From contig NZ_AP018666.1 of assembly GCF_003967075.1 (NCBI RefSeq), forward strand, positions 148,122-212,121: DNA of 64,000 nt, read 5' to 3'. The translations under genes were made by a program, and so were the position numbers. The stretch's first letter is position 1. Each line of letters starts with the position of its first letter. Source of the DNA: Sphingobium amiense (GTDB lineage: Bacteria > Pseudomonadota > Alphaproteobacteria > Sphingomonadales > Sphingomonadaceae). Below are positions 1-64,000 of this stretch, in pieces. The notes beneath the pieces are model-generated. The model made no database searches and was not told where the DNA came from. It was given only the letters and a program-made list of their open reading frames with translations.

Positions 1-102
1 AATCAGCACACCCTTGGGGACCGGCGTATCGAGCTCCTTGATGCCATTCCAGACATGGCCGGTCGTTTCATGACCGCTGACGGGATCGCGCTCTACGTCC
101 AT
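1..102 (-). CDS. ccoP: cbb3 cytochrome oxidase subunit CcoP, N-terminal end only
   Basis: Only the first 34 codons lie in the window; the rest runs off the left edge. The translation starts MDVERDPVSGHETTGHVWNG and continues with IKELDTPVPK, the conserved cytoplasmic start of CcoP/FixP, the membrane-anchored di-heme cytochrome c subunit that passes electrons to the oxidase core. The start codon overlaps the end of ccoQ by 10 bases, so the two are probably translationally coupled. No heme motif is visible in this short piece, so the call rests on the N-terminal signature and on its place at the end of a ccoNOQ operon. Confidence 0.85.
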   Translation of the reverse strand, partial: MDVERDPVSGHETTGHVWNGIKELDTPVPKGVLI

Positions 103-263
103 GGCTTGTCGTCCTGATCGAGAACGCTTTGTTTGGCTCGGTTGAACTTGCCACGATTGGACGGCCGGAACGTATAAATGAGGACACCGATCATCAGACC
201 GATGAGGTAGAACAGCCCCCAGCTTTTCGAGAATGCAACAAGAGCCTCGTGGCTTATGTCCAT
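93..263 (-). CDS. ccoQ: cbb3 oxidase small subunit CcoQ/FixQ
   Basis: This is a 56-residue protein starting MDISHEALVAFSKSWGLFYL. It has one transmembrane helix at about residues 16-31, followed by a basic tail with TFRPSNRGKF. Size, single helix and the F-R-P motif after the helix fit CcoQ, which helps assemble and stabilise the cbb3 complex. It lies between ccoO and ccoP, as in the standard ccoNOQP operon, 15 bases after ccoO and overlapping the ccoP start. Confidence 0.88.
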   Translation of the reverse strand: MDISHEALVAFSKSWGLFYLIGLMIGVLIYTFRPSNRGKFNRAKQSVLDQDDKPWT

Positions 264-278
264 GCCTGCCTCCTCATG

Positions 279-1031
279 TCATTTCACCGGCTCTGGCGGC
301 TTCTGCGGCGCGGCCGTATTCTTGTACGGCACGTCGGTCAGCCGGCCGAGAACCTGAAGATAGGCGACGAGCGCGTCCATCTCGGTGACCTCGGTCGCCA
401 CATCGTCGAACACGCGAACCTGCGTTTCTTCGCCATACCGCTCGGTGATACCGGACGAGGTCGAGCTTTCCGGTGTCGCCTGGTCGAAGGCATCGACGCT
501 CGCATTCTCGATCATGGCATCGGTGTAGGGCACCCCCGCGGCCCGCAGCGCCTTGAGGTGCAAGGGCAGATCAGCGAGGCGCAAGGGCGTCCGCGCCAGC
601 CAGGGATAGGCCGGCATATTGGAATCGGGCACCACATCGCGCGGATTGGTCAGATGGGCGACGTGCCAGAAATCGGAATATTTGCCGCCAACGCGGGCGA
701 GGTCGGGTCCGGTGCGCTTCGAACCCCAGAGCATCGGATGGTCATATTTGGATTCGACCGCGAGCGAATAGGGACCATAGCGCTCAACTTCGTCCTGCAG
801 CGTCCGGATCATCTGGCTGTGACAGGCATAGCATCCTTCGCGCACATAGATGTTTCGCCCCGCCAGTTCGAGCGGCGTGTAGAGCCGCATGTCTGGCGCC
901 TCCTCGACCGTCTCGTCGATCGTGAAAAGCGGAGCGATCTCGACGAGGCCGCCGACACTGGCAGCCGCGATGATGGCGAGCACGAAGCCGATCGCCGAAC
1001 GTTCGAGCTTGCGATGAAACAGTTCCGCCAC
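279..1031 (-). CDS. ccoO: cbb3 oxidase mono-heme cytochrome c subunit CcoO
   Basis: CcoO carries one heme c and relays electrons from CcoP to the catalytic subunit in the inner membrane. The 250-residue protein has an N-terminal membrane anchor at about residues 13-30, the heme motif CYACH at 67-71, and a candidate axial methionine in SNMPAYPWL. I take the GTG at the right edge as the start (MAELFHRKLERS). It lies 3 bases after the ccoN stop codon, so coupling to ccoN is likely. Length is normal for the family. The C-terminus ends in a proline-rich PQKPPEPVK tail. Confidence 0.93.
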   Translation of the reverse strand: MAELFHRKLERSAIGFVLAIIAAASVGGLVEIAPLFTIDETVEEAPDMRLYTPLELAGRNIYVREGCYACHSQMIRTLQDEVERYGPYSLAVESKYDHPMLWGSKRTGPDLARVGGKYSDFWHVAHLTNPRDVVPDSNMPAYPWLARTPLRLADLPLHLKALRAAGVPYTDAMIENASVDAFDQATPESSTSSGITERYGEETQVRVFDDVATEVTEMDALVAYLQVLGRLTDVPYKNTAAPQKPPEPVK

Positions 1032-1034
1032 GGC

Positions 1035-2678
1035 TCAGGCCCTCCCCGCCGCCGTCGCGGCCTGTAGCGGGACGTCGCCTTCGAACGGCGCCTGGGCCGA
1101 GGCGGCGCGAATGGTCCTCCACATATTGTAGGCGCCGATCACAGCACCGATCAGGAACAGAAGGCCGCCGAGCGTACGCGCGATGTAATAGGGATACATG
1201 GCTCTGAGCGAATCCAGGAAGGAGTAGGCTAGCGTGCCTTCCTCCGTATAGGTCCGCCACATCAGGCCCTGGATGATGCCCGAGTTCCACATGGCAAAAA
1301 TGTAGACAAGAGTGCCGGCAAGCGAGAGCCAGAAGTGCCACTCGACCAAGGCGGGCGAATACATCGCCTCGCGCTTCCACAAGGACGGCACCAGCGTGTA
1401 GAGCGAGCCGAAGGTGATGAGCGCCACCCAGCCGAGCGCGCCGGCGTGAACATGGCCAACCGTCCAGTCGGTGTAATGCGAAAGCGAATTGACGGGCCGG
1501 ATGGCGAGGAACGAACCTTCAAAGGTCGAGATGCCATAAAACACCGCCGCGACCATCATGAAGCGGAGCGTCGCATCATCGCGCACGCGGTGCCAGGCGC
1601 CGTTCAATGTTAGCAAGGCGTTGCCAGCCGAAGCCCATGACGGCACGAGGAGCATCACCGAGAAGGTCATGCCCAGCGTCTGAACCCAGTGCGGTAGGGC
1701 GGTATAATGAAGGTGGTGGGAACCCGCCCACATGTAGAAGAAGGTAATGCCCCAAAAGCTCAGGATCGAGAGACGGTAGGAGAAGATCGGCCGCTGGGCC
1801 CGGATGGGCAGGTAGTAATAGAGCATGCCCAGGAAGCCCGCCGTCAGGAAGAAGGCGACGGCGTTATGACCATACCACCACTGCACCATAGCATCCTGGA
1901 CGCCCGACCAGATGGTGTAGCTCTTCGCATGGCCCAGCGAGACCGGAATCGCGAGATTGTTGATGATATGGAGTATCGCGACGACGAGAATGAAGGCCAT
2001 GAAGTACCAGTTGGCCACATAAATGTGTGGTTCCTTGCGGCGTGCGAGCGTCCGGATGTAGAGGATGAAGTAGGTCACCCAGACGATCACCAGCCAGATG
2101 TCGGCATACCATTCGGCCTCGGCATATTCCTTCGATTGGGTAACCCCGAGCAGATAACCGCTGGCCGCGAGGATGCAGAACAGGTTGTAGCCCACCAGCA
2201 CGAACCAGGCCGAAAGCTGATCGGGAAGACGCGCCCGCGAGGTCCGCTGCACGACATGCAGCGAGGTGGCGATGAGCGCGTTGCCGCCAAAGCCGAAGAT
2301 CACGCCGCTGGTGTGCACCGGTCGCAAGCGGCCGAAGCTCGCCCAGGCACTGTCAAACGTCAGGTCAGGGAATGCCAGCAGCGCGGCGACCCAGACCCCC
2401 ACGAACATCGCCACCACCGCCCAAGCCATGCTGGCGATGATGCCGGCCTTGATGGGCTCGTCATAGTAGCTTTGCAAACGGGATTTTGGCGGTTCCGGTC
2501 CCCAGATGCCGCGGATTACGATGATGGCGCAAATGGCGGCAATGGCCAGGATCAGCCAGCCGTGGATTTCCATTGTGTCCTGATTGCCTGCCGCTGCGAG
2601 AACGAGGCCGCACAGACCGACGGCAACGGAAATGGCGAGCGCGATCTGGCGTTCGGTCTCGGTCAAGGTCAGTATCAT
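1035..2678 (-). CDS. ccoN: cbb3 cytochrome oxidase catalytic subunit CcoN
   Basis: CcoN is the proton-pumping heme-copper core that reduces oxygen at low oxygen tension. The protein has about 12 membrane helices. Ligand-type histidines are seen in RPVHTSGVIFGFGG, QWWYGHNAVAFF, HHLHYTALPHW and TVGHVHAGALGW. I place the start at MILTLTETERQ (547 residues), which gives a normal family length and has a purine-rich AGGGGGG stretch about 13 bases upstream. The reading frame is open 26 codons further, so a longer start cannot be excluded. It heads the ccoNOQP operon. I saw no convincing FNR/FixK box upstream. Confidence 0.93.
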   Translation of the reverse strand: MILTLTETERQIALAISVAVGLCGLVLAAAGNQDTMEIHGWLILAIAAICAIIVIRGIWGPEPPKSRLQSYYDEPIKAGIIASMAWAVVAMFVGVWVAALLAFPDLTFDSAWASFGRLRPVHTSGVIFGFGGNALIATSLHVVQRTSRARLPDQLSAWFVLVGYNLFCILAASGYLLGVTQSKEYAEAEWYADIWLVIVWVTYFILYIRTLARRKEPHIYVANWYFMAFILVVAILHIINNLAIPVSLGHAKSYTIWSGVQDAMVQWWYGHNAVAFFLTAGFLGMLYYYLPIRAQRPIFSYRLSILSFWGITFFYMWAGSHHLHYTALPHWVQTLGMTFSVMLLVPSWASAGNALLTLNGAWHRVRDDATLRFMMVAAVFYGISTFEGSFLAIRPVNSLSHYTDWTVGHVHAGALGWVALITFGSLYTLVPSLWKREAMYSPALVEWHFWLSLAGTLVYIFAMWNSGIIQGLMWRTYTEEGTLAYSFLDSLRAMYPYYIARTLGGLLFLIGAVIGAYNMWRTIRAASAQAPFEGDVPLQAATAAGRA

Positions 2679-3023
2679 GGCCGATCTATTTCCCCCCTCA
2701 TCGGTCATCGCCACGGGCTGACAGCGCAGCAGCAGGTTCGCTCCCGATGGGAACACAGCTCGCGCCGAACCAGCAACACGCGGGTCGGACGGAAGTTCCC
2801 AACTATTGCCCTGCCGTCTCCCGCGGTAAACACCAAAAAATCAGTGGTCAGCGTCGCTCGCCACGCATCGCGGCCGAATTTGAACCTGTGTTTGGCGACG
2901 GCGCAATGGACTTTTGCCGATCAAGCTCTTGGACCGTTAAGCCTGTGTCCAAGACTGGCTCGACCTCCGTCTCCGATCGGTCAGGACTGAGCGGCAGCCG
3001 CTCTTCAGCATACTGCGGTCGAA
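2679..3023. other. Intergenic region upstream of ccoN
   Basis: This stretch lies between ccoN and a minus-strand lipoprotein gene and must hold the ccoN promoter. I see no supported gene. No full TTGAT-N4-ATCAA anaerobox is present; the nearest resemblance, TTGCCGATCAA near 2926, has the wrong spacing. Confidence 0.5.
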
Positions 3024-3812
3024 TCAGCGTATCGCCGCCAGGTATCGTCCGTCGTCGGCACGGAAGAGCACTGACCCATTGCTGTTGACGGACCATGAGG
3101 TCACATCCTGCAGAATGGCCAGGAACCTGGTTTCCTGGTTCCCGAGCGCCGGCACGCAAGCCCGGCGCGTCACGGCGAGCGGTCCGATCCGAAGCGACTG
3201 TTCCTCGATCGAATAGTCGCCGGTGAACCTGTTGCAGCCGGCCGATCCGCTCACTCGGCCGTCTTGCGAAAACTGCACCGTCACATTGGATTTGTCGATC
3301 AGACCGGTCTGATTGATGTCCTCCACCTTGAATTGCGGGCCGATCAAGCCTGAAGCCGCCGGGCGGTCACCAACGCGAACCATATTGAGCGTCCCCAGAT
3401 CCTGCTCGAACCGCGTGGGATCGACCGAATGAACCGTATCCGTGGTCCATATCGGGTTGCCCTCGGGATCGGTAATCGTCGCACGGACTGCGTAACGCAT
3501 GTTGGTCTTCAAGTCCTGTTCCTTCACCCTAATCGAAAATGGCAAAGGAACCTGCTGCCCTGCTGTCTCGCGCGTTTCCTTGGCAATGATCACCGATCTC
3601 GCATCGGCGCGCGAAACGTCCAGCAGTCTCACGTTGAATTTCGCGCGGGCGGGCAGAGCGATGCGCTGTCGATAGGATGCGTTGCCGGTTACGACCTTGT
3701 CTCTCAGCTCCGCAATGGGGGCTTGGGGATCGACGTATCGCGCGCCTGTCGCGCAGCCGCCGAGCGCGAGCATGGTCATCGCCAGTACGGCTGTGAATGG
3801 CTTGTTGAACAT
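3024..3812 (-). CDS. Lipoprotein with YbaY-like and META (HslJ-like) domains
   Basis: The 262-residue protein begins MFNKPFTAVLAMTMLALGGCATG, a lipoprotein signal with lipobox LGGC. Residues about 45-135 resemble the YbaY/lipoprotein chaperone-like beta domain (SYRQRIALPARAKFNVRLLD, then FSIRVKEQDLKTNMRYAVRA). Residues about 160-262 look like a META/HslJ domain, with SGSAGCNRFTGDY and a conserved late cysteine in RRACVPAL. Such two-domain lipoproteins are envelope proteins of unknown precise role, sometimes linked to stress. It is separated from both neighbours and is probably monocistronic. Confidence 0.75.
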   Translation of the reverse strand: MFNKPFTAVLAMTMLALGGCATGARYVDPQAPIAELRDKVVTGNASYRQRIALPARAKFNVRLLDVSRADARSVIIAKETRETAGQQVPLPFSIRVKEQDLKTNMRYAVRATITDPEGNPIWTTDTVHSVDPTRFEQDLGTLNMVRVGDRPAASGLIGPQFKVEDINQTGLIDKSNVTVQFSQDGRVSGSAGCNRFTGDYSIEEQSLRIGPLAVTRRACVPALGNQETRFLAILQDVTSWSVNSNGSVLFRADDGRYLAAIR

Positions 3813-4061
3813 GGCGTTTCACTTTGCTGTGCGATTGGAGCGGAAGAGAGCAGGTCAGGCGGAACCCATGGCATCGGCAATAATGGGAGGGCTTCGAGCG
3901 GCAGTCCTGTGGGAATCGACTTCGCATAGGATGGTTCCGAACCACGAACGTCCGATGGCGGGCGGAAGATTGGGCTGGATTGGCGCGGGCGGCCCCGGCG
4001 GATATCTGATCCCCTCTTGGGAGACAGCCACTGAATTTTGGAACCACACGAAAAGCGCAGT

Positions 4062-4523
4062 CTAGAACCCGTGGCTTCCCGCCACTGCGCCGAGAACCGT
4101 GACAGCCGCGATACCCAGCAATATTCGGTGAAGTGTCTCCATTCGGGCAAAATCTGCGGCGGGCTTGACCGATGTCATCATTCGGCGGTGGAGAAACAGC
4201 GGCTCGATCACGAAAAGCATCGCGGCGAACACGGCCCACAGCCCTACCATCGCATGCATCCACCAGAAGCGAAGATCGAAAAAGCGGTCCCACATCTGCG
4301 CGCGATAGATCATCCAGAAGCCGCTCAGTCCTGCCAATAGCACCCAGATGCGCGCCTGCGCCGCAAAGCGCCCCTCCAGTCGATGAAAGGCCGCCAGCCG
4401 CTCCGCCGGCGGATTGGCGGCGCGCACGGACGGCATCACCACAAGCGTCACGAACGCCACGCCGCCGATCCAGACAAGGACCGCCAGGACATGAACGGCC
4501 CGGGCCAGGATGATGTCGTCCAT
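4062..4523 (-). CDS. CopD-like small integral membrane protein
   Basis: This 153-residue protein has four predicted membrane helices (about residues 7-29, 57-75, 88-108 and 132-150) and almost no soluble part. Histidines sit at helix ends (RAVHVLAVLVWIGG, FHRLEG, WWMHAM, LHRILLG), which could bind heme or copper as in the CopD/YckC-type family. It is the last gene of the truncated globin - DUF1971 - hmp run, 12 bases downstream of hmp, so it is probably co-expressed in response to nitric oxide. Its function is not known, and I do not claim copper transport. Confidence 0.65.
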   Translation of the reverse strand: MDDIILARAVHVLAVLVWIGGVAFVTLVVMPSVRAANPPAERLAAFHRLEGRFAAQARIWVLLAGLSGFWMIYRAQMWDRFFDLRFWWMHAMVGLWAVFAAMLFVIEPLFLHRRMMTSVKPAADFARMETLHRILLGIAAVTVLGAVAGSHGF

Positions 4524-4535
4524 GCCTCCGCTCCC

Positions 4536-5747
4536 TCAGGCCGCGAGCAGTTCGTCGGCCGGGCCGAAGAACTCATAGTGGATCCTGTCCGACGGCACAC
4601 CCGCCAGCGACAGGGTCGAGACCGCATGACGCAGGAACGGACGCGGCCCGCAGATGTAATAGTCCGCTTGTGCGACCGGTGTGCTGGCGACCAACCATTC
4701 ATCGGTAATTATGCCGGCCACATCGTAGTCGCTGCCCTCTGTTTCATCCTCGAGCGGGGTCTGGTGAAAATCGGTGATCGCGATCGATTGGCCATGGCTC
4801 GCCACAGCGCGGACATGGTCGCGCATCGCATGGGTGTCGCGGTCATGCGTGCCGTGGATGTAATGAACCGGCACTTCGGCGCCGTTCTGAACGAGGGCTT
4901 CGAGCATCGCCACCATCGGCGTCAGGCCCACGCCGCCCGACAGCAGTACGACCGGCCGTTCGACATGATCGGCGAGGAAGAATTCGCCAGCAGGCGCGGC
5001 CACCTTCAGGATCGTCCCGGGTTTCGCCTCGTCGTGCAACCAGCCCGACGCGAGCCCTTGCGGCTCGCGCTTGACCGAAATGCGATAGGTTTCGCCATTG
5101 GCGGCGGCCGAAATCGAGTAGTTGCGCTTGACCGGCGGATGTCCGGGAATTTCGAGCCAGAAGGTAAGATACTGGCCCGGCTTGTGGCGCATGACGGGGC
5201 CGCCGTCGACGGGGCGAAGGACAAAGGAATTGATGACGCTGCTTTCGCGCACAACGTCTTCGACGCGGAAATCGCGCCAGCCGTTCCAGCCGCCGGCCGC
5301 GTCCTTCTGTTCGGTGTAGACGCGCTGTTCCCGCGCGATCAGGATATTGGCGAGAAACCAGTAAGCTTCCCCCCAGGCCCCGAGGATTTCGTCGGTCGCC
5401 GCATCGCCCAGCACCGCCTTGATCGCACCGAGCAGTGCTTCGGCGACGTGCGGATAGTGCTCCGGCAGTATCTGGAGACCGACATGCTTTTGCGCGATGC
5501 GCTCGACCGCGGGAGCCAGCGCGCCGAGATTGTCGATATTGCTGGCATAGGCGAGAATGGCGCCGGTGAGCGCGCGCGGCTGCGAACCGGCGTCACCATG
5601 ATGCGACTGGTTGAAAAGATCGCGAATGTCCGGGTTCTGGAACATCCTGGAATACATTTCATGCACGATATCCAGACCATGCGCTTCGAGCGCGGGGACC
5701 GTCGCCTTGACGAGCGCGATGGTCTGATCGCTGAGGGGCTGCGACAT
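4536..5747 (-). CDS. hmp: Nitric oxide dioxygenase (flavohemoglobin Hmp)
   Basis: Hmp oxidises NO to nitrate using O2 and NAD(P)H. The 403-residue protein has an N-terminal globin domain, with B10 tyrosine at about residue 32 (EMYSRMF) and proximal histidine at about 88 (AQKHVGL). An FAD domain follows (HKPGQYLTFWL, KRNYSISAA), then an NAD-binding domain (LLSGGVGLTPM, YYICGPRPFL) and the C-terminal YEFFGPA. I chose MSQPLSDQTIA as start because an AAGGAG site lies 6-7 bases upstream; the longer open frame has no such site. It belongs to a four-gene run with a truncated globin, all likely under NsrR. Confidence 0.96.
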   Translation of the reverse strand: MSQPLSDQTIALVKATVPALEAHGLDIVHEMYSRMFQNPDIRDLFNQSHHGDAGSQPRALTGAILAYASNIDNLGALAPAVERIAQKHVGLQILPEHYPHVAEALLGAIKAVLGDAATDEILGAWGEAYWFLANILIAREQRVYTEQKDAAGGWNGWRDFRVEDVVRESSVINSFVLRPVDGGPVMRHKPGQYLTFWLEIPGHPPVKRNYSISAAANGETYRISVKREPQGLASGWLHDEAKPGTILKVAAPAGEFFLADHVERPVVLLSGGVGLTPMVAMLEALVQNGAEVPVHYIHGTHDRDTHAMRDHVRAVASHGQSIAITDFHQTPLEDETEGSDYDVAGIITDEWLVASTPVAQADYYICGPRPFLRHAVSTLSLAGVPSDRIHYEFFGPADELLAA

Positions 5748-5787
5748 AAACTTCTCCTTGTTGGAAGGGATTCGAGTTTCCCGGCGA

Positions 5788-6063
5788 TCAGGCGCCGGGC
5801 GGCTGATCATAGAAATCGACCCGCATTTTCATGGCGCCGATGGGCGTCACGAAGTGCGGCTGCTGCGGCAAGATCAATCCGGGCCGTTCGGGCGTCAGGA
5901 CAACCTCCGACGGTGGATCGAGATAGGTCAGCCGAAGCTCACCCTCCAGAACGCGGATCAAACCCCAGACACCCGCCTTGGTATCATGGCGTGCCCGCAG
6001 GGCGGCCGGGAGCGTGTCCTGATCGAACACCGGCGTCGAACGATAGGGTAGAATGTCAGGCAT
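5788..6063 (-). CDS. DUF1971 family small cupin-like protein
   Basis: The 91-residue protein starts MPDILPYRSTPVFDQDTLPA and has the beta-rich body of the DUF1971 family (KAGVWGLIRVLEGELRLTYL, then PGLILPQQPHFVTPIG). Some family members are annotated as tellurite-resistance-like, but the biochemical role is unknown. The start overlaps the end of the truncated globin gene by 8 bases, and hmp follows 40 bases later. This neighbour pattern suggests a part in handling nitrosative stress, which is an inference from position only. Confidence 0.75.
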   Translation of the reverse strand: MPDILPYRSTPVFDQDTLPAALRARHDTKAGVWGLIRVLEGELRLTYLDPPSEVVLTPERPGLILPQQPHFVTPIGAMKMRVDFYDQPPGA

Positions 6064-6493
6064 GGGTGGGTACTCGCCGTTCGCAATGAATGGACCCGGC
6101 CTCGCCGTCAGCGACGCTTGGCCGATCGAGCCGAAAAAACATGGCAAGCTGCAGGCTCTCGGCAATCCGCTTCGCTTTCGCCTGCAGAGCCGCAGCTGCG
6201 TCGGGCGCCATCATCTCGTTTGTCGTACAGTCCCACAGCGCGAGCCAGCGGTCGAAAAGCGCTGGCGTTATCCTCGACCTGTGCTTCAGGTGCGCTGGCA
6301 CGGGCTGGCCCTTGTATCGGCCACTGGCGAGCATGACGGATGACCAGAACGCCGCCAGCTTTTCGAGATGTTCCGGCCAGTCATCGATCGCGTCGTTGAA
6401 AATCGGCCCCAGGTCGGCATCTGCGCGAACGCGCGCGTAGAAGGCGTCGACAAGCTGCTTGAGCGCCTCATCCTTCAGTTCCAGCTCGGTCAT
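6056..6493 (-). CDS. Group III truncated hemoglobin
   Basis: The 145-residue protein fits group III truncated globins, small two-over-two heme proteins tied to NO and oxygen chemistry. Visible features are VDAFYARVRADADLGPIF near the start, WPEHLEKLAAFWSSVML, and the candidate proximal histidine in PAHLKHRSRITPALFDRWLALW. I start at MTELELKDEALK, which has a GGAG site upstream. The alternative upstream ATG lies inside a sequence that resembles an NsrR half-site. It is the first gene of the leftward arm of the NO-response divergon, opposite nsrR. Confidence 0.88.
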   Translation of the reverse strand: MTELELKDEALKQLVDAFYARVRADADLGPIFNDAIDDWPEHLEKLAAFWSSVMLASGRYKGQPVPAHLKHRSRITPALFDRWLALWDCTTNEMMAPDAAAALQAKAKRIAESLQLAMFFRLDRPSVADGEAGSIHCERRVPTHA

Positions 6494-6520
6494 TCGCCCG
6501 ACTCCAATCATGTATCCGGA

Positions 6521-6566
6521 ATGCATCTATACTTTTCCCTGAAAACATGCAAGATGAATACATCTT
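6521..6566. promoter_or_regulatory. Candidate NsrR operator region
   Basis: Between the divergent truncated globin and nsrR genes lies the palindrome AAGATGAATACATCTT (6551-6566). A second half-site, TAGATGCAT, reads on the minus strand at 6521-6529. NsrR sites of the AAGATGYATTT type are established for this repressor family. The spacing here is shorter than in the classical 11-1-11 repeat, so it is a variant match. Its place between two NO-response arms, 37 bases before nsrR, supports autoregulation and repression of both arms. Confidence 0.7.
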
Positions 6567-6602
6567 AATGCGACGAGCTGAGGAAGAGAGTGGGAACGCC
6601 CC

Positions 6603-7061
6603 ATGAAACTGACCCTGTTCACCGACTATTCGATGCGCGTGCTGCTCTATCTGGGCGCGCGGCCTGACCGCCTGTGCTCGATCGGTGAGGTCGCGCAGGC
6701 CTACGGAATCTCGCAGAATCACTTGATGAAGGTGGTGAACCAACTCGCACGCAGTGGTGATGTGGAGAGTGTGCGTGGACGGTCGGGCGGCATCCGCCTG
6801 GGGCGGCCGCCCGAAGAGATCAACATCGGCGCACTCATACGCCAGACCGAGGACGGCTTCGATCTCGTTGACTGCGGCGGATGCGTGGTCGCGCCTGCAT
6901 GTGGGCTGACGGGCGTGCTGAAGGAGGCGCTCGGCGCGTTCCTGGCGGTACTTGACCGCTATACGCTTGCCGACCTGCTGACGAAGCGGCGAGATCTCGC
7001 GTCGCTCTTCGAGCGTAACGCGGCCGATCGGTTCGAAACCCCTGCGGCGCCAGATGGATGA
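6603..7061 (+). CDS. nsrR: Rrf2-family nitric-oxide-sensing repressor NsrR
   Basis: NsrR is an iron-sulfur cluster repressor that releases NO-defence promoters when the cluster is nitrosylated. The 152-residue protein starts MKLTLFTDYSMRVLLYLG. It has a winged helix (QAYGISQNHLMKVVNQLA, then VRGRSGGIRL) and the three cluster cysteines C91, C94 and C100 in DCGGCVVAPACGL. The gap between the first two cysteines is shorter (CX2C) than the CX4C of the Escherichia coli protein. It heads a rightward run leading to norZ and faces the globin-hmp arm. Confidence 0.9.
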   Translation: MKLTLFTDYSMRVLLYLGARPDRLCSIGEVAQAYGISQNHLMKVVNQLARSGDVESVRGRSGGIRLGRPPEEINIGALIRQTEDGFDLVDCGGCVVAPACGLTGVLKEALGAFLAVLDRYTLADLLTKRRDLASLFERNAADRFETPAAPDG

Positions 7062-7103
7062 TTGACGTCTTGGCGCATCGAAGCCGAAAAGGAGGAACGT
7101 GAC

Positions 7104-7313
7104 ATGTTCTGTCCAGAATGTGGTGAACCGGTCGATCCCGCTCCCTTTGACGGTCGTCGCCGCGCGTCGCGGTCATGGATCGCCGCAGGACTCCAAATCG
7201 GCGCGCGATGGGTAAAGGTATTGCGCGCTGGACGCTCCAAGCCGGACCGCACGCGGCAGTCCGCTTGCCCGTCTTGCTCCAATCATAAAACCACGAACAC
7301 GGAAAGGAATTGA
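7104..7313 (+). CDS. Small zinc-ribbon protein in the NsrR-norZ operon
   Basis: The 69-residue protein starts MFCPECGEPVDPAPFDGRR and ends with ACPSCSNHKTTNTERN. Two CPxC knuckles about 45 residues apart could bind one zinc. The middle is basic (RRRASRSW, WVKVLRAGRSKPDR), which suggests nucleic-acid or membrane-surface contact. A strong AAAGGAGGAAC site precedes the ATG at good spacing, which favours real translation. It sits 42 bases after nsrR and 5 bases before the cupin gene. I do not recognise a named family. Confidence 0.6.
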   Translation: MFCPECGEPVDPAPFDGRRRASRSWIAAGLQIGARWVKVLRAGRSKPDRTRQSACPSCSNHKTTNTERN

Positions 7314-7318
7314 ACGAT

Positions 7319-7783
7319 ATGGCCCTTCACCACGCAGCGCCCGGAGAAGTCGTCGATCTCTTGCCCGAGAACGTGACGACACATGAAGAACATTCCACAG
7401 CGATCGTGAAGGCGGACCATTTCGAAACCATCCGGCTGGTGATCCCGAGCGGCACCGAAATGCGCCAGCATCAGGTGCCGGGCAGCATCATGCTGCATTG
7501 CCTCGAGGGCCATGTGAAAGTCGAGCTCAGCGCAAGCTCGATCGAACTGCGGCGTAACCAGTGGGTCTATCTCGAAGGAGGCGCGCCGCACTCGGTCAAG
7601 GGCGCGGAAAACTCTGTGCTGCTTCTGACGATCCTCTTTCCGCCTGTAGAAGGATCACAGGCAAAAGCCGGCGCCGAGACCTTGGCGGTCGATGCCTATG
7701 ACGATTGCGACTGTGTCGACCGGTGGGAAGCGGAAGGCGGTCCGGTCGTTCAATCGGATCAGCCTGCCCCCAGGAAGAATTGA
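7319..7783 (+). CDS. Cupin-domain protein
   Basis: The 154-residue protein has a single cupin barrel, with ETIRLVIPSGTEMRQHQVPG as the first motif and LEGHVKVELS with EGGAPHSVKG as the second. It lacks a full set of classical histidine ligands, so metal binding is uncertain. The tail carries YDDCDCVDRWEAEG. I use the ATG with GGAAAGGAA 9 bases upstream and not the TTG three codons earlier. Such cupins are often found beside NO reductase genes. The role may be sensing or protection, but this is not shown. Confidence 0.72.
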   Translation: MALHHAAPGEVVDLLPENVTTHEEHSTAIVKADHFETIRLVIPSGTEMRQHQVPGSIMLHCLEGHVKVELSASSIELRRNQWVYLEGGAPHSVKGAENSVLLLTILFPPVEGSQAKAGAETLAVDAYDDCDCVDRWEAEGGPVVQSDQPAPRKN

Positions 7784-7861
7784 TCACGGGCGGCATGATG
7801 GCACGGCGCGCAGCGCGCTAGTCGCTTTGCTGTACCGCCTCGTAGCCCATAGGGGAGAACC

Positions 7862-10129
7862 ATGGATCGAACACGTCAGCTCTGGATTTGGCTTCTATCA
7901 TTGCTGGCAGTCTCTTTTGCCGTCCTGCTTCTGGTTGGCCGCGACATCAGCATTCAGGCGCCGCCGCTTCCCGCCAAGGTCGTGACCGCAAACGGCGAAA
8001 CCGTCTTCACCCGTGCCGAGATGCAGCGTGGCCGCCAGGTCTGGCAATCTATGGGCGGCATGCAACTGGGCTCGATCTGGGGACACGGCGGCTACGTAGC
8101 GCCCGATTGGTCAGCCGACTGGTTGCACCGGGAATCACTGGCACTTCTCGATCTCTGGGCACAGCGGGATCTGGGCGGCGCCTTTGAGAGTTTAAACGAG
8201 GAACACAAGGCGCTCCTCCAGCGGCGGCTGCAAACGGAAATGCGCCGAAACACGTTTGAAGCGAGCACGGATACCATCACGATCAGCAACGATCGCGCGG
8301 TGGCAATCGAGCGGGTGGCAAAGCACTACGTCAATCTGTTCGGCAACGACCCCGCCACGGCCGAGCTGCGCGAAAACTATGCCATGAAGAACGATACGGT
8401 CCCCGACGCAGGGCACCGAGCCGCCATGACCTCCTTCTTCTGGTGGACGGCCTGGGCGGCCACAACGGAACGACAAGGGCGGACGACAACGTATACGAAC
8501 AACTGGCCGAGCGAGCCGCTGGTCGGGAATCGCCCACCATCAAGTACATTCATCTGGTCGGCCTTCAGCGTCACCTTCCTGCTTGCCGGCATCGCGCTGT
8601 TGGGTTGGCACCATGCGGTGACGCACGGACGAAGGGAGAAGGAGCACGACCTCCCCGCGAAAGATCCGCTGCGCGAGATCGCGGTGACGCCTTCGATGCG
8701 GGCGACAGCCAAATATTTCTGGGTCGTTCTCGCACTGTTTCTCGCGCAGATCATGCTGGGTGCAATGACGGCCCACTATCAGGTCGAGGGGCAGCTGGTT
8801 TATGGCTATGAAGCGGCCGAGATCCTGCCTTATTCGATCACCCGCACCTGGCACACGCAGCTTGCCGTGCTGTGGATCGCGACAGCCTGGCTGGGAACGG
8901 GCCTCTACATAGCTCCTGCGATCTCGGGCCATGAACCGAGGTTCCAGGCTCTGGGTGCCAACATCCTCTGGGCCTGCCTCCTGATTATCGTCGTGGGCTC
9001 CTTTGCCGGGCAATGGCTCGCGGTGATGCAGAAACTGGGACTGGAGAGGAACTTCTGGTTCGGACACCAGGGCTGGGAATATGTCGATATGGGGCGCTTC
9101 TGGCAGTGGTTTCTCTTCATCGGCCTGATGCTCTGGCTTGTGCTCGTCGGCCGGGCGCTCTGGCCTGCGCTCAAAGAGAAGTCCGAATCCCGCCACATCA
9201 CGATGCTGTTTTTCCTATCCGCCGTAGCCATCGGACTCTTCTACGGTGCCGGGCTGTTCTGGAATGAGCATACAGCGCTCTCCATGATTGAATATTGGCG
9301 TTGGTGGGTGGTCCATCTGTGGGTCGAAGGCTTTTTCGAGGTGTTCGCCACCGCGGTCATCGCCTTCCTCTTCACGCGCCTCGGCCTCATTCCGACACCC
9401 ACCGCCACGGTCGCCGTCTTGTTTGCCACGATCATCTTCATGGCAGGCGGAGTGCTGGGAACGTTGCACCATCTCTACTTCGCGGGAACCTCGATCGCGG
9501 TGCTGGCGCTTGGCGCGAGCTTCTCAGCGCTCGAGGTCGTGCCGCTCGCCTATATTGGCTTCGAAGCTTATGAACACTGGAAGCTGAGCAGCGCGACACC
9601 CTGGATGCAGCGTTATAAATGGCCCGTCATGTTCTTCCTGGCGGTATCCTTCTGGAATCTCGTCGGAGCAGGCCTGTTCGGCTTCCTCATCAATCCGCCG
9701 CTGTCGCTCTATTACATGCAGGGTCTCAATCTGACGCCGCTGCACGGACACACCGCATTGTTCGGCGTATACGGCATGTTGGGCGTCGGGCTCGTCCTGT
9801 TCTGCCTGCGTGGCATGTTGCCGAACCTGATCTGGAACGAAGGCGTGCTGAAGACGAGCTTTTGGTGCTTCAACATCGGCCTTGCGTTGATGGCGCTCCT
9901 GACCTTGCTGCCACTTGGTACGCTTCAGCTGACCGCCGCGATTGACAAGGGCTACTGGTACGCTCGCTCGGCCGAGTTCATGCAGCAACCGGTGGTCGAT
10001 CTGCTGGTGTGGCTGAGGGTTCCTGGAGATATCGTCTTTTCTGCCGGGGCGGTAGCGCTCGCCTGGTTTGTCGCCAGTCTTTGGCTCAGACCCCGGTCTG
10101 ACGACAGCGAGGCGCAAATTGCACAGTGA
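7862..10129 (+). CDS. norZ: Quinol-dependent nitric oxide reductase
   Basis: This single-subunit enzyme reduces two NO to N2O with electrons from quinol, in the inner membrane. The 755-residue protein has the N-terminal extension of qNOR that replaces NorC (FTRAEMQRGRQVWQSMGGMQLGS, no heme c motif). About 12 helices follow, with metal-ligand histidines in WWVVHLWVEGFFEVF, GTLHHLYFAG and LHGHTALFGVYG. GGGGAG precedes the ATG. It closes the nsrR operon and gives NO removal without oxygen, complementing Hmp. No other denitrification genes are visible, so detoxification is the likely purpose. Confidence 0.95.
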   Translation: MDRTRQLWIWLLSLLAVSFAVLLLVGRDISIQAPPLPAKVVTANGETVFTRAEMQRGRQVWQSMGGMQLGSIWGHGGYVAPDWSADWLHRESLALLDLWAQRDLGGAFESLNEEHKALLQRRLQTEMRRNTFEASTDTITISNDRAVAIERVAKHYVNLFGNDPATAELRENYAMKNDTVPDAGHRAAMTSFFWWTAWAATTERQGRTTTYTNNWPSEPLVGNRPPSSTFIWSAFSVTFLLAGIALLGWHHAVTHGRREKEHDLPAKDPLREIAVTPSMRATAKYFWVVLALFLAQIMLGAMTAHYQVEGQLVYGYEAAEILPYSITRTWHTQLAVLWIATAWLGTGLYIAPAISGHEPRFQALGANILWACLLIIVVGSFAGQWLAVMQKLGLERNFWFGHQGWEYVDMGRFWQWFLFIGLMLWLVLVGRALWPALKEKSESRHITMLFFLSAVAIGLFYGAGLFWNEHTALSMIEYWRWWVVHLWVEGFFEVFATAVIAFLFTRLGLIPTPTATVAVLFATIIFMAGGVLGTLHHLYFAGTSIAVLALGASFSALEVVPLAYIGFEAYEHWKLSSATPWMQRYKWPVMFFLAVSFWNLVGAGLFGFLINPPLSLYYMQGLNLTPLHGHTALFGVYGMLGVGLVLFCLRGMLPNLIWNEGVLKTSFWCFNIGLALMALLTLLPLGTLQLTAAIDKGYWYARSAEFMQQPVVDLLVWLRVPGDIVFSAGAVALAWFVASLWLRPRSDDSEAQIAQ

Positions 10130-10241
10130 TCGATCGAGGAGTCCGATGCCGCGCAGTCCCAGCCAACCCTTGCTCGTGGGCTAGCCACGTTCTGTCGACA
10201 AACGCCACACTTGGATGCGAGTTTCGGTGAACCTTTTGTCC

Positions 10242-10457
10242 ATGCGCACCAAACTTCTGTTCGCAGGTCTGGCAGCCGGGTCGATGGCTGCTCTATCCTC
10301 GCCCGCGATTGCTCAGATGCCGCCCGGCTCACGGGACTGTTCATTCCAGTCGCTATCGCCGGAGGAAAAGTCTCGGTACCAATCCCGTTACCGGCGCCGC
10401 GTGCGCGTCGATGGGCAAGCTTTTGCCGATAATGGCTGTATGAACAGGTGTGCATGA
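10242..10457 (+). CDS. Small secreted protein of unknown function
   Basis: The 71-residue product has a clear Sec signal, MRTKLLFAGLAAGSMAALSSPAIAQ. The mature part is about 46 residues, with three cysteines (SRDCSFQS, DNGCMNRCA) and an arginine-rich centre (YQSRYRRRVRVDG). A longer start nine codons upstream would extend the signal peptide. The ribosome binding site is weak. I do not recognise a family; it follows norZ but is 112 bases away. Confidence 0.5.
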   Translation: MRTKLLFAGLAAGSMAALSSPAIAQMPPGSRDCSFQSLSPEEKSRYQSRYRRRVRVDGQAFADNGCMNRCA

Positions 10458-10838
10458 CAGCCTCTGAGCGCAAAGCCCTCCGGCGTCCCCGCAAGGGCAA
10501 AAACTGCCGCGCCGTTTCGCGCCCCGTCACCAGCTTGGACGGATCCATGACAGTTGGCATCGGGCGCAAATGCGACTGACGCGCTCGATGCCGCACATGG
10601 CGATCATGGTGCGTTTCCAGGAGGGGACCAAATCCTACGCTAAGAATTTTGGCCAGCGATATTCTTCGCCGGTCAGGGTTATGTGCTCCCACCCCGCTCC
10701 TTACGGAGATCGAATCCACTGATCACTGAATTCTGACTTTAGAAACGTTTCTTGAATCGGGATCCATGGATGAAAAGGGGCCGACTCTCTGCATTCAGCG
10801 AATATTCGAACGCGAAGGCAGAAGGCCGGCCTGATCGA
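10458..10838. other. Intergenic region, no gene seen
   Basis: Open frames here are short and lack start signals. It separates the NO module from a truncated TonB-receptor gene and holds nothing I can name. Confidence 0.5.
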
Positions 10839-11299
10839 TCAGAAGCTGATCGTTGCCGTGCCCCAAAAGCGGCGCCCTTCATCGAGCATCCAGTTGCCGT
10901 CGAGACCATCAAACCGGCCGCGGTCATCGACCGGCACGATCTTGTCGGTGACGTTGAGCACCGCCGCCCTCAGCGCGAAATTCTCATTGATCGTGAAATT
11001 GATGCCGACATCGAAGGTCGTGCTCCCTTCACGGGTGCGGGTGTTGAGCGCGCCGTTGCGGAACCCGCTGAAAGTCTGCTTGCCCGAGTAGTAGCCGAGC
11101 ACATAGGCCGCGATCTGCTCGGTCGCTTGCCAGTCCAGGCGAACGTTGGCCATGTGCCTGGGCGTCTTGTCGAGCGGCGTTCCGTCAAGCGAACTGCCGT
11201 CGAAAGCGGGCTCGCCGCCACCCTTCCGGACGGAATCGGTGTAGGTATAATTCGCGGTCAGCAGCAATGCCGGGGTGATCGGCAGTCTGCCATTCACTT
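10839..11299 (-). pseudogene. TonB-dependent receptor, C-terminal remnant
   Basis: About 150 codons encode the last beta strands of an outer-membrane TonB-dependent receptor (LLLTANYTYTDSVRKGG, HMANVRLDWQATEQIAAYVLG, ALRAAVLNVTDKIV). The sequence ends in the aromatic-terminated strand FWGTATISF, as expected for a barrel protein. The N-terminal plug and most of the barrel are missing: the frame runs straight into the left end of an IS21-type remnant. It is a broken gene with no start of its own. Confidence 0.85.
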
Positions 11300-11381
11300 T
11301 GTCAAACGGCGCGCAAACGGGACCCCGTATAGGCGTTGAAGGGGGACCCCCTTTTCGAGATTGAGCGGAGGGTTGATGCCC

Positions 11382-11436
11382 TGCGCTGTGTGCGGCGGAG
11401 GTCGGGCGTAGCCCGGCCGGAGGCGTACACAGCGCA
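11382..11436. terminator. Hairpin at the 3' end of the IS21 remnant
   Basis: TGCGCTGTGT and ACACAGCGCA form the outer stem, with an inner GTCGGGC/GCCCGG stem between them. It lies downstream of the istB part on the minus strand and could stop transcription, though no T-run follows. Confidence 0.4.
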
Positions 11437-11468
11437 AGTTCGTTTTGAAGCTGGGGTGAGAGTGGCGG

Positions 11469-12149
11469 CTAACTGCGGTTTTTGAAGCGCCAGCTGTCGT
11501 TGCCGGTCTCGACGATATCGCAGTGATGAGTGACGCGGTCGAGCAGAGCCGTGGTCATTTTGGGATCCCCGAACACGGTAGGCCATTCGCCGAAGGCGAG
11601 GTTGGTCGTGATAACGACGCTGGTGCGTTCGTAGAGCTTGCTGATCAGGTGGAACAGGAGCTGGCCACCAGAGCGCGCGAACGGCAGATATCCCAACTCA
11701 TCGAGCACCACCAGGTCGAGCCGTGAGAGCTGTCCCGCCAGGGTCCCGCCCTTGCCGATCCGGGCCTCCTCTTCGAGGCGTGTCACCAGCCAGGGATCGT
11801 AAATGGTGCGGTTCCGCCCGAAGTGACGCTCATGTTCCCCGACGATCTCTTCGCCGCAGCGGATGACGATCCGGCCCGCATAGGCGCGCACCTGCACCGT
11901 GCGCCGCGCCGCCCTGGACATGACCGAGTAGCGGTTGCGGTCGAAGCTGATGAGGCAGGTGCCGGTGACGGCATGCTCGCTCTCATGGAAGCCATCGAAG
12001 GGCGCCAGGATCGGCTGCAGGACAGGCCGCTCCATCTCCAGCGCCTAGGCCACGGTGATATCGCCGCGCTCGGGATGGGTGTGGTGCTCGGCCCAGCGCC
12101 GGCACTCCGCCTTCCTTCTCACGATCTGGCTTTTGAGCCATTCGAGCAT
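11469..12149 (-). pseudogene. Chimeric istA-istB remnant with internal deletion
   Basis: The 5' part matches the late region of an IS21 transposase (MLEWLKSQIVRRKAECRRW, then an in-frame TAG, then [19 protein letters not shown] and [13 protein letters not shown]). At about codon 90 of the open part it passes in frame into the C-terminal half of the IstB ATPase ([58 protein letters not shown]). The end of istA and the start of istB, with its Walker A motif, are gone. The fusion cannot be an active transposase. Confidence 0.85.
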
Positions 12150-12172
12150 GGAATCTTTTGCCATCATGGGCG

Positions 12173-12514
12173 TCGTCGTCGCTCTCGGCAGCATCGTCTA
12201 CCGGGCCAGCATCCGCCGGTCATCAACGTAGGGGTCACGACGGTGGAGCGAGCGGTCGGCTCTTCAAGCCCAACGCGATCGGCTCATTTCTCGCTCACCA
12301 GTCGTGAACTAACGGCAAATTTGTCAGAATTTGAGGGTGAAAGTGATTTATGGCCCTCATTTTTGTTTCAAGCAGCGCCTGCCGAATGCATCTCTGCGAT
12401 TGATGTCTTCTGCAAAAGCTTGTTGGCATCGGATGCTCGCTGATCACACCTAACCCGTAATCGTGCCTCTGGCTGACATACCCGACAAACGTATAAGCTC
12501 GCCATGCGCGGGCG
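12173..12514. other. Intergenic region, no gene seen
   Basis: No supported gene. A short plus-strand frame near 12174 reads MGVVVALGSIVYRASIRR before a stop. It could be the tail of a lost membrane protein, but it is too short to name. Confidence 0.4.
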
Positions 12515-12796
12515 TCACCAACCCAATTCCGCGTGCGATCCCAAGCGCACAAGCTGCAAGGTGTCGTCATCGGGCTTGCGGTAAATCAGCACGAGGTCGG
12601 GCTTTATGTGGCAATCGCGATGGTCGCGCCAGTCGCCGGTCAGCGCATGGTCGCGGTGGCGCGGTTCAAGCGGCTCGTCGGATGCCAGCGCCTCGATGAT
12701 CGGGATCAGGTCAGCGTCCAGCGTCTTGGCGTGCTGCCCCTTCTTCTCCCGCTTGTAGTCGCGCTTGAACCGCCCGAAGCGTTCAATCGTCCGCAT
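12515..12796 (-). CDS. yafQ: YafQ-family ribonuclease toxin
   Basis: The 93-residue protein has the RelE/YafQ fold, a ribosome-dependent mRNA interferase. Residues corresponding to the known catalytic set are visible: H50 (RHRDHALTGDW), H63 and D67 (DCHIKPDLVLIYRK), and a late histidine at 88 (RLGSHAELGW). It overlaps the end of dinJ by 14 bases, the usual antitoxin-first order. Length is normal and it appears intact, so it may serve plasmid maintenance. Confidence 0.9.
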   Translation of the reverse strand: MRTIERFGRFKRDYKREKKGQHAKTLDADLIPIIEALASDEPLEPRHRDHALTGDWRDHRDCHIKPDLVLIYRKPDDDTLQLVRLGSHAELGW

Positions 12797-13046
12797 TGAG
12801 GTCGGCCATCAGGTCGACCACCGTGGCGAACCGCTTGCCCTTTCCCTCGCGCGCTTCCTTCATGGCCTCGATCGTCTCGGCATTGGGCACCAGCGGTTCA
12901 AACGGCAAGGCCTTGTCGCGGGCAACGCGGGTCAGCATCAGGCGCACGGCATCGGAGACGGTCAGCCCCATAGCAGCCAGCACGGTCGCGGCTTCCTCCT
13001 TCACCGCTCCGTCGATCCGGGTCTGCACAAGAGCGTTTGCGGCCAT
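12783..13046 (-). CDS. dinJ: DinJ/RelB-family antitoxin
   Basis: The 87-residue protein starts MAANALVQTRIDGAVKEEAA. The ribbon-helix-helix region continues with MGLTVSDAVRLMLTRVARDK, and an acidic C-terminal arm that would wrap the toxin follows. I chose this start because AAAGGAAA lies about 6 bases upstream. DinJ binds and inhibits YafQ and normally represses the shared promoter; the operator would lie just upstream but is not distinct to me. Confidence 0.9.
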   Translation of the reverse strand: MAANALVQTRIDGAVKEEAATVLAAMGLTVSDAVRLMLTRVARDKALPFEPLVPNAETIEAMKEAREGKGKRFATVVDLMADLNADD

Positions 13047-13429
13047 GTCGATTTCCTTTCTGCATGACGATGTAATGCAAGCGAACGCAAAGTGCAATCA
13101 GGCAAAGCCCCGGCTATCGACATGGCGACCGGGCTTCGCGTTTTTCACCTTCAATGCTGTGAGTGCCATCGGTTCGGGGCCCTGATCGGGAATGTTGGGG
13201 CCGTTCTCACACTTTCGGTGGGCAAACGGTCCCACAATCGTTCCACATTTTGGGCCAAATTCAGGCAAATCAGGGAGACGACCGCGAACAACTTACAAGA
13301 CAAATCGTTGCTTTTTCAGTGTAGGTAGGGGTAGGGACGCCATCAGCTCGCTTGACACAAGGTTCTACACTCGACAGCGGGGTCCTCTACCACCGGGCAA
13401 TTCTGCAGGATGCTGCAAACCGCGCGATA
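13047..13429. other. Intergenic region, no gene seen
   Basis: It holds the promoter side of the dinJ-yafQ pair and the 3' flank of the DUF411 gene. Open frames crossing it are not preceded by convincing start signals. Confidence 0.45.
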
Positions 13430-13867
13430 TCAATGGCGGGCGAAAATTCGCTGACCGGCGCTGCCGAAGGCCACCACCGTATAGGGTTGGCGGGCAGCGC
13501 CTGCCACTTCCATGCCCTCCGAACCGATCGGCATCCCCGCAACCGCAATGCCTTTGACGCCCGCAGGACGGGTCGCCAGCAAGCGCTTGACGTCGGATAT
13601 CGGGACATGGCCCTCGATCATATAGCCATCGACGATCGCGCTGTGGCAAGATGCCAGCGTCCGGGGCATGCCGGCCTTGCGCTGAAGCTCGCTGCGCGAC
13701 GCATCGTCACGCATGACGACCTTGCGTCCCAGCTTCGCGCGCACGGCCTGCGCCCACTTCTCGCAACATCCACATCCCGGATCCCGGTGGACGACGATAT
13801 CACTGGCCGCAAGCGCTACGCCGGGCATGGCGAGGAACAGCAAGGCGACGAATAGGCGGGTCTTCAT
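13430..13867 (-). CDS. DUF411 periplasmic metal-binding protein
   Basis: The 145-residue protein starts MKTRLFVALLFLAMPGVALA, a signal peptide. It then shows the DUF411 hallmark VHRDPGCGCCEKWAQAV, in which the CGCC cluster is the likely metal site. TLASCHSAIVDGYMIEGHVP follows, with another Cys-His pair. DUF411 proteins are commonly found in copper-resistance loci. It is the last gene of the ald-adh-copA-copB-mfs operon, 79 bases after the MFS gene, so copper binding in the periplasm is likely. A GGGAG site precedes the start. Confidence 0.8.
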   Translation of the reverse strand: MKTRLFVALLFLAMPGVALAASDIVVHRDPGCGCCEKWAQAVRAKLGRKVVMRDDASRSELQRKAGMPRTLASCHSAIVDGYMIEGHVPISDVKRLLATRPAGVKGIAVAGMPIGSEGMEVAGAARQPYTVVAFGSAGQRIFARH

Positions 13868-13946
13868 GAAATGACTCCCGGAAGAACGATAAGCATGGGG
13901 CAGAGGCCCCTTCTTTTCTATACGCATCAATGCGCCCCTCCCCTCA

Positions 13947-14482
13947 TCACGCAGATGATTTTACGATGGCGGGCGGCCTCCAGGCTAGCGGCAGGGACAC
14001 AAGCAGCGCTAGCGATAGACCACCAATCCCCCACAGAACGAGCGGCTGCGCCCCGGGAGCGACGATGGCTATCGCCAGCGGCGCGAGCGCCTGCCCGATG
14101 CTGGCGGCGGAATGCTGGAAACCGAGCTTCACGCCTGAAGGGGCCCCGCCGCCGCTGATCCAGAAGCTGGTGACCAATCGAAGGGTTGCCGAGCTCCAGC
14201 CGGCAGCAACGATGATCCCACTGAGTTCGGCCATGCTCGCGGCGACAGGGAACAGGAAAAGCGCCGCAGCCAGCAGGCCGAGCGTCAGCCCCGCAAGCCG
14301 CCTCGGCATGGTCACCAGCCAATCGAGCCTCGCATGGAAGATCTGTGCTGCCAGCATGCCCAATCCGCAGAGACTGAGCATCCAGGCGATCTCTTCGCGG
14401 CTCAGCGAAATGACGCTCCGCGTCACCAGGAGATTGACATGCATCGCCGCCAGCCCGCCGCCCGCGACGATCGTGACGAAAA
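13947..14482 (-). pseudogene. MFS transporter, 3' half (split by Tn3-family element)
   Basis: This is the C-terminal part of a major facilitator transporter, with helices such as AGLTLGLLAAALFLFPVAAS and ALAPLAIAIVAPGAQPLVLW. The gene begins on the other side of the transposon. If the transposon and one copy of the 5-bp repeat GAAAA are removed, the two halves join in frame as ATLILLF-VTIVAGGG, giving a protein of about 413 residues. The open frame seen past the junction into the transposon end is an artefact. The substrate is unknown; the context is copper resistance. Confidence 0.9.
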
Positions 14483-14526
14483 GGCCCAGTCGGCCCGAAG
14501 CTGCGATTTTGGTCATCTTGGAGAAC
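14483..14526 (+). repeat. Tn3-family left terminal inverted repeat
   Basis: It begins GGCCCAGTCGGCCCGAAGCT and is matched by the inverted copy at 18543-18586 with three differences. The GAAAA target repeat lies immediately outside. Confidence 0.93.
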
Positions 14527-14604
14527 AGGTCGGAAACGGGCTGGTTGTTGTTGACGGTCGCCCATGCGAGGAACGACGTTCCGCTCCGATAAGGGAGCGG
14601 CGTT

Positions 14605-17514
14605 ATGAGCCTTGGCGTTTCGAGTGGGGATCTGATCGGCTCCTGGAGCCTGAGTTTTTCGGACATCGCGTTCGTGACCGGCAAAGCGGAGACGGCACGA
14701 CTGGGATTGGCGGTTCAGCTTAGATTTTTCGCCGGGCATGGCTTCTTTGTGCCGGATCATGCGTCGATACCCTCCGACGGTGTCTTGTATCTGGCGGAGC
14801 AACTTGGTCTCGATGCCAAATCCGTGAACCACTATGATTTTTCCGGTCGCACCGCCCGCCGGCATTGCGCGGAGATTTTGCGGCATCTCGGGTTCCGCCG
14901 TATGACGCAGACGGATCGCAGGGCGTTGTCGGGGTGGATTTCCGACGATCTTTGTGCGGGCGGGCAGTCGATCAATGCCATGCTCGAGCATGTTTTCCTG
15001 TGGTGCCGCGACCGCCGTATCTATGGGCCGTCGCGCAAGGAGCTGGAACGCCTCGTCCGCTCGCAACGACACTTCTATCTGGAGGCCCTGTTGGCCCGAG
15101 TCGGCGACCGGCTTGCGCCGGATGCGATCGCCTTGCTGGAAGCCTCGCTCGCCGATCCCGAGGGCCCGACCGGCTTCAACACGATGAAGGGCGATGCAGG
15201 TCAGGCGACGCTCGAAAACATTCTTGGCGTGACCGCCAAACTCGCCTTTATCCAGCGGCTTGCTCTTCCCCGAGATTTCCTATCGGTCACGGGCAAGGCA
15301 TGGGTCGATCAGATCGTTCGCCGGGTTGCCGGCGAGAAAGCCTCGGAGATGCGCCGGCATGTACCGGCGCGCCAGCTCGGGCTCTATGCCGTTTATCTGA
15401 TGGCGCGGGAAGCTCAGCTTACGGATGCGATGGTCGACCTGCTGATCGAGACGGTCCATAAGATCGGATCGCGCTCGAAACGCAAGGTGGTGGGCGATAT
15501 CGCGAAAGACATCGAGCGGGTCTATGGCAAGGAGCGACTCCTGGTCGAGATTGCCAGCGCTTCGATCGACGATCCATCCGGGCGCATCTGCGATGTCATT
15601 TTCCCAATCGCCGGCAAGGACAAGCTGGCGGCGATCGTCAAGGAAAGCCAGGCAAAGGGCGCCTTGGATCGGCGGATCTACAAGGTGATGCGGGGGTCAT
15701 GGGCCAATCATTATCGCCGTATGCTGCCAAGCCTGCTTTCGGCACTGGAGTTCCGGTCGAACAATGCCGTGTGGCGTCCGGTGCTGGCGGCCCTGGACTG
15801 GATCAGAAGCAAAGTGGATGATGGATGCCGCTACGTGCCGCCGCACGCAGTGCCGGTCGACGAGGTCATTCCGGCGAGATGGCGCAGTTCCGTCATTGAT
15901 GAAGAGGGGCGCGTAAACCGGATCAGTTATGAGCTTTGTGTCCTCGCGCAACTGCGCGATCGCATCCGTTCTAAGGAAATCTGGGTTGTCGGGGCGGACC
16001 GATACCGCAATCCCGATGACGATCTTCCCAAGGACTTCGATGCGCGGCGAGAAGCATATTACACAGGATTGAACCTGACGGCGGATGCGCGTGCATTTTC
16101 AAGCGCCATCCGGGGAGAGCTTGCTCAGGAACTGTTGCTCCTCAATGCCAATATTCCCCGGAACGACAAGGTTCGGCTGCTGTGGCGCGGCGAGAACCGT
16201 ATATCTCTCACCCCGTTCAAACCCTTGCCCGAACCCAGGGGTCTCGCCTCGATCAAGACCGAGATCGGCCAACGCTGGCCGATGACCGGGCTGCTCGACG
16301 TACTGAAGGAGGCTGCCCTTGATACGGGACTTCTCGAAGCGTTCGAAACATCGGCCTCGCGTGTTGCACTGCCGAAAACCGCGCTGGATCAACGTCTCCT
16401 GCTATGCCTCTACGGCCTGGGAACGAATGCCGGGCTCAAGCGGATCGCCGGCGCCACCCCCGATGTCAGCTATGAAGAGCTGCTGCATGTCCATCGCCGC
16501 TTCGTTCATACCGCGGCGCTCAAGGAGGCGTGTGCCAGGGTTGCGAATGCCACCCTGGCAATCCGCAATGCCGCAGTCTGGGGGGACGCCGGCACGGCCT
16601 GTGCGTCAGATTCCACAAAGTTCGGAGCCTGGGATCGCAACCTGATGACGGAATGGCATGCGCGTTATGGTGGACGGGGCGTCATGATCTACTGGCATGT
16701 CGAACGACGCGCGACGTGCGTCTATTCCCAGCTCAAGCGCTGCTCTTCCTCCGAGGTCGCCTCCATGATCGAGGGCGTGCTGCGCCATTGCACCGACATG
16801 GAAATCCAGCGACAATATGTTGATAGTCATGGCCAAAGCGCGGTTGGCTTTGCATTTTGCCGGCTTCTCGGATTTGAGCTTGCACCCCGCCTGAAAGCGA
16901 TCGCTCGCCAGAAGCTGGCTCTTCCCGATGTCGGCATGCGAACGCGGCTTCCCCACTTGCAGCCGATCCTCTCCAGTCCGATCAACTGGGATGAGATCGA
17001 GCAGCAATATGACGAGATGGTCAAATATGCAGCCGCGATGCAGACAAAAACCGCCGACCCGGAGGCGATCCTGCGCCGGTTTAGCCGCTCCGAGGTGATG
17101 CACCCGACCTACAAGGCGTTGAGTGAGTTGGGCCGCGCGGTCAAGACGATCTTCCTGTGCCGGTATCTGCGCGAGGAGTCCTTCCGCCGCGAAATTCATG
17201 AAGGCCTGAATGTCGTTGAAAACTGGAACAGTGCCAACGGGTTCGTTTTCTTCGGCAAGGGCGGCGAGATCGCCACCAACCGCATCGATGAGCAGCAGCT
17301 CTCGGTCCTGGCGCTACATTTGCTGCAAGCGTCGCTTGTCTATGTGAACACCCGAATGCTTCAGAGCGTGCTGGTGGAACCGAAATGGACGGGCCGGATG
17401 ACGCCGGATGATTATCGCGGCCTCACACCGCTGATTTACAGCCACGTCAATCCTTATGGCCGCTTCGACCTCGATCTAAATAGCCGGATCGATTTTGGGC
17501 GGCTTGCTGCCTGA
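14605..17514 (+). CDS. tnpA: Tn3-family transposase TnpA
   Basis: The 969-residue protein matches the usual Tn3 transposase length. The N-terminal DNA-binding part includes [20 protein letters not shown]. The catalytic core shows [16 protein letters not shown] (first aspartate) and [20 protein letters not shown] (second aspartate). The candidate glutamate is in [20 protein letters not shown]. The start has GGGAG 7 bases upstream, 79 bases inside the left inverted repeat. The frame is intact, so the protein could be active. Confidence 0.95.
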
Positions 17515-17549
17515 CCGGGGCCTTTCCGCTAGCACCATTGGGGTGCACC

Positions 17550-17652
17550 CGAACGTGACGATCGGAAGTGACATATGCGACATGTCACAAAAGGGTGGTT
17601 CCGTCACCAATGTTACTGTACGAGGGCAAAGCCACCCTAATGTGACGGATTT
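17550..17652. promoter_or_regulatory. Candidate res recombination site
   Basis: The gap between tnpA and tnpR holds inverted GTGAC/GTCAC motifs: GTGACATATGCGACATGTCAC around 17567-17587, then CCGTCACCAATG and AATGTGACGG. Repeated dyads between the two genes fit resolvase-binding subsites. The exact subsite borders are inferred. Confidence 0.6.
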
Positions 17653-17656
17653 GCCC

Positions 17657-18523
17657 ATGACCCGCGTCGGCTACGCCCGCGTCAGCACCATCGACCAGGA
17701 TCTCGATATCCAGGTTGCCCGGTTGAAGGCGGCGGGCTGTGAAATCGTCCGCTCCGAAACAGGCTCGGGCGCATCGCGCACTGGACGCACGGAGCTTGAG
17801 ACGATCATGCAGTTCCTGCGCGCCGATGACGAACTCGTCGTCCTGCGTCTCGATCGGCTCGGTCGCTCCACACGCGATGTTCTCAATCTGGTTCATGAAC
17901 TCGACCAGAAGGGAGCCTCATTGCGGGTGCTTGAGCCGGAGGTGACGACGGCCGGAAGCATGGGGCGGATGGTGATCACCATTCTGGGCATGGTCGCGGA
18001 CATGGAACTGACGTTCATCAAGGACCGGCAGCGCGCCGGGATCGAGGCGGCGCGCGCCGAAGGCGTCTACAAAGGCCGGAAGAAAAACATCGATGACGAT
18101 GAAATCCGACGCCGGATCACCGCCGGCGCGAGCAAGGCCAGCGTCGCGCGCGACCTCAAGATCTCAAGGATGACCGTCTATCGGGCGCTTGACGTCATTC
18201 CTTCAAGGATCGGGCTGCCGGAAAAGCCGCCTTCTGTCACCATCGCCCTGCATCTGACCATCGAGAACTTCAACAAGCATGGTCGTGGCAGAAAGCCCGC
18301 TCGCGAGCGCATCGAGGCGATGCTGGAGCGGGATTACCAGATGCAAAAGACCGGGAACTGCGATTACACGCTGACCGTCGCCTATGATCAGGATGCCGAT
18401 GGCGTCAGCCTCGATGACGAGATCGCATCTCTCCAGACAGAGATGTTCAACATCGCAGAGAGCTACAGGTGCTCGATCGAGACCGATGTTTACGAGATTG
18501 GAGGACAAGAGCGAGCCTGGTAG
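17657..18523 (+). CDS. tnpR: Serine resolvase with C-terminal extension
   Basis: Residues about 1-140 are a resolvase catalytic domain (MTRVGYARVSTIDQDLDIQ with the nucleophile serine, then LDRLGRSTRDVLNLV). A helix-turn-helix at about 160-185 follows (ASKASVARDLKISRMTVYRAL). It resolves cointegrates at res. Unlike standard TnpR of about 185 residues, this one has some 100 more residues (VTIALHLTIENFNKHGRGRK to IGGQERAW) with no family I recognise. The start at MTRVGYARVS is clear from the domain; the frame stays open upstream through the res region. Confidence 0.9.
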   Translation: MTRVGYARVSTIDQDLDIQVARLKAAGCEIVRSETGSGASRTGRTELETIMQFLRADDELVVLRLDRLGRSTRDVLNLVHELDQKGASLRVLEPEVTTAGSMGRMVITILGMVADMELTFIKDRQRAGIEAARAEGVYKGRKKNIDDDEIRRRITAGASKASVARDLKISRMTVYRALDVIPSRIGLPEKPPSVTIALHLTIENFNKHGRGRKPARERIEAMLERDYQMQKTGNCDYTLTVAYDQDADGVSLDDEIASLQTEMFNIAESYRCSIETDVYEIGGQERAW

Positions 18524-18542
18524 CTCGCCATGTTCAATCTTC

Positions 18543-18586
18543 GTTCTTCAACATGGCCAAAATCGCAGCTTCGGGCCGACTGGGCC
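18543..18586 (-). repeat. Tn3-family right terminal inverted repeat
   Basis: Inverted copy of the left end, followed directly by the second GAAAA target repeat at 18587-18591. Confidence 0.93.
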
Positions 18587-18591
18587 GAAAA

Positions 18592-19297
18592 GCAGGATCA
18601 GCGTCGCGCCGAGCGTCGGCGCGGGCAGGTCTCCGCCATCGATGCAAGGTGCACACCAGCGCGGCAGACGCACGGCGCAAAGCGCCGCCCCGACGGCACC
18701 GATGCCGAGAGCGAGGATCATGAGGGGAGCGCGGGGCAGGATCGCGGCCGAGACCTCCGCCACCAGCGGACCGGCGAGATCGCCCAGAAACACGAAGGCG
18801 GTCAGCCAGGTGAAGCGGCGCGCCTGGTCCGCGCGCCCGCTTGCGGCAAAGCTCGCGCAGAGCAAGCCCAACGGTATGATGGCGGCCGACGCCATCCCCG
18901 CCACCAGACGCAATGCATAAAGCTCAGGCAACCCGACGAGGCCGATCGGCGCGGTCACCAGCGCGAGGATGACCAGCGCTGCGCGCAACATCGCCCGATA
19001 GTCGACCCGGTCCGCGATCCAGCCCCAGAGCGGCGCCGCCAGCAAGGCTGCCAGGGGATGGACCGCGGTCAGGCTCGCGACGTGAAAATCATGAGCGCTT
19101 GACGATAGCGCGCCACGAGCCGGGTCGACCAGTGCCGGAAGGAAGGCGAGAATGGCCGTCTGTCCCGCCGACGCCGCAGCCGCCGCGAGCAACAAGACGA
19201 AAAAGGAGGCCGGCCAGCGACCGTTGGCTTGCGATCCAGCCTTGTCACGCGGCGCGTTCGCGGTCGATCCCTCGAGTGGCCATCCGCGGATCACCAC
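18592..19297 (-). pseudogene. MFS transporter, 5' half (split by Tn3-family element)
   Basis: This is the N-terminal half of the MFS protein, with LAALLAAPLWGWIADRVDYR as the loop 2-3 signature and six helices. The start is a GTG overlapping the copB stop by 7 bases, which implies coupling, though the exact start codon is unsure. The frame meets the transposon after ATLILLF and resumes at the far side. It sits between copB and the DUF411 gene in a copper operon. Without the insertion it may have moved copper or a copper ligand, which is an inference. Confidence 0.88.
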
Positions 19298-20277
19298 CAG
19301 GCGCGCAAGCCGATCACCAGCCTGTGTTCGGAAGGCCCTTCCCTGCGCAGGCGACGGAAATCGGCCGTGCCGTCAAATGCGCGCTCCCAGACGAAGCCGA
19401 TATAGGGCGCGAACTTGCGCGACACCTCGTAGCGCAACCGTCCGCTCAGCTCGACATTGCTGAAGCCGCTGCCGAGCTGCCGATCGCTCGACCGCTTCGA
19501 ATAGATATTGGTTTCCACCTGCGGCGTAAGGATCAACCGATTGGTGAACAGGACCTCATAGGAGGCCTTGGCGCGCGCCGCGAGACGCCCATCGGTTCCT
19601 ACATAGCCGGTGAGCTGGACGTCGAACCAATAGGGCGCCAGTCCCTCGACGCCGGCGGCGAGCCAGGTGGTCGCACCCTTGCCGAGATCCTGCCTGACCC
19701 CGAGCAGCGTGCCCCAGAACGGGTTCTTGCTGTGCCACCACAGCGCCTCGACGCTGCTCTCCGGATCGAGACGTTGGTCGCGGGAGTTCTTGAGCCCCTG
19801 GCTGCGCAGCCAGAGCTTGTCATTGTCCTGACCCTTGGTGACGAGCACGGTCCAGCCCACGCCCTGACCCTCGTTGCCGCTGGTGAACTCGAGCTCATCC
19901 ACAAGTATCTTGGGGATCGAGAGCTTGTCGGCCATCTCATAGCCCGGCAGCGTCGAGTTGCGATAGCCGTCGGCATAATCGTCCGAGTTGCGCGCGTCCG
20001 GCGGGGCCTTGCCACCCTGCATCGAGCCCATGTCCATCGTGGCGCCGTTACCGGACGCCTTCGTGTCGGTCATATCCATGCCCGGCATGTCCATGCCCGC
20101 ATGCTCCTGAGAGCCTTGCGCGGAAGGTGAGTTTGGATCGGGAGTGGCCGTTTGGGCAGGGGTGGCGGCGGGCGACGGGGGCAAGGCATCCTGCGCGAGG
20201 GCGGGAGCCGTGATCGCCGGCGCCAGGAAGAGGGCAACGCCAAGAGCAATGCCGCGCGAGGGGATAATCCGGATCAT
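19291..20277 (-). CDS. copB: Copper resistance outer-membrane protein CopB
   Basis: CopB is an outer-membrane beta-barrel partner of CopA. The 328-residue protein has a signal peptide (MIRIIPSRGIALGVALFLAP), then a Met/His-rich linker (HAGMDMPGMDMTDTKASG, TMDMGSMQGG) able to bind copper. The CopB domain follows (DELEFTSGNEGQGVGWTVLV, RQDLGKGATTWLAAGVEGLA) and ends with RLVIGLRAWW. The start overlaps the copA stop as ATGA, so the two are coupled. Length and domain order are normal. Confidence 0.94.
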   Translation of the reverse strand: MIRIIPSRGIALGVALFLAPAITAPALAQDALPPSPAATPAQTATPDPNSPSAQGSQEHAGMDMPGMDMTDTKASGNGATMDMGSMQGGKAPPDARNSDDYADGYRNSTLPGYEMADKLSIPKILVDELEFTSGNEGQGVGWTVLVTKGQDNDKLWLRSQGLKNSRDQRLDPESSVEALWWHSKNPFWGTLLGVRQDLGKGATTWLAAGVEGLAPYWFDVQLTGYVGTDGRLAARAKASYEVLFTNRLILTPQVETNIYSKRSSDRQLGSGFSNVELSGRLRYEVSRKFAPYIGFVWERAFDGTADFRRLRREGPSEHRLVIGLRAWW

Positions 20278-21980
20278 GCGACCACCACCTCCCGGAACAT
20301 GCCGGCCGCCATGTGATAGAGCAGATGGCAGTGGAAGGCCCATCGGCCCATGGCGTCGGCGGTGACGCGGAAGCTCACCCGCTGGGCGGGCTGGACCACG
20401 ACCGTATGCTTGCGGACCTGGAAGGCGCCGTCCGGGCCTTCGACATCGCTCCACATGCCGTGCAGATGCATCGGATGCGCCATCATCGTGTCGTTGACGA
20501 AGGTGACGCGCAGCCGCTCGTTCGGCTTGAAATGCAGCGGCCGGGAATCGTTGAGCTTGATGCCGTCGAGCGACCAGATGAACCGTTCCATATTGCCCGT
20601 CAGATGCAGCTCGATGTCGCGCTCGGGCTCGCGCGGGTCGGGATCGCCGCCCGGCGTGCGCAGATCGGCCAGCGTCAGCACGCGCCAGCCGCGCCCGCGC
20701 AGCCCGGCGCCGGGATCGTCGAGATTGGTGCGCGGATAGTCGACGCGCATGTCGGTATTGGCGCCATATTCGGTGCGGGCGTGCCGTGCCCTGGCCGGCA
20801 TCTCGGTCATGCCGTGCCCGGCATGCGCGTCGCCTCCCATTGCGCCCATCGTCGCCATCGCGCCCATCATGTCGACCGGCTCGAGCCAGGTCCGGGCATC
20901 GAGCGGCGGCACGGCTGCCGCCATGCCCGGGGCCGGTGCGATCGTGCCACGCGCATAGCCGCTCCGATCGATCGCCTGCGCGAAGATGGTGCGGGCGCCG
21001 CCCTCGGGCATGGTGAACTCGACGTCGTAGGTCTCGCCCGGGCCGATCCGGAATTCCTCGACCGTGACCGGCTCGACCGGCTGCCCGTCGGTCGATACGA
21101 CCGTCAGCTCGACCCCGGGGATCCGCACGTCGAAGAACGTCGCCGTCCCCGCGCCGACGAAGCGCAGGCGCACGCGCTCGCCGGGCGCGGCGATACCGGT
21201 CCAGTTGCCGGCGGGCGGCGCGCCGTTCATCAGATAGGTGTAGGTCGCGGCAGAGACATCGCTGTAGTCGGTCGGGTTCATCCGCGAGCTGTTCCACATC
21301 CGCCGCCGCTCGAGCGCCTTGCCCAAGCCCATGGTGCCGACATCCTTGAGGAAATCGCCGGCGGTCGGCTGCGCAAAATTATAGTAGCTGCTCTGCTTCT
21401 TGAGATTGAGGAAGATCTGCAGCGGCGGCTCGTCCGACCAGTCGCTGAGCACGATGCAATAGTCGCGATCGGGCGCCCGCGCCGCCGGCGCCTGTTTCGG
21501 CTCCACGATGATCGCTCCATAGAGTCCCGTCTGCTCGGCGAGCGTGTGAGCGTGATACCAGTAGGTTCCGCTCTGGCGGACCTCGAAGCGATAGGTGAAG
21601 GTCTCGCCCGGCGCGATGCCGGCAAAGCTGATGCCGGGCACGCCGTCCATCTCCGCCGGCACGATGATGCCGTGCCAATGGATGCTCGACATCTCCTTGA
21701 GGCCGTTGCGCACACGGAGCGTGACCGTGTCGCCTTCGCGCAGGCGCAGGACCGGCGCGGGCACGCTGCCGTTCACGGCGGTCGCGATACGGCGTTTGCC
21801 GGTGAAGTTGACTGGCAGCTCGGCGATCTCGAGGTCGAACTCGGTCCCGCTAAGCTCGGCGGGCGAGACTGGGGCGGATCGCGCGAGAAGCGCCGGGGCG
21901 AAGCCGGCAACCGCGCCGCCGATCGCCAGCCCCTGGACGAAACGGCGCCGTGCGATCGGCCGGATATGTAAGGGAGACAT
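20274..21980 (-). CDS. copA: Multicopper oxidase CopA
   Basis: CopA is a periplasmic multicopper oxidase that protects against copper, probably by oxidising Cu(I). The 568-residue protein has a twin-arginine signal (PIARRRFVQGLAIGGAVAGF). The four copper-ligand motifs are HWHGI, YWYHAHT, HPMHLHGMW and HCHLLYHMAAGM. A Met/His-rich insert (MMGAMATMGAMGGDAHAGHG) precedes the third domain. I start at MSPLHIRPIARRRF, which has GGGAG closely upstream. It follows adhP by 25 bases and overlaps copB, placing it mid-operon. Confidence 0.96.
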   Translation of the reverse strand: MSPLHIRPIARRRFVQGLAIGGAVAGFAPALLARSAPVSPAELSGTEFDLEIAELPVNFTGKRRIATAVNGSVPAPVLRLREGDTVTLRVRNGLKEMSSIHWHGIIVPAEMDGVPGISFAGIAPGETFTYRFEVRQSGTYWYHAHTLAEQTGLYGAIIVEPKQAPAARAPDRDYCIVLSDWSDEPPLQIFLNLKKQSSYYNFAQPTAGDFLKDVGTMGLGKALERRRMWNSSRMNPTDYSDVSAATYTYLMNGAPPAGNWTGIAAPGERVRLRFVGAGTATFFDVRIPGVELTVVSTDGQPVEPVTVEEFRIGPGETYDVEFTMPEGGARTIFAQAIDRSGYARGTIAPAPGMAAAVPPLDARTWLEPVDMMGAMATMGAMGGDAHAGHGMTEMPARARHARTEYGANTDMRVDYPRTNLDDPGAGLRGRGWRVLTLADLRTPGGDPDPREPERDIELHLTGNMERFIWSLDGIKLNDSRPLHFKPNERLRVTFVNDTMMAHPMHLHGMWSDVEGPDGAFQVRKHTVVVQPAQRVSFRVTADAMGRWAFHCHLLYHMAAGMFREVVVA

Positions 21981-22005
21981 GAACTGTACTTTCGCGAAGT
22001 CGGGT

Positions 22006-23031
22006 TCAGGCGAGGTCGAGGACGATCCGGCCCTCGATGTCGCCATGGTGCATGCGGGAGAAGACGTCGTTGATGTTCTCCAGCTTGTCTGCATGGACCG
22101 TGGCCTTGACCTTGCCGTCGCCGGCGAACGCCAGTGCCTCGAGCAGATCGAGCCGCGTGCCGACGATCGAGCCTCGCACGGTAATGCCGTTCAGCACGGT
22201 GTCGAAGATCGACAGCGGGAAGTCGCCCGGCGGCAGACCATTGAGCGCGACCGTGCCGCCGCGCCGGACCATGCCGAGCGCCTGCTGGAACGCCTTGGGC
22301 GAAACGGCGGTGACGAGCGCTCCGTGCGCGCCGCCTATCGCCTTCTTGAGCGCTGCCGAAGGGTCCTCGCTGTGCGCGTTGACCGTCAGTGTGGCGCCAA
22401 GGCGTGTAGCGAGGTCGAGCTTGCTATCGTCGATGTCGACCGCGGCCACATTGAGACCCATGGCACGGGCATATTGCACCGCCATGTGGCCGAGCCCGCC
22501 GATCCCTGAGACGACCACCCACTCGCCGGGTCGGGCCTCGGTGGCCTTCAATCCCTTGTAGACGGTGACGCCCGCGCAGAGGATCGGCGCAATGTCGAGG
22601 AAGTCGACATTGTCGGGAAGGTGACCAACATAGTTGGGATCGGCGAGGACATATTCGGCAAAGCTGCCATTGACCGAATAGCCGGTGTTCTGCTGTTCGT
22701 GGCAAAGCGTCTCCCAGCCACCCAGGCAATGCACGCAATGCCCGCAGGCGGTGTAGAGCCAGGGCACACCGACCCGGTCGCCTTCCTTCACATGGGTGAC
22801 GCCCGCACCGACGGCGGCGACATGCCCGACGCCTTCATGGCCAGGAATGAAGGGCGGGTTGGGTTTGACCGGCCAGTCCCCTTCTGCCGCGTGCAGGTCG
22901 GTATGGCACACGCCGGTTGCCGCAATCTTGACCAGGATCTGCCCGGGGCCGACCGTCGGGATCGGCGCGTCCTCGATGACCAGGGGCTTGCCGAATTCGC
23001 GGACGACCGCCGCCTTCATGGTTTTCGCCAT
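22006..23031 (-). CDS. adhP: Zinc-dependent alcohol dehydrogenase (AdhP type)
   Basis: This NAD(P)-dependent medium-chain dehydrogenase oxidises primary alcohols to aldehydes in the cytosol. The 341-residue protein shows catalytic zinc ligands in GVCHTDLH and GHEGVGHV, the four structural-zinc cysteines in [15 protein letters not shown], and the Rossmann motif [14 protein letters not shown]. It is complete. It lies 26 bases after an aldehyde dehydrogenase gene and 25 bases before copA. Together the two enzymes could take an alcohol to the acid; the substrate is unknown. Confidence 0.92.
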
Positions 23032-23057
23032 GTCCGTTTCTCCTTTTGAGCGAGGGG

Positions 23058-24578
23058 TCAGAACAGGCCGAGCGCGTGCTCGTCATAGGAGACGAGCAGG
23101 TTCTTGGTCTGCTGATAATGGTCGAGCATCATCCGGTGATTTTCACGCCCGAAGCCCGACGCCTTGTATCCGCCGAAGGCGGCATGGGCGGGGTACTGGT
23201 GATAGCAGTTGGTCCAGACCCGCCCGGCCTCGATCGCGCGGCCCAGACGGTAGGCGGTGTTGCCGCTCCGGGTCCAGACGCCCGCGCCAAGACCGTAGGC
23301 GGTGTCGTTGGCAAGTGCGATCGCCTCCTCGACCGTCTTGAAGGTGGTGACCGCCAGGACGGGACCGAAGATCTCCTCCTGGAAGATGCGCATGTGGTTC
23401 TGACCCACGAACACGGTCGGCTGTACGAAATAGCCCTGGTCGAGCGCACCGCCCGGCAGCGCCCTGGCGCCACCGACCAGACACTGCGCGCCCTCGGCCT
23501 TGCCGATATCGATATAGCCCAGGATCTTGTGGAGCTGGTCCTCCGACGCCTGCGCGCCGACCTGGACCGACGGGTCGAGCGGATCGCCCTGGCGGATCGC
23601 GGCGACGCGCGCCACGGCGCGCTCGATGAAGCGGTCGAAGATCGACTCATGGATCAGGGCGCGCGACGGGCAGGTACAGACCTCGCCCTTGTTGAAGGCG
23701 AACAAAGTAAAGCCTTCGAGCGCCTTGTCGAAGAAGGCATCGTCCTCGTCGAGCACGTCCGCCATGAAGATGTTGGGCGACTTGCCGCCAAGCTCCATCG
23801 TCTGGGGGATCAGATGGTCCGCCGCGGCGTGCATGATCTGCTTGCCGGTGACGGTCTCGCCGGTGAACGAGACCTTGGCGATGCGCGGATTGGCGGCGAT
23901 CGCCTGGCCGACGGTCCGTCCCGGGCCGGTGACGACATTGAGCACGCCGGGCGGCAGGATGTCGGCGGTGAGCTCGGCGAACATCAGCAAGGTGAGCGGC
24001 GTCTGGGATGCGGGCTTGATGACGGTGCAGTTGCCCGCCGCCAGCGCCGGGGCGATCTTCCACGCCGCCATCAGCAGCGGGAAGTTCCACGGGATGATCT
24101 GGCCGACGACGCCGAGCGGCTCGCGGAAATGATAGGCGATGGTGTCGGCATCGATCGTCGAGATGCCGCCTTCCTCCGCCCGGATGCAGCCGGCGAAGTA
24201 GCGGAAATGGTCGATTGCAAGCGGCACGTCGGCAGCGCGGGTCTCGCGGATCGGCTTGCCATTGTCGATCGTCTCGGCAAGCGCCAGCAGCTCCAGATTA
24301 TCCTCGAGCCGGTCGGCGACGCGATTGAGAATCCTGGCGCGCTCGGCGGGCGCGATCCTTGCCCATTGATCCTTGGCGGCGTGCGCCGCATCGAGCGCGC
24401 GCTCGACATCTTCCGGCGTCGACAGCGCGAACTCGGCGATCTGGGCGCCATTGATCGGGCTCTTGTCGGCGAAATACTCGCCGCTCGCAGGAGCGCTCCA
24501 GCGGCCTCCGATGAAATTATCATAGCGGTGTCGGAAGGAGGCCGCCGCGTTAATGGTCCCGATCGCCTTCTCGAACAT
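23058..24578 (-). CDS. NAD-dependent aldehyde dehydrogenase (ExaC/AldB type)
   Basis: The 506-residue protein carries the full ALDH set: [35 protein letters not shown], the catalytic glutamate in MELGGKSPN, the nucleophile in [11 protein letters not shown], and [10 protein letters not shown]. It converts aldehydes such as acetaldehyde to acids. I start at [12 protein letters not shown]. The longer open frame runs into the end of the adjacent IS21 element, whose terminus lies only 16 bases upstream of this start, so the native promoter has been displaced. Confidence 0.93.
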
Positions 24579-24688
24579 AACCTGACTCCATCTCTGTTGA
24601 TTTCCACTGAGAGTTGACCCGGGATTTTCATCGAGAAGTGACCCGGTTGGAAGGTATGTCCCGCTATGCGGGTGGTGGGTCAAGCGGG

Positions 24689-25459
24689 TTATTTTTCCTT
24701 TCGTGATTTGGGGTCCGCGGCGCTGGCCCTGAACCGAAAGCTGTCATTGCCGGTCTCGAGGATGTGACAGTGGTGGGTGAGCCGGTCCAGCAGAGCCGTT
24801 GTCATCTTGGCATCACCGAACACGCCAGCCCATTCGCTGAAGCTGAGGTTGGTGGTGATGACGACGCTGGTGCGCTCGTAAAGCTTGCTCAGCAGGTGGA
24901 ACAGCAGCGCGCCGCCTGACGGGCTGAACGGCAAGTATCCGAGCTCGTCGAGGATGACGAGGTCGAGGCGCAGGAGCCGTTCGGACAGTTGGCCTGCCTT
25001 GTTCATGGCCTTTTCCTGTTCCAGCGCGTTGACCAGGTCGACGGTGGCGAAGAAGCGGACCTTCTTGCGGTGATGCTCGACCGCCTGGACGCCAAGTGCG
25101 GTGGCGACGTGCGTCTTGCCGGTGCCGGGGCCACCGATCAGGACGACGTTATGGGCGCCATCGATAAACTCGCCGCGATGCAACTGGCGGACCATGGCTT
25201 CGTTGACCTCGCTGGAAGCGAAGTCGAAGCCGGCCAGGTCCTTGTAGGCCGGGAACCGGGCCGCCTTGATCTGGTAGGCGATGGACCGAACCTCGCGCTC
25301 GGCCATCTCGGCCTTGAGCAACTGGGAGAGGATGGGGATGGCCGCATCGAAGGCGGGTGCCCCCTGCTCGATGAGGTCAGCGACGGCCTGGGCCATGCCG
25401 TACATCTTGAGGGAGCGCAGCATGACCATGACGGCGGCGCTGGCGGGATCATGACGCAT
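24689..25459 (-). CDS. istB: IS21 helper ATPase IstB
   Basis: IstB is the AAA+ regulator that assembles on target DNA and stimulates IstA. The 256-residue protein shows Walker A ([16 protein letters not shown]), Walker B ([19 protein letters not shown]), the sensor segment [18 protein letters not shown] and the typical C-terminal [17 protein letters not shown] start at [11 protein letters not shown], which overlaps the end of istA. The frame is open 14 codons further upstream. Confidence 0.94.
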
Positions 25460-26975
25460 GACGCAGATCCTTCCCGCGCAGCGTATCATAGCGCGCGACA
25501 TTGGCCTTCGGCTCCCGGCGCAGGCTCAACGCCTGTGGGGTATCGATGGCGGCGATGCTGGTTGGCTTGCCGTCGAGCAGCCGGTGGAGGATGTTGAGGA
25601 TATGGGTCTTGGTCGGCACGCCAGCTTCCAGCGCCAGTTCGACGGAACAGAGCACCGCCTGCTCATCATGTTGCAGGACCAGCGCGAGGATCTCCACCAT
25701 CTCCCGGTCACCGCCGGGGCGCTTGAGCAGGAAGCCCTGCAACTGCCGGAAGGCCTCGGGCATCTCGGCAAAGGGCGCGCCGTTGCGCAGGGCGCCAGGC
25801 TTGCGCTGGATCACCGCCAGGTAATGCCGCCAGTCATAGATGGTCCGCCCTGGCTGGTCATGGGACCGCTCGATGATCCGGCCATGCTCGCACAGGACCT
25901 GGCCCTCGGCGGCGATGACGAGCCGGTCAGGGTAGACCCGCAGGCTCACCGGCCGGTTGGCGAAAGAGGCTGGCACGCTGTAGCGATTGCGCTCGAAGGA
26001 GACCAGGCAGGTCGGCGATACCCGCTTGGTGTGCTCGACGAAGCCATCGAAGGGCCGGCCCAGCGGCATCAGACTGGCGACCTCTTCGGCATGCACATCG
26101 GCGATGGTGCCGGGCAGGACGCCATGCTGGATCTGACCCCATTGCGCGATGCACTGCTCCTCGAGCCAGACGTTGAGCGCATCGATGTCGGGGAAGCTGG
26201 GCATGGGTTGCCACAGCCGGCGCCGTGCATCCTGCACGTTCTTCTCGACCTGTCCCTTCTCCCAACCGGAAGCCGGGTTACAGAACTCGGGCTCGAACAG
26301 GTAATGACTGGCCATCGCGGCAAAGCGCGCGTTGACCTGCCGAGCCTTGCCCGTGCCGATCCGATCAACCGCGGTCTTCATGTTGTCGAAAATCCCGCGC
26401 TGCGGCACGCCGCCCAGCACCCGGAAGGCCTGGGTCAGAGCGTCGAACAGCATCTCGTGAGTCTGGAGCAGATAAGCTCGGACGGTGAAGGCGCGGCTGT
26501 GTGACAGCTTGGTGTGCGCCACCTGCAGCTTGGTCTGCTTGCCGCCCAGCAAGGCCCAGTCCTCGCTCCAGTCGAACTGGAACGCCTCGCCCGGCGCAAA
26601 GACCAGCGGCACGAACGTGCCGCGACCACTGGTCTGCTGCTCGCGCTGACGATCGGCCTTCCAGGTCCGCACGAAGGCCGCAACGCGCCCGTATGAGCCG
26701 TTATAGCCCAGGACCACGAGATCGGCGTGCATCTGCTTCGCCGTGCGCCGCTGCTTGCGCGACTTGCCAGCCTCGATCCGCAGCCAGCCTGACAGCTTCT
26801 CCGCATACGGGTCCAGCTTGCTCGGCCGCTCGGGAACCTTGAACTGCGGCTCTACCGTGTCCGCCCGCAGGTACTTGCGGATCGTGTTGCGCGACAAACC
26901 AGTGCGCCGCTCGATCTCCCGGATCGGAACCTGCTGCCGGAAATGCCAGCGCCGGATTACACTCAATAACGCCAT
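25449..26975 (-). CDS. istA: IS21 transposase IstA
   Basis: The 508-residue DDE transposase has an N-terminal helix-turn-helix ([20 protein letters not shown]). The catalytic aspartates lie in [17 protein letters not shown] and [11 protein letters not shown], and the glutamate in [16 protein letters not shown] late domain carries [20 protein letters not shown] start at [15 protein letters not shown], because the upstream frame runs through the inverted-repeat region. Length is normal and no lesions are visible, so the element may be active. Confidence 0.95.
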
Positions 26976-27087
26976 GTCGATCACTCCTGAATCCTCCGAC
27001 CAATCAGCCAGAGGGAAGTCAAAACATGGGTCACTTCTCAGTGGAAACTTATGCCCCTCCCGGGTCAACTCTCAGTGGAAATCAACA

Positions 27088-27645
27088 GGCTTCCCGCCCG
27101 ATCCCTTCGCCGAGCCGCAACGGGCCGGCCTGGCGCTGCCGGACTCCGGCCCGACGCCGCAGCCCACGCAGCGCATCGCGGACCACGACGGCACCGACGG
27201 GGCATGGAACGTCGAGAAGGTGATGGGCCACCGCCAGCGAGGACAGGCGCCGGGACACGGTCGCCGGCTTGAGCCGCCGCGCCTCGCAATAGTCAATATA
27301 GGCGACAAGCCGCGCTTCGTCGGCGGGCAGGCCGATCCCGCCGCGCTCGGCCGAGAAGCGCGCGTAGCAATCGAGATCGACCGCGAGCGCCTTGATGCTG
27401 GCGGGCGCCCGCGCCTCGATGCTCTTCTGGAAGTTGAGTTCGACCAGGCTGGCGCCTTCGCCTGTCAGCTCCTGAAGCAACTCGACGAGCTGGACCGCGC
27501 GATCTTGCGCGGCGCCCGACCGCCGCTGGGGCAGCGGCGCCTCGCCGGGTGCCAGGATCGTCACGATCTCCGCGGAAACCGAGCGCTTGGGCATGGGCAG
27601 ACGCTCTGTCTGTGCAGCGATCGACAGGACGGATTTGGCGCGCAT
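27088..27645 (-). pseudogene. Tyrosine recombinase, N-terminal part truncated by IS21
   Basis: About 186 codons remain. The visible part is the SAM-like core-binding domain of a site-specific integrase (APASIKALAVDLDCYARFSA, EARLVAYIDYCEARRLKPAT, VSRRLSSLAVAHHLLDVPCP, VRDALRGLRRRAGVRQRQAG). The catalytic domain with its R-K-HxxR-Y residues is missing: the frame enters the IS21 end and stops there. The start is taken as MRAKSVLSIAAQTE; MPKRSVSAEIV 17 codons later is an alternative. It is divergent from the HTH gene to its right. Confidence 0.8.
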
Positions 27646-27678
27646 ACCGGGGGACTATAACCCCGATTTCGCCGAAGT

Positions 27679-27709
27679 CACTATCGATAACACTCTATTA
27701 TCGATAGTG
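27679..27709. repeat. Perfect 12-bp inverted repeat with 7-bp spacer
   Basis: CACTATCGATAA and TTATCGATAGTG flank the spacer CACTCTA. The size is that of a tyrosine-recombinase core site, and it lies 33 bases upstream of the truncated integrase gene, between it and a divergent HTH gene. An operator for either gene is equally possible. Confidence 0.6.
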
Positions 27710-27766
27710 CAAAAAAGGGCGTGCTAGGGATGGTGCAGTTAAGGCAGTTTAGGTTACCCTTGCGAC

Positions 27767-28972
27767 ATGCCCGATTTTTGCGATCCATCGACCCGATTCC
27801 ATCCGCTCCGATCGGACGAAGATGCGCCGATCGAAGACCTGATGACGGCAAGGGTGCGCGCGGCGCTCACCTGGGGCCAGCTGCAAGGCCGTTTAGCGCA
27901 TGTGCCCGCGCAAGTTGCGCATCAATTCTGCGCCGCGCTCGCCCGCCTGCTCCTCGTCGAAGCGCTCACGGGTAGCGGCTTTTCCGGCGCGAACAGCTGG
28001 TTTTCCGCATGGTTTTCCGGCCTCCAGCCCGTGCCCGACGCCACCGCCCATGTCGCAGCCCCGCCCTCGCTGGTCGCCGACACGCTGCTCGCCGAGCTCT
28101 CGCTGTCGGCCTGGGCGCCGCTCGCCGACACGGCCATCCAAATCCGCGCCGCAGCGCATTTCCATCGCGGCGAGGGCGCCCCGCAAGGCGAGCGCGGCGA
28201 TGCCCCCGCGTTCGCCGTAGCGGAAGCGGCGCGGCTCGCCGAGCCGCCCGCCGACGATCGCGCGGACGACTGGCCCCTCGCCGCGCTCGATCGCCTGCAT
28301 CGGGCCGCGGCCGCCTCGCCGCATTTCGCGCCCACCGAGCGCAGCTACCAGCTGCTCCCCCTGCCCGCCGGGCCGGTCTCCTTCGAGCAGACGCGGACGG
28401 CCACGCCGCTGTGGGCGCTCGATCTCCTCGCCGGCGCCCTGATCGCGCGGAGCGCGCCAGCGACCAGGCCGCTGCCCCTGCCCGGAGCCGTGCGCGCCGA
28501 GGCGCTCAGACCCGAGCTCTGGTCCCGCGAGCGCGCCATTATCACGGCCGAGGCCGCCGGCGAAGCTGCGCAGCGGCTGAGCGACCAGCTCGATGCAGCC
28601 CATGCGAGCGTGCGCGAAGTGCATGAGGCGATGACCGTCCTGCGTTCGACCTCGCGCGCGCCGCTGCTCTACCGGCTGCTCGCGGGCTTCGGACCGCTGC
28701 GCCCGCTCCAGATCGAGAAGGCCCTTGGCGTTTCGAAAAACGGCGTGCGCGATCTCGTCGCCGCCCTCGTCAAAGCGGGCCTCGCCGAGCGGGCGGCGTA
28801 CGAACATCACACGATCATCCGCGCCCTGCCCCGCGCGCGCCGTGCCACGCTGGCGGCCGAGGGTGAAAGCAGATCCGTTGAAACCAGCTCCGGCGCGACG
28901 TTCGCCGCGTTCGACGCGGCCATGGCCGATGTCGAGCGCGTGCTCGCCCGTATGGAGACGGCGCGCGAATGA
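27767..28972 (+). CDS. HTH-domain protein of unknown function
   Basis: The 401-residue protein is alanine- and leucine-rich and mostly helical. A probable winged helix lies at about residues 300-345 (LLAGFGPLRPLQIEKALGVS, then KNGVRDLVAALVKAGLAERA). A C-terminal amphipathic helix ends AFDAAMADVERVLARM. The gene downstream of the transposon (33158-33919) has the same order of HTH and C-terminal helix, so the two may be distant relatives. I do not recognise the family with certainty; it resembles plasmid proteins of the rhizobial DUF1612/HTH kind only loosely. Confidence 0.55.
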   Translation: MPDFCDPSTRFHPLRSDEDAPIEDLMTARVRAALTWGQLQGRLAHVPAQVAHQFCAALARLLLVEALTGSGFSGANSWFSAWFSGLQPVPDATAHVAAPPSLVADTLLAELSLSAWAPLADTAIQIRAAAHFHRGEGAPQGERGDAPAFAVAEAARLAEPPADDRADDWPLAALDRLHRAAAASPHFAPTERSYQLLPLPAGPVSFEQTRTATPLWALDLLAGALIARSAPATRPLPLPGAVRAEALRPELWSRERAIITAEAAGEAAQRLSDQLDAAHASVREVHEAMTVLRSTSRAPLLYRLLAGFGPLRPLQIEKALGVSKNGVRDLVAALVKAGLAERAAYEHHTIIRALPRARRATLAAEGESRSVETSSGATFAAFDAAMADVERVLARMETARE

Positions 28973-29226
28973 CCCCGGCAACACGGCAAGATAGGAAACC
29001 CCGGCAGAAACTTCAAATCGACGCGCCCGATACGGGACTCGCGCCGCCGTTTCAGGCCATGACCTGTCTTTGAACGATCAAAGGAAAGTTCGCGCAAAAG
29101 CCCCTGGGAGCGCAAAAAGGCGGTCTCGGATAGGAGGGGGCGCCCAGAGGCCGCCACCACGCCCTACGGGCCTCCTGAGGGCAAATTCGCGCGAAATGCC
29201 CAATGGGCGACCGTCGCCGTCCGGCT

Positions 29227-30489
29227 TTACCATCCGCGCCCATGACCCGGCAGATCGAGCAGGATGCGAAACCTGGGAGCGGCGAAGCAGGCGGCGAGCC
29301 GCGCCCGCCACAGATCGCCATTCGCGCTGCAAGCCGGCTCGGCGCAGCCGGCGGACATCGCCGCGCCCACCATCCCCGATGCTTGCAGGTAAAACAGCGC
29401 CTCCTGGAAACCACGGCGCTGCGCTGACATCGCCGCGCTCTCCGTCGCGGCGGCGTCTCGTACCGCGCGCGCCAGCGCCGCGCGGCGAGCCTTCAGCCCC
29501 TGCATCAAATGGGCACGGGGATAATTGCGCTTGGCCTGCTCGAGCTGCTCGCAGACCATGGTGAGCCGGCGACGCTCGCGGTCGAGCTGCCGCAGGCCGA
29601 CCCTGGCGATCGCCTCCGCCAGATCCGATAATTGGGGTCCGACGCCGGAAGCCGCCTTTCGCGGCAGGCGTGCCGGCTGCGCATCGAAGCGGAAGATTTG
29701 CTCCCATCGCCCGGCTTTCAGCCCGTCACTGCTGTGGAGCGCCGCCAGCAGCAGATGACGCACCGGAGCGTAGTGGAAGCGGTTGCCGACCAGCGCCGCC
29801 CGGTACCGCTCCCAACCTACCCGGTCACCGGGGCGGGCGCCGCGGATTTGCTCCCGCGCAATCATCCCGTTCCACAGCACTCGGGTTTTGACGAAGGCAA
29901 ACCGCGCCATTTGCGCGCGCGTGCGCGCGACCCGGGCCGCGAGCGCCCGCTCGGCGGCCTGCGTCCGCCCCAGGGCCCTGATCCCCGCAAGATCGGTCAG
30001 CAACAGCGCATGACGGTCGCAGAAGGTCGTCACGCGCAAGATCCAGCTCCGCTCGATCCGCCACGGCGCGCCGGACACCAGCCAGTCAAGCCAGCACTGG
30101 GCGCAGCCGATTGACCGCAGCGTCAGCGGCAACAGATCGCCGCGCCCACAGCCGACGAACGTCCTAGAAATCGCCTTCGCGGGCACCATCGTCGCCCACG
30201 CGAGCCGTTCTACCATCACCTGGCGGCGGTCCGGCACGCCAGCGACCGCCGGCGCCGGCGCGGCCAACCAAGCCGATGCGCGCGACGTGGCCGGTACGCG
30301 CGACGTGGCCGGTACGGGCGACACGGCCAGGTCGCGATCGGCGAGCGCCGCGTCGATGCCGAGATGGCGAAACAGCGCTTTGGGCGTGGTCTCATGACGC
30401 GCGGCCAGGCGGCGCAGCCAGGATTCGAAACATTCCTCGGGCAGCGGCCTCACCCGAAACGCCAGCGGCTCGATCTCCCGCCCGCTCAT
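29227..30489 (-). CDS. tniQ: Transposition target protein TniQ
   Basis: TniQ proteins guide Tn5053/Tn7-like transposases to their target. The 420-residue protein has the N-terminal TniQ signature (RVRPLPEECFESWLRRLAAR) and a zinc-finger-like set of residues (LRSIGCAQCWLDWL, then TTFCDRHALLL). The C-terminal half is helical and arginine-rich. The start overlaps the tniB stop as ATGA, so it is the last gene of a tniA-tniB-tniQ operon. About 250 bases with no gene follow it on the left, and no tniR resolvase is present. Confidence 0.85.
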   Translation of the reverse strand: MSGREIEPLAFRVRPLPEECFESWLRRLAARHETTPKALFRHLGIDAALADRDLAVSPVPATSRVPATSRASAWLAAPAPAVAGVPDRRQVMVERLAWATMVPAKAISRTFVGCGRGDLLPLTLRSIGCAQCWLDWLVSGAPWRIERSWILRVTTFCDRHALLLTDLAGIRALGRTQAAERALAARVARTRAQMARFAFVKTRVLWNGMIAREQIRGARPGDRVGWERYRAALVGNRFHYAPVRHLLLAALHSSDGLKAGRWEQIFRFDAQPARLPRKAASGVGPQLSDLAEAIARVGLRQLDRERRRLTMVCEQLEQAKRNYPRAHLMQGLKARRAALARAVRDAAATESAAMSAQRRGFQEALFYLQASGMVGAAMSAGCAEPACSANGDLWRARLAACFAAPRFRILLDLPGHGRGW

Positions 30490-31322
30490 TCCGGGCTATA
30501 AGGCGTAAACAATTGCAGCGCCTCGGTGATATCGTCCTGGGTCACGAACCGGCGGTCATGCCGCCGCGCGACCTTTCCCGACCAGTGCAGGATGCGCTTG
30601 AAGTTCCCGGTGACCCCGCCGCTGGTCCGCCAGATGCGCTCGGCGAACGCGGGTTCGGCGAGATGGTCGGGCTCCTCCATCCCCATGCCGCGGGCCAGCG
30701 CGCGGATCAGGCGCTGCGCGGGCTCGCCCGGCTCCCATAACGGCAATTTGAGGATGATTGAGCGGTACGCCAGCTCGACATCGTCGGCGAAGATCTGCCG
30801 GGCGACATCGAGGCCCGCCACGACCAGCGGCACATTGCCCGCGCTCATCAGGAAGCGGAACGCATCGAGCGTATCGCGCCGCGCAACGCCGCTCGCGGTC
30901 AGGATCACATGGACATTGTCGATCGCGACCAGCCGCGTGCCCTGTTCGGCCAGCAGGTCGACGACCTTCAAATCGGCGGTTTTGTGCGTGTTCGTGCGGA
31001 TCGGCCAGCCCTGTTTCCAGAGCAGGGCGAGGTTGATCTTGAGCGAGGTCGGACTCGAGGGAATGACCGTGCGCAGCACGGGCTGATAGCGCGCCTCGCC
31101 CCAATCGGCGGGCTCGGGAAAGGCTTCGGCAAGGCGGCGCTGCGCTTCGCGCAGGATCGAGGTTTTGCCCATGCCGGACTGTCCGGTGAGCACGATGCAG
31201 GTCGGGCGTTCCTCGGGATCGTCATGCGCGACATCGACGATCGTCTCGACCGCGTTCCGCGCTTCTTCGAAATCGATCCAGAAGGAGGGCGCCAGCGATG
31301 GCGCGGTCGCAGCGGCGCTCAT
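30486..31322 (-). CDS. tniB: Transposition ATPase TniB
   Basis: The 278-residue AAA+ protein carries Walker A (LTGQSGMGKTSILREAQ), Walker B (GTRLVAIDNVHVILTASG) and the segment ILKLPLWEPGEPAQRLIRAL typical of TniB/TnsC-like regulators. It would select target DNA and activate TniA. Both ends overlap neighbours by 4 bases (ATGA), which shows tight coupling with tniA and tniQ. Length is normal for the family. Confidence 0.9.
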   Translation of the reverse strand: MSAAATAPSLAPSFWIDFEEARNAVETIVDVAHDDPEERPTCIVLTGQSGMGKTSILREAQRRLAEAFPEPADWGEARYQPVLRTVIPSSPTSLKINLALLWKQGWPIRTNTHKTADLKVVDLLAEQGTRLVAIDNVHVILTASGVARRDTLDAFRFLMSAGNVPLVVAGLDVARQIFADDVELAYRSIILKLPLWEPGEPAQRLIRALARGMGMEEPDHLAEPAFAERIWRTSGGVTGNFKRILHWSGKVARRHDRRFVTQDDITEALQLFTPYSPE

Positions 31323-32992
31323 GTCCGCTCCTGCAACCAGTCGTCTTCGCTGAGCTCGGCGACCGGTTTCCAGTCAATGGGCGGCTTTTCCGGCGCTTCG
31401 CCATACCGGAGGTCCGCGAGCGTCGTCCCCTCGCCTTCGCGGCGCTTTGCCTGGCGCCGCGCCGCCTTCGTGCGAACGCGGGCGCGGTGGATTTCCTGAT
31501 TGGCGGCGGCCACCGCCCGCGCCGTCGCCGCGCGACCGCCATCGGCCTGGTAGGCCCGGCCTAGCGCCCGCACTCCTGCCCTGGCGGCCTCCCAATCCGC
31601 CTCCCAGACGTCGGGATAGTCGCCGACAACCGGCAATTCGACATAGCGGCCGTCGAGGTCGGCGTAGATATGCTGGATCGTCCGCTCATCCCAGCTGATC
31701 TCGACCCTTTGGCCGATCCTGGCGGCAAGCATCGGGTGCCAGTAATGGCGATATCTGATCTGGATACCCTTGGCATGGACCGTGAGCGACTTCGACGGCA
31801 GAAACTGGCGGAACAGTTCGCCCGCATCGACCGACACGGGCAGCAGCGGGCTGTGCTTCGCCGCCTCGCGCTCCCACATCTGGGCCGGACACAGGCCGCC
31901 CAGCGCGCTATGCGGCGCGTGATGATAGATCGCGATCTGGCACAGCAGCCAGCGCTCGAATTCCACAAGCGTCATCGCCGCGTCCGCCTCGGCATCATAG
32001 CCGTCGCGCGCCGCCACGTTCGATCCGGTCGCACCGGGCAAAAGCCGCAGTTTTCCAATCATCGTGCCGATCAGCCGCTCGATATGCCCGCCAAGATGGG
32101 CCGGCCCGGGCCTCCGCACATCGGGGCCAATCCCATTGCGGACGCAGGCGCGCCGGAAGGCTTCGGAGCGATGCGGTTTGGCCTGATCGGCATGCAAGCG
32201 CCGGAACAAACCGTGCATCGGATAGCTGACATCGACGCCCAGGTGGGCGAGGGCCGGCTCTTTGGGCAACACAGCGCTCGCAACCGCCCGTCCGCACCGG
32301 AATATCGAGGGGTCGCCGAAGCTGACATAGTAACCAAGAATGGACCGGGTCCAGATTTCGATGAGGAAGGTGATCCACGGTCTTCCGAGCTGTTCGCGCC
32401 GCAGACTATCGACCAGGATGACATCGCCCTTGGTGTGATCCATCTGAACCAGGTCGAGAAATCCCTCGCTTGCATATTCGCCGGGGTGCGGTTCATGGGC
32501 GCTCCGCGTCTTCGATCCCATCGTCGCTTTCGCCCAAACACGGCTCGGAATCTCAGCCAGAAGCCGCTCGATCGTCTTCTCGCTTGGGATCAGATCGGCG
32601 GGAAAGCGATGATCTCCGTTGTCCGCGTGCAACAGGCCCCAAATCTGCCGCGCCGCTTCCGCACGCGATGGCGGCACCATCTTGAGCGCAATTTCGTCGA
32701 TCAACGTCTCGATGGCGGCCCTCACCTCGGGATCGATCCTGTGCGATCCAACAGCGGGTCCACGCGGTTTTGGAGCCAGCGTTTCCGCGACCGGATGCAC
32801 CCGGAAGCGCGCGGCCAGTGTCCGTATCTGCCGCTCTTTAAGGCCGGTTGCCTCGGAAATCGCCTGAACCTGAGCCGCTGTCACCGGGCCGGAAAGCGAT
32901 ATATGTCGCCGGAAATGGGGGTAGAGAGCCAATCCCGCCTCAAGCGATTTGAGGCTCCGCCGGGGCGCTGGAGACGGCTTGCGCTCAATCAC
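31319..32992 (-). CDS. tniA: DDE transposase TniA
   Basis: The 557-residue protein is a Mu/Tn5053-type retroviral-integrase-like transposase. It has an N-terminal helix-turn-helix region (SEATGLKERQIRTLAARFRV). The catalytic residues are in LDLVQMDHTKGDVILV (D), RRLHADQAKPHRSEA (D) and AHLGGHIERLIGTMIGK (E). A Mu C-terminal beta-barrel follows (IQIRYRHYWHPMLAARIGQR). It reads away from a transposon end at about 33156, which carries 19-bp repeats likely bound by this protein. The frame is intact. Confidence 0.92.
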   Translation of the reverse strand: MIERKPSPAPRRSLKSLEAGLALYPHFRRHISLSGPVTAAQVQAISEATGLKERQIRTLAARFRVHPVAETLAPKPRGPAVGSHRIDPEVRAAIETLIDEIALKMVPPSRAEAARQIWGLLHADNGDHRFPADLIPSEKTIERLLAEIPSRVWAKATMGSKTRSAHEPHPGEYASEGFLDLVQMDHTKGDVILVDSLRREQLGRPWITFLIEIWTRSILGYYVSFGDPSIFRCGRAVASAVLPKEPALAHLGVDVSYPMHGLFRRLHADQAKPHRSEAFRRACVRNGIGPDVRRPGPAHLGGHIERLIGTMIGKLRLLPGATGSNVAARDGYDAEADAAMTLVEFERWLLCQIAIYHHAPHSALGGLCPAQMWEREAAKHSPLLPVSVDAGELFRQFLPSKSLTVHAKGIQIRYRHYWHPMLAARIGQRVEISWDERTIQHIYADLDGRYVELPVVGDYPDVWEADWEAARAGVRALGRAYQADGGRAATARAVAAANQEIHRARVRTKAARRQAKRREGEGTTLADLRYGEAPEKPPIDWKPVAELSEDDWLQERT

Positions 32993-33027
32993 GGAACGGG
33001 CTCCCCAATGATTTTTGCTGTCCGCGA

Positions 33028-33156
33028 AATGTAGCTTATTTTGTCGAACACCGCGACGTGTATATTGCCCTAGACAGAATTACTCGCAGAGCATCCGATG
33101 TAATATATTGATATTACATGATATTATTGAAATGTAGCCTATTTTGTCGGCTGACA
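33028..33156. repeat. Terminal region of the TniABQ transposon
   Basis: Two 19-bp direct repeats lie at 33028-33046 and 33131-33149. On the minus strand they read CGACAAAATAAGCTACATT and CGACAAAATAGGCTACATT, 103 bases apart. The outer one is preceded by TGTCAGC, so the element would start TGTCA at 33156, as Tn5053/Tn7 relatives start with TGT. A palindrome ATGTAATAT-ATTG-ATATTACAT (33098-33119) lies between the repeats and may be an operator for tniA. I found no matching opposite end in the window. Confidence 0.7.
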
Positions 33157-33157
33157 G

Positions 33158-33919
33158 CTGCGGGCCACGAACCGCGGCGAATATGAGGCGTTCGCGCCCT
33201 GGCAGGACATGCTGGGGTCATCTGACCCCTTTGCCTGGCGCGATGCGCTTCCCAAGGCTGTCGAATTGCCGGCCGAGGCCGCGGACCACCCTCCCCTCGT
33301 CCGCGCGCTCGAACAGATCCGGCGCTATGCACAAGTACGAGGCGGACTCGACCCCTGGCTCGGTCTGCCGTTCGCCTTACGGGACCAGGATCTGACAGCG
33401 AGCCCCCTCCCCTGCCTCGTCGGCGGCGCAAAGGCCTTCCGCTTGAAGAAGACGCTGAATGAAGCCGATTGGCTCGCGCTCCTGCGGGCCCTTGCCGCGC
33501 GCGCCGAGCGTGGCCTTGAACGCCTTGAGCATCTGGAGCGCCTCCATCGCAAAGCCCGAACGGCAATCGCGGAGTCTTATCGTCCCGGTGCCCTGCCCTC
33601 CCTCCTCGCGCTTACGCTTCACCAACCGGTCCTGTCGCCACAGGCTGTGGCGCGACTTCTTGATCTGACCGTGACTGGCGCAAGCAAGTTGCTGGAGCGC
33701 GCCGCCGGTACCGGGCTTTTGACTGAAATCACGACAAGACGGACGTGGCGCATTTTCATGAGCGTCGACCTCGCTGTCGAGTTTGGCTTCGCCAAGGCAC
33801 CGCTTGGGCGCCCCCGCGTGGAGAGGTTCCTCCCCTCGCCATCGCGAAATCTGGCGGCTGTCTTCGATCAATTCGACGCGGAGATGGCTGCGATCGATGA
33901 GCTTCTCAACGCCCGATAA
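33158..33919 (+). pseudogene. HTH plasmid protein, 5'-truncated at the transposon end
   Basis: The frame opens right at the transposon border (LRATNRGEYEAFAPWQDM) and has no clear start with a ribosome binding site. The first ATG is 17 codons in. The 253 codons encode a helical region, a helix-turn-helix (QAVARLLDLTVTGASKLLER), a wing (LTEITTRRTWRIFMSVDLA) and a C-terminal helix DQFDAEMAAIDELLNAR. This resembles the C-terminal two thirds of plasmid DUF1612/RHE_PE00001-type HTH proteins. The missing N-terminal part suggests it was broken by the transposon; translation from the internal ATG cannot be excluded. Confidence 0.65.
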
Positions 33920-33949
33920 GGCAAATCCAGCTTGGATCACCTCCGGCCC

Positions 33950-34340
33950 TCGTCGCCTTGTATGCGATATAAGGCTTAGAATTTAGGCACTTAATGTTGT
34001 GCCGCATAATGTGCCGCACACTGTAACGCGCCTCAGCATCACATTCCGCTGCACGCTATGCAGCGATGACGCTTGCCCCCGCGCGGCACATTCCGCCAGC
34101 GTGTGCGCATACGCGCTCGCTGGCATGTTCGCCCTGTAACGCACACGCGCACTCGCTGCTCGTCGCGCTGGCACCATTCCCAGCGCTTATGCATACTGCC
34201 GCGCACTTGCACGCGCTGTCGCGTGTATACGCGCCTTGCGTGGCGCGGGCGGTGACGCTATCAGTAGCGCTGTCATTGTGTGCGGCGCGGTGCGGGGCGG
34301 GCCATGTTTGTGCCGCGCAGTGTGCAGCGCTATCGCATTA
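33950..34340. repeat. Repeat-rich region upstream of parA, candidate partition site
   Basis: This gene-free stretch has many short related words: TGTGCCGCAYA twice near 34000, CACATTCCGC twice, and GCATACGCGC and GTATACGCGC. A stem formed by GCCAGCG and CGCTGGC lies around 34092-34122. Position just before parA fits a centromere-like parS with embedded promoter, but no clean repeat period is visible, so the call is tentative. Confidence 0.4.
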
Positions 34341-34351
34341 CAGGAGTTCGC

Positions 34352-35038
34352 ATGCCCGTCATCACGATCGCGCAAAGCAAAGGCGGCGCCGGCAAGACCA
34401 CGCTCGCGCTCGCGCTCGCTTCCGAATTCGAGGCGCTCGGCGGTTCGGTCTTCATGCTCGATGCCGACCGTCAGAACAGCTTGCTCAACTGGTATCGGGA
34501 TCGGATGAATGCCGACAGGGGAGGGGAGGGGCGCATCACGGTGGAAGACGCCTCGCAGCTCCGGGACGCGGACATTGGACCCGCTATCGCGCGCGCGCGC
34601 GATGCCGCACAGCTCGTCATTGTCGATTCCGAGGGCACTTCGAACTTCAAGACCGCCTACGCCGCGATGGATTCTGATTTCGTCGTCATTCCGACGCGCT
34701 CATCCCGCCTCGATCTCGAGCGCACCGTGGAAACCAGCGACATGCTGGGCAAGATGTGCGGCGGCGTACCTTACAGGGTCCTGATCACGCAGACAGGGCA
34801 GGTCGCCCGCTCCAAGGCCGAATGGGAGATCGACAGCCAGATCAGCAATGCTCTGCCGACGTTCAATGAGCAGATGCATACGCTCGACGCGTTCCGCGCC
34901 ATGTCCAACTATCGCATGACGCTGGCCGAGGTGGAGGCCGCGGGCCTGGCCAAGACCGAGAAGGCGCGGCGCATCGCGCAAGGCATCCTGGCCGACATAC
35001 TCAGCGAAATTCAGAACAAGGAGGCCGTCAATGCCTGA
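34352..35038 (+). CDS. parA: ParA-family partition ATPase
   Basis: The 228-residue protein begins MPVITIAQSKGGAGKTTLAL, the deviant Walker A of ParA/VirC1-type ATPases. It continues with VFMLDADRQNSLLNWYRDR (A' motif) and LVIVDSEGTSNFKTAYAAMD (Walker B region). It lacks an N-terminal HTH, so it is the short ParA type. It drives plasmid segregation with a partner protein bound to the centromere. The start has CAGGAG 6 bases upstream; the end overlaps the next gene by 8 bases. Confidence 0.92.
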   Translation: MPVITIAQSKGGAGKTTLALALASEFEALGGSVFMLDADRQNSLLNWYRDRMNADRGGEGRITVEDASQLRDADIGPAIARARDAAQLVIVDSEGTSNFKTAYAAMDSDFVVIPTRSSRLDLERTVETSDMLGKMCGGVPYRVLITQTGQVARSKAEWEIDSQISNALPTFNEQMHTLDAFRAMSNYRMTLAEVEAAGLAKTEKARRIAQGILADILSEIQNKEAVNA

Positions 35039-35426
35039 GCCCAAGTCTGCTGCCGGCGCGATGGGGGACATCATCGGCTCCACCCGGCAGCGCATCGAGC
35101 ATAGCGAAGACCCGGCCGACCGCCTCAAGAACCTGATCGCTGCGACGCCGAAGCCCGCTCCGGCCGCCGCACCGGCGCCCGTCCGCGAACCGGCGCCAAC
35201 CACGCTTCCGTCCGGCTATTTCCCGCAAGTCGCGAGCGAAGTGGGCATCATCCCGAAGCGCAAGCCGCAGCGTGGTCCCGCGCGCTCGCTCCATATCAGC
35301 ATGCGCCTGTCGCCGCCCGAGCGCGACCGGCTCGTTCGCTGGTGCGACGATCGCAACCTCAGCCTGCCCGACGGCATCATGGCGCTGATCGATCTCGCGG
35401 AAGGGCAGGGGGGTAGCGGGGAGTAG
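35031..35426 (+). CDS. Small ParA partner protein, ribbon-helix-helix type
   Basis: The 131-residue protein has a proline/alanine-rich linker (PKPAPAAAPAPVREPAPT). Its C-terminal region, RSLHISMRLSPPERDRLVRW followed by NLSLPDGIMALIDLA, looks like a ribbon-helix-helix fold. It overlaps parA and is almost certainly the centromere-binding partner that contacts ParA, although there is no clear sequence family. It converges on repA. Confidence 0.65.
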   Translation: MPEPKSAAGAMGDIIGSTRQRIEHSEDPADRLKNLIAATPKPAPAAAPAPVREPAPTTLPSGYFPQVASEVGIIPKRKPQRGPARSLHISMRLSPPERDRLVRWCDDRNLSLPDGIMALIDLAEGQGGSGE

Positions 35427-35436
35427 GGCCCGGCTC

Positions 35437-35447
35437 TTTATGTGAGG
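35437..35447 (-). repeat. Orphan iteron copy downstream of repA
   Basis: On the minus strand this reads CTCACATAAAG, preceded by CCATTC. It is identical to the core of the iterons upstream of repA but lies on the opposite side of the gene, in the short gap between repA and parA's partner. Confidence 0.6.
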
Positions 35448-35464
35448 AATGGGGGGAGGGGACT

Positions 35465-36580
35465 TCAGGGCGTCCCGCGCATCGCGACCCAGCTTTTGCA
35501 GAAGCCTTCCCACGATTTGTAGAGAGCGGCGCCCGTCAGGGTCTCCAGCTTTGCGCCCATTTTTTGCCTGTAGGCATCGGCAATCATGTCCTTGTCCCAG
35601 CCTCCGCCAAAATCGCGAAAGATCGTGATAATGCGTTGGTCAGGGCAGAAACTGAGCGATCCCGAGGGGAAAGGGCGCGCCGGGGGCAGGGGAACGGGCG
35701 GCGTTGCGACCGTCTCGACCGTTCCGTCCCGCCTGGCACGCCGACCCACCTTCGGCCGATCGAGCTCCTTGGCGGTTTCCTCCTGATCGACGGGATCCTT
35801 GGGACTGAATGTGAGCTTCACAGCCTCGACAGGCCGTCCGCGCCCCGACCCGCGGATCTCGTCCCATTCCACGGTGAAATCCGCAAGCTGGTCAATCTCC
35901 AGCTTCGATTTTGCCAGGACATCGCGGCGGAATTCCGCGAAATTCTTGAAGCTACCCTCCGGCACGCCCAGACGCCGGCGCAGTTCCTCAACCTCCATCT
36001 TCACGACGCGGTTCTGCCGGTTGATGATCAGGCAGCCCAGGTCATAGAGCGTCAGCGAATAGCGTGACTGCAGCGCCAGCATGACGCCCAGGTTGACCCG
36101 CGCATAATAGTCCGAGCGCTGCATCACGCGCTTGAAGGCTTCCGAAAACTCGTACTCAACGACGCTCATGCCGTCTTCGGAGATTTCCTCGACGCAGCTT
36201 GAGAGCAGGGACTGCGACATAATCGCGGGCTTGCCCTTTTTGGTCGTCGTGCGAATGCGCACGATCACGCGCAAAAGCTCGTCCATCACGGGCTGGATGC
36301 GTTCATTGCCCTTGTGCGATCCGCGCAGCTCCTTCTTGGTAATCGTGAAGTTTCTGTCCTCGCCAGCGTCCGGCCCAGCCTTGCGCAGCATGAGGGCGAA
36401 GGCCTTGCGCCCGGCAGCGCTCAAGGAGCCAGTTTCAAACTCGGATTCGACGAGTTCGCCCGGTTTGCTTACAAAATCGAGATCGCGGCGGCGAATCACA
36501 TCGGCGACCCGGAGCGTCCGGCTAAGGCCATCCGCTTCCGGGGAAACCTCGATCTCAACGATGTCCGAATCGGGCTTCAT
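35465..36580 (-). CDS. repA: Plasmid replication initiator, Rep_3 family
   Basis: The 371-residue protein resembles iteron-binding Rep_3 initiators. It has tandem winged-helix domains (RIQPVMDELLRVIVRIRTTT, ALQSRYSLTLYDLGCLIINR, MEVEELRRRLGVPEGSFKNF) followed by a variable C-terminal region (KSWEGFCKSWVAMRGTP). It would bind the iteron array just upstream of its start to open the origin and control copy number. The start codon ATG is 20 bases from the first iteron-like word, so autoregulation by iteron binding is likely. Confidence 0.88.
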   Translation of the reverse strand: MKPDSDIVEIEVSPEADGLSRTLRVADVIRRRDLDFVSKPGELVESEFETGSLSAAGRKAFALMLRKAGPDAGEDRNFTITKKELRGSHKGNERIQPVMDELLRVIVRIRTTTKKGKPAIMSQSLLSSCVEEISEDGMSVVEYEFSEAFKRVMQRSDYYARVNLGVMLALQSRYSLTLYDLGCLIINRQNRVVKMEVEELRRRLGVPEGSFKNFAEFRRDVLAKSKLEIDQLADFTVEWDEIRGSGRGRPVEAVKLTFSPKDPVDQEETAKELDRPKVGRRARRDGTVETVATPPVPLPPARPFPSGSLSFCPDQRIITIFRDFGGGWDKDMIADAYRQKMGAKLETLTGAALYKSWEGFCKSWVAMRGTP

Positions 36581-36600
36581 GTGAGTTGCATATCATCACC

Positions 36601-37212
36601 TTGTCATAAAGAGAACATCCCCCCGTTCACTCACATAGACGTGCCCCCGAGCCCTCACATAAAGGCTGACAGGGGCGCAAACCGGCGGCCCCCGACCACT
36701 CATATAAAGAAATTGCCCGACTCGCGGATTCGCTGCGAGTCTCGCGATATCCCCCGATCGCTCATATAAAGACCTCGCCGCGGTATTCGGACCCGCGCCG
36801 CTTTTACCAGCCGCATGGCAGCATCCGCCGCGCACTCACATTAACGCCACCACATCTACCTGATTTTACTAGCCTTTTCGCCAGCACCCCGATCACTCAT
36901 ATAAAGCGACTCGGTTCGAAATAGCGAATTTGTCGGTATCTGAGGCCCCCCCCGGAAGCTCATATAAACGGGCGGGGAAGGGCAGGGGGATCACCCCCGA
37001 TCGCTCACATAAAGAAGGTCGGTCGAGGTTTAGGGTGGGCGTCGTACCAAAAAGGCTGGCCTTTCAAGCCATTCCCGTGTTGTTTTGCAAGACACTGGGA
37101 CGATTCCCCCGATCCCTCACATAATCCCCCGGCCACTCAGGCAAAGGCCCCCGGCCGCTCGCATAAAGGCCCCCGAGTCCTCACGATAAAGCCCCCAGCC
37201 GCTCACATGAAC
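36601..37212. repeat. Iteron array, candidate replication origin
   Basis: About 13 copies of a direct repeat with core CTCAYATAAAG, usually preceded by CCCCCGATCG-like bases, are seen. They lie at about 36630, 36654, 36699, 36761, 36835, 36896, 36959, 37004, 37116, 37136, 37158, 37180 and 37202. The distal copies are more degenerate. Spacing is irregular (about 20 to 110 bases), and AT-rich pockets such as CTGATTTTACTAGCC lie between them. They sit directly upstream of the Rep_3 gene, as in iteron plasmids. Confidence 0.85.
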
Positions 37213-37590
37213 GGGGTCTAACCCATTGGTTCCATGGGCGAAATTGCCCCTGAATCTTAGAATCATTGAAATATAGAAGCTCCCGCGCTCCGCTTGGGCG
37301 TTTTTAAAGATGGATTTTTGAGGAAGAAGCACCCTTCCGCGGTGCCGCCGAAGTTGTGCACCATGCCCTGGTCGGCTGCCCCCCCAACCCCATATCATCC
37401 TCGCCGGAGCAACACATCCTTCAAGCCAAACTTCCGTGCAATCGATTACCGCCTCTCATCGATCTTGAACGCCGCTTGACTAACGACGCGACCGTATCAA
37501 GGTGATCGTGCTGAGAATCAGGCGTGTTCAGCGGCACCAGCGGATACTGTTTTGACGGGCAAGATCATGCGCAATGGGGCGGAATGTACA
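37213..37590. other. Intergenic region between iterons and amidohydrolase gene
   Basis: No supported gene. It separates the replication region from the stress gene block and must hold the promoter of the amidohydrolase gene. Confidence 0.45.
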
Positions 37591-38595
37591 ATGAGCCGGC
37601 GAGCGCTTTATTACACAGTGGCGCTTGGTTGTATCGTTGCTATCGCCTTTACCGGAACACCAGCTCCCGCTCGGCCAAAGTTCGACGTGATCGACATGCA
37701 TTTCCACGCCGATCGTCCTGACGATCAGGGACCTCCCGGGGGCAAGGCCTGCGCTCCCTATCCTGAATGGGCTCCGCGCGATCCCGGGCAACCGTTGGAC
37801 GGGTATCTCGACTGGTTTACCGGCCACCCCGATTGCCCGACCGTGCTGTCATCGCCGACCGATGCGGATACTCTGCGCGATCGTGGCATCGCCCAGCTGA
37901 AACGCTACAATGTGCTGGCCCTTGCCGGCGGCTCAGCGGAGGTGGTGGATGACTATCGCCGTCATGGGGATGGCCACATACTTCCTGGCATCGGCTTCGG
38001 CAGCAGCGGCGCTCTCCCGCCGATTGAAGATCTGCGCCGGCTCCACGCCGAAGGCAAAATGCAGGCGCTGAGCGAGATTACCACGCAATATGCCGGCATC
38101 GCCCCCGACGACCCACGCATCGAGCCCTATTTCGCTTTCGCAGAGGCCAACGACATCCCGATCGGCATCCACATGGGGCCCGGGCCACCTGGCACAGCTT
38201 ACTTCGCCACGCCGCATTATCTCGTCTCGGCTGGTGATCCGCTCCGCCTAGAACCCGTGCTCATCCGTCATCCCAAGCTGCGGGTCTATGTTGCCCACGC
38301 CGGCTGGCCTTTCGGAGACGCGATGATCGCGATGATGTTCGCCCATCCGCAACTCTATGTCGATGTGGCTGTTCTCGACTGGGCCTATCCCGACCAGCAA
38401 TTCTACCCCTATCTGCGTCGGCTGATCGACGCCGGTTTCGAACGGCGGATCATGTTTGGGTCCGACAACATGGTATGGCCCGACGCTATCGGAATCGCGA
38501 TCGAGCGGATCAGACGCGCGCCCTTTCTCACAGAGAGGCAAAAGCGTCTGATCCTCCACGACAACGCCGCCTCCTTCCTTCGCATCGAGGGATAG
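37591..38595 (+). CDS. Secreted amidohydrolase-family protein
   Basis: The 334-residue protein starts MSRRALYYTVALGCIVAIAF, an export signal. The body is an amidohydrolase (PF04909-like) TIM barrel with metal-site motifs VIDMHFHAD, GIHMGPGP, VYVAHAGWPFGDAM and MFGSDNMVWPD. It would hydrolyse or decarboxylate a small substrate in the periplasm; the substrate is unknown. The upstream frame is open 13 codons more, but the chosen start begins the signal peptide. It stands alone between the origin and the next gene. Confidence 0.8.
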   Translation: MSRRALYYTVALGCIVAIAFTGTPAPARPKFDVIDMHFHADRPDDQGPPGGKACAPYPEWAPRDPGQPLDGYLDWFTGHPDCPTVLSSPTDADTLRDRGIAQLKRYNVLALAGGSAEVVDDYRRHGDGHILPGIGFGSSGALPPIEDLRRLHAEGKMQALSEITTQYAGIAPDDPRIEPYFAFAEANDIPIGIHMGPGPPGTAYFATPHYLVSAGDPLRLEPVLIRHPKLRVYVAHAGWPFGDAMIAMMFAHPQLYVDVAVLDWAYPDQQFYPYLRRLIDAGFERRIMFGSDNMVWPDAIGIAIERIRRAPFLTERQKRLILHDNAASFLRIEG

Positions 38596-38726
38596 GGGCG
38601 GTACGGCTGGACAAAGCTCTTGTACGCGGAGCGCCGTCCCGCGACACTCTCGCTGAGCCGCAGTCATCGCGCGTTCAGCCTTCGAATGGCAATTTGCCCT
38701 GTGCTTGAATTGTAAGGGAGATCCCC

Positions 38727-39296
38727 ATGCGAACCACGCACAAACTTCTGCTCGGCGGCTGCCTTGCCGCCTCGCTGGTGGGCGGTGTGGCCTATGCCGC
38801 GTCCCACGAGCACAAAATGACCGTCAACCTGCCGGGCGGTGAGATCGCCCACATCACCTATTTCGGCGATACGCCTCCGCAGGTCAAAATTTCCCAAGCC
38901 CAGCCAGACCAGATCGACTTCGTCGATGCGGCGTTCCAGCCCTTCGCGCAGATGGATCGGATCTCTGCGCTGATGGATGCGCAGATGAACGCCATGATGC
39001 GGCGCGTCGCGGATATCCATGCCCAAAACGCTGACGTGACGGCGAGCGAGGCACCGCATTTCGTGTCCTTCTCGGGCCTGCCGAAGGGCGCGCAGGTCCA
39101 CTACAGCTATAGCTCGACCACCATCGGTCCCAATGGTTGCGCACAGAGCGTGACCTGGACCTCGGACGGCACGGCGAGCGCGCAGCCGAAGATGACGAAG
39201 ACAAGCACCGGCGACTGCAGCGCTGCGGCCAAGCCGCAGTTGCAGACGACCAGCGGGTCGGCGCAGGCTCAGGCGAGTCCATCCCACACGACCTGA
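38727..39296 (+). CDS. Periplasmic protein of unknown function upstream of htrA
   Basis: The 189-residue protein has a signal peptide (MRTTHKLLLGGCLAASLVGG to AYA), then HEHKMTVNLPGGEIAHITYF, a helical Met-rich stretch (RISALMDAQMNAMMRRVADI), and a conserved-looking SYSSTTIGPNGCAQSVTWTS. The C-terminal tail is low in complexity. A GGGAG site precedes the ATG. It lies just before htrA on the same strand, which suggests a shared envelope-stress role. I do not recognise a named family. Confidence 0.65.
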   Translation: MRTTHKLLLGGCLAASLVGGVAYAASHEHKMTVNLPGGEIAHITYFGDTPPQVKISQAQPDQIDFVDAAFQPFAQMDRISALMDAQMNAMMRRVADIHAQNADVTASEAPHFVSFSGLPKGAQVHYSYSSTTIGPNGCAQSVTWTSDGTASAQPKMTKTSTGDCSAAAKPQLQTTSGSAQAQASPSHTT

Positions 39297-39324
39297 TGCG
39301 GGCCGCCCGGGTCCGGTGACGCTT

Positions 39325-39350
39325 TGGCCGCGTGCGTGAGCGCGCGGCCA
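39325..39350. terminator. Hairpin after the periplasmic protein gene
   Basis: TGGCCGCG and CGCGGCCA form an 8-bp stem with an 8-base loop. No T-run follows, so termination is uncertain. Confidence 0.35.
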
Positions 39351-39475
39351 TTGGCGTGAGGACATCTCATCGCATTCCTTTGCGGACCCTGCCGCTTTGC
39401 CGACATCGACCACCGGCGTAGCCAGTGCCGCGCCGCCCGTTCCCATCTCGAGAAAGGAAGGAAGAGGAGAATTTC

Positions 39476-40981
39476 GTGCGAAATCCTGACAGGATCTTTG
39501 CCTCCCTATTAACCACCGCTGCCGCCCTGGGCCTTGTCATCGGCCAGCCATCGTCCGCTGCAGCGCAATCGCCGCCCGCCGCATCGCCAGTCGTGCCGCG
39601 CCCGGGCGCGCCGCAAAGCTTTGCCGATCTCACCGAACGGCTGGCGCCCGCCGTCGTCAACATCTCGACCCGCCAGCGCGTGCAGATGCCGAGCTTCAGC
39701 CCCTTTGCCGGCACGCCCTTCGAGCGCTTCTTCGGAAGTCCCACGGGACCGCGCACCCGCGAAGCGCAGTCGCTCGGCTCAGGCTTCATCCTTTCTGCCG
39801 ACGGCTACATCGTCACCAACAACCACGTCATCACCGCTGATGGGCAGAGCAAGGTCGAGACGATCACGGTCACCCTGCACAATGGCGAGGAATATCCGGC
39901 GACCCTCGTCGGCAGCGATCCCGCCTCGGACCTGGCGGTCCTCAAGATCACGTCGCGCAAACCGCTGCCGTTCGTGACCTTCGGCGATTCCACGCGCGTC
40001 AGGGTCGGCGACTGGGTCCTCGCGATCGGCAATCCTTTCGGCCTGGGCGGCACGGTCACGGCCGGTATCGTCTCGGCGGTCTACCGCAATACCGGTACAG
40101 GGCGCGCCTATGACCGCTATCTGCAGACCGATGCCTCGATCAACCGCGGCAATTCGGGCGGACCGATGTTCGACAGCAGCGGGCGGGTCATCGGCATCAA
40201 CAATGCGATCTTCTCGCCCACGGGCGGAAATGTCGGGATCGGCTTTGCCATCCCTGCGGAGATCGCCGCGCCGATCGTGGAGAAGCTCAAGGCCGGCAAG
40301 GCTATCGAACGCGGCTATCTGGGCGTGACCATACAGCCGATGTCCGAAGACCTCGCGTCATCGCTCGGCGTTCCGCGAGACCGCGGCGAGTTCGTCCAGA
40401 GCGTGGAGCCCGGTGGGCCCGCGGCACAGGCCGGCATACGCGCCGGCGACGTCATCCTGCGGGTCGACGGCAAGGACGTCACCCCCAACCAAAGCCTGTC
40501 GTTCCTGGTCGCGAGCATCGATCCTGGCCGCAAGGTCGCAGTCGAACTCATGCGCGGCAACCAGCGCGTGACCGTGACTGCCACGCCAGTGCTTCGTCCC
40601 AGCGAGGACAAGCTCGCCCGGCAGGGTTTTGGCCGCGATGACCGCCGTTTCGACGATTTCGACGAGGATCGCGCATCCCCCAGCGAAAAGACGCTCGGGC
40701 TTGCCGTGGAACCGCTGACCCCAGGCATCGCGCGTCAACTCGGCGCGAGCGACGTCTCCCAGGGCCTCGTCATCAGCAGCGTCGAGAGCAATTCCGATGC
40801 GGCGCGCAAGGGCCTCAGCCGCGGCGACATCATCCTCTCGGCCAACAACCGGCCGGTCGCGAGCGCCGCTGATCTGGAAGCCGCGATCCGGCAGGCCAGG
40901 GCGGCGGGACGATCGGCGATCCTGCTACGGGTCAAAGGGCGCGGCGAAGCGCCGGCCTATGTGCCGGTGCGGCTGCGATAG
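39476..40981 (+). CDS. htrA: HtrA/DegP-type periplasmic serine protease
   Basis: The 501-residue protein has a signal (FASLLTTAAALGLVIGQPSS). The trypsin-like domain shows the triad histidine in VTNNHVITADG, aspartate in DPASDLAVLKI and serine in INRGNSGGPMF. Two PDZ domains follow (RGYLGVTIQPMSEDLASSLG, and QGLVISSVESNSDAARKGLS). It degrades or refolds damaged envelope proteins. I place the start at the GTG preceded by AGGAG at 6-7 bases; the open frame extends further without such a site. It is complete and of usual length. Confidence 0.94.
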   Translation: MRNPDRIFASLLTTAAALGLVIGQPSSAAAQSPPAASPVVPRPGAPQSFADLTERLAPAVVNISTRQRVQMPSFSPFAGTPFERFFGSPTGPRTREAQSLGSGFILSADGYIVTNNHVITADGQSKVETITVTLHNGEEYPATLVGSDPASDLAVLKITSRKPLPFVTFGDSTRVRVGDWVLAIGNPFGLGGTVTAGIVSAVYRNTGTGRAYDRYLQTDASINRGNSGGPMFDSSGRVIGINNAIFSPTGGNVGIGFAIPAEIAAPIVEKLKAGKAIERGYLGVTIQPMSEDLASSLGVPRDRGEFVQSVEPGGPAAQAGIRAGDVILRVDGKDVTPNQSLSFLVASIDPGRKVAVELMRGNQRVTVTATPVLRPSEDKLARQGFGRDDRRFDDFDEDRASPSEKTLGLAVEPLTPGIARQLGASDVSQGLVISSVESNSDAARKGLSRGDIILSANNRPVASAADLEAAIRQARAAGRSAILLRVKGRGEAPAYVPVRLR

Positions 40982-40996
40982 CGCACCGGTAGCCAA

Positions 40997-41024
40997 GGCA
41001 GCGTCCTCGGCCGAGGGCGCTGCC
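40997..41024. terminator. Long hairpin after htrA
   Basis: A 28-base inverted repeat (arms GGCAGCGTCCTCGG and CCGAGGGCGCTGCC, one mismatch) begins 15 bases after the htrA stop. It has no T-run, but its position fits transcription termination or mRNA stabilisation. Confidence 0.5.
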
Positions 41025-41238
41025 GTCCTGGTAGGGGAGGAGGCGGGCCGGGGCCGGCGGCGGCTGTGCATGTCCAGCGCCCGACTGGTCCAATGATGTT
41101 TCATACATCACAATTCAATCTTACGAAATGAGAGCGAATGTGCTAAGGTTCGCGGTGTCAGAAAACGGGCGGAATGATCAGGCATCGATCGAGAGGCGCG
41201 TCAGCAAAGCGATTTGCGCTGAGACATAAGCGGGAGAC

Positions 41239-41439
41239 ATGATGACGGCGCGGACAATTCGAGAATTCCTTCTCCTTCACAACCAGCGATTGTACGATTT
41301 TCTCCGCAAGGGTCTCGCAGACCGGTCGCTTTGCACGCAGGACCTGGCTCGGCTTTCCGCAATCCATCTGGCGAACCGCCGCGAGATTGCGCGGTGGGAT
41401 CGTGATCTGTCGTGCGGCCTCACGGCCAGCGCCACTTAG
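41239..41439 (+). CDS. Small hypothetical protein
   Basis: The 66-residue product (MMTARTIREFLLLHNQRLYD to RDLSCGLTASAT) is soluble and helical, with many basic residues. GGGAGAC lies just before the two tandem ATG codons; either may be used. It ends 12 bases before the YoaK-like gene, so it could lead that operon. No family is recognised. Confidence 0.5.
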   Translation: MMTARTIREFLLLHNQRLYDFLRKGLADRSLCTQDLARLSAIHLANRREIARWDRDLSCGLTASAT

Positions 41440-41451
41440 GGACGTGGTGCG

Positions 41452-42117
41452 ATGAACCGCTATGCGCGAAGCGTCTGGGGTCTCGCTGCCTGCTTTTCCG
41501 CGCTCGCCGGCTTTGTCGACGCGCTCGGCTTCCTCTATCTCGGCGGCTTCTTCGTCTCATTCATGAGCGGCAACTCCACGCGGCTTGCCGTCGGCTTGAG
41601 CGAGCATGTCGCAGACGCCCTGACCGCCGGCGGGCTGATCGCATCCTTTGTCGTGGGCGTCATGCTCGGCTCGCTGTGCGGACGAACCATCAGGCGCGCC
41701 CGCCATGGTGCGCTCATGTACCTCATCGCGGCCATGCTGACTGCCGCCTCGTTGCTTGCGGCGGCCGACGCGACCTGGGCTGCGGCCGCGGCGCTCGCCA
41801 TGGCGATGGGCGCAGAAAATGCCCTGTTCGAACATGATGGCGAGGTACAGATCGGCCTCACCTATATGACCGGCACGCTGGTGAAGCTGGGCCAGCGCCT
41901 GTTGTCCGCGCTCATGGGCGGCGACCGGTTCGGATGGGTTCCCTATCTCCTGCTATGGCTCGGCCTCCTGGCGGGCGCGGTGCTGGGCGCCATCCTGTTC
42001 GGCGTCATCGGCCACCAGGCCATCTGGGTTGCCGCCGCCTCGGCCTTGCTGCTCGGCATCGCTCTCCATCGCCGCGACGTGAGCCTGACCCCCTCCGCGA
42101 AGGCGCCGCGCCAATGA
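41452..42117 (+). CDS. YoaK/DUF1275-family membrane protein
   Basis: The 221-residue protein has six membrane helices. It carries the DUF1275 hallmarks GFVDALGFLYLGGFFVSFMSGNST near the N-terminus (about residues 20-43) and LTYMTGTLVKLGQRL in the middle. The function of the family is not established; transport has been suggested. Its stop codon overlaps the start of the spermidine-synthase-like gene (ATGA), which implies co-translation. Confidence 0.85.
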   Translation: MNRYARSVWGLAACFSALAGFVDALGFLYLGGFFVSFMSGNSTRLAVGLSEHVADALTAGGLIASFVVGVMLGSLCGRTIRRARHGALMYLIAAMLTAASLLAAADATWAAAAALAMAMGAENALFEHDGEVQIGLTYMTGTLVKLGQRLLSALMGGDRFGWVPYLLLWLGLLAGAVLGAILFGVIGHQAIWVAAASALLLGIALHRRDVSLTPSAKAPRQ

Positions 42118-43013
42118 CCGACGGGGGCGGGGTAGGGCCGTCGATCGATCTCGAGCTGTTTCACGACATGGTCTTCGATCTGCGGTTCGATCAGCCCGCG
42201 CCAGGCAGCAATCTTGAGGGCCGCTTCCAGGGAGCAGGGAACATCCCGATCGCGCTCGACGCGCCTTTTGGCGAGACGGGGCCGATGCTGTTCCGGTTTG
42301 GTGACATGTTGTCGCTCCTCTTCGACTGGACCACGGTCCAGAGCGGCATGCGGATCAGCGATCCCGACCATCTCCTGTTCGACTATACGCGCATGATGAT
42401 GGGCTTCCGCCTGTTCCGTCCCGCGCCCCGAAAGATCGAAATGATTGGCCTGGGTGGCGGATCGCTCGCCAAGGCCTGCTATCGCTGCCTGCCCCAGTGC
42501 GACATTACCGTTGTCGAGATCGATCCCGCAGTCATCGCCCTGCGCGAGCAGTTCCACATCCCGCCCGACAACGACCGGTTCCGCGTCATCTGCGCCGATG
42601 GCCTGGACTATATCCTCAGCGCCCCCGGCGCGCCCGACATCCTCATTCTCGACGGCTTTGACAGCCGGGGCCTTCCCCCCGCGCTGAGCGAGCGGTCCTT
42701 CTACGACAGCTGCCGAGATCGCCTCGGCAGAAACGGACTGCTGGTGGCCAATCTGTGCGACAATGCCATGGCCTTTGCCACGCTCGAACGCCGTATCGGG
42801 GCCAGCTTCGAGAACCGCACGATCGTCCTTCCGGCCGAAAATGGCGGGAACCGTGTCGTCTTCGCGAGCATCGACCCCGGGTTTCCGCCCGCGCGTCAGA
42901 CCGTTCGCGGCCATCTGCCCGATACGGATGTCGTCGATTACGATGCCAAGGCTGGCAGGGTCGTCCGAGCCCTTGCGCGCGCTTCGCTCAAGGTGCCCCG
43001 GACCGAGCATTGA
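42114..43013 (+). CDS. Spermidine-synthase-like methyltransferase-fold protein
   Basis: The 299-residue protein has a Rossmann fold like polyamine synthases: IEMIGLGGGSLAKACYRCLP, VVEIDPAVIALREQF, and ICADGLDYILSAPGAPDILI with LDGFDSRGLPPALSERSFYD. The catalytic aspartate region (LDGFD) is present, but the substrate-binding residues of true spermidine synthases cannot be confirmed by eye. Coupled to a DUF1275 gene. Such proteins are often annotated as fused or stand-alone spermidine synthases of unknown substrate. Confidence 0.72.
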   Translation: MTDGGGVGPSIDLELFHDMVFDLRFDQPAPGSNLEGRFQGAGNIPIALDAPFGETGPMLFRFGDMLSLLFDWTTVQSGMRISDPDHLLFDYTRMMMGFRLFRPAPRKIEMIGLGGGSLAKACYRCLPQCDITVVEIDPAVIALREQFHIPPDNDRFRVICADGLDYILSAPGAPDILILDGFDSRGLPPALSERSFYDSCRDRLGRNGLLVANLCDNAMAFATLERRIGASFENRTIVLPAENGGNRVVFASIDPGFPPARQTVRGHLPDTDVVDYDAKAGRVVRALARASLKVPRTEH

Positions 43014-43096
43014 CTTGGTTTGAACGGGCTCAGCAGCCAACGTCCACCCCAAGGAGGAGGAAAGGGGGGAACAGGACGGTAAGCAAGGAGGATATC

Positions 43097-43948
43097 ATGC
43101 CGCTTACAGCCCTTAGACCGTCCCAGGAACTCATCGATCTCGTCGGCGCCCTCGGGGGCACGTGGAGCGGTAATGTCGCCATGTGCCGATGCCCCGCCCA
43201 CGCCGACAGCGACCCCAGCCTTTCAATCCGCCAGGGCGACCGCGGTATCCTCGTGACCTGCTTTGCCGGCTGCGCGCGCGAAGACGTGCTGCGTGAGCTT
43301 CGGCGCGTGCGACCGGGCCGACATTTCCCTGCGCCCAGCAGCACTGAAGGGCGGGGAAGGGGCGATCCACAGCGCGTCTGGGACCAGGGCACCGAGATCA
43401 TCGGTACGCTTGGGGAAACCTACCTGCGCGGGCGCCACCTCGTACCGCTCGTCCAGGGCCTGCGGTTCCATCCGCGTTGTCCCTATCTTCCCAAGCCGCG
43501 AACGCAGTTTCTTCCCGCCTTGCTGGTGCCGGTCCAGGAAGGTCAGCGCCTGACCGCCATCCAGCGCATCTTCCTGGACCCCGATGGCCGCTATACCCGC
43601 AAGGTCATGCTTGGCACGCCGGGGCGCGGGGCGTGGCAAGGCGCGCGTCCTGCGGATATTCTCGGCATTGCAGAGGGTTTCGAGACCGCGCGGGCTTTCA
43701 CCCTGCTGCGCGGCATTCCGTGCTGGGCCAGCCTGGGTGCCCGCAGGCTTCACCAGCTTCAAATACCCGCTTCAGTGACGCGGCTCTTCGTGGCGGGCGA
43801 CAACGATCCCGAAGGCCGGCGTGCCATGGCGCAGGCGATGGAATGCTATGCGCGCCCCGATCTTGACCTCGTGGAAGCGCTGCCGCCCGCTCCCTTCAAG
43901 GATTGGGCGCGGGTGCTCGAAGCCGAGGCACAAGCCGGCCGGCGCTGA
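43097..43948 (+). CDS. Toprim-domain protein with zinc-binding N-terminus
   Basis: The 283-residue protein starts MPLTALRPSQELIDLVGALG. It has a CHC2-like zinc site (MCRCPAHADSDPSLSIRQGD, then CFAGC). The C-terminal Toprim domain has the motif glutamate in GIAEGFETARAFTLLRG and the aspartates in FVAGDNDPEGRRAM. This layout is common in plasmid and phage primase-like proteins and in anti-restriction/DNA-processing loci. It probably acts on conjugating or replicating plasmid DNA, by analogy. AAGGAGGATATC precedes the ATG. Confidence 0.82.
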   Translation: MPLTALRPSQELIDLVGALGGTWSGNVAMCRCPAHADSDPSLSIRQGDRGILVTCFAGCAREDVLRELRRVRPGRHFPAPSSTEGRGRGDPQRVWDQGTEIIGTLGETYLRGRHLVPLVQGLRFHPRCPYLPKPRTQFLPALLVPVQEGQRLTAIQRIFLDPDGRYTRKVMLGTPGRGAWQGARPADILGIAEGFETARAFTLLRGIPCWASLGARRLHQLQIPASVTRLFVAGDNDPEGRRAMAQAMECYARPDLDLVEALPPAPFKDWARVLEAEAQAGRR

Positions 43949-44088
43949 ACTTTGCTCATTGCGCAGGATTGGTTTCCCGGGGCCGCGCGATTCCCCGCTT
44001 TTGTGCGACGGCCGGAAACCATTTTGCGATGACCTGCTTTTATACCTGTCACGCGTAGCAATTTTCCGCCTTCGGGGGATATTTTCTC

Positions 44089-44955
44089 ATGTCCAATGTG
44101 GTGCCTTTCGGGGCCCCGTCGTCTGCCCATCGCCCACTCGAGCAGGCGGGCGGACCATTCGCCGACATCGACCTCATACACTCGATCAGCGTCGCGCTGA
44201 TCGGCGAGCAGGATCGCGTCGAGCTCTATGGCAAGATCGTGGACGCGGCGATCACCATCACCCAGTCGCAGTTCGGTACGATGCAGCTCGTCGTGCCACG
44301 CGGCGATGTTTCGGGCCATGCGGGCTGCCTCCAGCTTCTCTGCTCGCGCGGCCTGCCGCCCGAGGCGGTCCAGTTCTGGCAGATCGTCAGCCCCGCGGCT
44401 CACAGTAGTTGCACCAAGGCGCTCAAGACCGGCAGCCGCGCAATCATTCCCGATTATGAGGAATGGGACGAAATCGCGGGCACTGAGGACCTCGAGGCGT
44501 TCCGCCGCACCGGCATCCGATCCGCGCAGACCACGCCGCTTCTCGCGCGCGACGGACGCCTGCTCGGGATGATCTCGACCCATTGGACCGAGCCGCACGA
44601 GCCCTCGGCGCGCGACCTCCGGCTCCTCGACATCCTCGCCCGCCAGGCGGCCGATCTTCTCGAACGGACGATTGCCGACGAAGCGCTGCGCGAACGCAAG
44701 GAGGAACTCGACCGGACCTGCGCGGCGCTGCGCGAATCCGAGCAGCTCCAGAAGATGCTGACCGGCGAGCTCAGCCACCGCGTCAAGAACATGCTCGCAA
44801 CCGTGCAGGCAATCTCGACACAGACCCTGCGCAACTGCAGCGATCCCGCCGAATTCGTCGAGAGCTTTTCGGGCCGCATCCAGTCGATGGCCCGGGTCCA
44901 CTCGCAGCTCAGCACCACGGACTGGAAAGGCACGCAGCTGCGCGCGGTCGTCTGA
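44089..44955 (+). pseudogene. HWE-type histidine kinase, 5' part, ended by an in-frame TGA
   Basis: The 288 codons encode a GAF sensor domain at about 25-190 (DLIHSISVALIGEQDRVELY, RSAQTTPLLARDGRLLGMIS), a coiled linker (ALRERKEELDRTCAALRESE) and the phospho-acceptor region GELSHRVKNMLATVQAIS. The frame stops at TGA (44953-44955) just before the ATP-binding domain. The same frame reopens at once after the TGA, with PLGHVDEPRIAASGPDIHLD and the N-box. The gene is therefore most simply one kinase-receiver gene with a nonsense codon. As it stands this part could not phosphorylate itself. Confidence 0.8.
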
Positions 44956-45759
44956 CCTCTCGGCCATGTCGACGAGCCGCGGATTGCCGCGTCAGGCCCC
45001 GACATCCATCTCGATGCGAACGCCGTGCCGAAGATGGCGATGATCCTGCACGAGCTCGGCACCAACGCGCGCAAATACGGCGCTCTCTCTCGTGCTGGCG
45101 GCACGGTCGACATCCGTTGGACTGTCCGGCCGGAACAGCTCGCGCTCAGCTGGACCGAGCGCGGTGGTCCCAGCGTCCGGGCGCCCGTCCGCCGCGGCTT
45201 TGGATCGCGGCTGATCGAAGCCACCGTTCGCGGCGTTCACGGCAATGCCGATATGAGCCTCGAGGCCGAGGGCGTACGCTGGGAGATCCAGTTTCCGCTG
45301 CCGGACGACGAGGGCTCAGCACAAGAGGCTGGCAAGGGGCGGGCGGGGCAGGGTTCGCTCGCCGAGCAGGCCGGCCTTGCGCCATCGCGCGAACCGGCAT
45401 GGCGCAACCTTGCAGGCAAGCACGTGCTTGTCGTGGAGGACGAGCCGCTCCTGGCCCTCGATATCGTCGGCCAGCTCGAGGATGCGGGCACCATCATCGT
45501 TGGACCCGCCGCTGATCCGCGCGCGGCGCTCGACCTCATCGCGCACCATCGGATCGACGTTGCCCTGCTCGACGCCAATCTCTCGGGCGAACCGGTCGAC
45601 GATATCGCGCATGCGCTCGCCGCGCAGTCCATCCCCTTCCTGTTCATGAGCGGCTATGGGCGCGAGAACCTGCCCCAGGCTTTCCCGCATATCGAACTGC
45701 TCTCGAAGCCCTTCGACCCGCGGCAGCTTCTCACGCTTGCCGACAGGATGCTTGCCTGA
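44956..45759 (+). pseudogene. Histidine kinase ATPase and receiver, 3' part after the TGA
   Basis: In the same frame as the previous part, it encodes the HATPase domain (MAMILHELGTNARKYGALSR, RRGFGSRLIEATVRGVHGNA). A C-terminal receiver domain follows (HVLVVEDEPLLALDIVGQLE, VALLDANLSGEPVDDIAHAL with the phospho-accepting aspartate, and LSKPFDP). Translation could restart at the ATG at 45025 to give a 244-residue ATPase-receiver protein, but no good ribosome binding site is visible there. A working receiver on its own cannot be ruled out. Confidence 0.75.
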
Positions 45760-45797
45760 CCGATTGGGGGTGGGCGCGCCCTGCCGCCTTCTAACGT

Positions 45798-46277
45798 TTA
45801 GGGACGGTCCGGGGCGGGCTTGGCGGCCGCTATGCCAAGCTTCCGACGGCCCTTGCCACCTGCCTTCGCGGCCGGTGCCGGTTCGCCGGGCTTGCGGCCA
45901 AGGCCATTTGCCTTGGCAAGTGTGCTGCGGCGCTCCCTGTAGCTCGGCGCCACCATGGGATAGTCCTTGGGCAGGCCCCATTTCGCGCGATAGGCATCGG
46001 GCGACAGGCCGTAATGGGTCGCCAGGTGGCGCTTGAGCATCTTCATCTTCTTGCCGTCTTCCAGGCACACCAGATAGTCCGGCTTGACCGAATGGCGGAT
46101 CGACACTGCCGGACGAAGCTCTTCCGGTTGGGGCTCTGGGGCCGGCACCACCGCCTGGTTCAACGCGCCATAGACGCCCTCGATCAGCGCCGGCAGGTCG
46201 GCCGCCGGCACGGCATTGTTCGAGACATGTGCCGCGACGATATCGACGGTGAGTGTGACAAGAAGATCTTGAGCCAA
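45798..46277 (-). CDS. mucR: MucR/Ros-family transcriptional regulator
   Basis: The 159-residue protein has the MucR zinc-finger-like core (YLVCLEDGKKMKMLKRHLAT, then YGLSPDAYRAKWGLPKDYPM and VAPSYRERRS) at about residues 67-120. The N-terminal helices would oligomerise. The tail is basic (KAGGKGRRKLGIAAAKP). MucR proteins act as H-NS-like repressors of AT-rich and acquired genes in alphaproteobacteria. On this plasmid it could silence accessory genes, which is an inference. It is convergent with the histidine kinase gene. Confidence 0.9.
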   Translation of the reverse strand: MAQDLLVTLTVDIVAAHVSNNAVPAADLPALIEGVYGALNQAVVPAPEPQPEELRPAVSIRHSVKPDYLVCLEDGKKMKMLKRHLATHYGLSPDAYRAKWGLPKDYPMVAPSYRERRSTLAKANGLGRKPGEPAPAAKAGGKGRRKLGIAAAKPAPDRP

Positions 46278-46382
46278 TCTGGTCTCCCTTTCTCGGGAAT
46301 GGGCGTCAGCGCTATAGTCCGCTGATCGCCGCCTTCATATTGCGGATCGCGATGCCTGCAAGCAGGATCACTCGGAGGCGTC

Positions 46383-46502
46383 ATGGGAAGGGAGCGCAAC
46401 GAACCATCTGGCGCGGACCAGCCAACTGACCAGCCCCAGCATGCTAGACTGAGCCTCGAGGCGGGGAAGACCAACTCTCGGCATTCCGCAGCCGAGGCGT
46501 AA
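46383..46502 (+). CDS. Possible 39-residue peptide
   Basis: A short frame starts MGRERNEPSGADQPTDQPQH with GGAGG 4 bases upstream of the ATG. The product is hydrophilic and has no recognisable fold. It lies in the otherwise empty gap between mucR and the DUF4238 gene (46278-46609). It may be spurious. Confidence 0.25.
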   Translation: MGRERNEPSGADQPTDQPQHARLSLEAGKTNSRHSAAEA

Positions 46503-46609
46503 AAGTCTGATTATGGCTAAATTGTCGTAAGCGCCCAGAGGCCGGGAGAGCAGCCGACTTTCACGGGCGCAAGCTGGGAGCTACATCATCAGGTAATCAA
46601 AGAGAACCG

Positions 46610-47518
46610 ATGACGATGCAATCGAAGACACAGAATCCGCCATGGCGCCACCACTTTATCCCTCAGTTTTTGTTGGAGGAATGGAAAACGGGTGGCGAGT
46701 TGCTTCGCTATTACCGAGATTGGCGCGGCGACGTTCAGTGCGAACCAAAGTCACCAAAAGGCGTCTGCTTCGGCCGTGATCTCTACAAAACTGAGGGGTT
46801 TCCTCCCGAGCATGCGCAGCAAATGGAAACGATCTTCATGCAGTGGATCGATAACGCTGCAGCCAATGTCCACGCGCGCCTGCTTCGGGGTGAAGTCGAT
46901 GCTCTGAGCGACCAAGAATGCACCGAGTGGGCACGGTTTGTCATGTCGCTGATCTTCCGGACGCCACTGGACATACGTGGCTTACGCGAGGCCGTGGCGA
47001 TCCAGGCTGAGCGAGCTCGCCCACTCATGGAAGCCGATGGCGAAGGCGAGGAGCTTCCACCGGTTGCCGTTCAAGACCTGCAGATGAAAATACTGAGGTA
47101 CGCAATCGACGATCCTGAACGTGGCTCGACACTCATCAACATGCATTGGCGCGTAGTAAAGACCTCCAATCCGAGAGAACTCTGGATTTCGGATTGGCCT
47201 CTCGATGTGCCAAGCAACGCAGCTTGGCTTGGCGGTCCATCATCTTACATCGGGCTACCGATTGCTCCAAATGTTTGGTTTGTAGCTGCTGGCACGAAGT
47301 CATTCGCCGATCGGCTTGTGGCGCGGCCACAGCGGGAACTCATTCTCACACAGAACCGGGCTACCGTCGGCCATGCTCAGAACTTCGTGGGAGCGAAGAC
47401 GCCAAAGGCTGCAAAATTCATCAAAGCGAATTTCGGAGGTCTGCCACGCTTCTCGGTCACGCAGAGCATGGCAGAAAAATATCGGACAGCAGGCCAGGCC
47501 GGCCAAGAACCAGCCTGA
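46610..47518 (+). CDS. DUF4238-family protein
   Basis: The 302-residue protein carries the DUF4238 start signature (RHHFIPQFLLEEWKTGGELL), then a helical middle (ECTEWARFVMSLIFRTPLDI) and DWPLDVPSNAAWLGGPSSYI. The family is of unknown function and is common in mobile regions; some members have been predicted in defence or toxin settings, but nothing here proves it. It stands alone, with no partner gene. Base composition appears slightly less GC-rich than its neighbours, suggesting separate acquisition. Confidence 0.8.
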   Translation: MTMQSKTQNPPWRHHFIPQFLLEEWKTGGELLRYYRDWRGDVQCEPKSPKGVCFGRDLYKTEGFPPEHAQQMETIFMQWIDNAAANVHARLLRGEVDALSDQECTEWARFVMSLIFRTPLDIRGLREAVAIQAERARPLMEADGEGEELPPVAVQDLQMKILRYAIDDPERGSTLINMHWRVVKTSNPRELWISDWPLDVPSNAAWLGGPSSYIGLPIAPNVWFVAAGTKSFADRLVARPQRELILTQNRATVGHAQNFVGAKTPKAAKFIKANFGGLPRFSVTQSMAEKYRTAGQAGQEPA

Positions 47519-47741
47519 GATGGGTAACCCTCCTATCTTCGCCGGACAGTCCGTCGAGTTCGCCGCGTCGTTGGCCGCACATTATCTCTGCCTGCCTCTG
47601 CCGGAAGCCGACTCTCGCCACCGGGTTTGCGACCGGCAGTACGTCCTTATCCAAGAGGGTGGTTATGCTCTCGTGGCGCGCCCCAAGGGCGGCTGTCGTG
47701 CGTGCCGGCGGGATTGAGTTCGCTCCCCGCAACGGACGAGG

Positions 47742-48476
47742 TCAATGCCCGTCGATTGCCTGCAGGATTACGGCCGACACCTTGCCGACATCGTCATTCA
47801 GGAAGTGGCCGCCGGGCAGCGCGATCCGTGTCACGTTGCGCGCGCTCGCGCTCCACACGGGGCATAGGCTTTCCGGCTCGCTCTCGCCTTGGATACAGAG
47901 CGCGGGCGCCCAATCGAAGCGCTGGGCGGTGGGGAGAGCCGGGCCATCATTGCCGACGTTGAAGACGCCGCCCGGCGTCGCCCGGAACGACAGCGTGTCC
48001 TGCGGAACGATGAGGGCCGCAAGCACGATCCGCTGTCGATCGGCGGGGGGCAGGTCGGCGAGGCCCGTCAGGAGAACATCGGCGCCGAAGGACTGGCCGA
48101 TCACCACAAGGCGGCGCGCGCCCGGCTCCGCGAGGGCGCGGCCGATCGCCTGGCGCACGAGCGCCCGCGTCTCCTGCGGCGAGCGGCGACGGGCAAAGGC
48201 GCTGAGCGAGTTGACGCCCAGGACCGGGATCCCGACCGCGGCGATGTGCCTCGCGATCCTGGGCCCCATGCCGGTGTTGAACCCCAGGTCACCGGAAAAA
48301 AACAGGGTGACCGTGCCGTCTTGCCTTGCGGACGAGGCGCTCGCCGGCACCCGGCTGTAAATCGGCCCCGCCGGATAGCCCAGAAAATGGCAATATCCCG
48401 CGCCCGCGGCGATGACGAGCAACGCGACCAGCAGCGCGGCGCGGACCCATCGCTGGGCAAGAGACCGGCTGCTCAT
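47742..48476 (-). CDS. acvB: AcvB/VirJ-like lysyl-phosphatidylglycerol hydrolase
   Basis: The 244-residue protein has an N-terminal signal/anchor (RAALLVALLVIAAGAGYCHF) and an alpha/beta hydrolase domain. The nucleophile serine is in VVIGQSFGADVLLTGL, GDLGFNTGMGPRIARHIAAV lies upstream of it, and a late histidine is in LPGGHFLNDDVGK. It corresponds to the VirJ domain of AcvB, known to cleave lysyl-phosphatidylglycerol in the periplasm. Its start overlaps the mprF stop (ATGA), so the LPG-making and LPG-removing genes are coupled, as in Agrobacterium and Rhizobium lpiA-acvB. Confidence 0.85.
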   Translation of the reverse strand: MSSRSLAQRWVRAALLVALLVIAAGAGYCHFLGYPAGPIYSRVPASASSARQDGTVTLFFSGDLGFNTGMGPRIARHIAAVGIPVLGVNSLSAFARRRSPQETRALVRQAIGRALAEPGARRLVVIGQSFGADVLLTGLADLPPADRQRIVLAALIVPQDTLSFRATPGGVFNVGNDGPALPTAQRFDWAPALCIQGESEPESLCPVWSASARNVTRIALPGGHFLNDDVGKVSAVILQAIDGH

Positions 48477-50998
48477 TTGCCGCCGATCAGCGCCTGGAGG
48501 TCGAACAGCGCCCTGGCGAGCGCCGGGCCTTGCGGCCCCGCGATGAAGCGCGGCTCCCAAACCGGCGAGAATTTCTCTTTGTAGCTGCGTAGGCCCTCGA
48601 AGCCGTAGAGCGCCTGGCCGTGATGGTAGAGAAGCGCGCCGAGCCGCGCCCAGAGCGGCGCCAGGCGGCGCGCCTCCAGGCCGGACAAGGGGGCGAGGCC
48701 GAGGGTGAACCAGCGATAGCCCTGCCCATGGCCCCATTGCATCAGCCGCACGAACAGATAGTCCATCGTGCCATAGGGCATGTCGGCATCGTGGCGCATC
48801 AGGTCGATCGACAGCTCGGTGCGATCCTGCGTCGCCCAGACATTGGCGAAGGCGACAATCTTCTCCTCGCGCAGGACGACCGCGCAGTCGAAGCGGGCGA
48901 GATAGGCGGGGTCGAAGCGGCCCACGCTGAAGCCCTTTTCCCGGTGGCCCTTCTCGCGCAGCCAGCTTTCGGAAATCTCCTGCAGCCGGGGCAGATGCGC
49001 GGCAAGCTCGTCTCGCGCGATGATCGCGAAGCGCGCGCCTTCTTCTCCGCGCGGCGCACCGCATAGCGCAGCGGCTTGGCCGCCGGCGTGTCGAGCGTGA
49101 AGGTGGTAAGATCGACCCGCGCTTCTTCGCCATATTTGACGATCTGCAAGCCCAGGTCGATCGCCATGGGCAAGGCCTGCAGGCTGATCTGGTAGAGCAG
49201 CAGCCGGCCCTGCGCGGCGTCCGCCCCTTCGCGCAGCTGCCAGAGGAGTTCGCTCCATTCGGCAGGATCGCCGACCGGATCGCCCATCACGATCCAGCTT
49301 GCCCCGCGCACCTGGTACATGACGAAGGCGCGGCCCGAGGGCGAGCACAGGAAGCGCTTGTCGCCCGTATAGGCGAGATTGGCGTCGGTGCGGTGCGTCA
49401 GCGCCATCGCTTCGCCCTGCGGCGGCTCGAGGCTGGCGAGCCCCGGGCCCGCCACGGGGGCCGGCGCAGCAGCCGCCACACCGCGAGGCGGCCAGCGCGA
49501 GGCCTACGCCGAGGCTGGCGCGCAGGAAGCGCGAGGCGTCGCCATGCTCCGAAAAGCGCCAGAAGAGATCGGTGCTGTAGGGCACGCGCTTATAGGCGAA
49601 GAAGCCGACCCAGATCGGCAGGCCGATCATGAGCGCCACGCTTGCCAGCCAGCTCGGCGTCAGCACTTCCTGCGTCAGCCGTGTCTGGCGGTAGAAGGCG
49701 CCCCGCGTCCAGCGCAGGACGCCCGCGAGCAGCAGCATGAGGATTGCCTCCTCATAGTCTAGGCCCTTAGCGAGCGAGACCAGCGCGCCGATGAGCAGCA
49801 GCAGGCCTGTCAGCCAGGCCGCCCCATCGAGGCGCCTATAGAGGCCCGCCGACACCAGCAGCAGCGCGGCGCCGACTACGCTGCCGGCGAGATGCGATAT
49901 TTCCACCAGCGGCAGGGGCAGGATCGCAGCGAGCGCCGCCATGCGGTCATGCTCGGCGGGCAGCGCGCCCGAGACCAGCAGGACCATGCCGCCCAGGAAC
50001 ACGAGGGCCGCGACCAGCGTCGGCGCTATGCCCGAGGCGATCGTCTGGGCGCCGTGCAACGTCGCGGCCATCGGCCGCCGCCAGCGCGCTCCTTCCTGTA
50101 CTGCGATGATGACGCCTGCGATCAGCAGGGGCAGGATATAGTAGACCAGCCGGTAGCCGAGCAGCGCGGCGACAAGCTCCGGGCGCGGCGTTGCCGGCAG
50201 GGCTGCGACGATGACCGCTTCGAAAACGCCGAGGCCGCCCGGCACATGGGTTACGAGCACCGCGATGATCGCCAATATGTAGCCGATGAAGAAGACCGGC
50301 CAGTCGGCAAGACTGGCGCCCGGGACCAGCACCAGCAGGGCCGCGCTCGCGGCCATGAGATCGACCGTGGCGACGCCAAGCTGGGCGAACGCCGTCCGGT
50401 AGCCCGGGATCCGCAAATCCCATTTCCAGATCCGGACAGTCCGGCCCGCGGGTCCTGACCAGGCAAGCGCACCGATGATGAGGGCAAGGAGCGCGAGGCC
50501 ACTTGCCCGCCAAACCCAGGGCGAGGGCGCGAAGCCGGCAAAGCCGGGCCCGCCGGGAAAGAGCGCCAGCATCGCCCCGGCAAGGGTGAAGACGCCGCCC
50601 CAGAAGGTCAGCCCGGCGATCGCGACCACCCGGCCCACATCGCCCGCGCCCAGGCCGTGCGCGCTGTAGATCCGGTAGCGGGCCGAGCCGCCGGTGAAGA
50701 GCGCGAGGCCCAGATTATGGCTGAGCGTATAGCTTGTGAACGAGGCCAGCGCGGCGACGCGATAGGGCAGGGGACGATCGATCGCGCGCAGCGCCAGCAC
50801 GTCGTAGAGCGTCAACGCCAGATAGCTGATCGCGGTGAGCCCCGCCGCCGCGAGCAGATGAAGGACGCCCACTTGCGCCCAGGCTGCCCGGATGTCGTGC
50901 ATGTGCACTTCGCGCAGGAGGTGCGACAGCGCGAAGAAACCCATCGCGGCAAGCAGGAGAACCACCGCCACCGGGACGATGCTCTTGAGCCGGTCCAT
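48473..50998 (-). pseudogene. mprF: MprF/LpiA lysyl-phosphatidylglycerol synthase with two compensating frameshifts
   Basis: MprF makes and flips LPG, lowering membrane charge. The N-terminal flippase part is intact (LALTLYDVLALRAIDRPLPY, ILAIIAVLVTHVPGGLGVFE; about 14 helices), starting MDRLKSIVPVAVVLLL. At about 49,460-49,500 the frame shifts, and the expected synthase sequence (ALTHRTDANLAYTGDKRFLC) is found in another frame. At about 49,040 it shifts back and continues DELAAHLPRLQEISESWLRE to the end. The total length, 842 codons, is normal because the shifts cancel. About 145 residues would be garbled, including part of the transferase domain. Sequencing error in GC-rich DNA is an alternative. 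Confidence 0.8.
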
Positions 50999-51217
50999 TT
51001 GCGCTTTTCCGATCACCCGCACCCCTCTCGAAGACGGGTCCACCTTATGGAGACGGCGCGGCGCCGAACAGCGAAATAGAAGCGGCGTTTTGGCGGGTCC
51101 CGACACCGGCACCTGGCTGGCACTGAAGACGACCCGGGGAATCCCGGCCCGGAAAAGGGGAGGGGGATCGGAACTGTGATGCTGCCGAAGGGGCAGCTGT
51201 CACAGGAGCATACCCTC

Positions 51218-53356
51218 ATGTCCGATCTCTTCGCCGCCGCCGGCGCATCCGACCGCCTTGCCGCCCAGGCCCTGCTTCCCCTGCTGCGCAGCGGGGCCCC
51301 CATCACCCGCCGCCAGCTTAACGAAGCGATGACGAGCGCCTTTGGCGGCAGCGACGCCGACGGCCACTGGACGCAGCGCGACAGCTTCGAACTCCTGGAG
51401 CACGCGACCGCCCTCTATCTGCGAGAAAAGCCCTATACCCTCGAGAGCTTCGCCGACGTGACGCAGGCCCATGCGCTCGTCCAGCGCCTGCCGACCCAGA
51501 CCGTGCGCAGCGAAGCGCAGATCGCCTGGCAGCAATTCTCGACGCCCGCCGATATCGCGGCGCTTGCGGTGCTGCTCGCCGACGTCGGGCCGCAGGACGT
51601 GGTGCTCGAACCCAGCGCGGGCAATGGCCTTCTCGTCGCACAGCTCGGAGATCATCGGTCGCTACAACTCAACGAACTCGATCCTACGCGGCGTTCGCGC
51701 CTGGCGGCTCTGTTCCCCGAAGCCCTCATCACCGGGCATGACGGCGCCGCGATCGGGTCGCTGATGGCCCGGCAGGAGCGGCCGAGCGTCATCCTGATGA
51801 ACCCGCCCTTCTCGCGCTCGCTCGGCCGCGGCACCGACGACCTGGCCGCTGTGCGGCACCTCCAGGCGGCACTGCGCCACCTCGCACCGGGTGGACGCCT
51901 GGTGGCGATCATGCCCGATTGGTTTGGCCCCAATGCGCGCATGCGCGACCATTTCGAAACCGTGCTGCGCGAGGCGAGCGTACGGACATCGCTGCGGCTC
52001 GAAAAATGCTACACCAAGCATGGCACGAGCATCGCCGTGCGGCTCTTCGTCATCGACAAGGTCGCTGGAAACGCGCCGCCCGCCGTCATCCAGCGCGCAT
52101 CGGTCGAAGAACTGGCCGCGGTCCTCACCGTGCCGCCGCGTACCACGCCGCCCGTCGTGGCAGCGCCCGTCCGCGCGGCACCGGTGTCCGGTAAAGCCAT
52201 CTCGCTCTTCCGCGCGGTCAAGAGCGCGCCCGTCAAGCCGCGCGCCTATTTCGCACCGGCGCGCAACGACGTTCTCCCGGTCGATTATGAACGCCTCGAA
52301 GCCCCGGCACCGCTGCTGGAGCAGACCGGCGTCTATCTGCCTTATCGGCCGAGCCGCATCATATTCGACAAAGCGGGCGAGCACCCGACCGCACTCGTCG
52401 AATCCGTCGCGATGGGATCGATCGCCGCTCCCATCCCGCACTATGTGCCCCGCTTGCCCGAGCGCACCGTGTCGGAACGTCTGCTGTCGGTCTCCCAGCT
52501 CGAGACCGTCGTCTATGCCGGCCATGCCTGGTCGCAGACCCTCCCGGGCCGCTTCAAGCCGGACAAGGAAGGCGTTGGGCTCGTCCTCGCCGAGGATGGG
52601 CGGACCTATCGCAAGGGCTTTTTCCTGGGCGACGGCACCGGGGCCGGCAAGGGCCGACAGGTCGCCGCCTGCATCCTCGACAACTGGCTGCAGGGCCGGC
52701 GGCGCAACATCTGGGTCACCAAGAACGAGCCGCTGCTCGAAGATGCGCGGCGCGACTGGACTGCGCTCGGTGGCGTCTCGGCCGATGTGCAGCCGGTCGG
52801 CAACTGGAAGATCGACGAGCCCATTACCCTCGAGCAGGGCGTCCTGTTCGTCACCTATCCGACCCTGCGCTCAGCGCGCGGCGATCACAGCCGGCTCAAG
52901 CAGATCCTCGACTGGGCGGGCGAGGATTTCGAAGGGGTCATCTTCTTCGACGAAGCGCACGAGATGGGCGGCGTCGCCGGCGGGGAAGGGGCGCTGGGCG
53001 CCAAAGCCGGCTCGCAGCAGGGCATCTGCGGCGTGCTCCTCCAGAACCATCTACCCGGCGCGCGCGTCGGCTACGCTTCGGCCACCGGCGCCTCGGACAT
53101 CAACAATCTCGCCTATGCGGTCCGGCTCGGGCTCTGGGGCCCGGAAACCGCCTTCCCCGATCGCGAGCAGTTCATCTCCTCGATCCGGCAAGGCGGCATC
53201 GCCGCGATGGAACTGGTCGCCCGCGATCTCAAGGCCAGCGGCCTTTATCTCGCCCGCGCCCTGAGCTTTGCCGGAGTCGAATATGACATATTGAAGCACG
53301 AGCTGACCCCGGCGCAGATCGAGATCTACGACATCTATGCCGATGCTTGGGCCGTG
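51218..53356 (+). pseudogene. Strawberry-notch family methylase/helicase, part 1 of 3
   Basis: These 713 codons start MSDLFAAAGASDRLAAQALL, with AGGAG 9 bases upstream. An N6-adenine-methylase-like domain shows VVLEPSAGNGLLVAQL (about residue 128) and ILMNPPFSRS (about 191). A strawberry-notch helicase domain follows, with Walker A GDGTGAGKGRQ (about 471) and IIFFDEAHEMGG (about 576). The gene is cut after the codon GTG in YADAWAV by a recombinase-trio element, and resumes in frame as IHRNMEAALEL on its far side. The local open frame runs 79 codons into the element. Such proteins are frequent on alphaproteobacterial plasmids; their role is not established. Confidence 0.88.
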
Positions 53357-53376
53357 TTATGCGCAGCTGCGCATAA
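53357..53376. repeat. 20-bp palindrome at the left end of RIT element 1
   Basis: TTATGCGCAGCTGCGCATAA is a perfect palindrome between the host gene and the inverted repeat. A second palindrome of the same shape, TTATCGCGA-GG-TCGCGATAA, follows at 53383-53402. Both fit two inverted recombinase-binding arms around a short centre. Confidence 0.75.
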
Positions 53377-53418
53377 GATCGCTTATCGCGAGGTCGCGAT
53401 AATGCGCAGGAGCGCGGC
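53377..53418 (+). repeat. RIT element 1 left inverted repeat
   Basis: 42 bases matching the inverted sequence at 57147-57188 with one mismatch at position 19. Confidence 0.92.
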
Positions 53419-53466
53419 GCGGCCCCGCAAAGCGGCGGCACACTTCGCCACGTCCTTCGCATTATT

Positions 53467-54471
53467 TCACAGGGTGTCGAGCCATTCCATCAGGCTGGCA
53501 TCGCGTTTCCACGATGGTGGGACGTTGCTCGCCGCCGGCGCGCCTACCTGTTCAAGCGCCTTTCGTTTGGTCTCCAGATTGGCCTGTGCGTAGTGGTTGG
53601 TCGTATCGAGGCTGACGTGTCCAAGCCAACTGCGGATGACGGTGATGTCGACCCCGGCAGCGACAAGGTGAACGGCGGTGGCATGCCGGAAGCTGTGCGG
53701 CGTCACATGTTTGGACCGAAGCGTCGGCATGGATTTGGCGGCTTCCTCAACATAGGCGGCCAACTTGAACCGCACCCCGGAGGCGCCCAGGGGCTCACCG
53801 TATCGATTCACGAAGATTCGCTCTTCTGCCCCACGTGGTTGGCGTTCCAACAACTTCCGGAGCAACGTCACTGTTTCTGGCCAGAGCGGACAGATGCGTT
53901 CCTTGCGCCCCTTGCCGTAAAGACGCACGAAGTTCGGTGCGTCGAACCGGATCGCGTCGGTACAGAGGTCGAGAGCTTCCTGGATGCGCGCGCCGCTGTT
54001 GTAGAGGAACGAGAGCAACACATGGTCGCGCATCCCCTCGATTGTCGATCGGTCGGGCTGAGCAAGGATCGCCTCGACCTCCCCCGTCTCGAGATAGCAG
54101 GGTGCAGCGGTGGGCTCCCGCTTCAGCGGGACGGTCAGGACCTCGGCGCATTGCGCAATGTATTCGGGATCCTTGTCCGCCACGTAGCTGAAGAAGCTGC
54201 GGATCGCTGCGAGCCGGCAGTTTCGCGTGCCGATTGTGCTTTTGCGCCCATGCTCGGTATGATGGAGGAACGCGCGCACCTCGCCGGCCGAGACATCGGC
54301 CAGCGTGATCCGCGCAACCCCGCCGCCTTTTCGCTCCGCGATAAACCGAAGCAACAATCGCCAGGTGTCGCGGTAAGACCGGATCGTATGAACCGAAGCA
54401 CTGCGTTGCTCGGCCAACCATTCCTGGAAGAACGCCCGCAACAACGCGGGGAACGGATTGCTCTTCGTCAT
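53467..54471 (-). CDS. RIT element 1 tyrosine recombinase C
   Basis: The 334-residue protein is a XerC/D-like integrase and the third gene of the trio. An N-terminal core-binding domain (EQRSASVHTIRSYRDTWRLL) precedes the catalytic domain. Catalytic residues are seen in FLYNSGARIQEALDL (R), YGKGRKERICPLW (K), VTPHSFRHATAVHL (HxxR), SWLGHVSLDTTNHYAQ (H and Y). The ATG overlaps the previous stop as ATGA. All active-site residues are present, so it should be able to act. Confidence 0.92.
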   Translation of the reverse strand: MTKSNPFPALLRAFFQEWLAEQRSASVHTIRSYRDTWRLLLRFIAERKGGGVARITLADVSAGEVRAFLHHTEHGRKSTIGTRNCRLAAIRSFFSYVADKDPEYIAQCAEVLTVPLKREPTAAPCYLETGEVEAILAQPDRSTIEGMRDHVLLSFLYNSGARIQEALDLCTDAIRFDAPNFVRLYGKGRKERICPLWPETVTLLRKLLERQPRGAEERIFVNRYGEPLGASGVRFKLAAYVEEAAKSMPTLRSKHVTPHSFRHATAVHLVAAGVDITVIRSWLGHVSLDTTNHYAQANLETKRKALEQVGAPAASNVPPSWKRDASLMEWLDTL

Positions 54472-55823
54472 GGCCGCGCCTCCATTGTGAGGCATCGGAC
54501 GCCAACGGTACGGAACCGCTCGCTTGCCTCATGCAGCAGGTCCTGCGTGACAGTGATGTAGACCAGCGTGGAGTTGATGTCCCGGTGCCCCATATAGGTG
54601 GAGAGAAAGCGCAGTTTGTCCTGCGGATTGACGCCGGATCGATACCATTGAAGGATTCGGTTCACGACCATCGAGTGGCGCAGGTCATGAACGCGTGGTC
54701 CCGCCCGCCCCGTCGGGGGCTTGAACCCGGCGCGGCGCATGACGTTGGTAATCATCGTTGAGACCGTCACGGGGGTATAGCGATCATTGAAGTGCTCGTG
54801 CCAGAAGAGCCCGGACCGCGGATCCTGCGGGGCGCCGGCGCGCCGCCTTGCATCGATATAGGCCCGTAATTCGGCCATGACGCTGCCGGTTAGCGGCAAG
54901 ATCCTGGTCTTGTAGAACTTCGTTTCCCGGATCGTGATCGTGTCCGATTGAAGGTCCACGTCACCCAGATCAAGCCCGGCGAGTTCACTACGGCGCAGTC
55001 CGGCACAATAGGCCAGAACCACCATCGTGTAGAGGACCATAGGCCGCAGCGGAGCATCCGGCGACGGATACGAGCGGGCAACATCGAGCAACCGCCGGAC
55101 GTCGGCCGGACTGAAGATATGCGGCCGTCGATGCTCGCGCGCCACTTCCCGCTCTGGCCGGGCGTTGAAGCGTTTTGGCGGGATTCTGGGATCAAGGCGA
55201 TACCGCGCCTTGGTCAGGATGCGCCCCAGCTTCTGACATTCAGCCGCGTGATTGCGGGTCGGCTTGGCAGTTGCCCAGCGCGCCAGCATTGTCTCAAGCG
55301 ATGCCCCGGCAAGTTCGGGGTTCGCCTGGAGGAACCGATCGAACCGCAATAGCCAGTGAGCCTGGGTCTCATACTGATAGCCCCGGCTGCGCATCAACGC
55401 GACATGCTCGCGCATGAAGTCCCCCAGCACGCTGCCGTAGGGCGCGGGCCGTCGCAATGCGGCCAGGGCTTCGTCGGGATTGGGGGAAGCGAGAGCCCGC
55501 CAGATCGGCTTGTTTTGTTTGGCGTTGTACTGACGACGAAGCACAGCAACGGGATTCTCGGCGATCAGCCCGATTTCGACGAGGTGTTCGAGGAAGCGAT
55601 CGACAATGCAGACCTGGTTGAGCAGCGTCGGCATTCGCCAACGTTTTTCCATTTCCTTCAGCCAGACGTCGAGCATCTGCCGGTCAACCGCGGGATGACG
55701 TCGGGCTACATCCTCGAAGCTGCGAAGGAACCAGCGATAAGTCGGTCTGCTTCCCGGCCGGAACTGCGATTTTTCCAGGAAGGCGTCAACAACGGTGCAA
55801 TCGGGATCGTGCCAGGCGCTCAT
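54468..55823 (-). CDS. RIT element 1 tyrosine recombinase B
   Basis: The 451-residue second member of the trio has a longer N-terminal region (DPDCTVVDAFLEKSQFRPGS) and a catalytic domain with LAYCAGLRRSELAGLDLGDV (R), RETKFYKTRILPL (K), RVHDLRHSMVVNRI (HxxR) and YMGHRDINSTLVYI (H and Y). It overlaps both neighbours by 4 bases (ATGA), which implies fixed stoichiometry. RIT recombinases are thought to work together on the element ends. Confidence 0.92.
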   Translation of the reverse strand: MSAWHDPDCTVVDAFLEKSQFRPGSRPTYRWFLRSFEDVARRHPAVDRQMLDVWLKEMEKRWRMPTLLNQVCIVDRFLEHLVEIGLIAENPVAVLRRQYNAKQNKPIWRALASPNPDEALAALRRPAPYGSVLGDFMREHVALMRSRGYQYETQAHWLLRFDRFLQANPELAGASLETMLARWATAKPTRNHAAECQKLGRILTKARYRLDPRIPPKRFNARPEREVAREHRRPHIFSPADVRRLLDVARSYPSPDAPLRPMVLYTMVVLAYCAGLRRSELAGLDLGDVDLQSDTITIRETKFYKTRILPLTGSVMAELRAYIDARRRAGAPQDPRSGLFWHEHFNDRYTPVTVSTMITNVMRRAGFKPPTGRAGPRVHDLRHSMVVNRILQWYRSGVNPQDKLRFLSTYMGHRDINSTLVYITVTQDLLHEASERFRTVGVRCLTMEARP

Positions 55824-57052
55824 GACAGCATCTCCGAGCCGGGTACCTCGAGCGCCACGGCTCGGAGATCATCTGTCGCCAGCTTGAGATAGGCATTGGT
55901 GGATTCGATTGATCGATGCCCGAGCACGTCGCCGATGATCTTTTGCGGGACCGACGCCCGCAGTAGTTCGACCGCTCGCGCGTGGCGGAAGACATGCGCT
56001 CCTCGCTTTCCCGGCGGCTCGACGCCTGCGGCTGCTAACCGCCCGCGGATCATGCCGTACAGGTTTGTCATTGCGATGTAGGGCGCGCAGGATCGGATGA
56101 AGATTTCCCGCCCCTCGACCTGGGGGCGCCCATGACGCAGATAGTCGAGCAGCGCCTCACCAACCGGCGCCAATAGCGGCATGTAGGAGTACGCATTGGT
56201 CTTGGTGTGACGGATACGCAGGGATTCTCCGCGCCAGTTCACGTCTTCAAGCCGAAGGCGGCATATCTCACCTTCGCGCAACCCATATGTGGCAAGCAGT
56301 TGAAGTACCGCAAAATCGCGCATTCCTCGCGGCGATCCGTCCTTCTTCGTCGTCGCCAACACCGCGGCGATTTGGCTCTTGTCCAACGTCGAGGGCACAT
56401 CTTCATAGGCGTAAAGCATGGGGCCGATGATGTGCGGCGTGAGATCAGTCGGGATGCGTCCCGTCCGATGCAGATAGCGCACCACCGACCGGAGCCGCTC
56501 AGCGACATCGGCCAATGATTTGCGCCTTAATCCAGGCGCGCGCATGTCCATGTAGAGATCGACTTCCACGATGCTCAACGTGTCGAGGCTGGCAGCACCG
56601 CTCCGTTCGAACTGCCATCGCAGGAAGTTCCGTGCCTCCCACATAAGCGCCGCGATGGTAGCGCTTGCCAGACCGCGCTCGTCGCGCAGCCATGCCTCGT
56701 ATTCGCAGCAGATCGCCTGCCGGTACACAGTTTCCGGTTCGATTATCTCCGGCTCGGGCGGCCATTTGCCTTGAGCAAGCCGGAGGAGCTTGTTGATTGA
56801 CGTGCGGGGCAACATGTGCCACCGCGGACAGGGAACTCGGCCATACTGGGCCTGAAAATCCTGGATTGCATAGCAAAAATACTGGTCGACCTGCTGAGGC
56901 GTCACAGTCTCGACCTGCATGTCGCACTCGGCCAGATAATCGAGAAATGCGCGCGCGTAGAGTCGATGGTTCGCCACAACCACCGGGTTATAATTCTGCG
57001 CCGTGAGCAAATTCGAGAGTTCGGCGATCAATTCGTCGTGCGTCTGCAACAT
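55820..57052 (-). CDS. RIT element 1 tyrosine recombinase A
   Basis: The 410-residue first gene of the trio starts MLQTHDELIAELSNLLTAQN with GAGGAAAC upstream. Active-site motifs are LLATYGLREGEICRLRLEDV (R), IRHTKTNAYSYMPLL (K), AHVFRHARAVELL (HxxR) and VLGHRSIESTNAYLK (H and Y). The promoter must lie in the approximately 95 bases between the start and the right inverted repeat. The open frame reaches 14 codons further upstream without a better start. Confidence 0.92.
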   Translation of the reverse strand: MLQTHDELIAELSNLLTAQNYNPVVVANHRLYARAFLDYLAECDMQVETVTPQQVDQYFCYAIQDFQAQYGRVPCPRWHMLPRTSINKLLRLAQGKWPPEPEIIEPETVYRQAICCEYEAWLRDERGLASATIAALMWEARNFLRWQFERSGAASLDTLSIVEVDLYMDMRAPGLRRKSLADVAERLRSVVRYLHRTGRIPTDLTPHIIGPMLYAYEDVPSTLDKSQIAAVLATTKKDGSPRGMRDFAVLQLLATYGLREGEICRLRLEDVNWRGESLRIRHTKTNAYSYMPLLAPVGEALLDYLRHGRPQVEGREIFIRSCAPYIAMTNLYGMIRGRLAAAGVEPPGKRGAHVFRHARAVELLRASVPQKIIGDVLGHRSIESTNAYLKLATDDLRAVALEVPGSEMLS

Positions 57053-57146
57053 GATTGTTTCCTCAGCTGGTCCAGAGACCACCGAGGTTCGCAATCAAAA
57101 TAATGTGCAGCAAGATCGCACGACAGTGCAGGAATTCAGCGACTAT

Positions 57147-57188
57147 GCCGCGCTCCTGCGCATTATCGCTACCTCGCGATAAGCGATC
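57147..57188 (-). repeat. RIT element 1 right inverted repeat
   Basis: Inverted partner of 53377-53418; the host gene resumes at the next base with ATCCATCGC. Confidence 0.92.
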
Positions 57189-57506
57189 ATCCATCGCAAC
57201 ATGGAGGCCGCCCTCGAGCTGACCGGCGTCGTCGACGGCCTCGAAGGCAATACGCTCAACAGCGGCGCCAAGGCCTCGGCGCGCTCGCGCTTCGAGTCGA
57301 CCAAGCAGCGCTTCTTCGGACAGGTGCTCCTGTCGATGAAATTGCCGACCGTGATCGCGGCGGCCGAGCAGCATCTCGCCGAGGGCAAATCGGTGGTCAT
57401 GCAGCTTGTCACCACGGCCGAGTCCATCCTCGACCGCCGCCTGGGCCAGCTCGCCCCGGATGAGCGCGCCGAACTCGATATCGACCTGAGCCCGCGCGAA
57501 TTCCTG
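57189..57506 (+). pseudogene. Strawberry-notch family gene, part 2 of 3
   Basis: These 106 codons lie between the two RIT elements. They read IHRNMEAALELTGVVDGLEG, RFFGQVLLSMKLPTVIAAAE, GKSVVMQLVTTAESILDRRL and end DLSPREFL. They belong to the region between the helicase core halves of strawberry-notch proteins. The piece is in frame with part 1 and part 3 once both elements are removed. No start of its own is expected. Its survival without stops suggests the insertions are not old. Confidence 0.88.
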
Positions 57507-57526
57507 TTATCTGGAGATCCAGATAA
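57507..57526. repeat. 20-bp near-palindrome at the left end of RIT element 2
   Basis: TTATCTGGA and TCCAGATAA around GA. The same arm recurs as TCCAGATAA at 57608-57616 and as TTATCTGGA at 61149-61157, near the inner edge of each inverted repeat, so it is probably a recombinase-binding arm. Confidence 0.75.
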
Positions 57527-57527
57527 A

Positions 57528-57624
57528 ACATATTCTTTGCAGTCGAGATTTATGTCGAGCGGTTCGCACGCAGGCGCGGATTTACGGGATGAAGACATCG
57601 ATTTTACTCCAGATAATTAAGGTG
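57528..57624 (+). repeat. RIT element 2 left inverted repeat
   Basis: 97 bases matching the inverted sequence at 61141-61237 with two mismatches. On the minus strand it contains an outward-facing start codon with GGAG upstream. Confidence 0.92.
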
Positions 57625-57652
57625 CCCCCAGCCCCAACAAGCTGGAGGATCT

Positions 57653-59197
57653 ATGACGTCGCCAAAAACGGTCGTTTCATACGGACGGCCCAAGCCCTGG
57701 ACGGGAGACACTCCCACCCCAGATACTCTATCCACCGCCTTCCACTCTTCTCTTCTGGGGACTGCGGCAGTTGCAGCGGGGCTTTACAAAACGGCCGCTC
57801 GCCATTTCCTGTACTGGATCGATCAGCAGGGCATCGCGGTCTCGATTGTTGATGACGCTGTCGTCCGCCGCTTCGAGAAGCATCGGTGTCGCTGTCGGGG
57901 TTTTTCCCGCCATGAGCCCAACCGTCCGAAGTTCACCAGCAAGGTTCGGCGGTTTGTTCGCTTCCTGGAGGACCGGGGTATGGTCGCCGTGCCCGATGAT
58001 ATCGATCATCTGGACACGGCGTTGGCGGATTACGCGACATTCCTCGTGCAGGAGCATTACAGCGCGGCGAGCATCAAGAGCTACCGTTCGGAGGCAGCGC
58101 ACTTTGCCGCGTGGATGCGCGTTTCTCGCCTGCGCTGGCAGGATGTCACTGATAAGCATGTTGCCTTGTATGCTGGCCACAGCTGTCGTTGCCCGGTTTA
58201 CCGCAAGCGCGGAACGCTGATCGGCCATCACGGTCCGTTACGCCGCAGTAAGGGCGCGCGGCGCTTCCTTGGATTTTTGCGCGACCGGCAGATACTTCCG
58301 CAGGCAGAGAGCCAACCGTATGAAGACGAGGATCTGACAGCCTATAAGGCTTGGCTGAAGGCCCATTGCGGCAGTTCGGCTGCGACGATCCGTCGTTACA
58401 GCGACGAAGTGAAGCGCTGGTATTTGTTGCTCGGTCCGCCATCGGATCTGGACGCGGCTACCATCAGAAGAATCGTTAGCCACCGCATCACCGAGGTGCC
58501 CGGTTCTGCACCGACCGTCGCCGGCATCATACGGAGCTATGTGCGCTTTCTTGTCTCACGCGGGGAGTGTGACGCGGCGTTGCAACATGCCTTTCCGCCC
58601 ATCAGGCGCTATCGGCTCGGCACCCTGCCACGCTATATGGACGAGGCGACGGTCGAGGGGATCATTGCGTCCTGCAAAACCGATACTGCGGTCGAGATTC
58701 GTGACAAGGCCATCATCCTTCTACTTGCCAGGCTCGGCCTGCGAGCCGGTGACATTTGGCAGCTCCGTCTAGCGGATATCGACTGGAACGAAGGATGTCT
58801 GAGGGTATGCGGCAAGAGCAGGCGGCCCGATCGCCTGCCGCTGCCCCAGGATGTAGGGGATGCGATCCTCGACTATATCGAGCGGGCCCGCCCACCGATA
58901 GACGAGGAGCGGTTGTTCGTTCGGGTGCAACCTCCATTCCGGCCGTTCAACTCGTCGGCCGAGATCGCAGGCATCGTAGCGCGTGTATTCCATCGGGGCG
59001 CCATCGAGGGCGTGCCGACGGGTGCCCATGCCTTCCGGCATTCTCTGGCAACACGGATGCTGCGCGCCGGCGCCGGCCTTGAATCGGTCGGCACGATCCT
59101 GCGCCACCGTTCCCCGGCGACCACCGCCATCTACGCCAAGGTCGACGTCCCGATGCTGCTCAAGGTCGCTCAGGATTGGCCGGGAGACGCGGCATGA
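57653..59197 (+). CDS. RIT element 2 tyrosine recombinase A
   Basis: The 514-residue first gene of the trio has an unusually long N-terminal region, with two short cysteine motifs (EKHRCRCRGFSRHEP and GHSCRCPVYRKRG) that could bind a metal. The catalytic domain has LLARLGLRAGDIWQLRLADI (R), VCGKSRRPDRLPLP (K), GAHAFRHSLATRML (HxxR) and ILRHRSPATTAIYAK (H and Y). GGAGG lies just upstream of the ATG. Complete active site. Confidence 0.92.
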   Translation: MTSPKTVVSYGRPKPWTGDTPTPDTLSTAFHSSLLGTAAVAAGLYKTAARHFLYWIDQQGIAVSIVDDAVVRRFEKHRCRCRGFSRHEPNRPKFTSKVRRFVRFLEDRGMVAVPDDIDHLDTALADYATFLVQEHYSAASIKSYRSEAAHFAAWMRVSRLRWQDVTDKHVALYAGHSCRCPVYRKRGTLIGHHGPLRRSKGARRFLGFLRDRQILPQAESQPYEDEDLTAYKAWLKAHCGSSAATIRRYSDEVKRWYLLLGPPSDLDAATIRRIVSHRITEVPGSAPTVAGIIRSYVRFLVSRGECDAALQHAFPPIRRYRLGTLPRYMDEATVEGIIASCKTDTAVEIRDKAIILLLARLGLRAGDIWQLRLADIDWNEGCLRVCGKSRRPDRLPLPQDVGDAILDYIERARPPIDEERLFVRVQPPFRPFNSSAEIAGIVARVFHRGAIEGVPTGAHAFRHSLATRMLRAGAGLESVGTILRHRSPATTAIYAKVDVPMLLKVAQDWPGDAA

Positions 59198-60108
59198 TGA
59201 ACGCTCAGATCGAACGCTATGTCGCGTTACATCGCAGTTTCGGCCGCAAGTTTGACGCGCAGGAACGGTGGCTCCGTCTCTTTGCCAGCTATGCCAACGA
59301 CCTCGGCGATCGGCACATCAAAGTCGAGCGGATCTACGATTGGTGCCGATCGGCCAGTTCCCAGAACGTGGCCCGGGACAGGTTCGACCACCTCCGCCGC
59401 TTCTGCCTCTATGCCCATGCCGAGGATCAGCAGCATCAGGTGCCGCCAGCAGGCGTCTTCGGAAGAGGGAAGCGACGCCGCCCGACACCACATATCATCG
59501 AGCCCGAACAACTCAGAGCGATCATGCAGGCCGCCCTTGATCTTCCGCCCAAAGGCAAGATCAGCCCGCATACTTACCACTACCTGTTCGGCCTGCTGGC
59601 GACGACCGGCCTGCGGATATCCGAGGCGCTCGCACTCCAGTGTAATGATGTGGTCGACGACGGCCTCGTTATCCGGAACGGCAAATTCGGCAAGCAACGC
59701 CTCCTGCCGATCCAGCCATCAACGCGAGAGGCGCTCGATACGTATCTCAGCATTCGCAGAAGGCTGAACGCCCGCGGCGATGATCTGTTCGTCACCACGA
59801 GAGGCCGGGCGCCACACCAGACGGTCGTTCACATCGTCTTCGTCAGATTGGCTCGTAAGCTGGGTTTCCGCGGTCCGACCGGAACCAAGGGCATTCGCGT
59901 CCACGACCTGAGGCACACCTTCGCCGTTCGGTCGCTGGAGTCCTGCCAGCACGATCGGGAGGCGATCCGGCATCACTTAGCAGCGCTCAGCACCTATCTT
60001 GGCCATACGGATGTAGCCAACACATACTGGTATCTCGAAGCAACACCGGTCCTCCTTCGTGACATCGCCGCAGCAGGTGAGCAGCTTTTCCGAGGAGACG
60101 CAGCATGA
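59194..60108 (+). CDS. RIT element 2 tyrosine recombinase B
   Basis: The 304-residue second member starts at an ATG overlapping the previous stop (ATGATG; either ATG may be used). Catalytic motifs are LLATTGLRISEALALQCNDV (R), IRNGKFGKQRLLPI (K), RVHDLRHTFAVRSL (HxxR) and YLGHTDVANTYWYLE (H and Y). The next gene overlaps its stop by 4 bases. Confidence 0.92.
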   Translation: MMNAQIERYVALHRSFGRKFDAQERWLRLFASYANDLGDRHIKVERIYDWCRSASSQNVARDRFDHLRRFCLYAHAEDQQHQVPPAGVFGRGKRRRPTPHIIEPEQLRAIMQAALDLPPKGKISPHTYHYLFGLLATTGLRISEALALQCNDVVDDGLVIRNGKFGKQRLLPIQPSTREALDTYLSIRRRLNARGDDLFVTTRGRAPHQTVVHIVFVRLARKLGFRGPTGTKGIRVHDLRHTFAVRSLESCQHDREAIRHHLAALSTYLGHTDVANTYWYLEATPVLLRDIAAAGEQLFRGDAA

Positions 60109-61148
60109 CCGCGCTCGCCACCCATCTCGCTGCGTTCCTGCGCGAACATCTGCCTCGCGAACGCAACGTCAGCCCACATACGGTGACGACCTACGCGAAC
60201 TGCTTCGCGCTTCTGGTCCGGTTCGCAGCCAACCACCTGAAGCGGCGCCCCACCGACTTGACGATTGAGGATTTCGATCCCGCGCTGATCATGGCGTTTC
60301 TCGACCATTCGGAGGAGGCAAGGAAGAACAGTCCCAGAACCCGCAATGCCAGGCTTGCGGCGATCCGGGCGTTCTTCCGTTACGTCGAGTATCGCGTCCC
60401 AGCCTGCCTCGATCTCGCGCTGCGTGTACGTGCCGTGCCGACAAAGCGGACCGACACGACCCTGATCGACTATCTGACGCGGGACGAGATCACCGCGCTG
60501 CTCGATGCACCCGATCCTCAGTCTCGCCTGGGCACCCGGGATCGCGCCATGTTGCACCTCGCCTACGCTGGCGGTCTGCGGGTCGCCGAGTTGTTGTCGC
60601 TACAGATGCAGGACTTTCCGGAACGCTCGCTCGCAACGGTCCACATCATTGGCAAGGGGCGGCGCGAACGCATCCTCCCTCTCTGGCGCGAGACACAGGC
60701 AAGTCTTCGGGCCTGGCTTGCTGTTCGCCCGCAATGTCAGGCGATGGAGATATTTCTGAACGCTCATGGCGAGCCGATGACGCGCGACGGATTTGCGTTC
60801 AGGCTCGCCAAGCATGTAGCCACGGCGGCGAAGAAGCAGCCGTCGCTGCTGCGCAAGCGGGTCACGCCCCACGTGCTCCGGCATTCCTGCGCGATGCACA
60901 CGCTCGCTGCGACCGGCGACATCCGCAAAGTGGCGCTCTGGCTTGGGCATGCCAGTATCCAGAGCACGGAAGCCTATCTGCGGGCCGACCCCGAGGAAAA
61001 GCTGCAAATCCTCGCTGCGCATGGGTCGCCATTGGTCAAGCCAGGCCGCTTCAGGCCGCCAGCGGATCCGCTGATCATGATGCTCAACGACGTTCGAAAA
61101 CGAGCATCGCCCCGGGGCCGTAGCGCGCCTGGCATCCAGTCACCTTAA
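60105..61148 (+). CDS. RIT element 2 tyrosine recombinase C
   Basis: The 347-residue third member shows LAYAGGLRVAELLSLQMQDF (R), IIGKGRRERILPLW (K), VTPHVLRHSCAMHT (HxxR) and WLGHASIQSTEAYLR (H and Y). It resembles recombinase C of element 1 in size and motifs more than the other members do. The stop codon lies inside the right inverted repeat, so the coding region and the element end overlap by 8 bases. Confidence 0.92.
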   Translation: MTALATHLAAFLREHLPRERNVSPHTVTTYANCFALLVRFAANHLKRRPTDLTIEDFDPALIMAFLDHSEEARKNSPRTRNARLAAIRAFFRYVEYRVPACLDLALRVRAVPTKRTDTTLIDYLTRDEITALLDAPDPQSRLGTRDRAMLHLAYAGGLRVAELLSLQMQDFPERSLATVHIIGKGRRERILPLWRETQASLRAWLAVRPQCQAMEIFLNAHGEPMTRDGFAFRLAKHVATAAKKQPSLLRKRVTPHVLRHSCAMHTLAATGDIRKVALWLGHASIQSTEAYLRADPEEKLQILAAHGSPLVKPGRFRPPADPLIMMLNDVRKRASPRGRSAPGIQSP

Positions 61149-61237
61149 TTATCTGGAGTAAAACCGATGTCTTCATCCCGTAAATCCGCGCCTGCGCGCG
61201 AACCGCTCGACATAAATCTCGACTGCAAAGAATATGT
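61141..61237 (-). repeat. RIT element 2 right inverted repeat with outward start codon
   Basis: Inverted partner of 57528-57624. Reading outward it carries CTGGAG, an 8-base gap, and an ATG at 61167 that opens a leader MSSSRKSAPAREPLDINLDC continuing in frame into the host gene. Confidence 0.9.
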
Positions 61238-61238
61238 C

Positions 61239-63020
61239 ATCGACTATCTCGAACGCGCCTTTCCGACCCGGCAAATGCGCGTCTTCACCGACGACACCGG
61301 CGCCGAGCGCTCGGTGCCGATGGACGACGAGAACGGCAATCCGGTCTATAATCCGCAGGCGCTCGCGGCGCGCGCCAATCTCATCGAGCAGCTTTGCGCG
61401 CTGCCGCCGATCACCTCCGCGCTCGACGGGCTGCTCAATCATTTCGGCCATGACAATGTCGCCGAGATCACGGGACGCACCAAGCGGCTGATCCAGGCGA
61501 GCGACGGGCGCCAGAAGCTCGAGACCCGCTCAACCCGAACCAGCCAGGCCGAGGCCGCCGCCTTCATGGGCGGCCTCAAGCGCATCCTCATCTTCAGCGA
61601 CGCGGGCGGGACTGGCCGCTCCTATCATGCGAGCCTCGATGCGGTGAACCAGGAGCAGCGGGCCCATCTCCTGCTCGAACCCGGCTGGCGGGCCGACCGG
61701 GCGATCCAGGGTCTGGGGCGCACCCATCGCACGCATCAGGCCTGCACGCCCCTGTTCCGGCCGGTAACCACCGACTGCAAGGGCGAGCTGCGCTTCACCA
61801 GCACCATCGCCCGGCGCCTGGACACGTTGGGTGCGCTGACCCGGGGGCAACGCCAGACCGGAGGACAGAATCTCTTCGACCCCGCCGACAATCTGGAAAG
61901 CAGCTATGCCTGCGCGGCGCTGACGAGCTGGTTCCACCTCCTGCACCTGGGCAAGCTCAAGAGTACCACGCTCGCCGAGTTCGAGGAGCGCACCGGCCTC
62001 GAACTCACCGACAAGGACGGCGTGCTGAGGGGCGAGCTGCCGCCGATCCAGCGCTGGCTCAACCGGTTGCTTGCGCTCCCGATCGGGCTGCAGAACCGGA
62101 TCTTCGAGGAGTTTCTCGCCCTCGTCGAAACCCGGGTACAGGCCGCACGCGAAGCGGGGCGGCTCGACGTCGGCGTGGAGACCATGCTCGTCGATACCGC
62201 GACGATCATCGACGACACGATCCTGCGCACCGATCCGGTCAGCGGCGCGACCTCCCACCTCCTCACCATCGAGGTGGCGCGCCGCAAGACGCCTGTCTCG
62301 CTTGAGCGCATCCTGCGCATCGCCGAAAGTCATCCCCGCCACGCCTTCCTGCGCAATGCCAAGTCCGGCCTGGTCGCACTGCAGGTGAAGGCCCGCGCCC
62401 ATATGGAAGAGAAGGACGGCACACCCATCCCTCGCATCGAACTCATGCGCCTGACCCGCAACGACTATATGCGCCTTGCCGATCTCGCCGAAACCGCCTG
62501 GTCACCGATCGACGAGGAGGCTTTCCGCGCACTCTGGGCCGCCGAGGCCGAAGCGGCGGCGGCGCAGGTCGATACCGAGACGATCCGGCTCGCTACCGGG
62601 CTCCTGCTGCCGATCTGGTCAGCGCTGCCGAGCGATCATCTCGTCGTCAACCGCATCGCCGACCAGAGCGGCCAGTCCTGGCTCGGCCGCATCGTCTTCG
62701 ACGATCATGTCGTGCAGCTCTACACCAAACTCGGCCTCGATCGTGCCGAGAACCTGCCGCCCGGCGATATCGTCAAGTCCGCGCTCGGCGGCCGCAGCGT
62801 CGAACTGACGCAGCCGTTCCCGATGGCGATCAAGCGCGCCGTGGTGAACGGTCTGCCCCGCATTGAACTCGTGGGCGCGCCGCCCGCGCAGCTTGCCTAT
62901 CTCAAATCGCTTGGCTGCTTCACCGAGATCATCAGCTACCGCACGCGCGTGTTCGTGCCGGTGGAGGGCGCTGCCGATATCCTCGGCCGGCTGCTCAGGC
63001 CAGAGGCCCAAGCGGCATAG
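61239..63020 (+). pseudogene. Strawberry-notch family gene, part 3 of 3
   Basis: These 593 codons plus stop encode the C-terminal helicase half (GGLKRILIFSDAGGTGRSYH, then the arginine-finger-like DRAIQGLGRTHRTHQACTPL) and a long C-terminal domain. In its current state it can be translated as a 617-residue protein starting at the ATG at 61167 inside the RIT repeat, 24 codons before the host sequence. The joined gene would make about 1,412 residues. No other lesion is seen, so excision of both elements could restore function. Confidence 0.88.
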
Positions 63021-63228
63021 CCACGATCAGGCTCGCGGCATCCGGCTCGATTTCCAATCCCGCCAGGGGCTGGGTCAGCAGCATGGCCGCGAGCGCCGCC
63101 TGGGTCGTCGCCGCGCCAGCCTTGTCGCCCGCCTGTTCGAGCAATTGAACTGCCTTGCGGATCAGGCCGACTGCAAGCGCCCTCTTGTCATGTATTGCGT
63201 CCATCGCATCCACTCGTGCTGGTGCCAT
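62995..63228 (-). CDS. Small hypothetical protein, paralogue 1
   Basis: The 77-residue protein contains DKRALAVGLIRKAVQLLEQA and ends IEPDAASLIVAMPLGPLA. It is helical and acidic-to-neutral. It is related to the next gene (shared RxxAIGLxRxAxxxL start and LDPxSAxLIxxxPL end), so the two come from duplication. Its 3' end overlaps the strawberry-notch stop on the other strand. The start is uncertain; an internal Met eight codons later is possible. Function unknown. Confidence 0.5.
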   Translation of the reverse strand: MAPARVDAMDAIHDKRALAVGLIRKAVQLLEQAGDKAGAATTQAALAAMLLTQPLAGLEIEPDAASLIVAMPLGPLA

Positions 63229-63314
63229 GGGCCCAGGATAGCATAAGCCCTGCCGTCCGCTACCGGATGATGTGCGCGCCTCCAGGTCTTCCGGCCGCTC
63301 GCTCGGGGGGCGGC

Positions 63315-63521
63315 CTAGTCGCTGCTGAGCGGAATACCCGCGATGAGCGCGGCGCTTTGCGGATCCAGCTCTTCGCCGGGCTGGAGGGGCCGCGCCGCGA
63401 GCGCCACATCGAGCGCATGTTGCAGCCGCGCAGCCGTATCCCAGTCTTCGGCCCTGTCCAGAAACACCATCGCCTGCCGCATGAGGCCTATCGCGATGCC
63501 GCGGCTGTTCGTCTCTGCCAT
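63315..63521 (-). CDS. Small hypothetical protein, paralogue 2
   Basis: The 68-residue protein starts MAETNSRGIAIGLMRQAMVF with GAGGAG at 6 bases upstream, which decides the start. It continues WDTAARLQHALDVALAARPL and ends ELDPQSAALIAGIPLSSD. It is a paralogue of the neighbouring gene 86 bases downstream and probably co-transcribed. No family is recognised; a small regulatory or partner protein is possible. Confidence 0.55.
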   Translation of the reverse strand: MAETNSRGIAIGLMRQAMVFLDRAEDWDTAARLQHALDVALAARPLQPGEELDPQSAALIAGIPLSSD

Positions 63522-64000
63522 GCCCATCTCCTCGAGCTCCCGGTTAAACCGTGGGAGAGGGGGCGATTGGCCTGTCGTCCGAACTCCCGCGCACTGGACG
63601 CGGGAGCCGCCGGACCTCGCAACATGTGAACACACATGCGCCGCCACCTTTAACCCGAAGGTCTGGACATGCGCGACGGCAGCCCGGAAACCGATGGTTT
63701 TCGAGTTGCTTGTGTTCACGGACTTGCGAGGTCCGGCGCTGCCCTTTGCGCAGCGCAGCTCCGCCCTAACAGAGGGGCCGGGAGCGGCCAACCGGTTCCT
63801 TTTTCTGACCAGGTTTCCAGCGTCGTTGGCTGGTGTCGGCGCCCCGTTCCGGCTGCCTTGACGATCGCTGTCGCACCACAGGGCGCTGCCCCCGGTCGGA
63901 CAGCCGAGGCGACCGAAACGGCCAGCGGCGGGGCCGCTGCAAAGAGAAGGGGGGTCGGAAGGGGTGTCCCGGGATGATCCGGGCATCAAGGAGACTTCCA
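63522..64000. other. Gene-free region with long inverted repeat at the right edge
   Basis: No supported gene is seen. It holds an interrupted inverted repeat (next entry) and the promoter of the two small minus-strand genes. Confidence 0.45.
63609..63737. repeat. Interrupted long inverted repeat
   Basis: The left arm GCCGGACCTCGCAA (63609-63622) plus GTGAACACA (63626-63634) pairs with TGTGTTCAC (63711-63719) plus TTGCGAGGTCCGGC (63724-63737). In total 23 paired bases are broken only by a 3/4-base bulge, with a 76-base loop. It could be a transfer origin, a structured leader or a lost element's ends. Confidence 0.6.

Follow-up and report, generated by a model that had tools for sequence, protein, structure and literature searches.

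Two recombinase-in-trio elements in a strawberry-notch helicase gene of Sphingobium amiense appear to home to fixed codons and to move by a register mechanism

RESULTS

Two RIT elements interrupt one helicase gene

We analyzed a 64,000-nucleotide stretch of the Sphingobium amiense genome (the window; contig NZ_AP018666.1, positions 148,122 to 212,121, with all coordinates below given as positions within it) and confirmed the original prediction that a strawberry-notch (Sbno) helicase gene in it contains two recombinase-in-trio (RIT) elements, E1 and E2, 318 bp apart. Piece 1 of this gene (51218 to 53356, + strand, 713 codons) encodes a methyltransferase-like part and a lobe matching Pfam AAA_34, piece 2 (57189 to 57506, + strand) has 106 codons, and piece 3 (61239 to 63020, + strand, 593 codons open over 61239 to 63017) encodes Helicase_C_4, the Strawberry notch C-terminal domain; the matches in pieces 1 and 3 assign the gene to Sbno. 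The final two codons of both piece 1 and piece 2 are hexamers carried by the elements.

RITs have been described as elements of about 3.5 kb with three overlapping tyrosine recombinase genes, ritA, ritB, and ritC, an inverted repeat with an overlapping palindrome, and identical copies within a genome (PMC3414803), and E1 and E2 share the gene trio, the repeat and palindrome, and the identical genome copies. Each has three adjacent tyrosine recombinase genes with short overlaps, and an inverted terminal repeat plus palindrome flanks ritA and ritC. The E1 genes lie on the − strand: ritC (53467 to 54495, 342 amino acids), ritB (54468 to 55823, 451 amino acids), and ritA (55820 to 57094, up to 424 amino acids, start codon uncertain). 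Those of E2 lie on the + strand: ritA (57653 to 59197, 514 amino acids), ritB (59176 to 60108, 310 amino acids), and ritC (60105 to 61148, 347 amino acids). All six Rit proteins have a near-complete Phage_integrase match, with the catalytic arginine, histidine, and tyrosine residues inspected by eye only.

Insertions share a common layout, which consists of a carried hexamer, a 20-bp palindrome (U), an older hexamer (c1), the body, and the native hexamer of the target. For E1, these are GCCGTG in the upstream ("up") register (53351 to 53356, + strand), U (53357 to 53376), GATCGC (53377 to 53382; reverse complement, GCGATC), a 3,800-bp body with inverted-repeat ends (53383 to 57182, − strand), and GCGATC (57183 to 57188, + strand). 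For E2, they are TTCCTG in the upstream register (57501 to 57506, + strand), U (57507 to 57526), AACATA (57527 to 57532; reverse complement, TATGTT), a 3,700-bp body (57533 to 61232, + strand), and TATGTC (61233 to 61238, + strand); the 97-bp inverted repeat of E2 has its arms at 57528 to 57624 and 61141 to 61237.

Deleting 53357 to 57188 and 57507 to 61238 leaves the three pieces open and in register. Uninterrupted homologues are contiguous over both joints, with a gap of 0 codons at every measurable joint, and the same gap of 0 was read in DNA at 63 empty sites, some of them duplicate records. The earlier claim that this deletion restores the frame was thus correct in register, but both cuts retain element-carried hexamers (A-V and F-L instead of A-I and Y-V) because the native hexamer lies downstream. 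At the positions of the two upstream hexamers, nearly identical empty plasmid copies have GCGATC at site 1 and TATGTC or TACGTC at site 2, and in P0001, the nearest protein in the database, only three residues are unlike those of pieces 1 and 2 of the window, all at the joints (V to I, F to Y, and L to V). RNA splicing was rejected as the source of the restored frame, since no described intron RNA family in Rfam matched 51000 to 63200 up to an E value of 0.5. The Sbno insertions look recent.

Each RIT lineage homes to one codon position

E1 and E2 come from RIT lineages that are distant from one another, and each lineage homes to a single Sbno codon position. Among the five Sbno genes of the window's genome, E1 is present in all five and a second RIT in four. 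The E1 body is identical (0 mismatches) over its 3,800 bp in the five genes, while over 100 bp of flank the other four copies are only 61 to 81% (left) and 44 to 76% (right) identical to the one in the window; E2 is identical (0 mismatches) over 3,700 bp at three places in the genome. The proposal that this gene is a preferred target is therefore strongly supported and extends further than proposed, to two lineages at two fixed codon positions in many genomes. One exception is an E1-like copy (L025, 91%) that lies outside Sbno and lacks one end; the locus reading that included it covered only loci whose ends matched the search pattern.

The accompanying idea of a TGATC-type target site did not hold. 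Sites 1 and 2 differ, the TG belongs to the carried hexamer, and a check of flanks across insertions speaks against the motif, with a native hexamer that finishes with TG and is followed by ATC in 2 of 39 site-1 and 5 of 21 site-2 insertions; the "TG^ATC" shared by both junctions is a coincidence. The opposite orientation of E1 and E2 was borne out but means little because bodies point either way about equally (23 sense and 21 antisense at site 1, 10 and 11 at site 2).

For these counts, duplicate rows with identical flanks and hexamers were removed (80 to 78 rows), L036 was excluded as a false, uninterrupted site-2 row, and two-ended counts exclude insertions with one end unread. Four plasmids or contigs were recorded twice (L177/L020, L124/L164, L123/L165, and L016/L134). 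A further 20 plasmid loci came from multi-plasmid strains, had at least 93% query cover, and were new to the set (the partner L167 had already been read); the copies concerned in Salipiger profundus, Sphingomonas MEA3-1, and Paracoccus liaowanqingii, with about 41 to 44% cover, were left out of this plasmid set.

The native hexamer stays downstream, and the element carries two others

U was upstream at all 40 site-1 junctions read (one shifted by 2 bp) and at all 31 read at site 2 (L164 being the same plasmid as L124), as well as in 4/4 and 6/6 held-out insertions (L177 duplicating L020) and 20/20 plasmids. When insertions with unequal hexamers were compared with empty relatives of at least 98% flank identity, the native hexamer was downstream in 16/16; at 90 to 98% identity it was downstream in 4, upstream in 2, and neither in 2. 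The empty relatives thus overturned the upstream hexamer as the native one. Carried hexamers encode dipeptides native to their own site in 69/80 cases at site 1 and 57/62 at site 2, compared with 1.9% and 2.4% of random hexamers, respectively. The phase of U matches body orientation in 14/16 insertions (exceptions, L133 and L137), and an off-target insertion (L009), read by hand, likewise has two registers. The six-letter tags in the element ends apparently keep a record of the two sites from which the element last came. A putative mimic of Sbno in the E1 arm was rejected, as shuffles score equally (2,954 and 4,647 of 5,000) and the ArdC family has similar words in its arms.

Exact within-genome pairs, one copy serving as donor, follow a register rule: the copy has the donor's c1 as its upstream hexamer and the donor's native hexamer as its c1, with a flipped body. 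The first set contained 10 such pairs (permutation mean, 0.39; as many in 0 of 2,000) and a test set collected after the prediction had been written contained 6 (mean, 0.68; 0 of 5,000), in permutations that ignore kinship among copies of one genome. Body orientation was opposite in all 15 pairs in which it is known, and the step from E2 of the window to the E2 copy L010 fits exactly. Donors were found for 10 recipients among 53 rows with a repeated genome label (both sites counted), so that no donor was found for most copies; within the test set, strains SJTF8, US6-1, and YBL2 yielded no donor-copy pair. Our written prediction of zero pairs under the alternative rule (upstream hexamer equal to the donor's native one, c1 kept) did not hold to the letter, since one reciprocal pair in strain CFD-1 (L181/L182) fits it in both directions. 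All three hexamers are the same in these two, which resemble a region present in duplicate.

If the elements moved by ordinary two-strand tyrosine recombination with a circular intermediate, as Tn916 does, target and element hexamers would come to lie at either junction randomly, and the 6-bp non-identical spacers beside inverted-repeat cores do resemble coupling sequences. This explanation is disfavored and very unlikely, given the downstream native hexamer (16/16 at at least 98% flank identity, 4 to 2 at 90 to 98%) and the exact pairs, which obey one of the two possible rules in 16 cases and the other in 2, or in none once the identical CFD-1 pair is set aside. Alternatively, the copies might have spread without transposition, carried along with the gene through homologous recombination, gene conversion, or plasmid duplication; recipients are often plasmids carrying related Sbno genes, and the CFD-1 plasmids do resemble a duplicate. 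However, bodies are identical while flanks diverge up to the hexamers, the carried hexamers are foreign to the gene, and the bodies flip, which makes such spread extremely improbable as a general account. Sequence comparison establishes the target specificity, the anatomy, the downstream native hexamer, the register rule, and the flip.

The original prediction also held that insertion may be reversible. Because the native hexamer is kept downstream, excision could in principle be exact, and there are empty sites whose flanks are 100% identical, although these may simply predate insertion. One could accept the register rule and still propose cut-and-paste movement, in which donors persist through a sister replicon copy that kept its element. 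The retained native hexamer, which allows an exact empty site, and the many empty sites (63 read, duplicates included) fit this proposal, but in all 16 pairs the donor has kept its element, which is itself a requirement for a pair to be detected, and the strand-biased SEs, relatives discussed below, leave no empty sites according to the account in PMC10214605. We consider cut-and-paste movement possible but unlikely.

Site-2 RITs supply a start signal and leader to the severed gene half

Site-2 RITs give the severed half of the gene a start signal and a leader. In E2, this leader (61167 to 61238, + strand) consists of an ATG preceded by GGAG, with 22 codons (MSSSRKSAPAREPLDINLDCKE) and the native Y-V in the frame of piece 3. 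GGAG, ATG, and 22 in-frame codons are present in 21/21 site-2 insertions, whichever way the body points, and ATG and 22 codons also in 6 held-out insertions, for which the bases ahead of the ATG were not covered. The leader could instead be a DNA recognition relic of the target that is not translated, since its inner part would have to bind the same recombinases as the left half of the target, and the match is short (9 codons). Against this stand the constancy of the leader in both body orientations, a tail that matches native 9-mers in register (5 of 20,000 shuffles for E2), a stop at the leader position in 34/35 rows of the site-1 family, and 17/17 loci of other families without an ATG near GGAG (one, L052, has an in-frame ATG). 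We regard the relic explanation as doubtful and favor a translated start.

DISCUSSION

We estimate a probability of about 0.8 that E1 and E2 are active RIT transposons, homing to fixed Sbno codon positions and moving by a register mechanism. In this proposal, the recombinases would work on cores in which two half-sites enclose a free 6-bp spacer. Excision would join the outer body end to U and take along the donor's native hexamer (body-n-U), probably in a circular intermediate, and integration would open the older joint, U-c1-body, and not the one just closed. The copy would then have the donor's c1 upstream, the donor's native hexamer as c1, and an inverted body, with the new target's own hexamer remaining downstream, so that the two registers would hold the last two targets. 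Strand-selective exchange completed by replication would leave the donor in place, and the leader of site-2 RITs may restart translation of the severed C-terminal half. A separate in-place inversion of the body is unneeded and would be expected to shift the native hexamer.

We lean toward a broader reading of these data, in which RITs would be shift-register transposons (at each jump one joint closed, the opposite one opened, the body inverted, and the two codons of the latest target entered into a two-slot record) and one lineage would have become a gene splitter providing both a stop and a start signal. If so, the order of jumps within and between genomes could be read from sequence, the behavior would be a consequence of exchanging a single defined strand, the three recombinases would have separate jobs, and both helicase halves could still be made. 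Through the hexamer record, which names donors, recipients, and direction, public genomes become a large set of completed transposition experiments, so that single jumps between genes are traceable, and the register rule yields a precise, falsifiable prediction of products. Two distant RIT lineages have each settled at a codon of their own in the same plasmid helicase gene, and one of them bears in its ends what is likely a translation restart for the gene that it splits.

In Tn916-type elements the coupling sequence is found at either junction, a placement that we did not observe at flank identities of at least 98%. Like the integrative element SXT, which restores the end of the prfC gene that it enters, site-2 RITs have an end that provides coding sequence to the target gene; unlike SXT, they insert inside the gene and leave two pieces, and the leader is present whichever way the body points.

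RITs have been cited from 2009 on, and in 2023 PMC10214605 still counted target specificity, empty sites, and movement among their untested properties. PMC3414803, where it treats binding sites, reports none convincing beyond the 28- to 29-bp inverted repeat and palindrome; its account of RITs contains no target rule, no hexamer registers, no flip upon jumping, and no translation leader. Our search of the open-licence literature, a scope outside which Ricker 2013 falls, found nothing on RIT targets, or on Sbno with recombinases, beyond the cited papers. The strand-biased circularizing integrative elements (SEs), with genes intA, tfp, intB, and srap, have a 6-bp footprint with the target's hexamer at one junction and the donor's at the other, and carry the hexamer of the previous site (PMC10214605). 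The RITs studied here have such a footprint with fixed sides (16/16 at at least 98% flank identity), but SEs are described there with one register, whereas RITs have three recombinases, a mobile palindrome U, two registers, and inversion. E1 and E2 encode three integrase-domain proteins only, in place of the SE gene set; they work like an SE but are not SEs. Several tyrosine recombinases and repeated entry at one gene type (ssb, for some) also characterize GInts (PMC5385486), and a 6-bp transfer is reported for Tn554-related elements (PMC10214605), but both have other gene sets, and the account in PMC5385486 describes no palindrome register.

Two minor observations concern the target. A scan of viral_contigs with piece 2 gave 10 pattern stretches with no relative among them. 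In a weak predicted fold of the homologue P0058 (mean pLDDT, 72.5; pTM, 0.42), both insertion sites lie in helices and none in loops.

Target choice of the RIT elements

In the window, an Sbno (strawberry-notch) gene lies on a sphingomonad plasmid backbone in three open pieces, split by two RIT elements, E1 and E2, each encoding a trio of Phage_integrase proteins and flanked by inverted repeats (42 nt in E1, 97 nt in E2). Over 2,135 bp, piece 1 is 100% identical to pSES220 and p-B-Sy, both plasmids of Sphingobium yanoikuyae, and pBAR3 and pSWIT01 carry uninterrupted Sbno genes with 96% identity to it. Part of the adjoining mprF-like gene (48473-51112, minus strand) seems from the ORF list to lie in another frame.

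The original prediction that Sbno is a preferred target is firm: all five E1 copies in this genome occupy the same codon of Sbno homologues (site 1), and among the 34 loci listed at RitC identities of at least 83%, from a search of genome_contigs with E1 RitC that gave 79 loci, 24 adjoin Sbno, one (L025) does not, and nine are on contigs without a flank. The remaining 45 of the 79 gave no Sbno match. L025, an E1-like copy with 91% RitC identity, lacks one end. E2 has three copies in this genome, two at a second Sbno position (site 2) and one outside Sbno (L009), and a third RIT, with about 72% DNA identity to E2, occupies site 2 of two further Sbno genes. Among the five Sbno matches in this genome, the frames are 145, 145, 108, and 108 codons long where both sites are taken and 701 codons long where site 1 is taken.

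In a scan of 94 genomes of the genus, 75 of which contain piece 2, the 150 Sbno matches listed comprised 100 intact, 14 unclear, and apparent splits at site 1 (11), site 2 (16), or both (9). In held-out genera, all four E1-like elements with readable flanks were at site 1 (L177 repeats a known locus and L179 has no flank), and all six E2-like elements of at least 76% identity were at site 2; the relatives L175 and L176 (60 to 65%) and L180 (74%) had no Sbno. L175 and L176 also have repeat-and-palindrome ends, apparently within other coding genes.

On a tree built from 58 RitC rows, the six target labels needed 8 changes versus 30.8 when shuffled. Site-2 rows form one side of a 100/100 branch, distant from the site-1 rows; the site-1 label needs 2 changes, so that a single clade is not established, and ArdC and IS110 need 5 and 4. 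Other RIT lineages target ArdC (ArdcN and MPTase-PolyVal domains), IS110 transposase, an unnamed gene, and probably IS66 transposase. Seven such loci (L074, L091, L064, L086, L060, L048, and L049), in ArdC, IS110, and IS66-like genes and the unnamed gene (ANGW-YA-AxAGW), have the same kind of palindrome-and-hexamer ends; for the most part, the hexamers carried in these four targets code, in that order, L-x, V-K, x-G, and Y-A.

Carried and native hexamers

From upstream to downstream along the gene, an insertion consists of a 6-bp carried upstream hexamer (up), a 20-bp, roughly 7-6-7 palindrome (U), a second, older 6-bp hexamer (c1), the body, the 6-bp native hexamer of the target, and the gene. 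U was upstream in all upstream junctions read (40/40 at site 1, 31/31 at site 2) and in 20/20 plasmids fetched later, while bodies were sense and antisense in 23 and 21 cases at site 1, 10 and 11 at site 2, and 10 and 10 in the later plasmids. Thus, U tracks the polarity of the target and not that of the body. Where U is asymmetric, its phase agrees with body orientation in 14 of 16 cases.

Our initial reading of the upstream hexamer as native was overturned by empty relatives, uninterrupted Sbno genes with matching flanks. When the hexamers were unequal and flank identity was at least 98%, the downstream hexamer was native in 9/9 site-1 and 7/7 site-2 comparisons; some of these are on a common plasmid backbone, yet their hexamers differ. 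At 90 to 98% identity, where relatives may be distant enough for the hexamer itself to vary, the native hexamer was downstream in four cases, upstream in two, and neither in two. The up and downstream hexamers were unlike in 30/33 site-1 and 19/21 site-2 insertions, so these are not target duplications. The TGATC-type target site that had also been predicted falls.

Carried hexamers fell within their own site's small set of native dipeptides in 69/80 (site 1) and 57/62 (site 2) cases, and within the other site's set in 0/80 and 4/62. We read carried hexamers as footprints of earlier Sbno targets. In multi-copy genomes (28 site-1 rows), a carried hexamer equaled the native one of a different Sbno gene in that genome 15 times, versus 5.8 expected (0/5000). 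At site 2, L011, L012, L145, and L167 carry hexamers coding A-I, where Y-V is usual; GCGATC, downstream at site 2 in L152 and L169, may be their source.

Donor-copy pairs and a proposed mechanism

Under a register rule, a copy's up equals its donor's c1 and its c1 equals the donor's native hexamer; under the alternative, up equals the donor's native hexamer and c1 is kept. Reading the three hexamers jointly and requiring exact matches, we found ten pairs in a first set that fit the register rule alone and none that fit the alternative alone; twelve were compatible with both and hence uninformative. The body was opposite in nine of the ten and of unknown orientation in one. Recipients with a donor made up 10 of the 53 rows with a recurring genome label, most copies having no donor in the set. 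Jump chains in this set run from L127 to L138 to L140 and from L127 to L132. The window E2 (TTCCTG, TATGTT, native TATGTC) matches as the source of the E2 at L010 (TATGTT, TATGTC). Read by hand, its hexamers also predict the up and c1 of L009 (C1:27000-36000 of this genome), an identical, off-target E2 copy in which TTATCC, resembling a U half-site, directly follows the native hexamer.

With the prediction fixed beforehand, a test set of 20 E1-type loci (20 of 56 plasmid records), drawn from nine strains with several plasmids each, yielded six register pairs in five strains (DSM 107133, MA-2 twice, P11, SCSIO 75233, and C1), all six flipped, and none in SJTF8, US6-1, or YBL2. Counter to the prediction, L181 and L182 (CFD-1) fit the alternative in both directions; because all three hexamers and the flanks compared are alike, we take this pair for a likely duplication.

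The register rule could arise from a circle, body-n-U-c1, with two joints. The native hexamer n would be drawn into the circle and the c1 joint opened afterwards, which would leave U beside the upstream half, flip the body, and shift the hexamers. Since the joint opened would differ from the joint just closed, this scheme suggests that each step exchanges one strand only, an exchange also put forward for SE elements (PMC10214605). The kind of element is already known, and the behavior is new.

Possible effects on the split gene

At site 2, each of the 21 insertions read at both ends supplies GGAG, ATG, and 22 codons in frame with the C-terminal piece, from the arm that faces it. The upstream piece stops at the start of U with no residues added in 16 of them and gains 37 residues in the other five, which are E2 type. 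The tail of this leader, LDINLDCKE, agrees in register with native 9-mers (5/20000 shuffles), with 17, 29, and 264 of 20000 for three other versions. Site-1 RITs have no such leader, and a stop directly precedes the native hexamer in 34/35 rows listed (two are repeat records).

Some site-2 RITs (among them L012, L124, L130, L131, and L151) are 5,142 bp long, versus the usual ~3,725 bp. In annotated plasmids, these longer elements have a 434-aa gene after ritC on the opposite strand; a copy (L163:13567-14868) had no Pfam or PADLOC match, and the gene is possibly their cargo.
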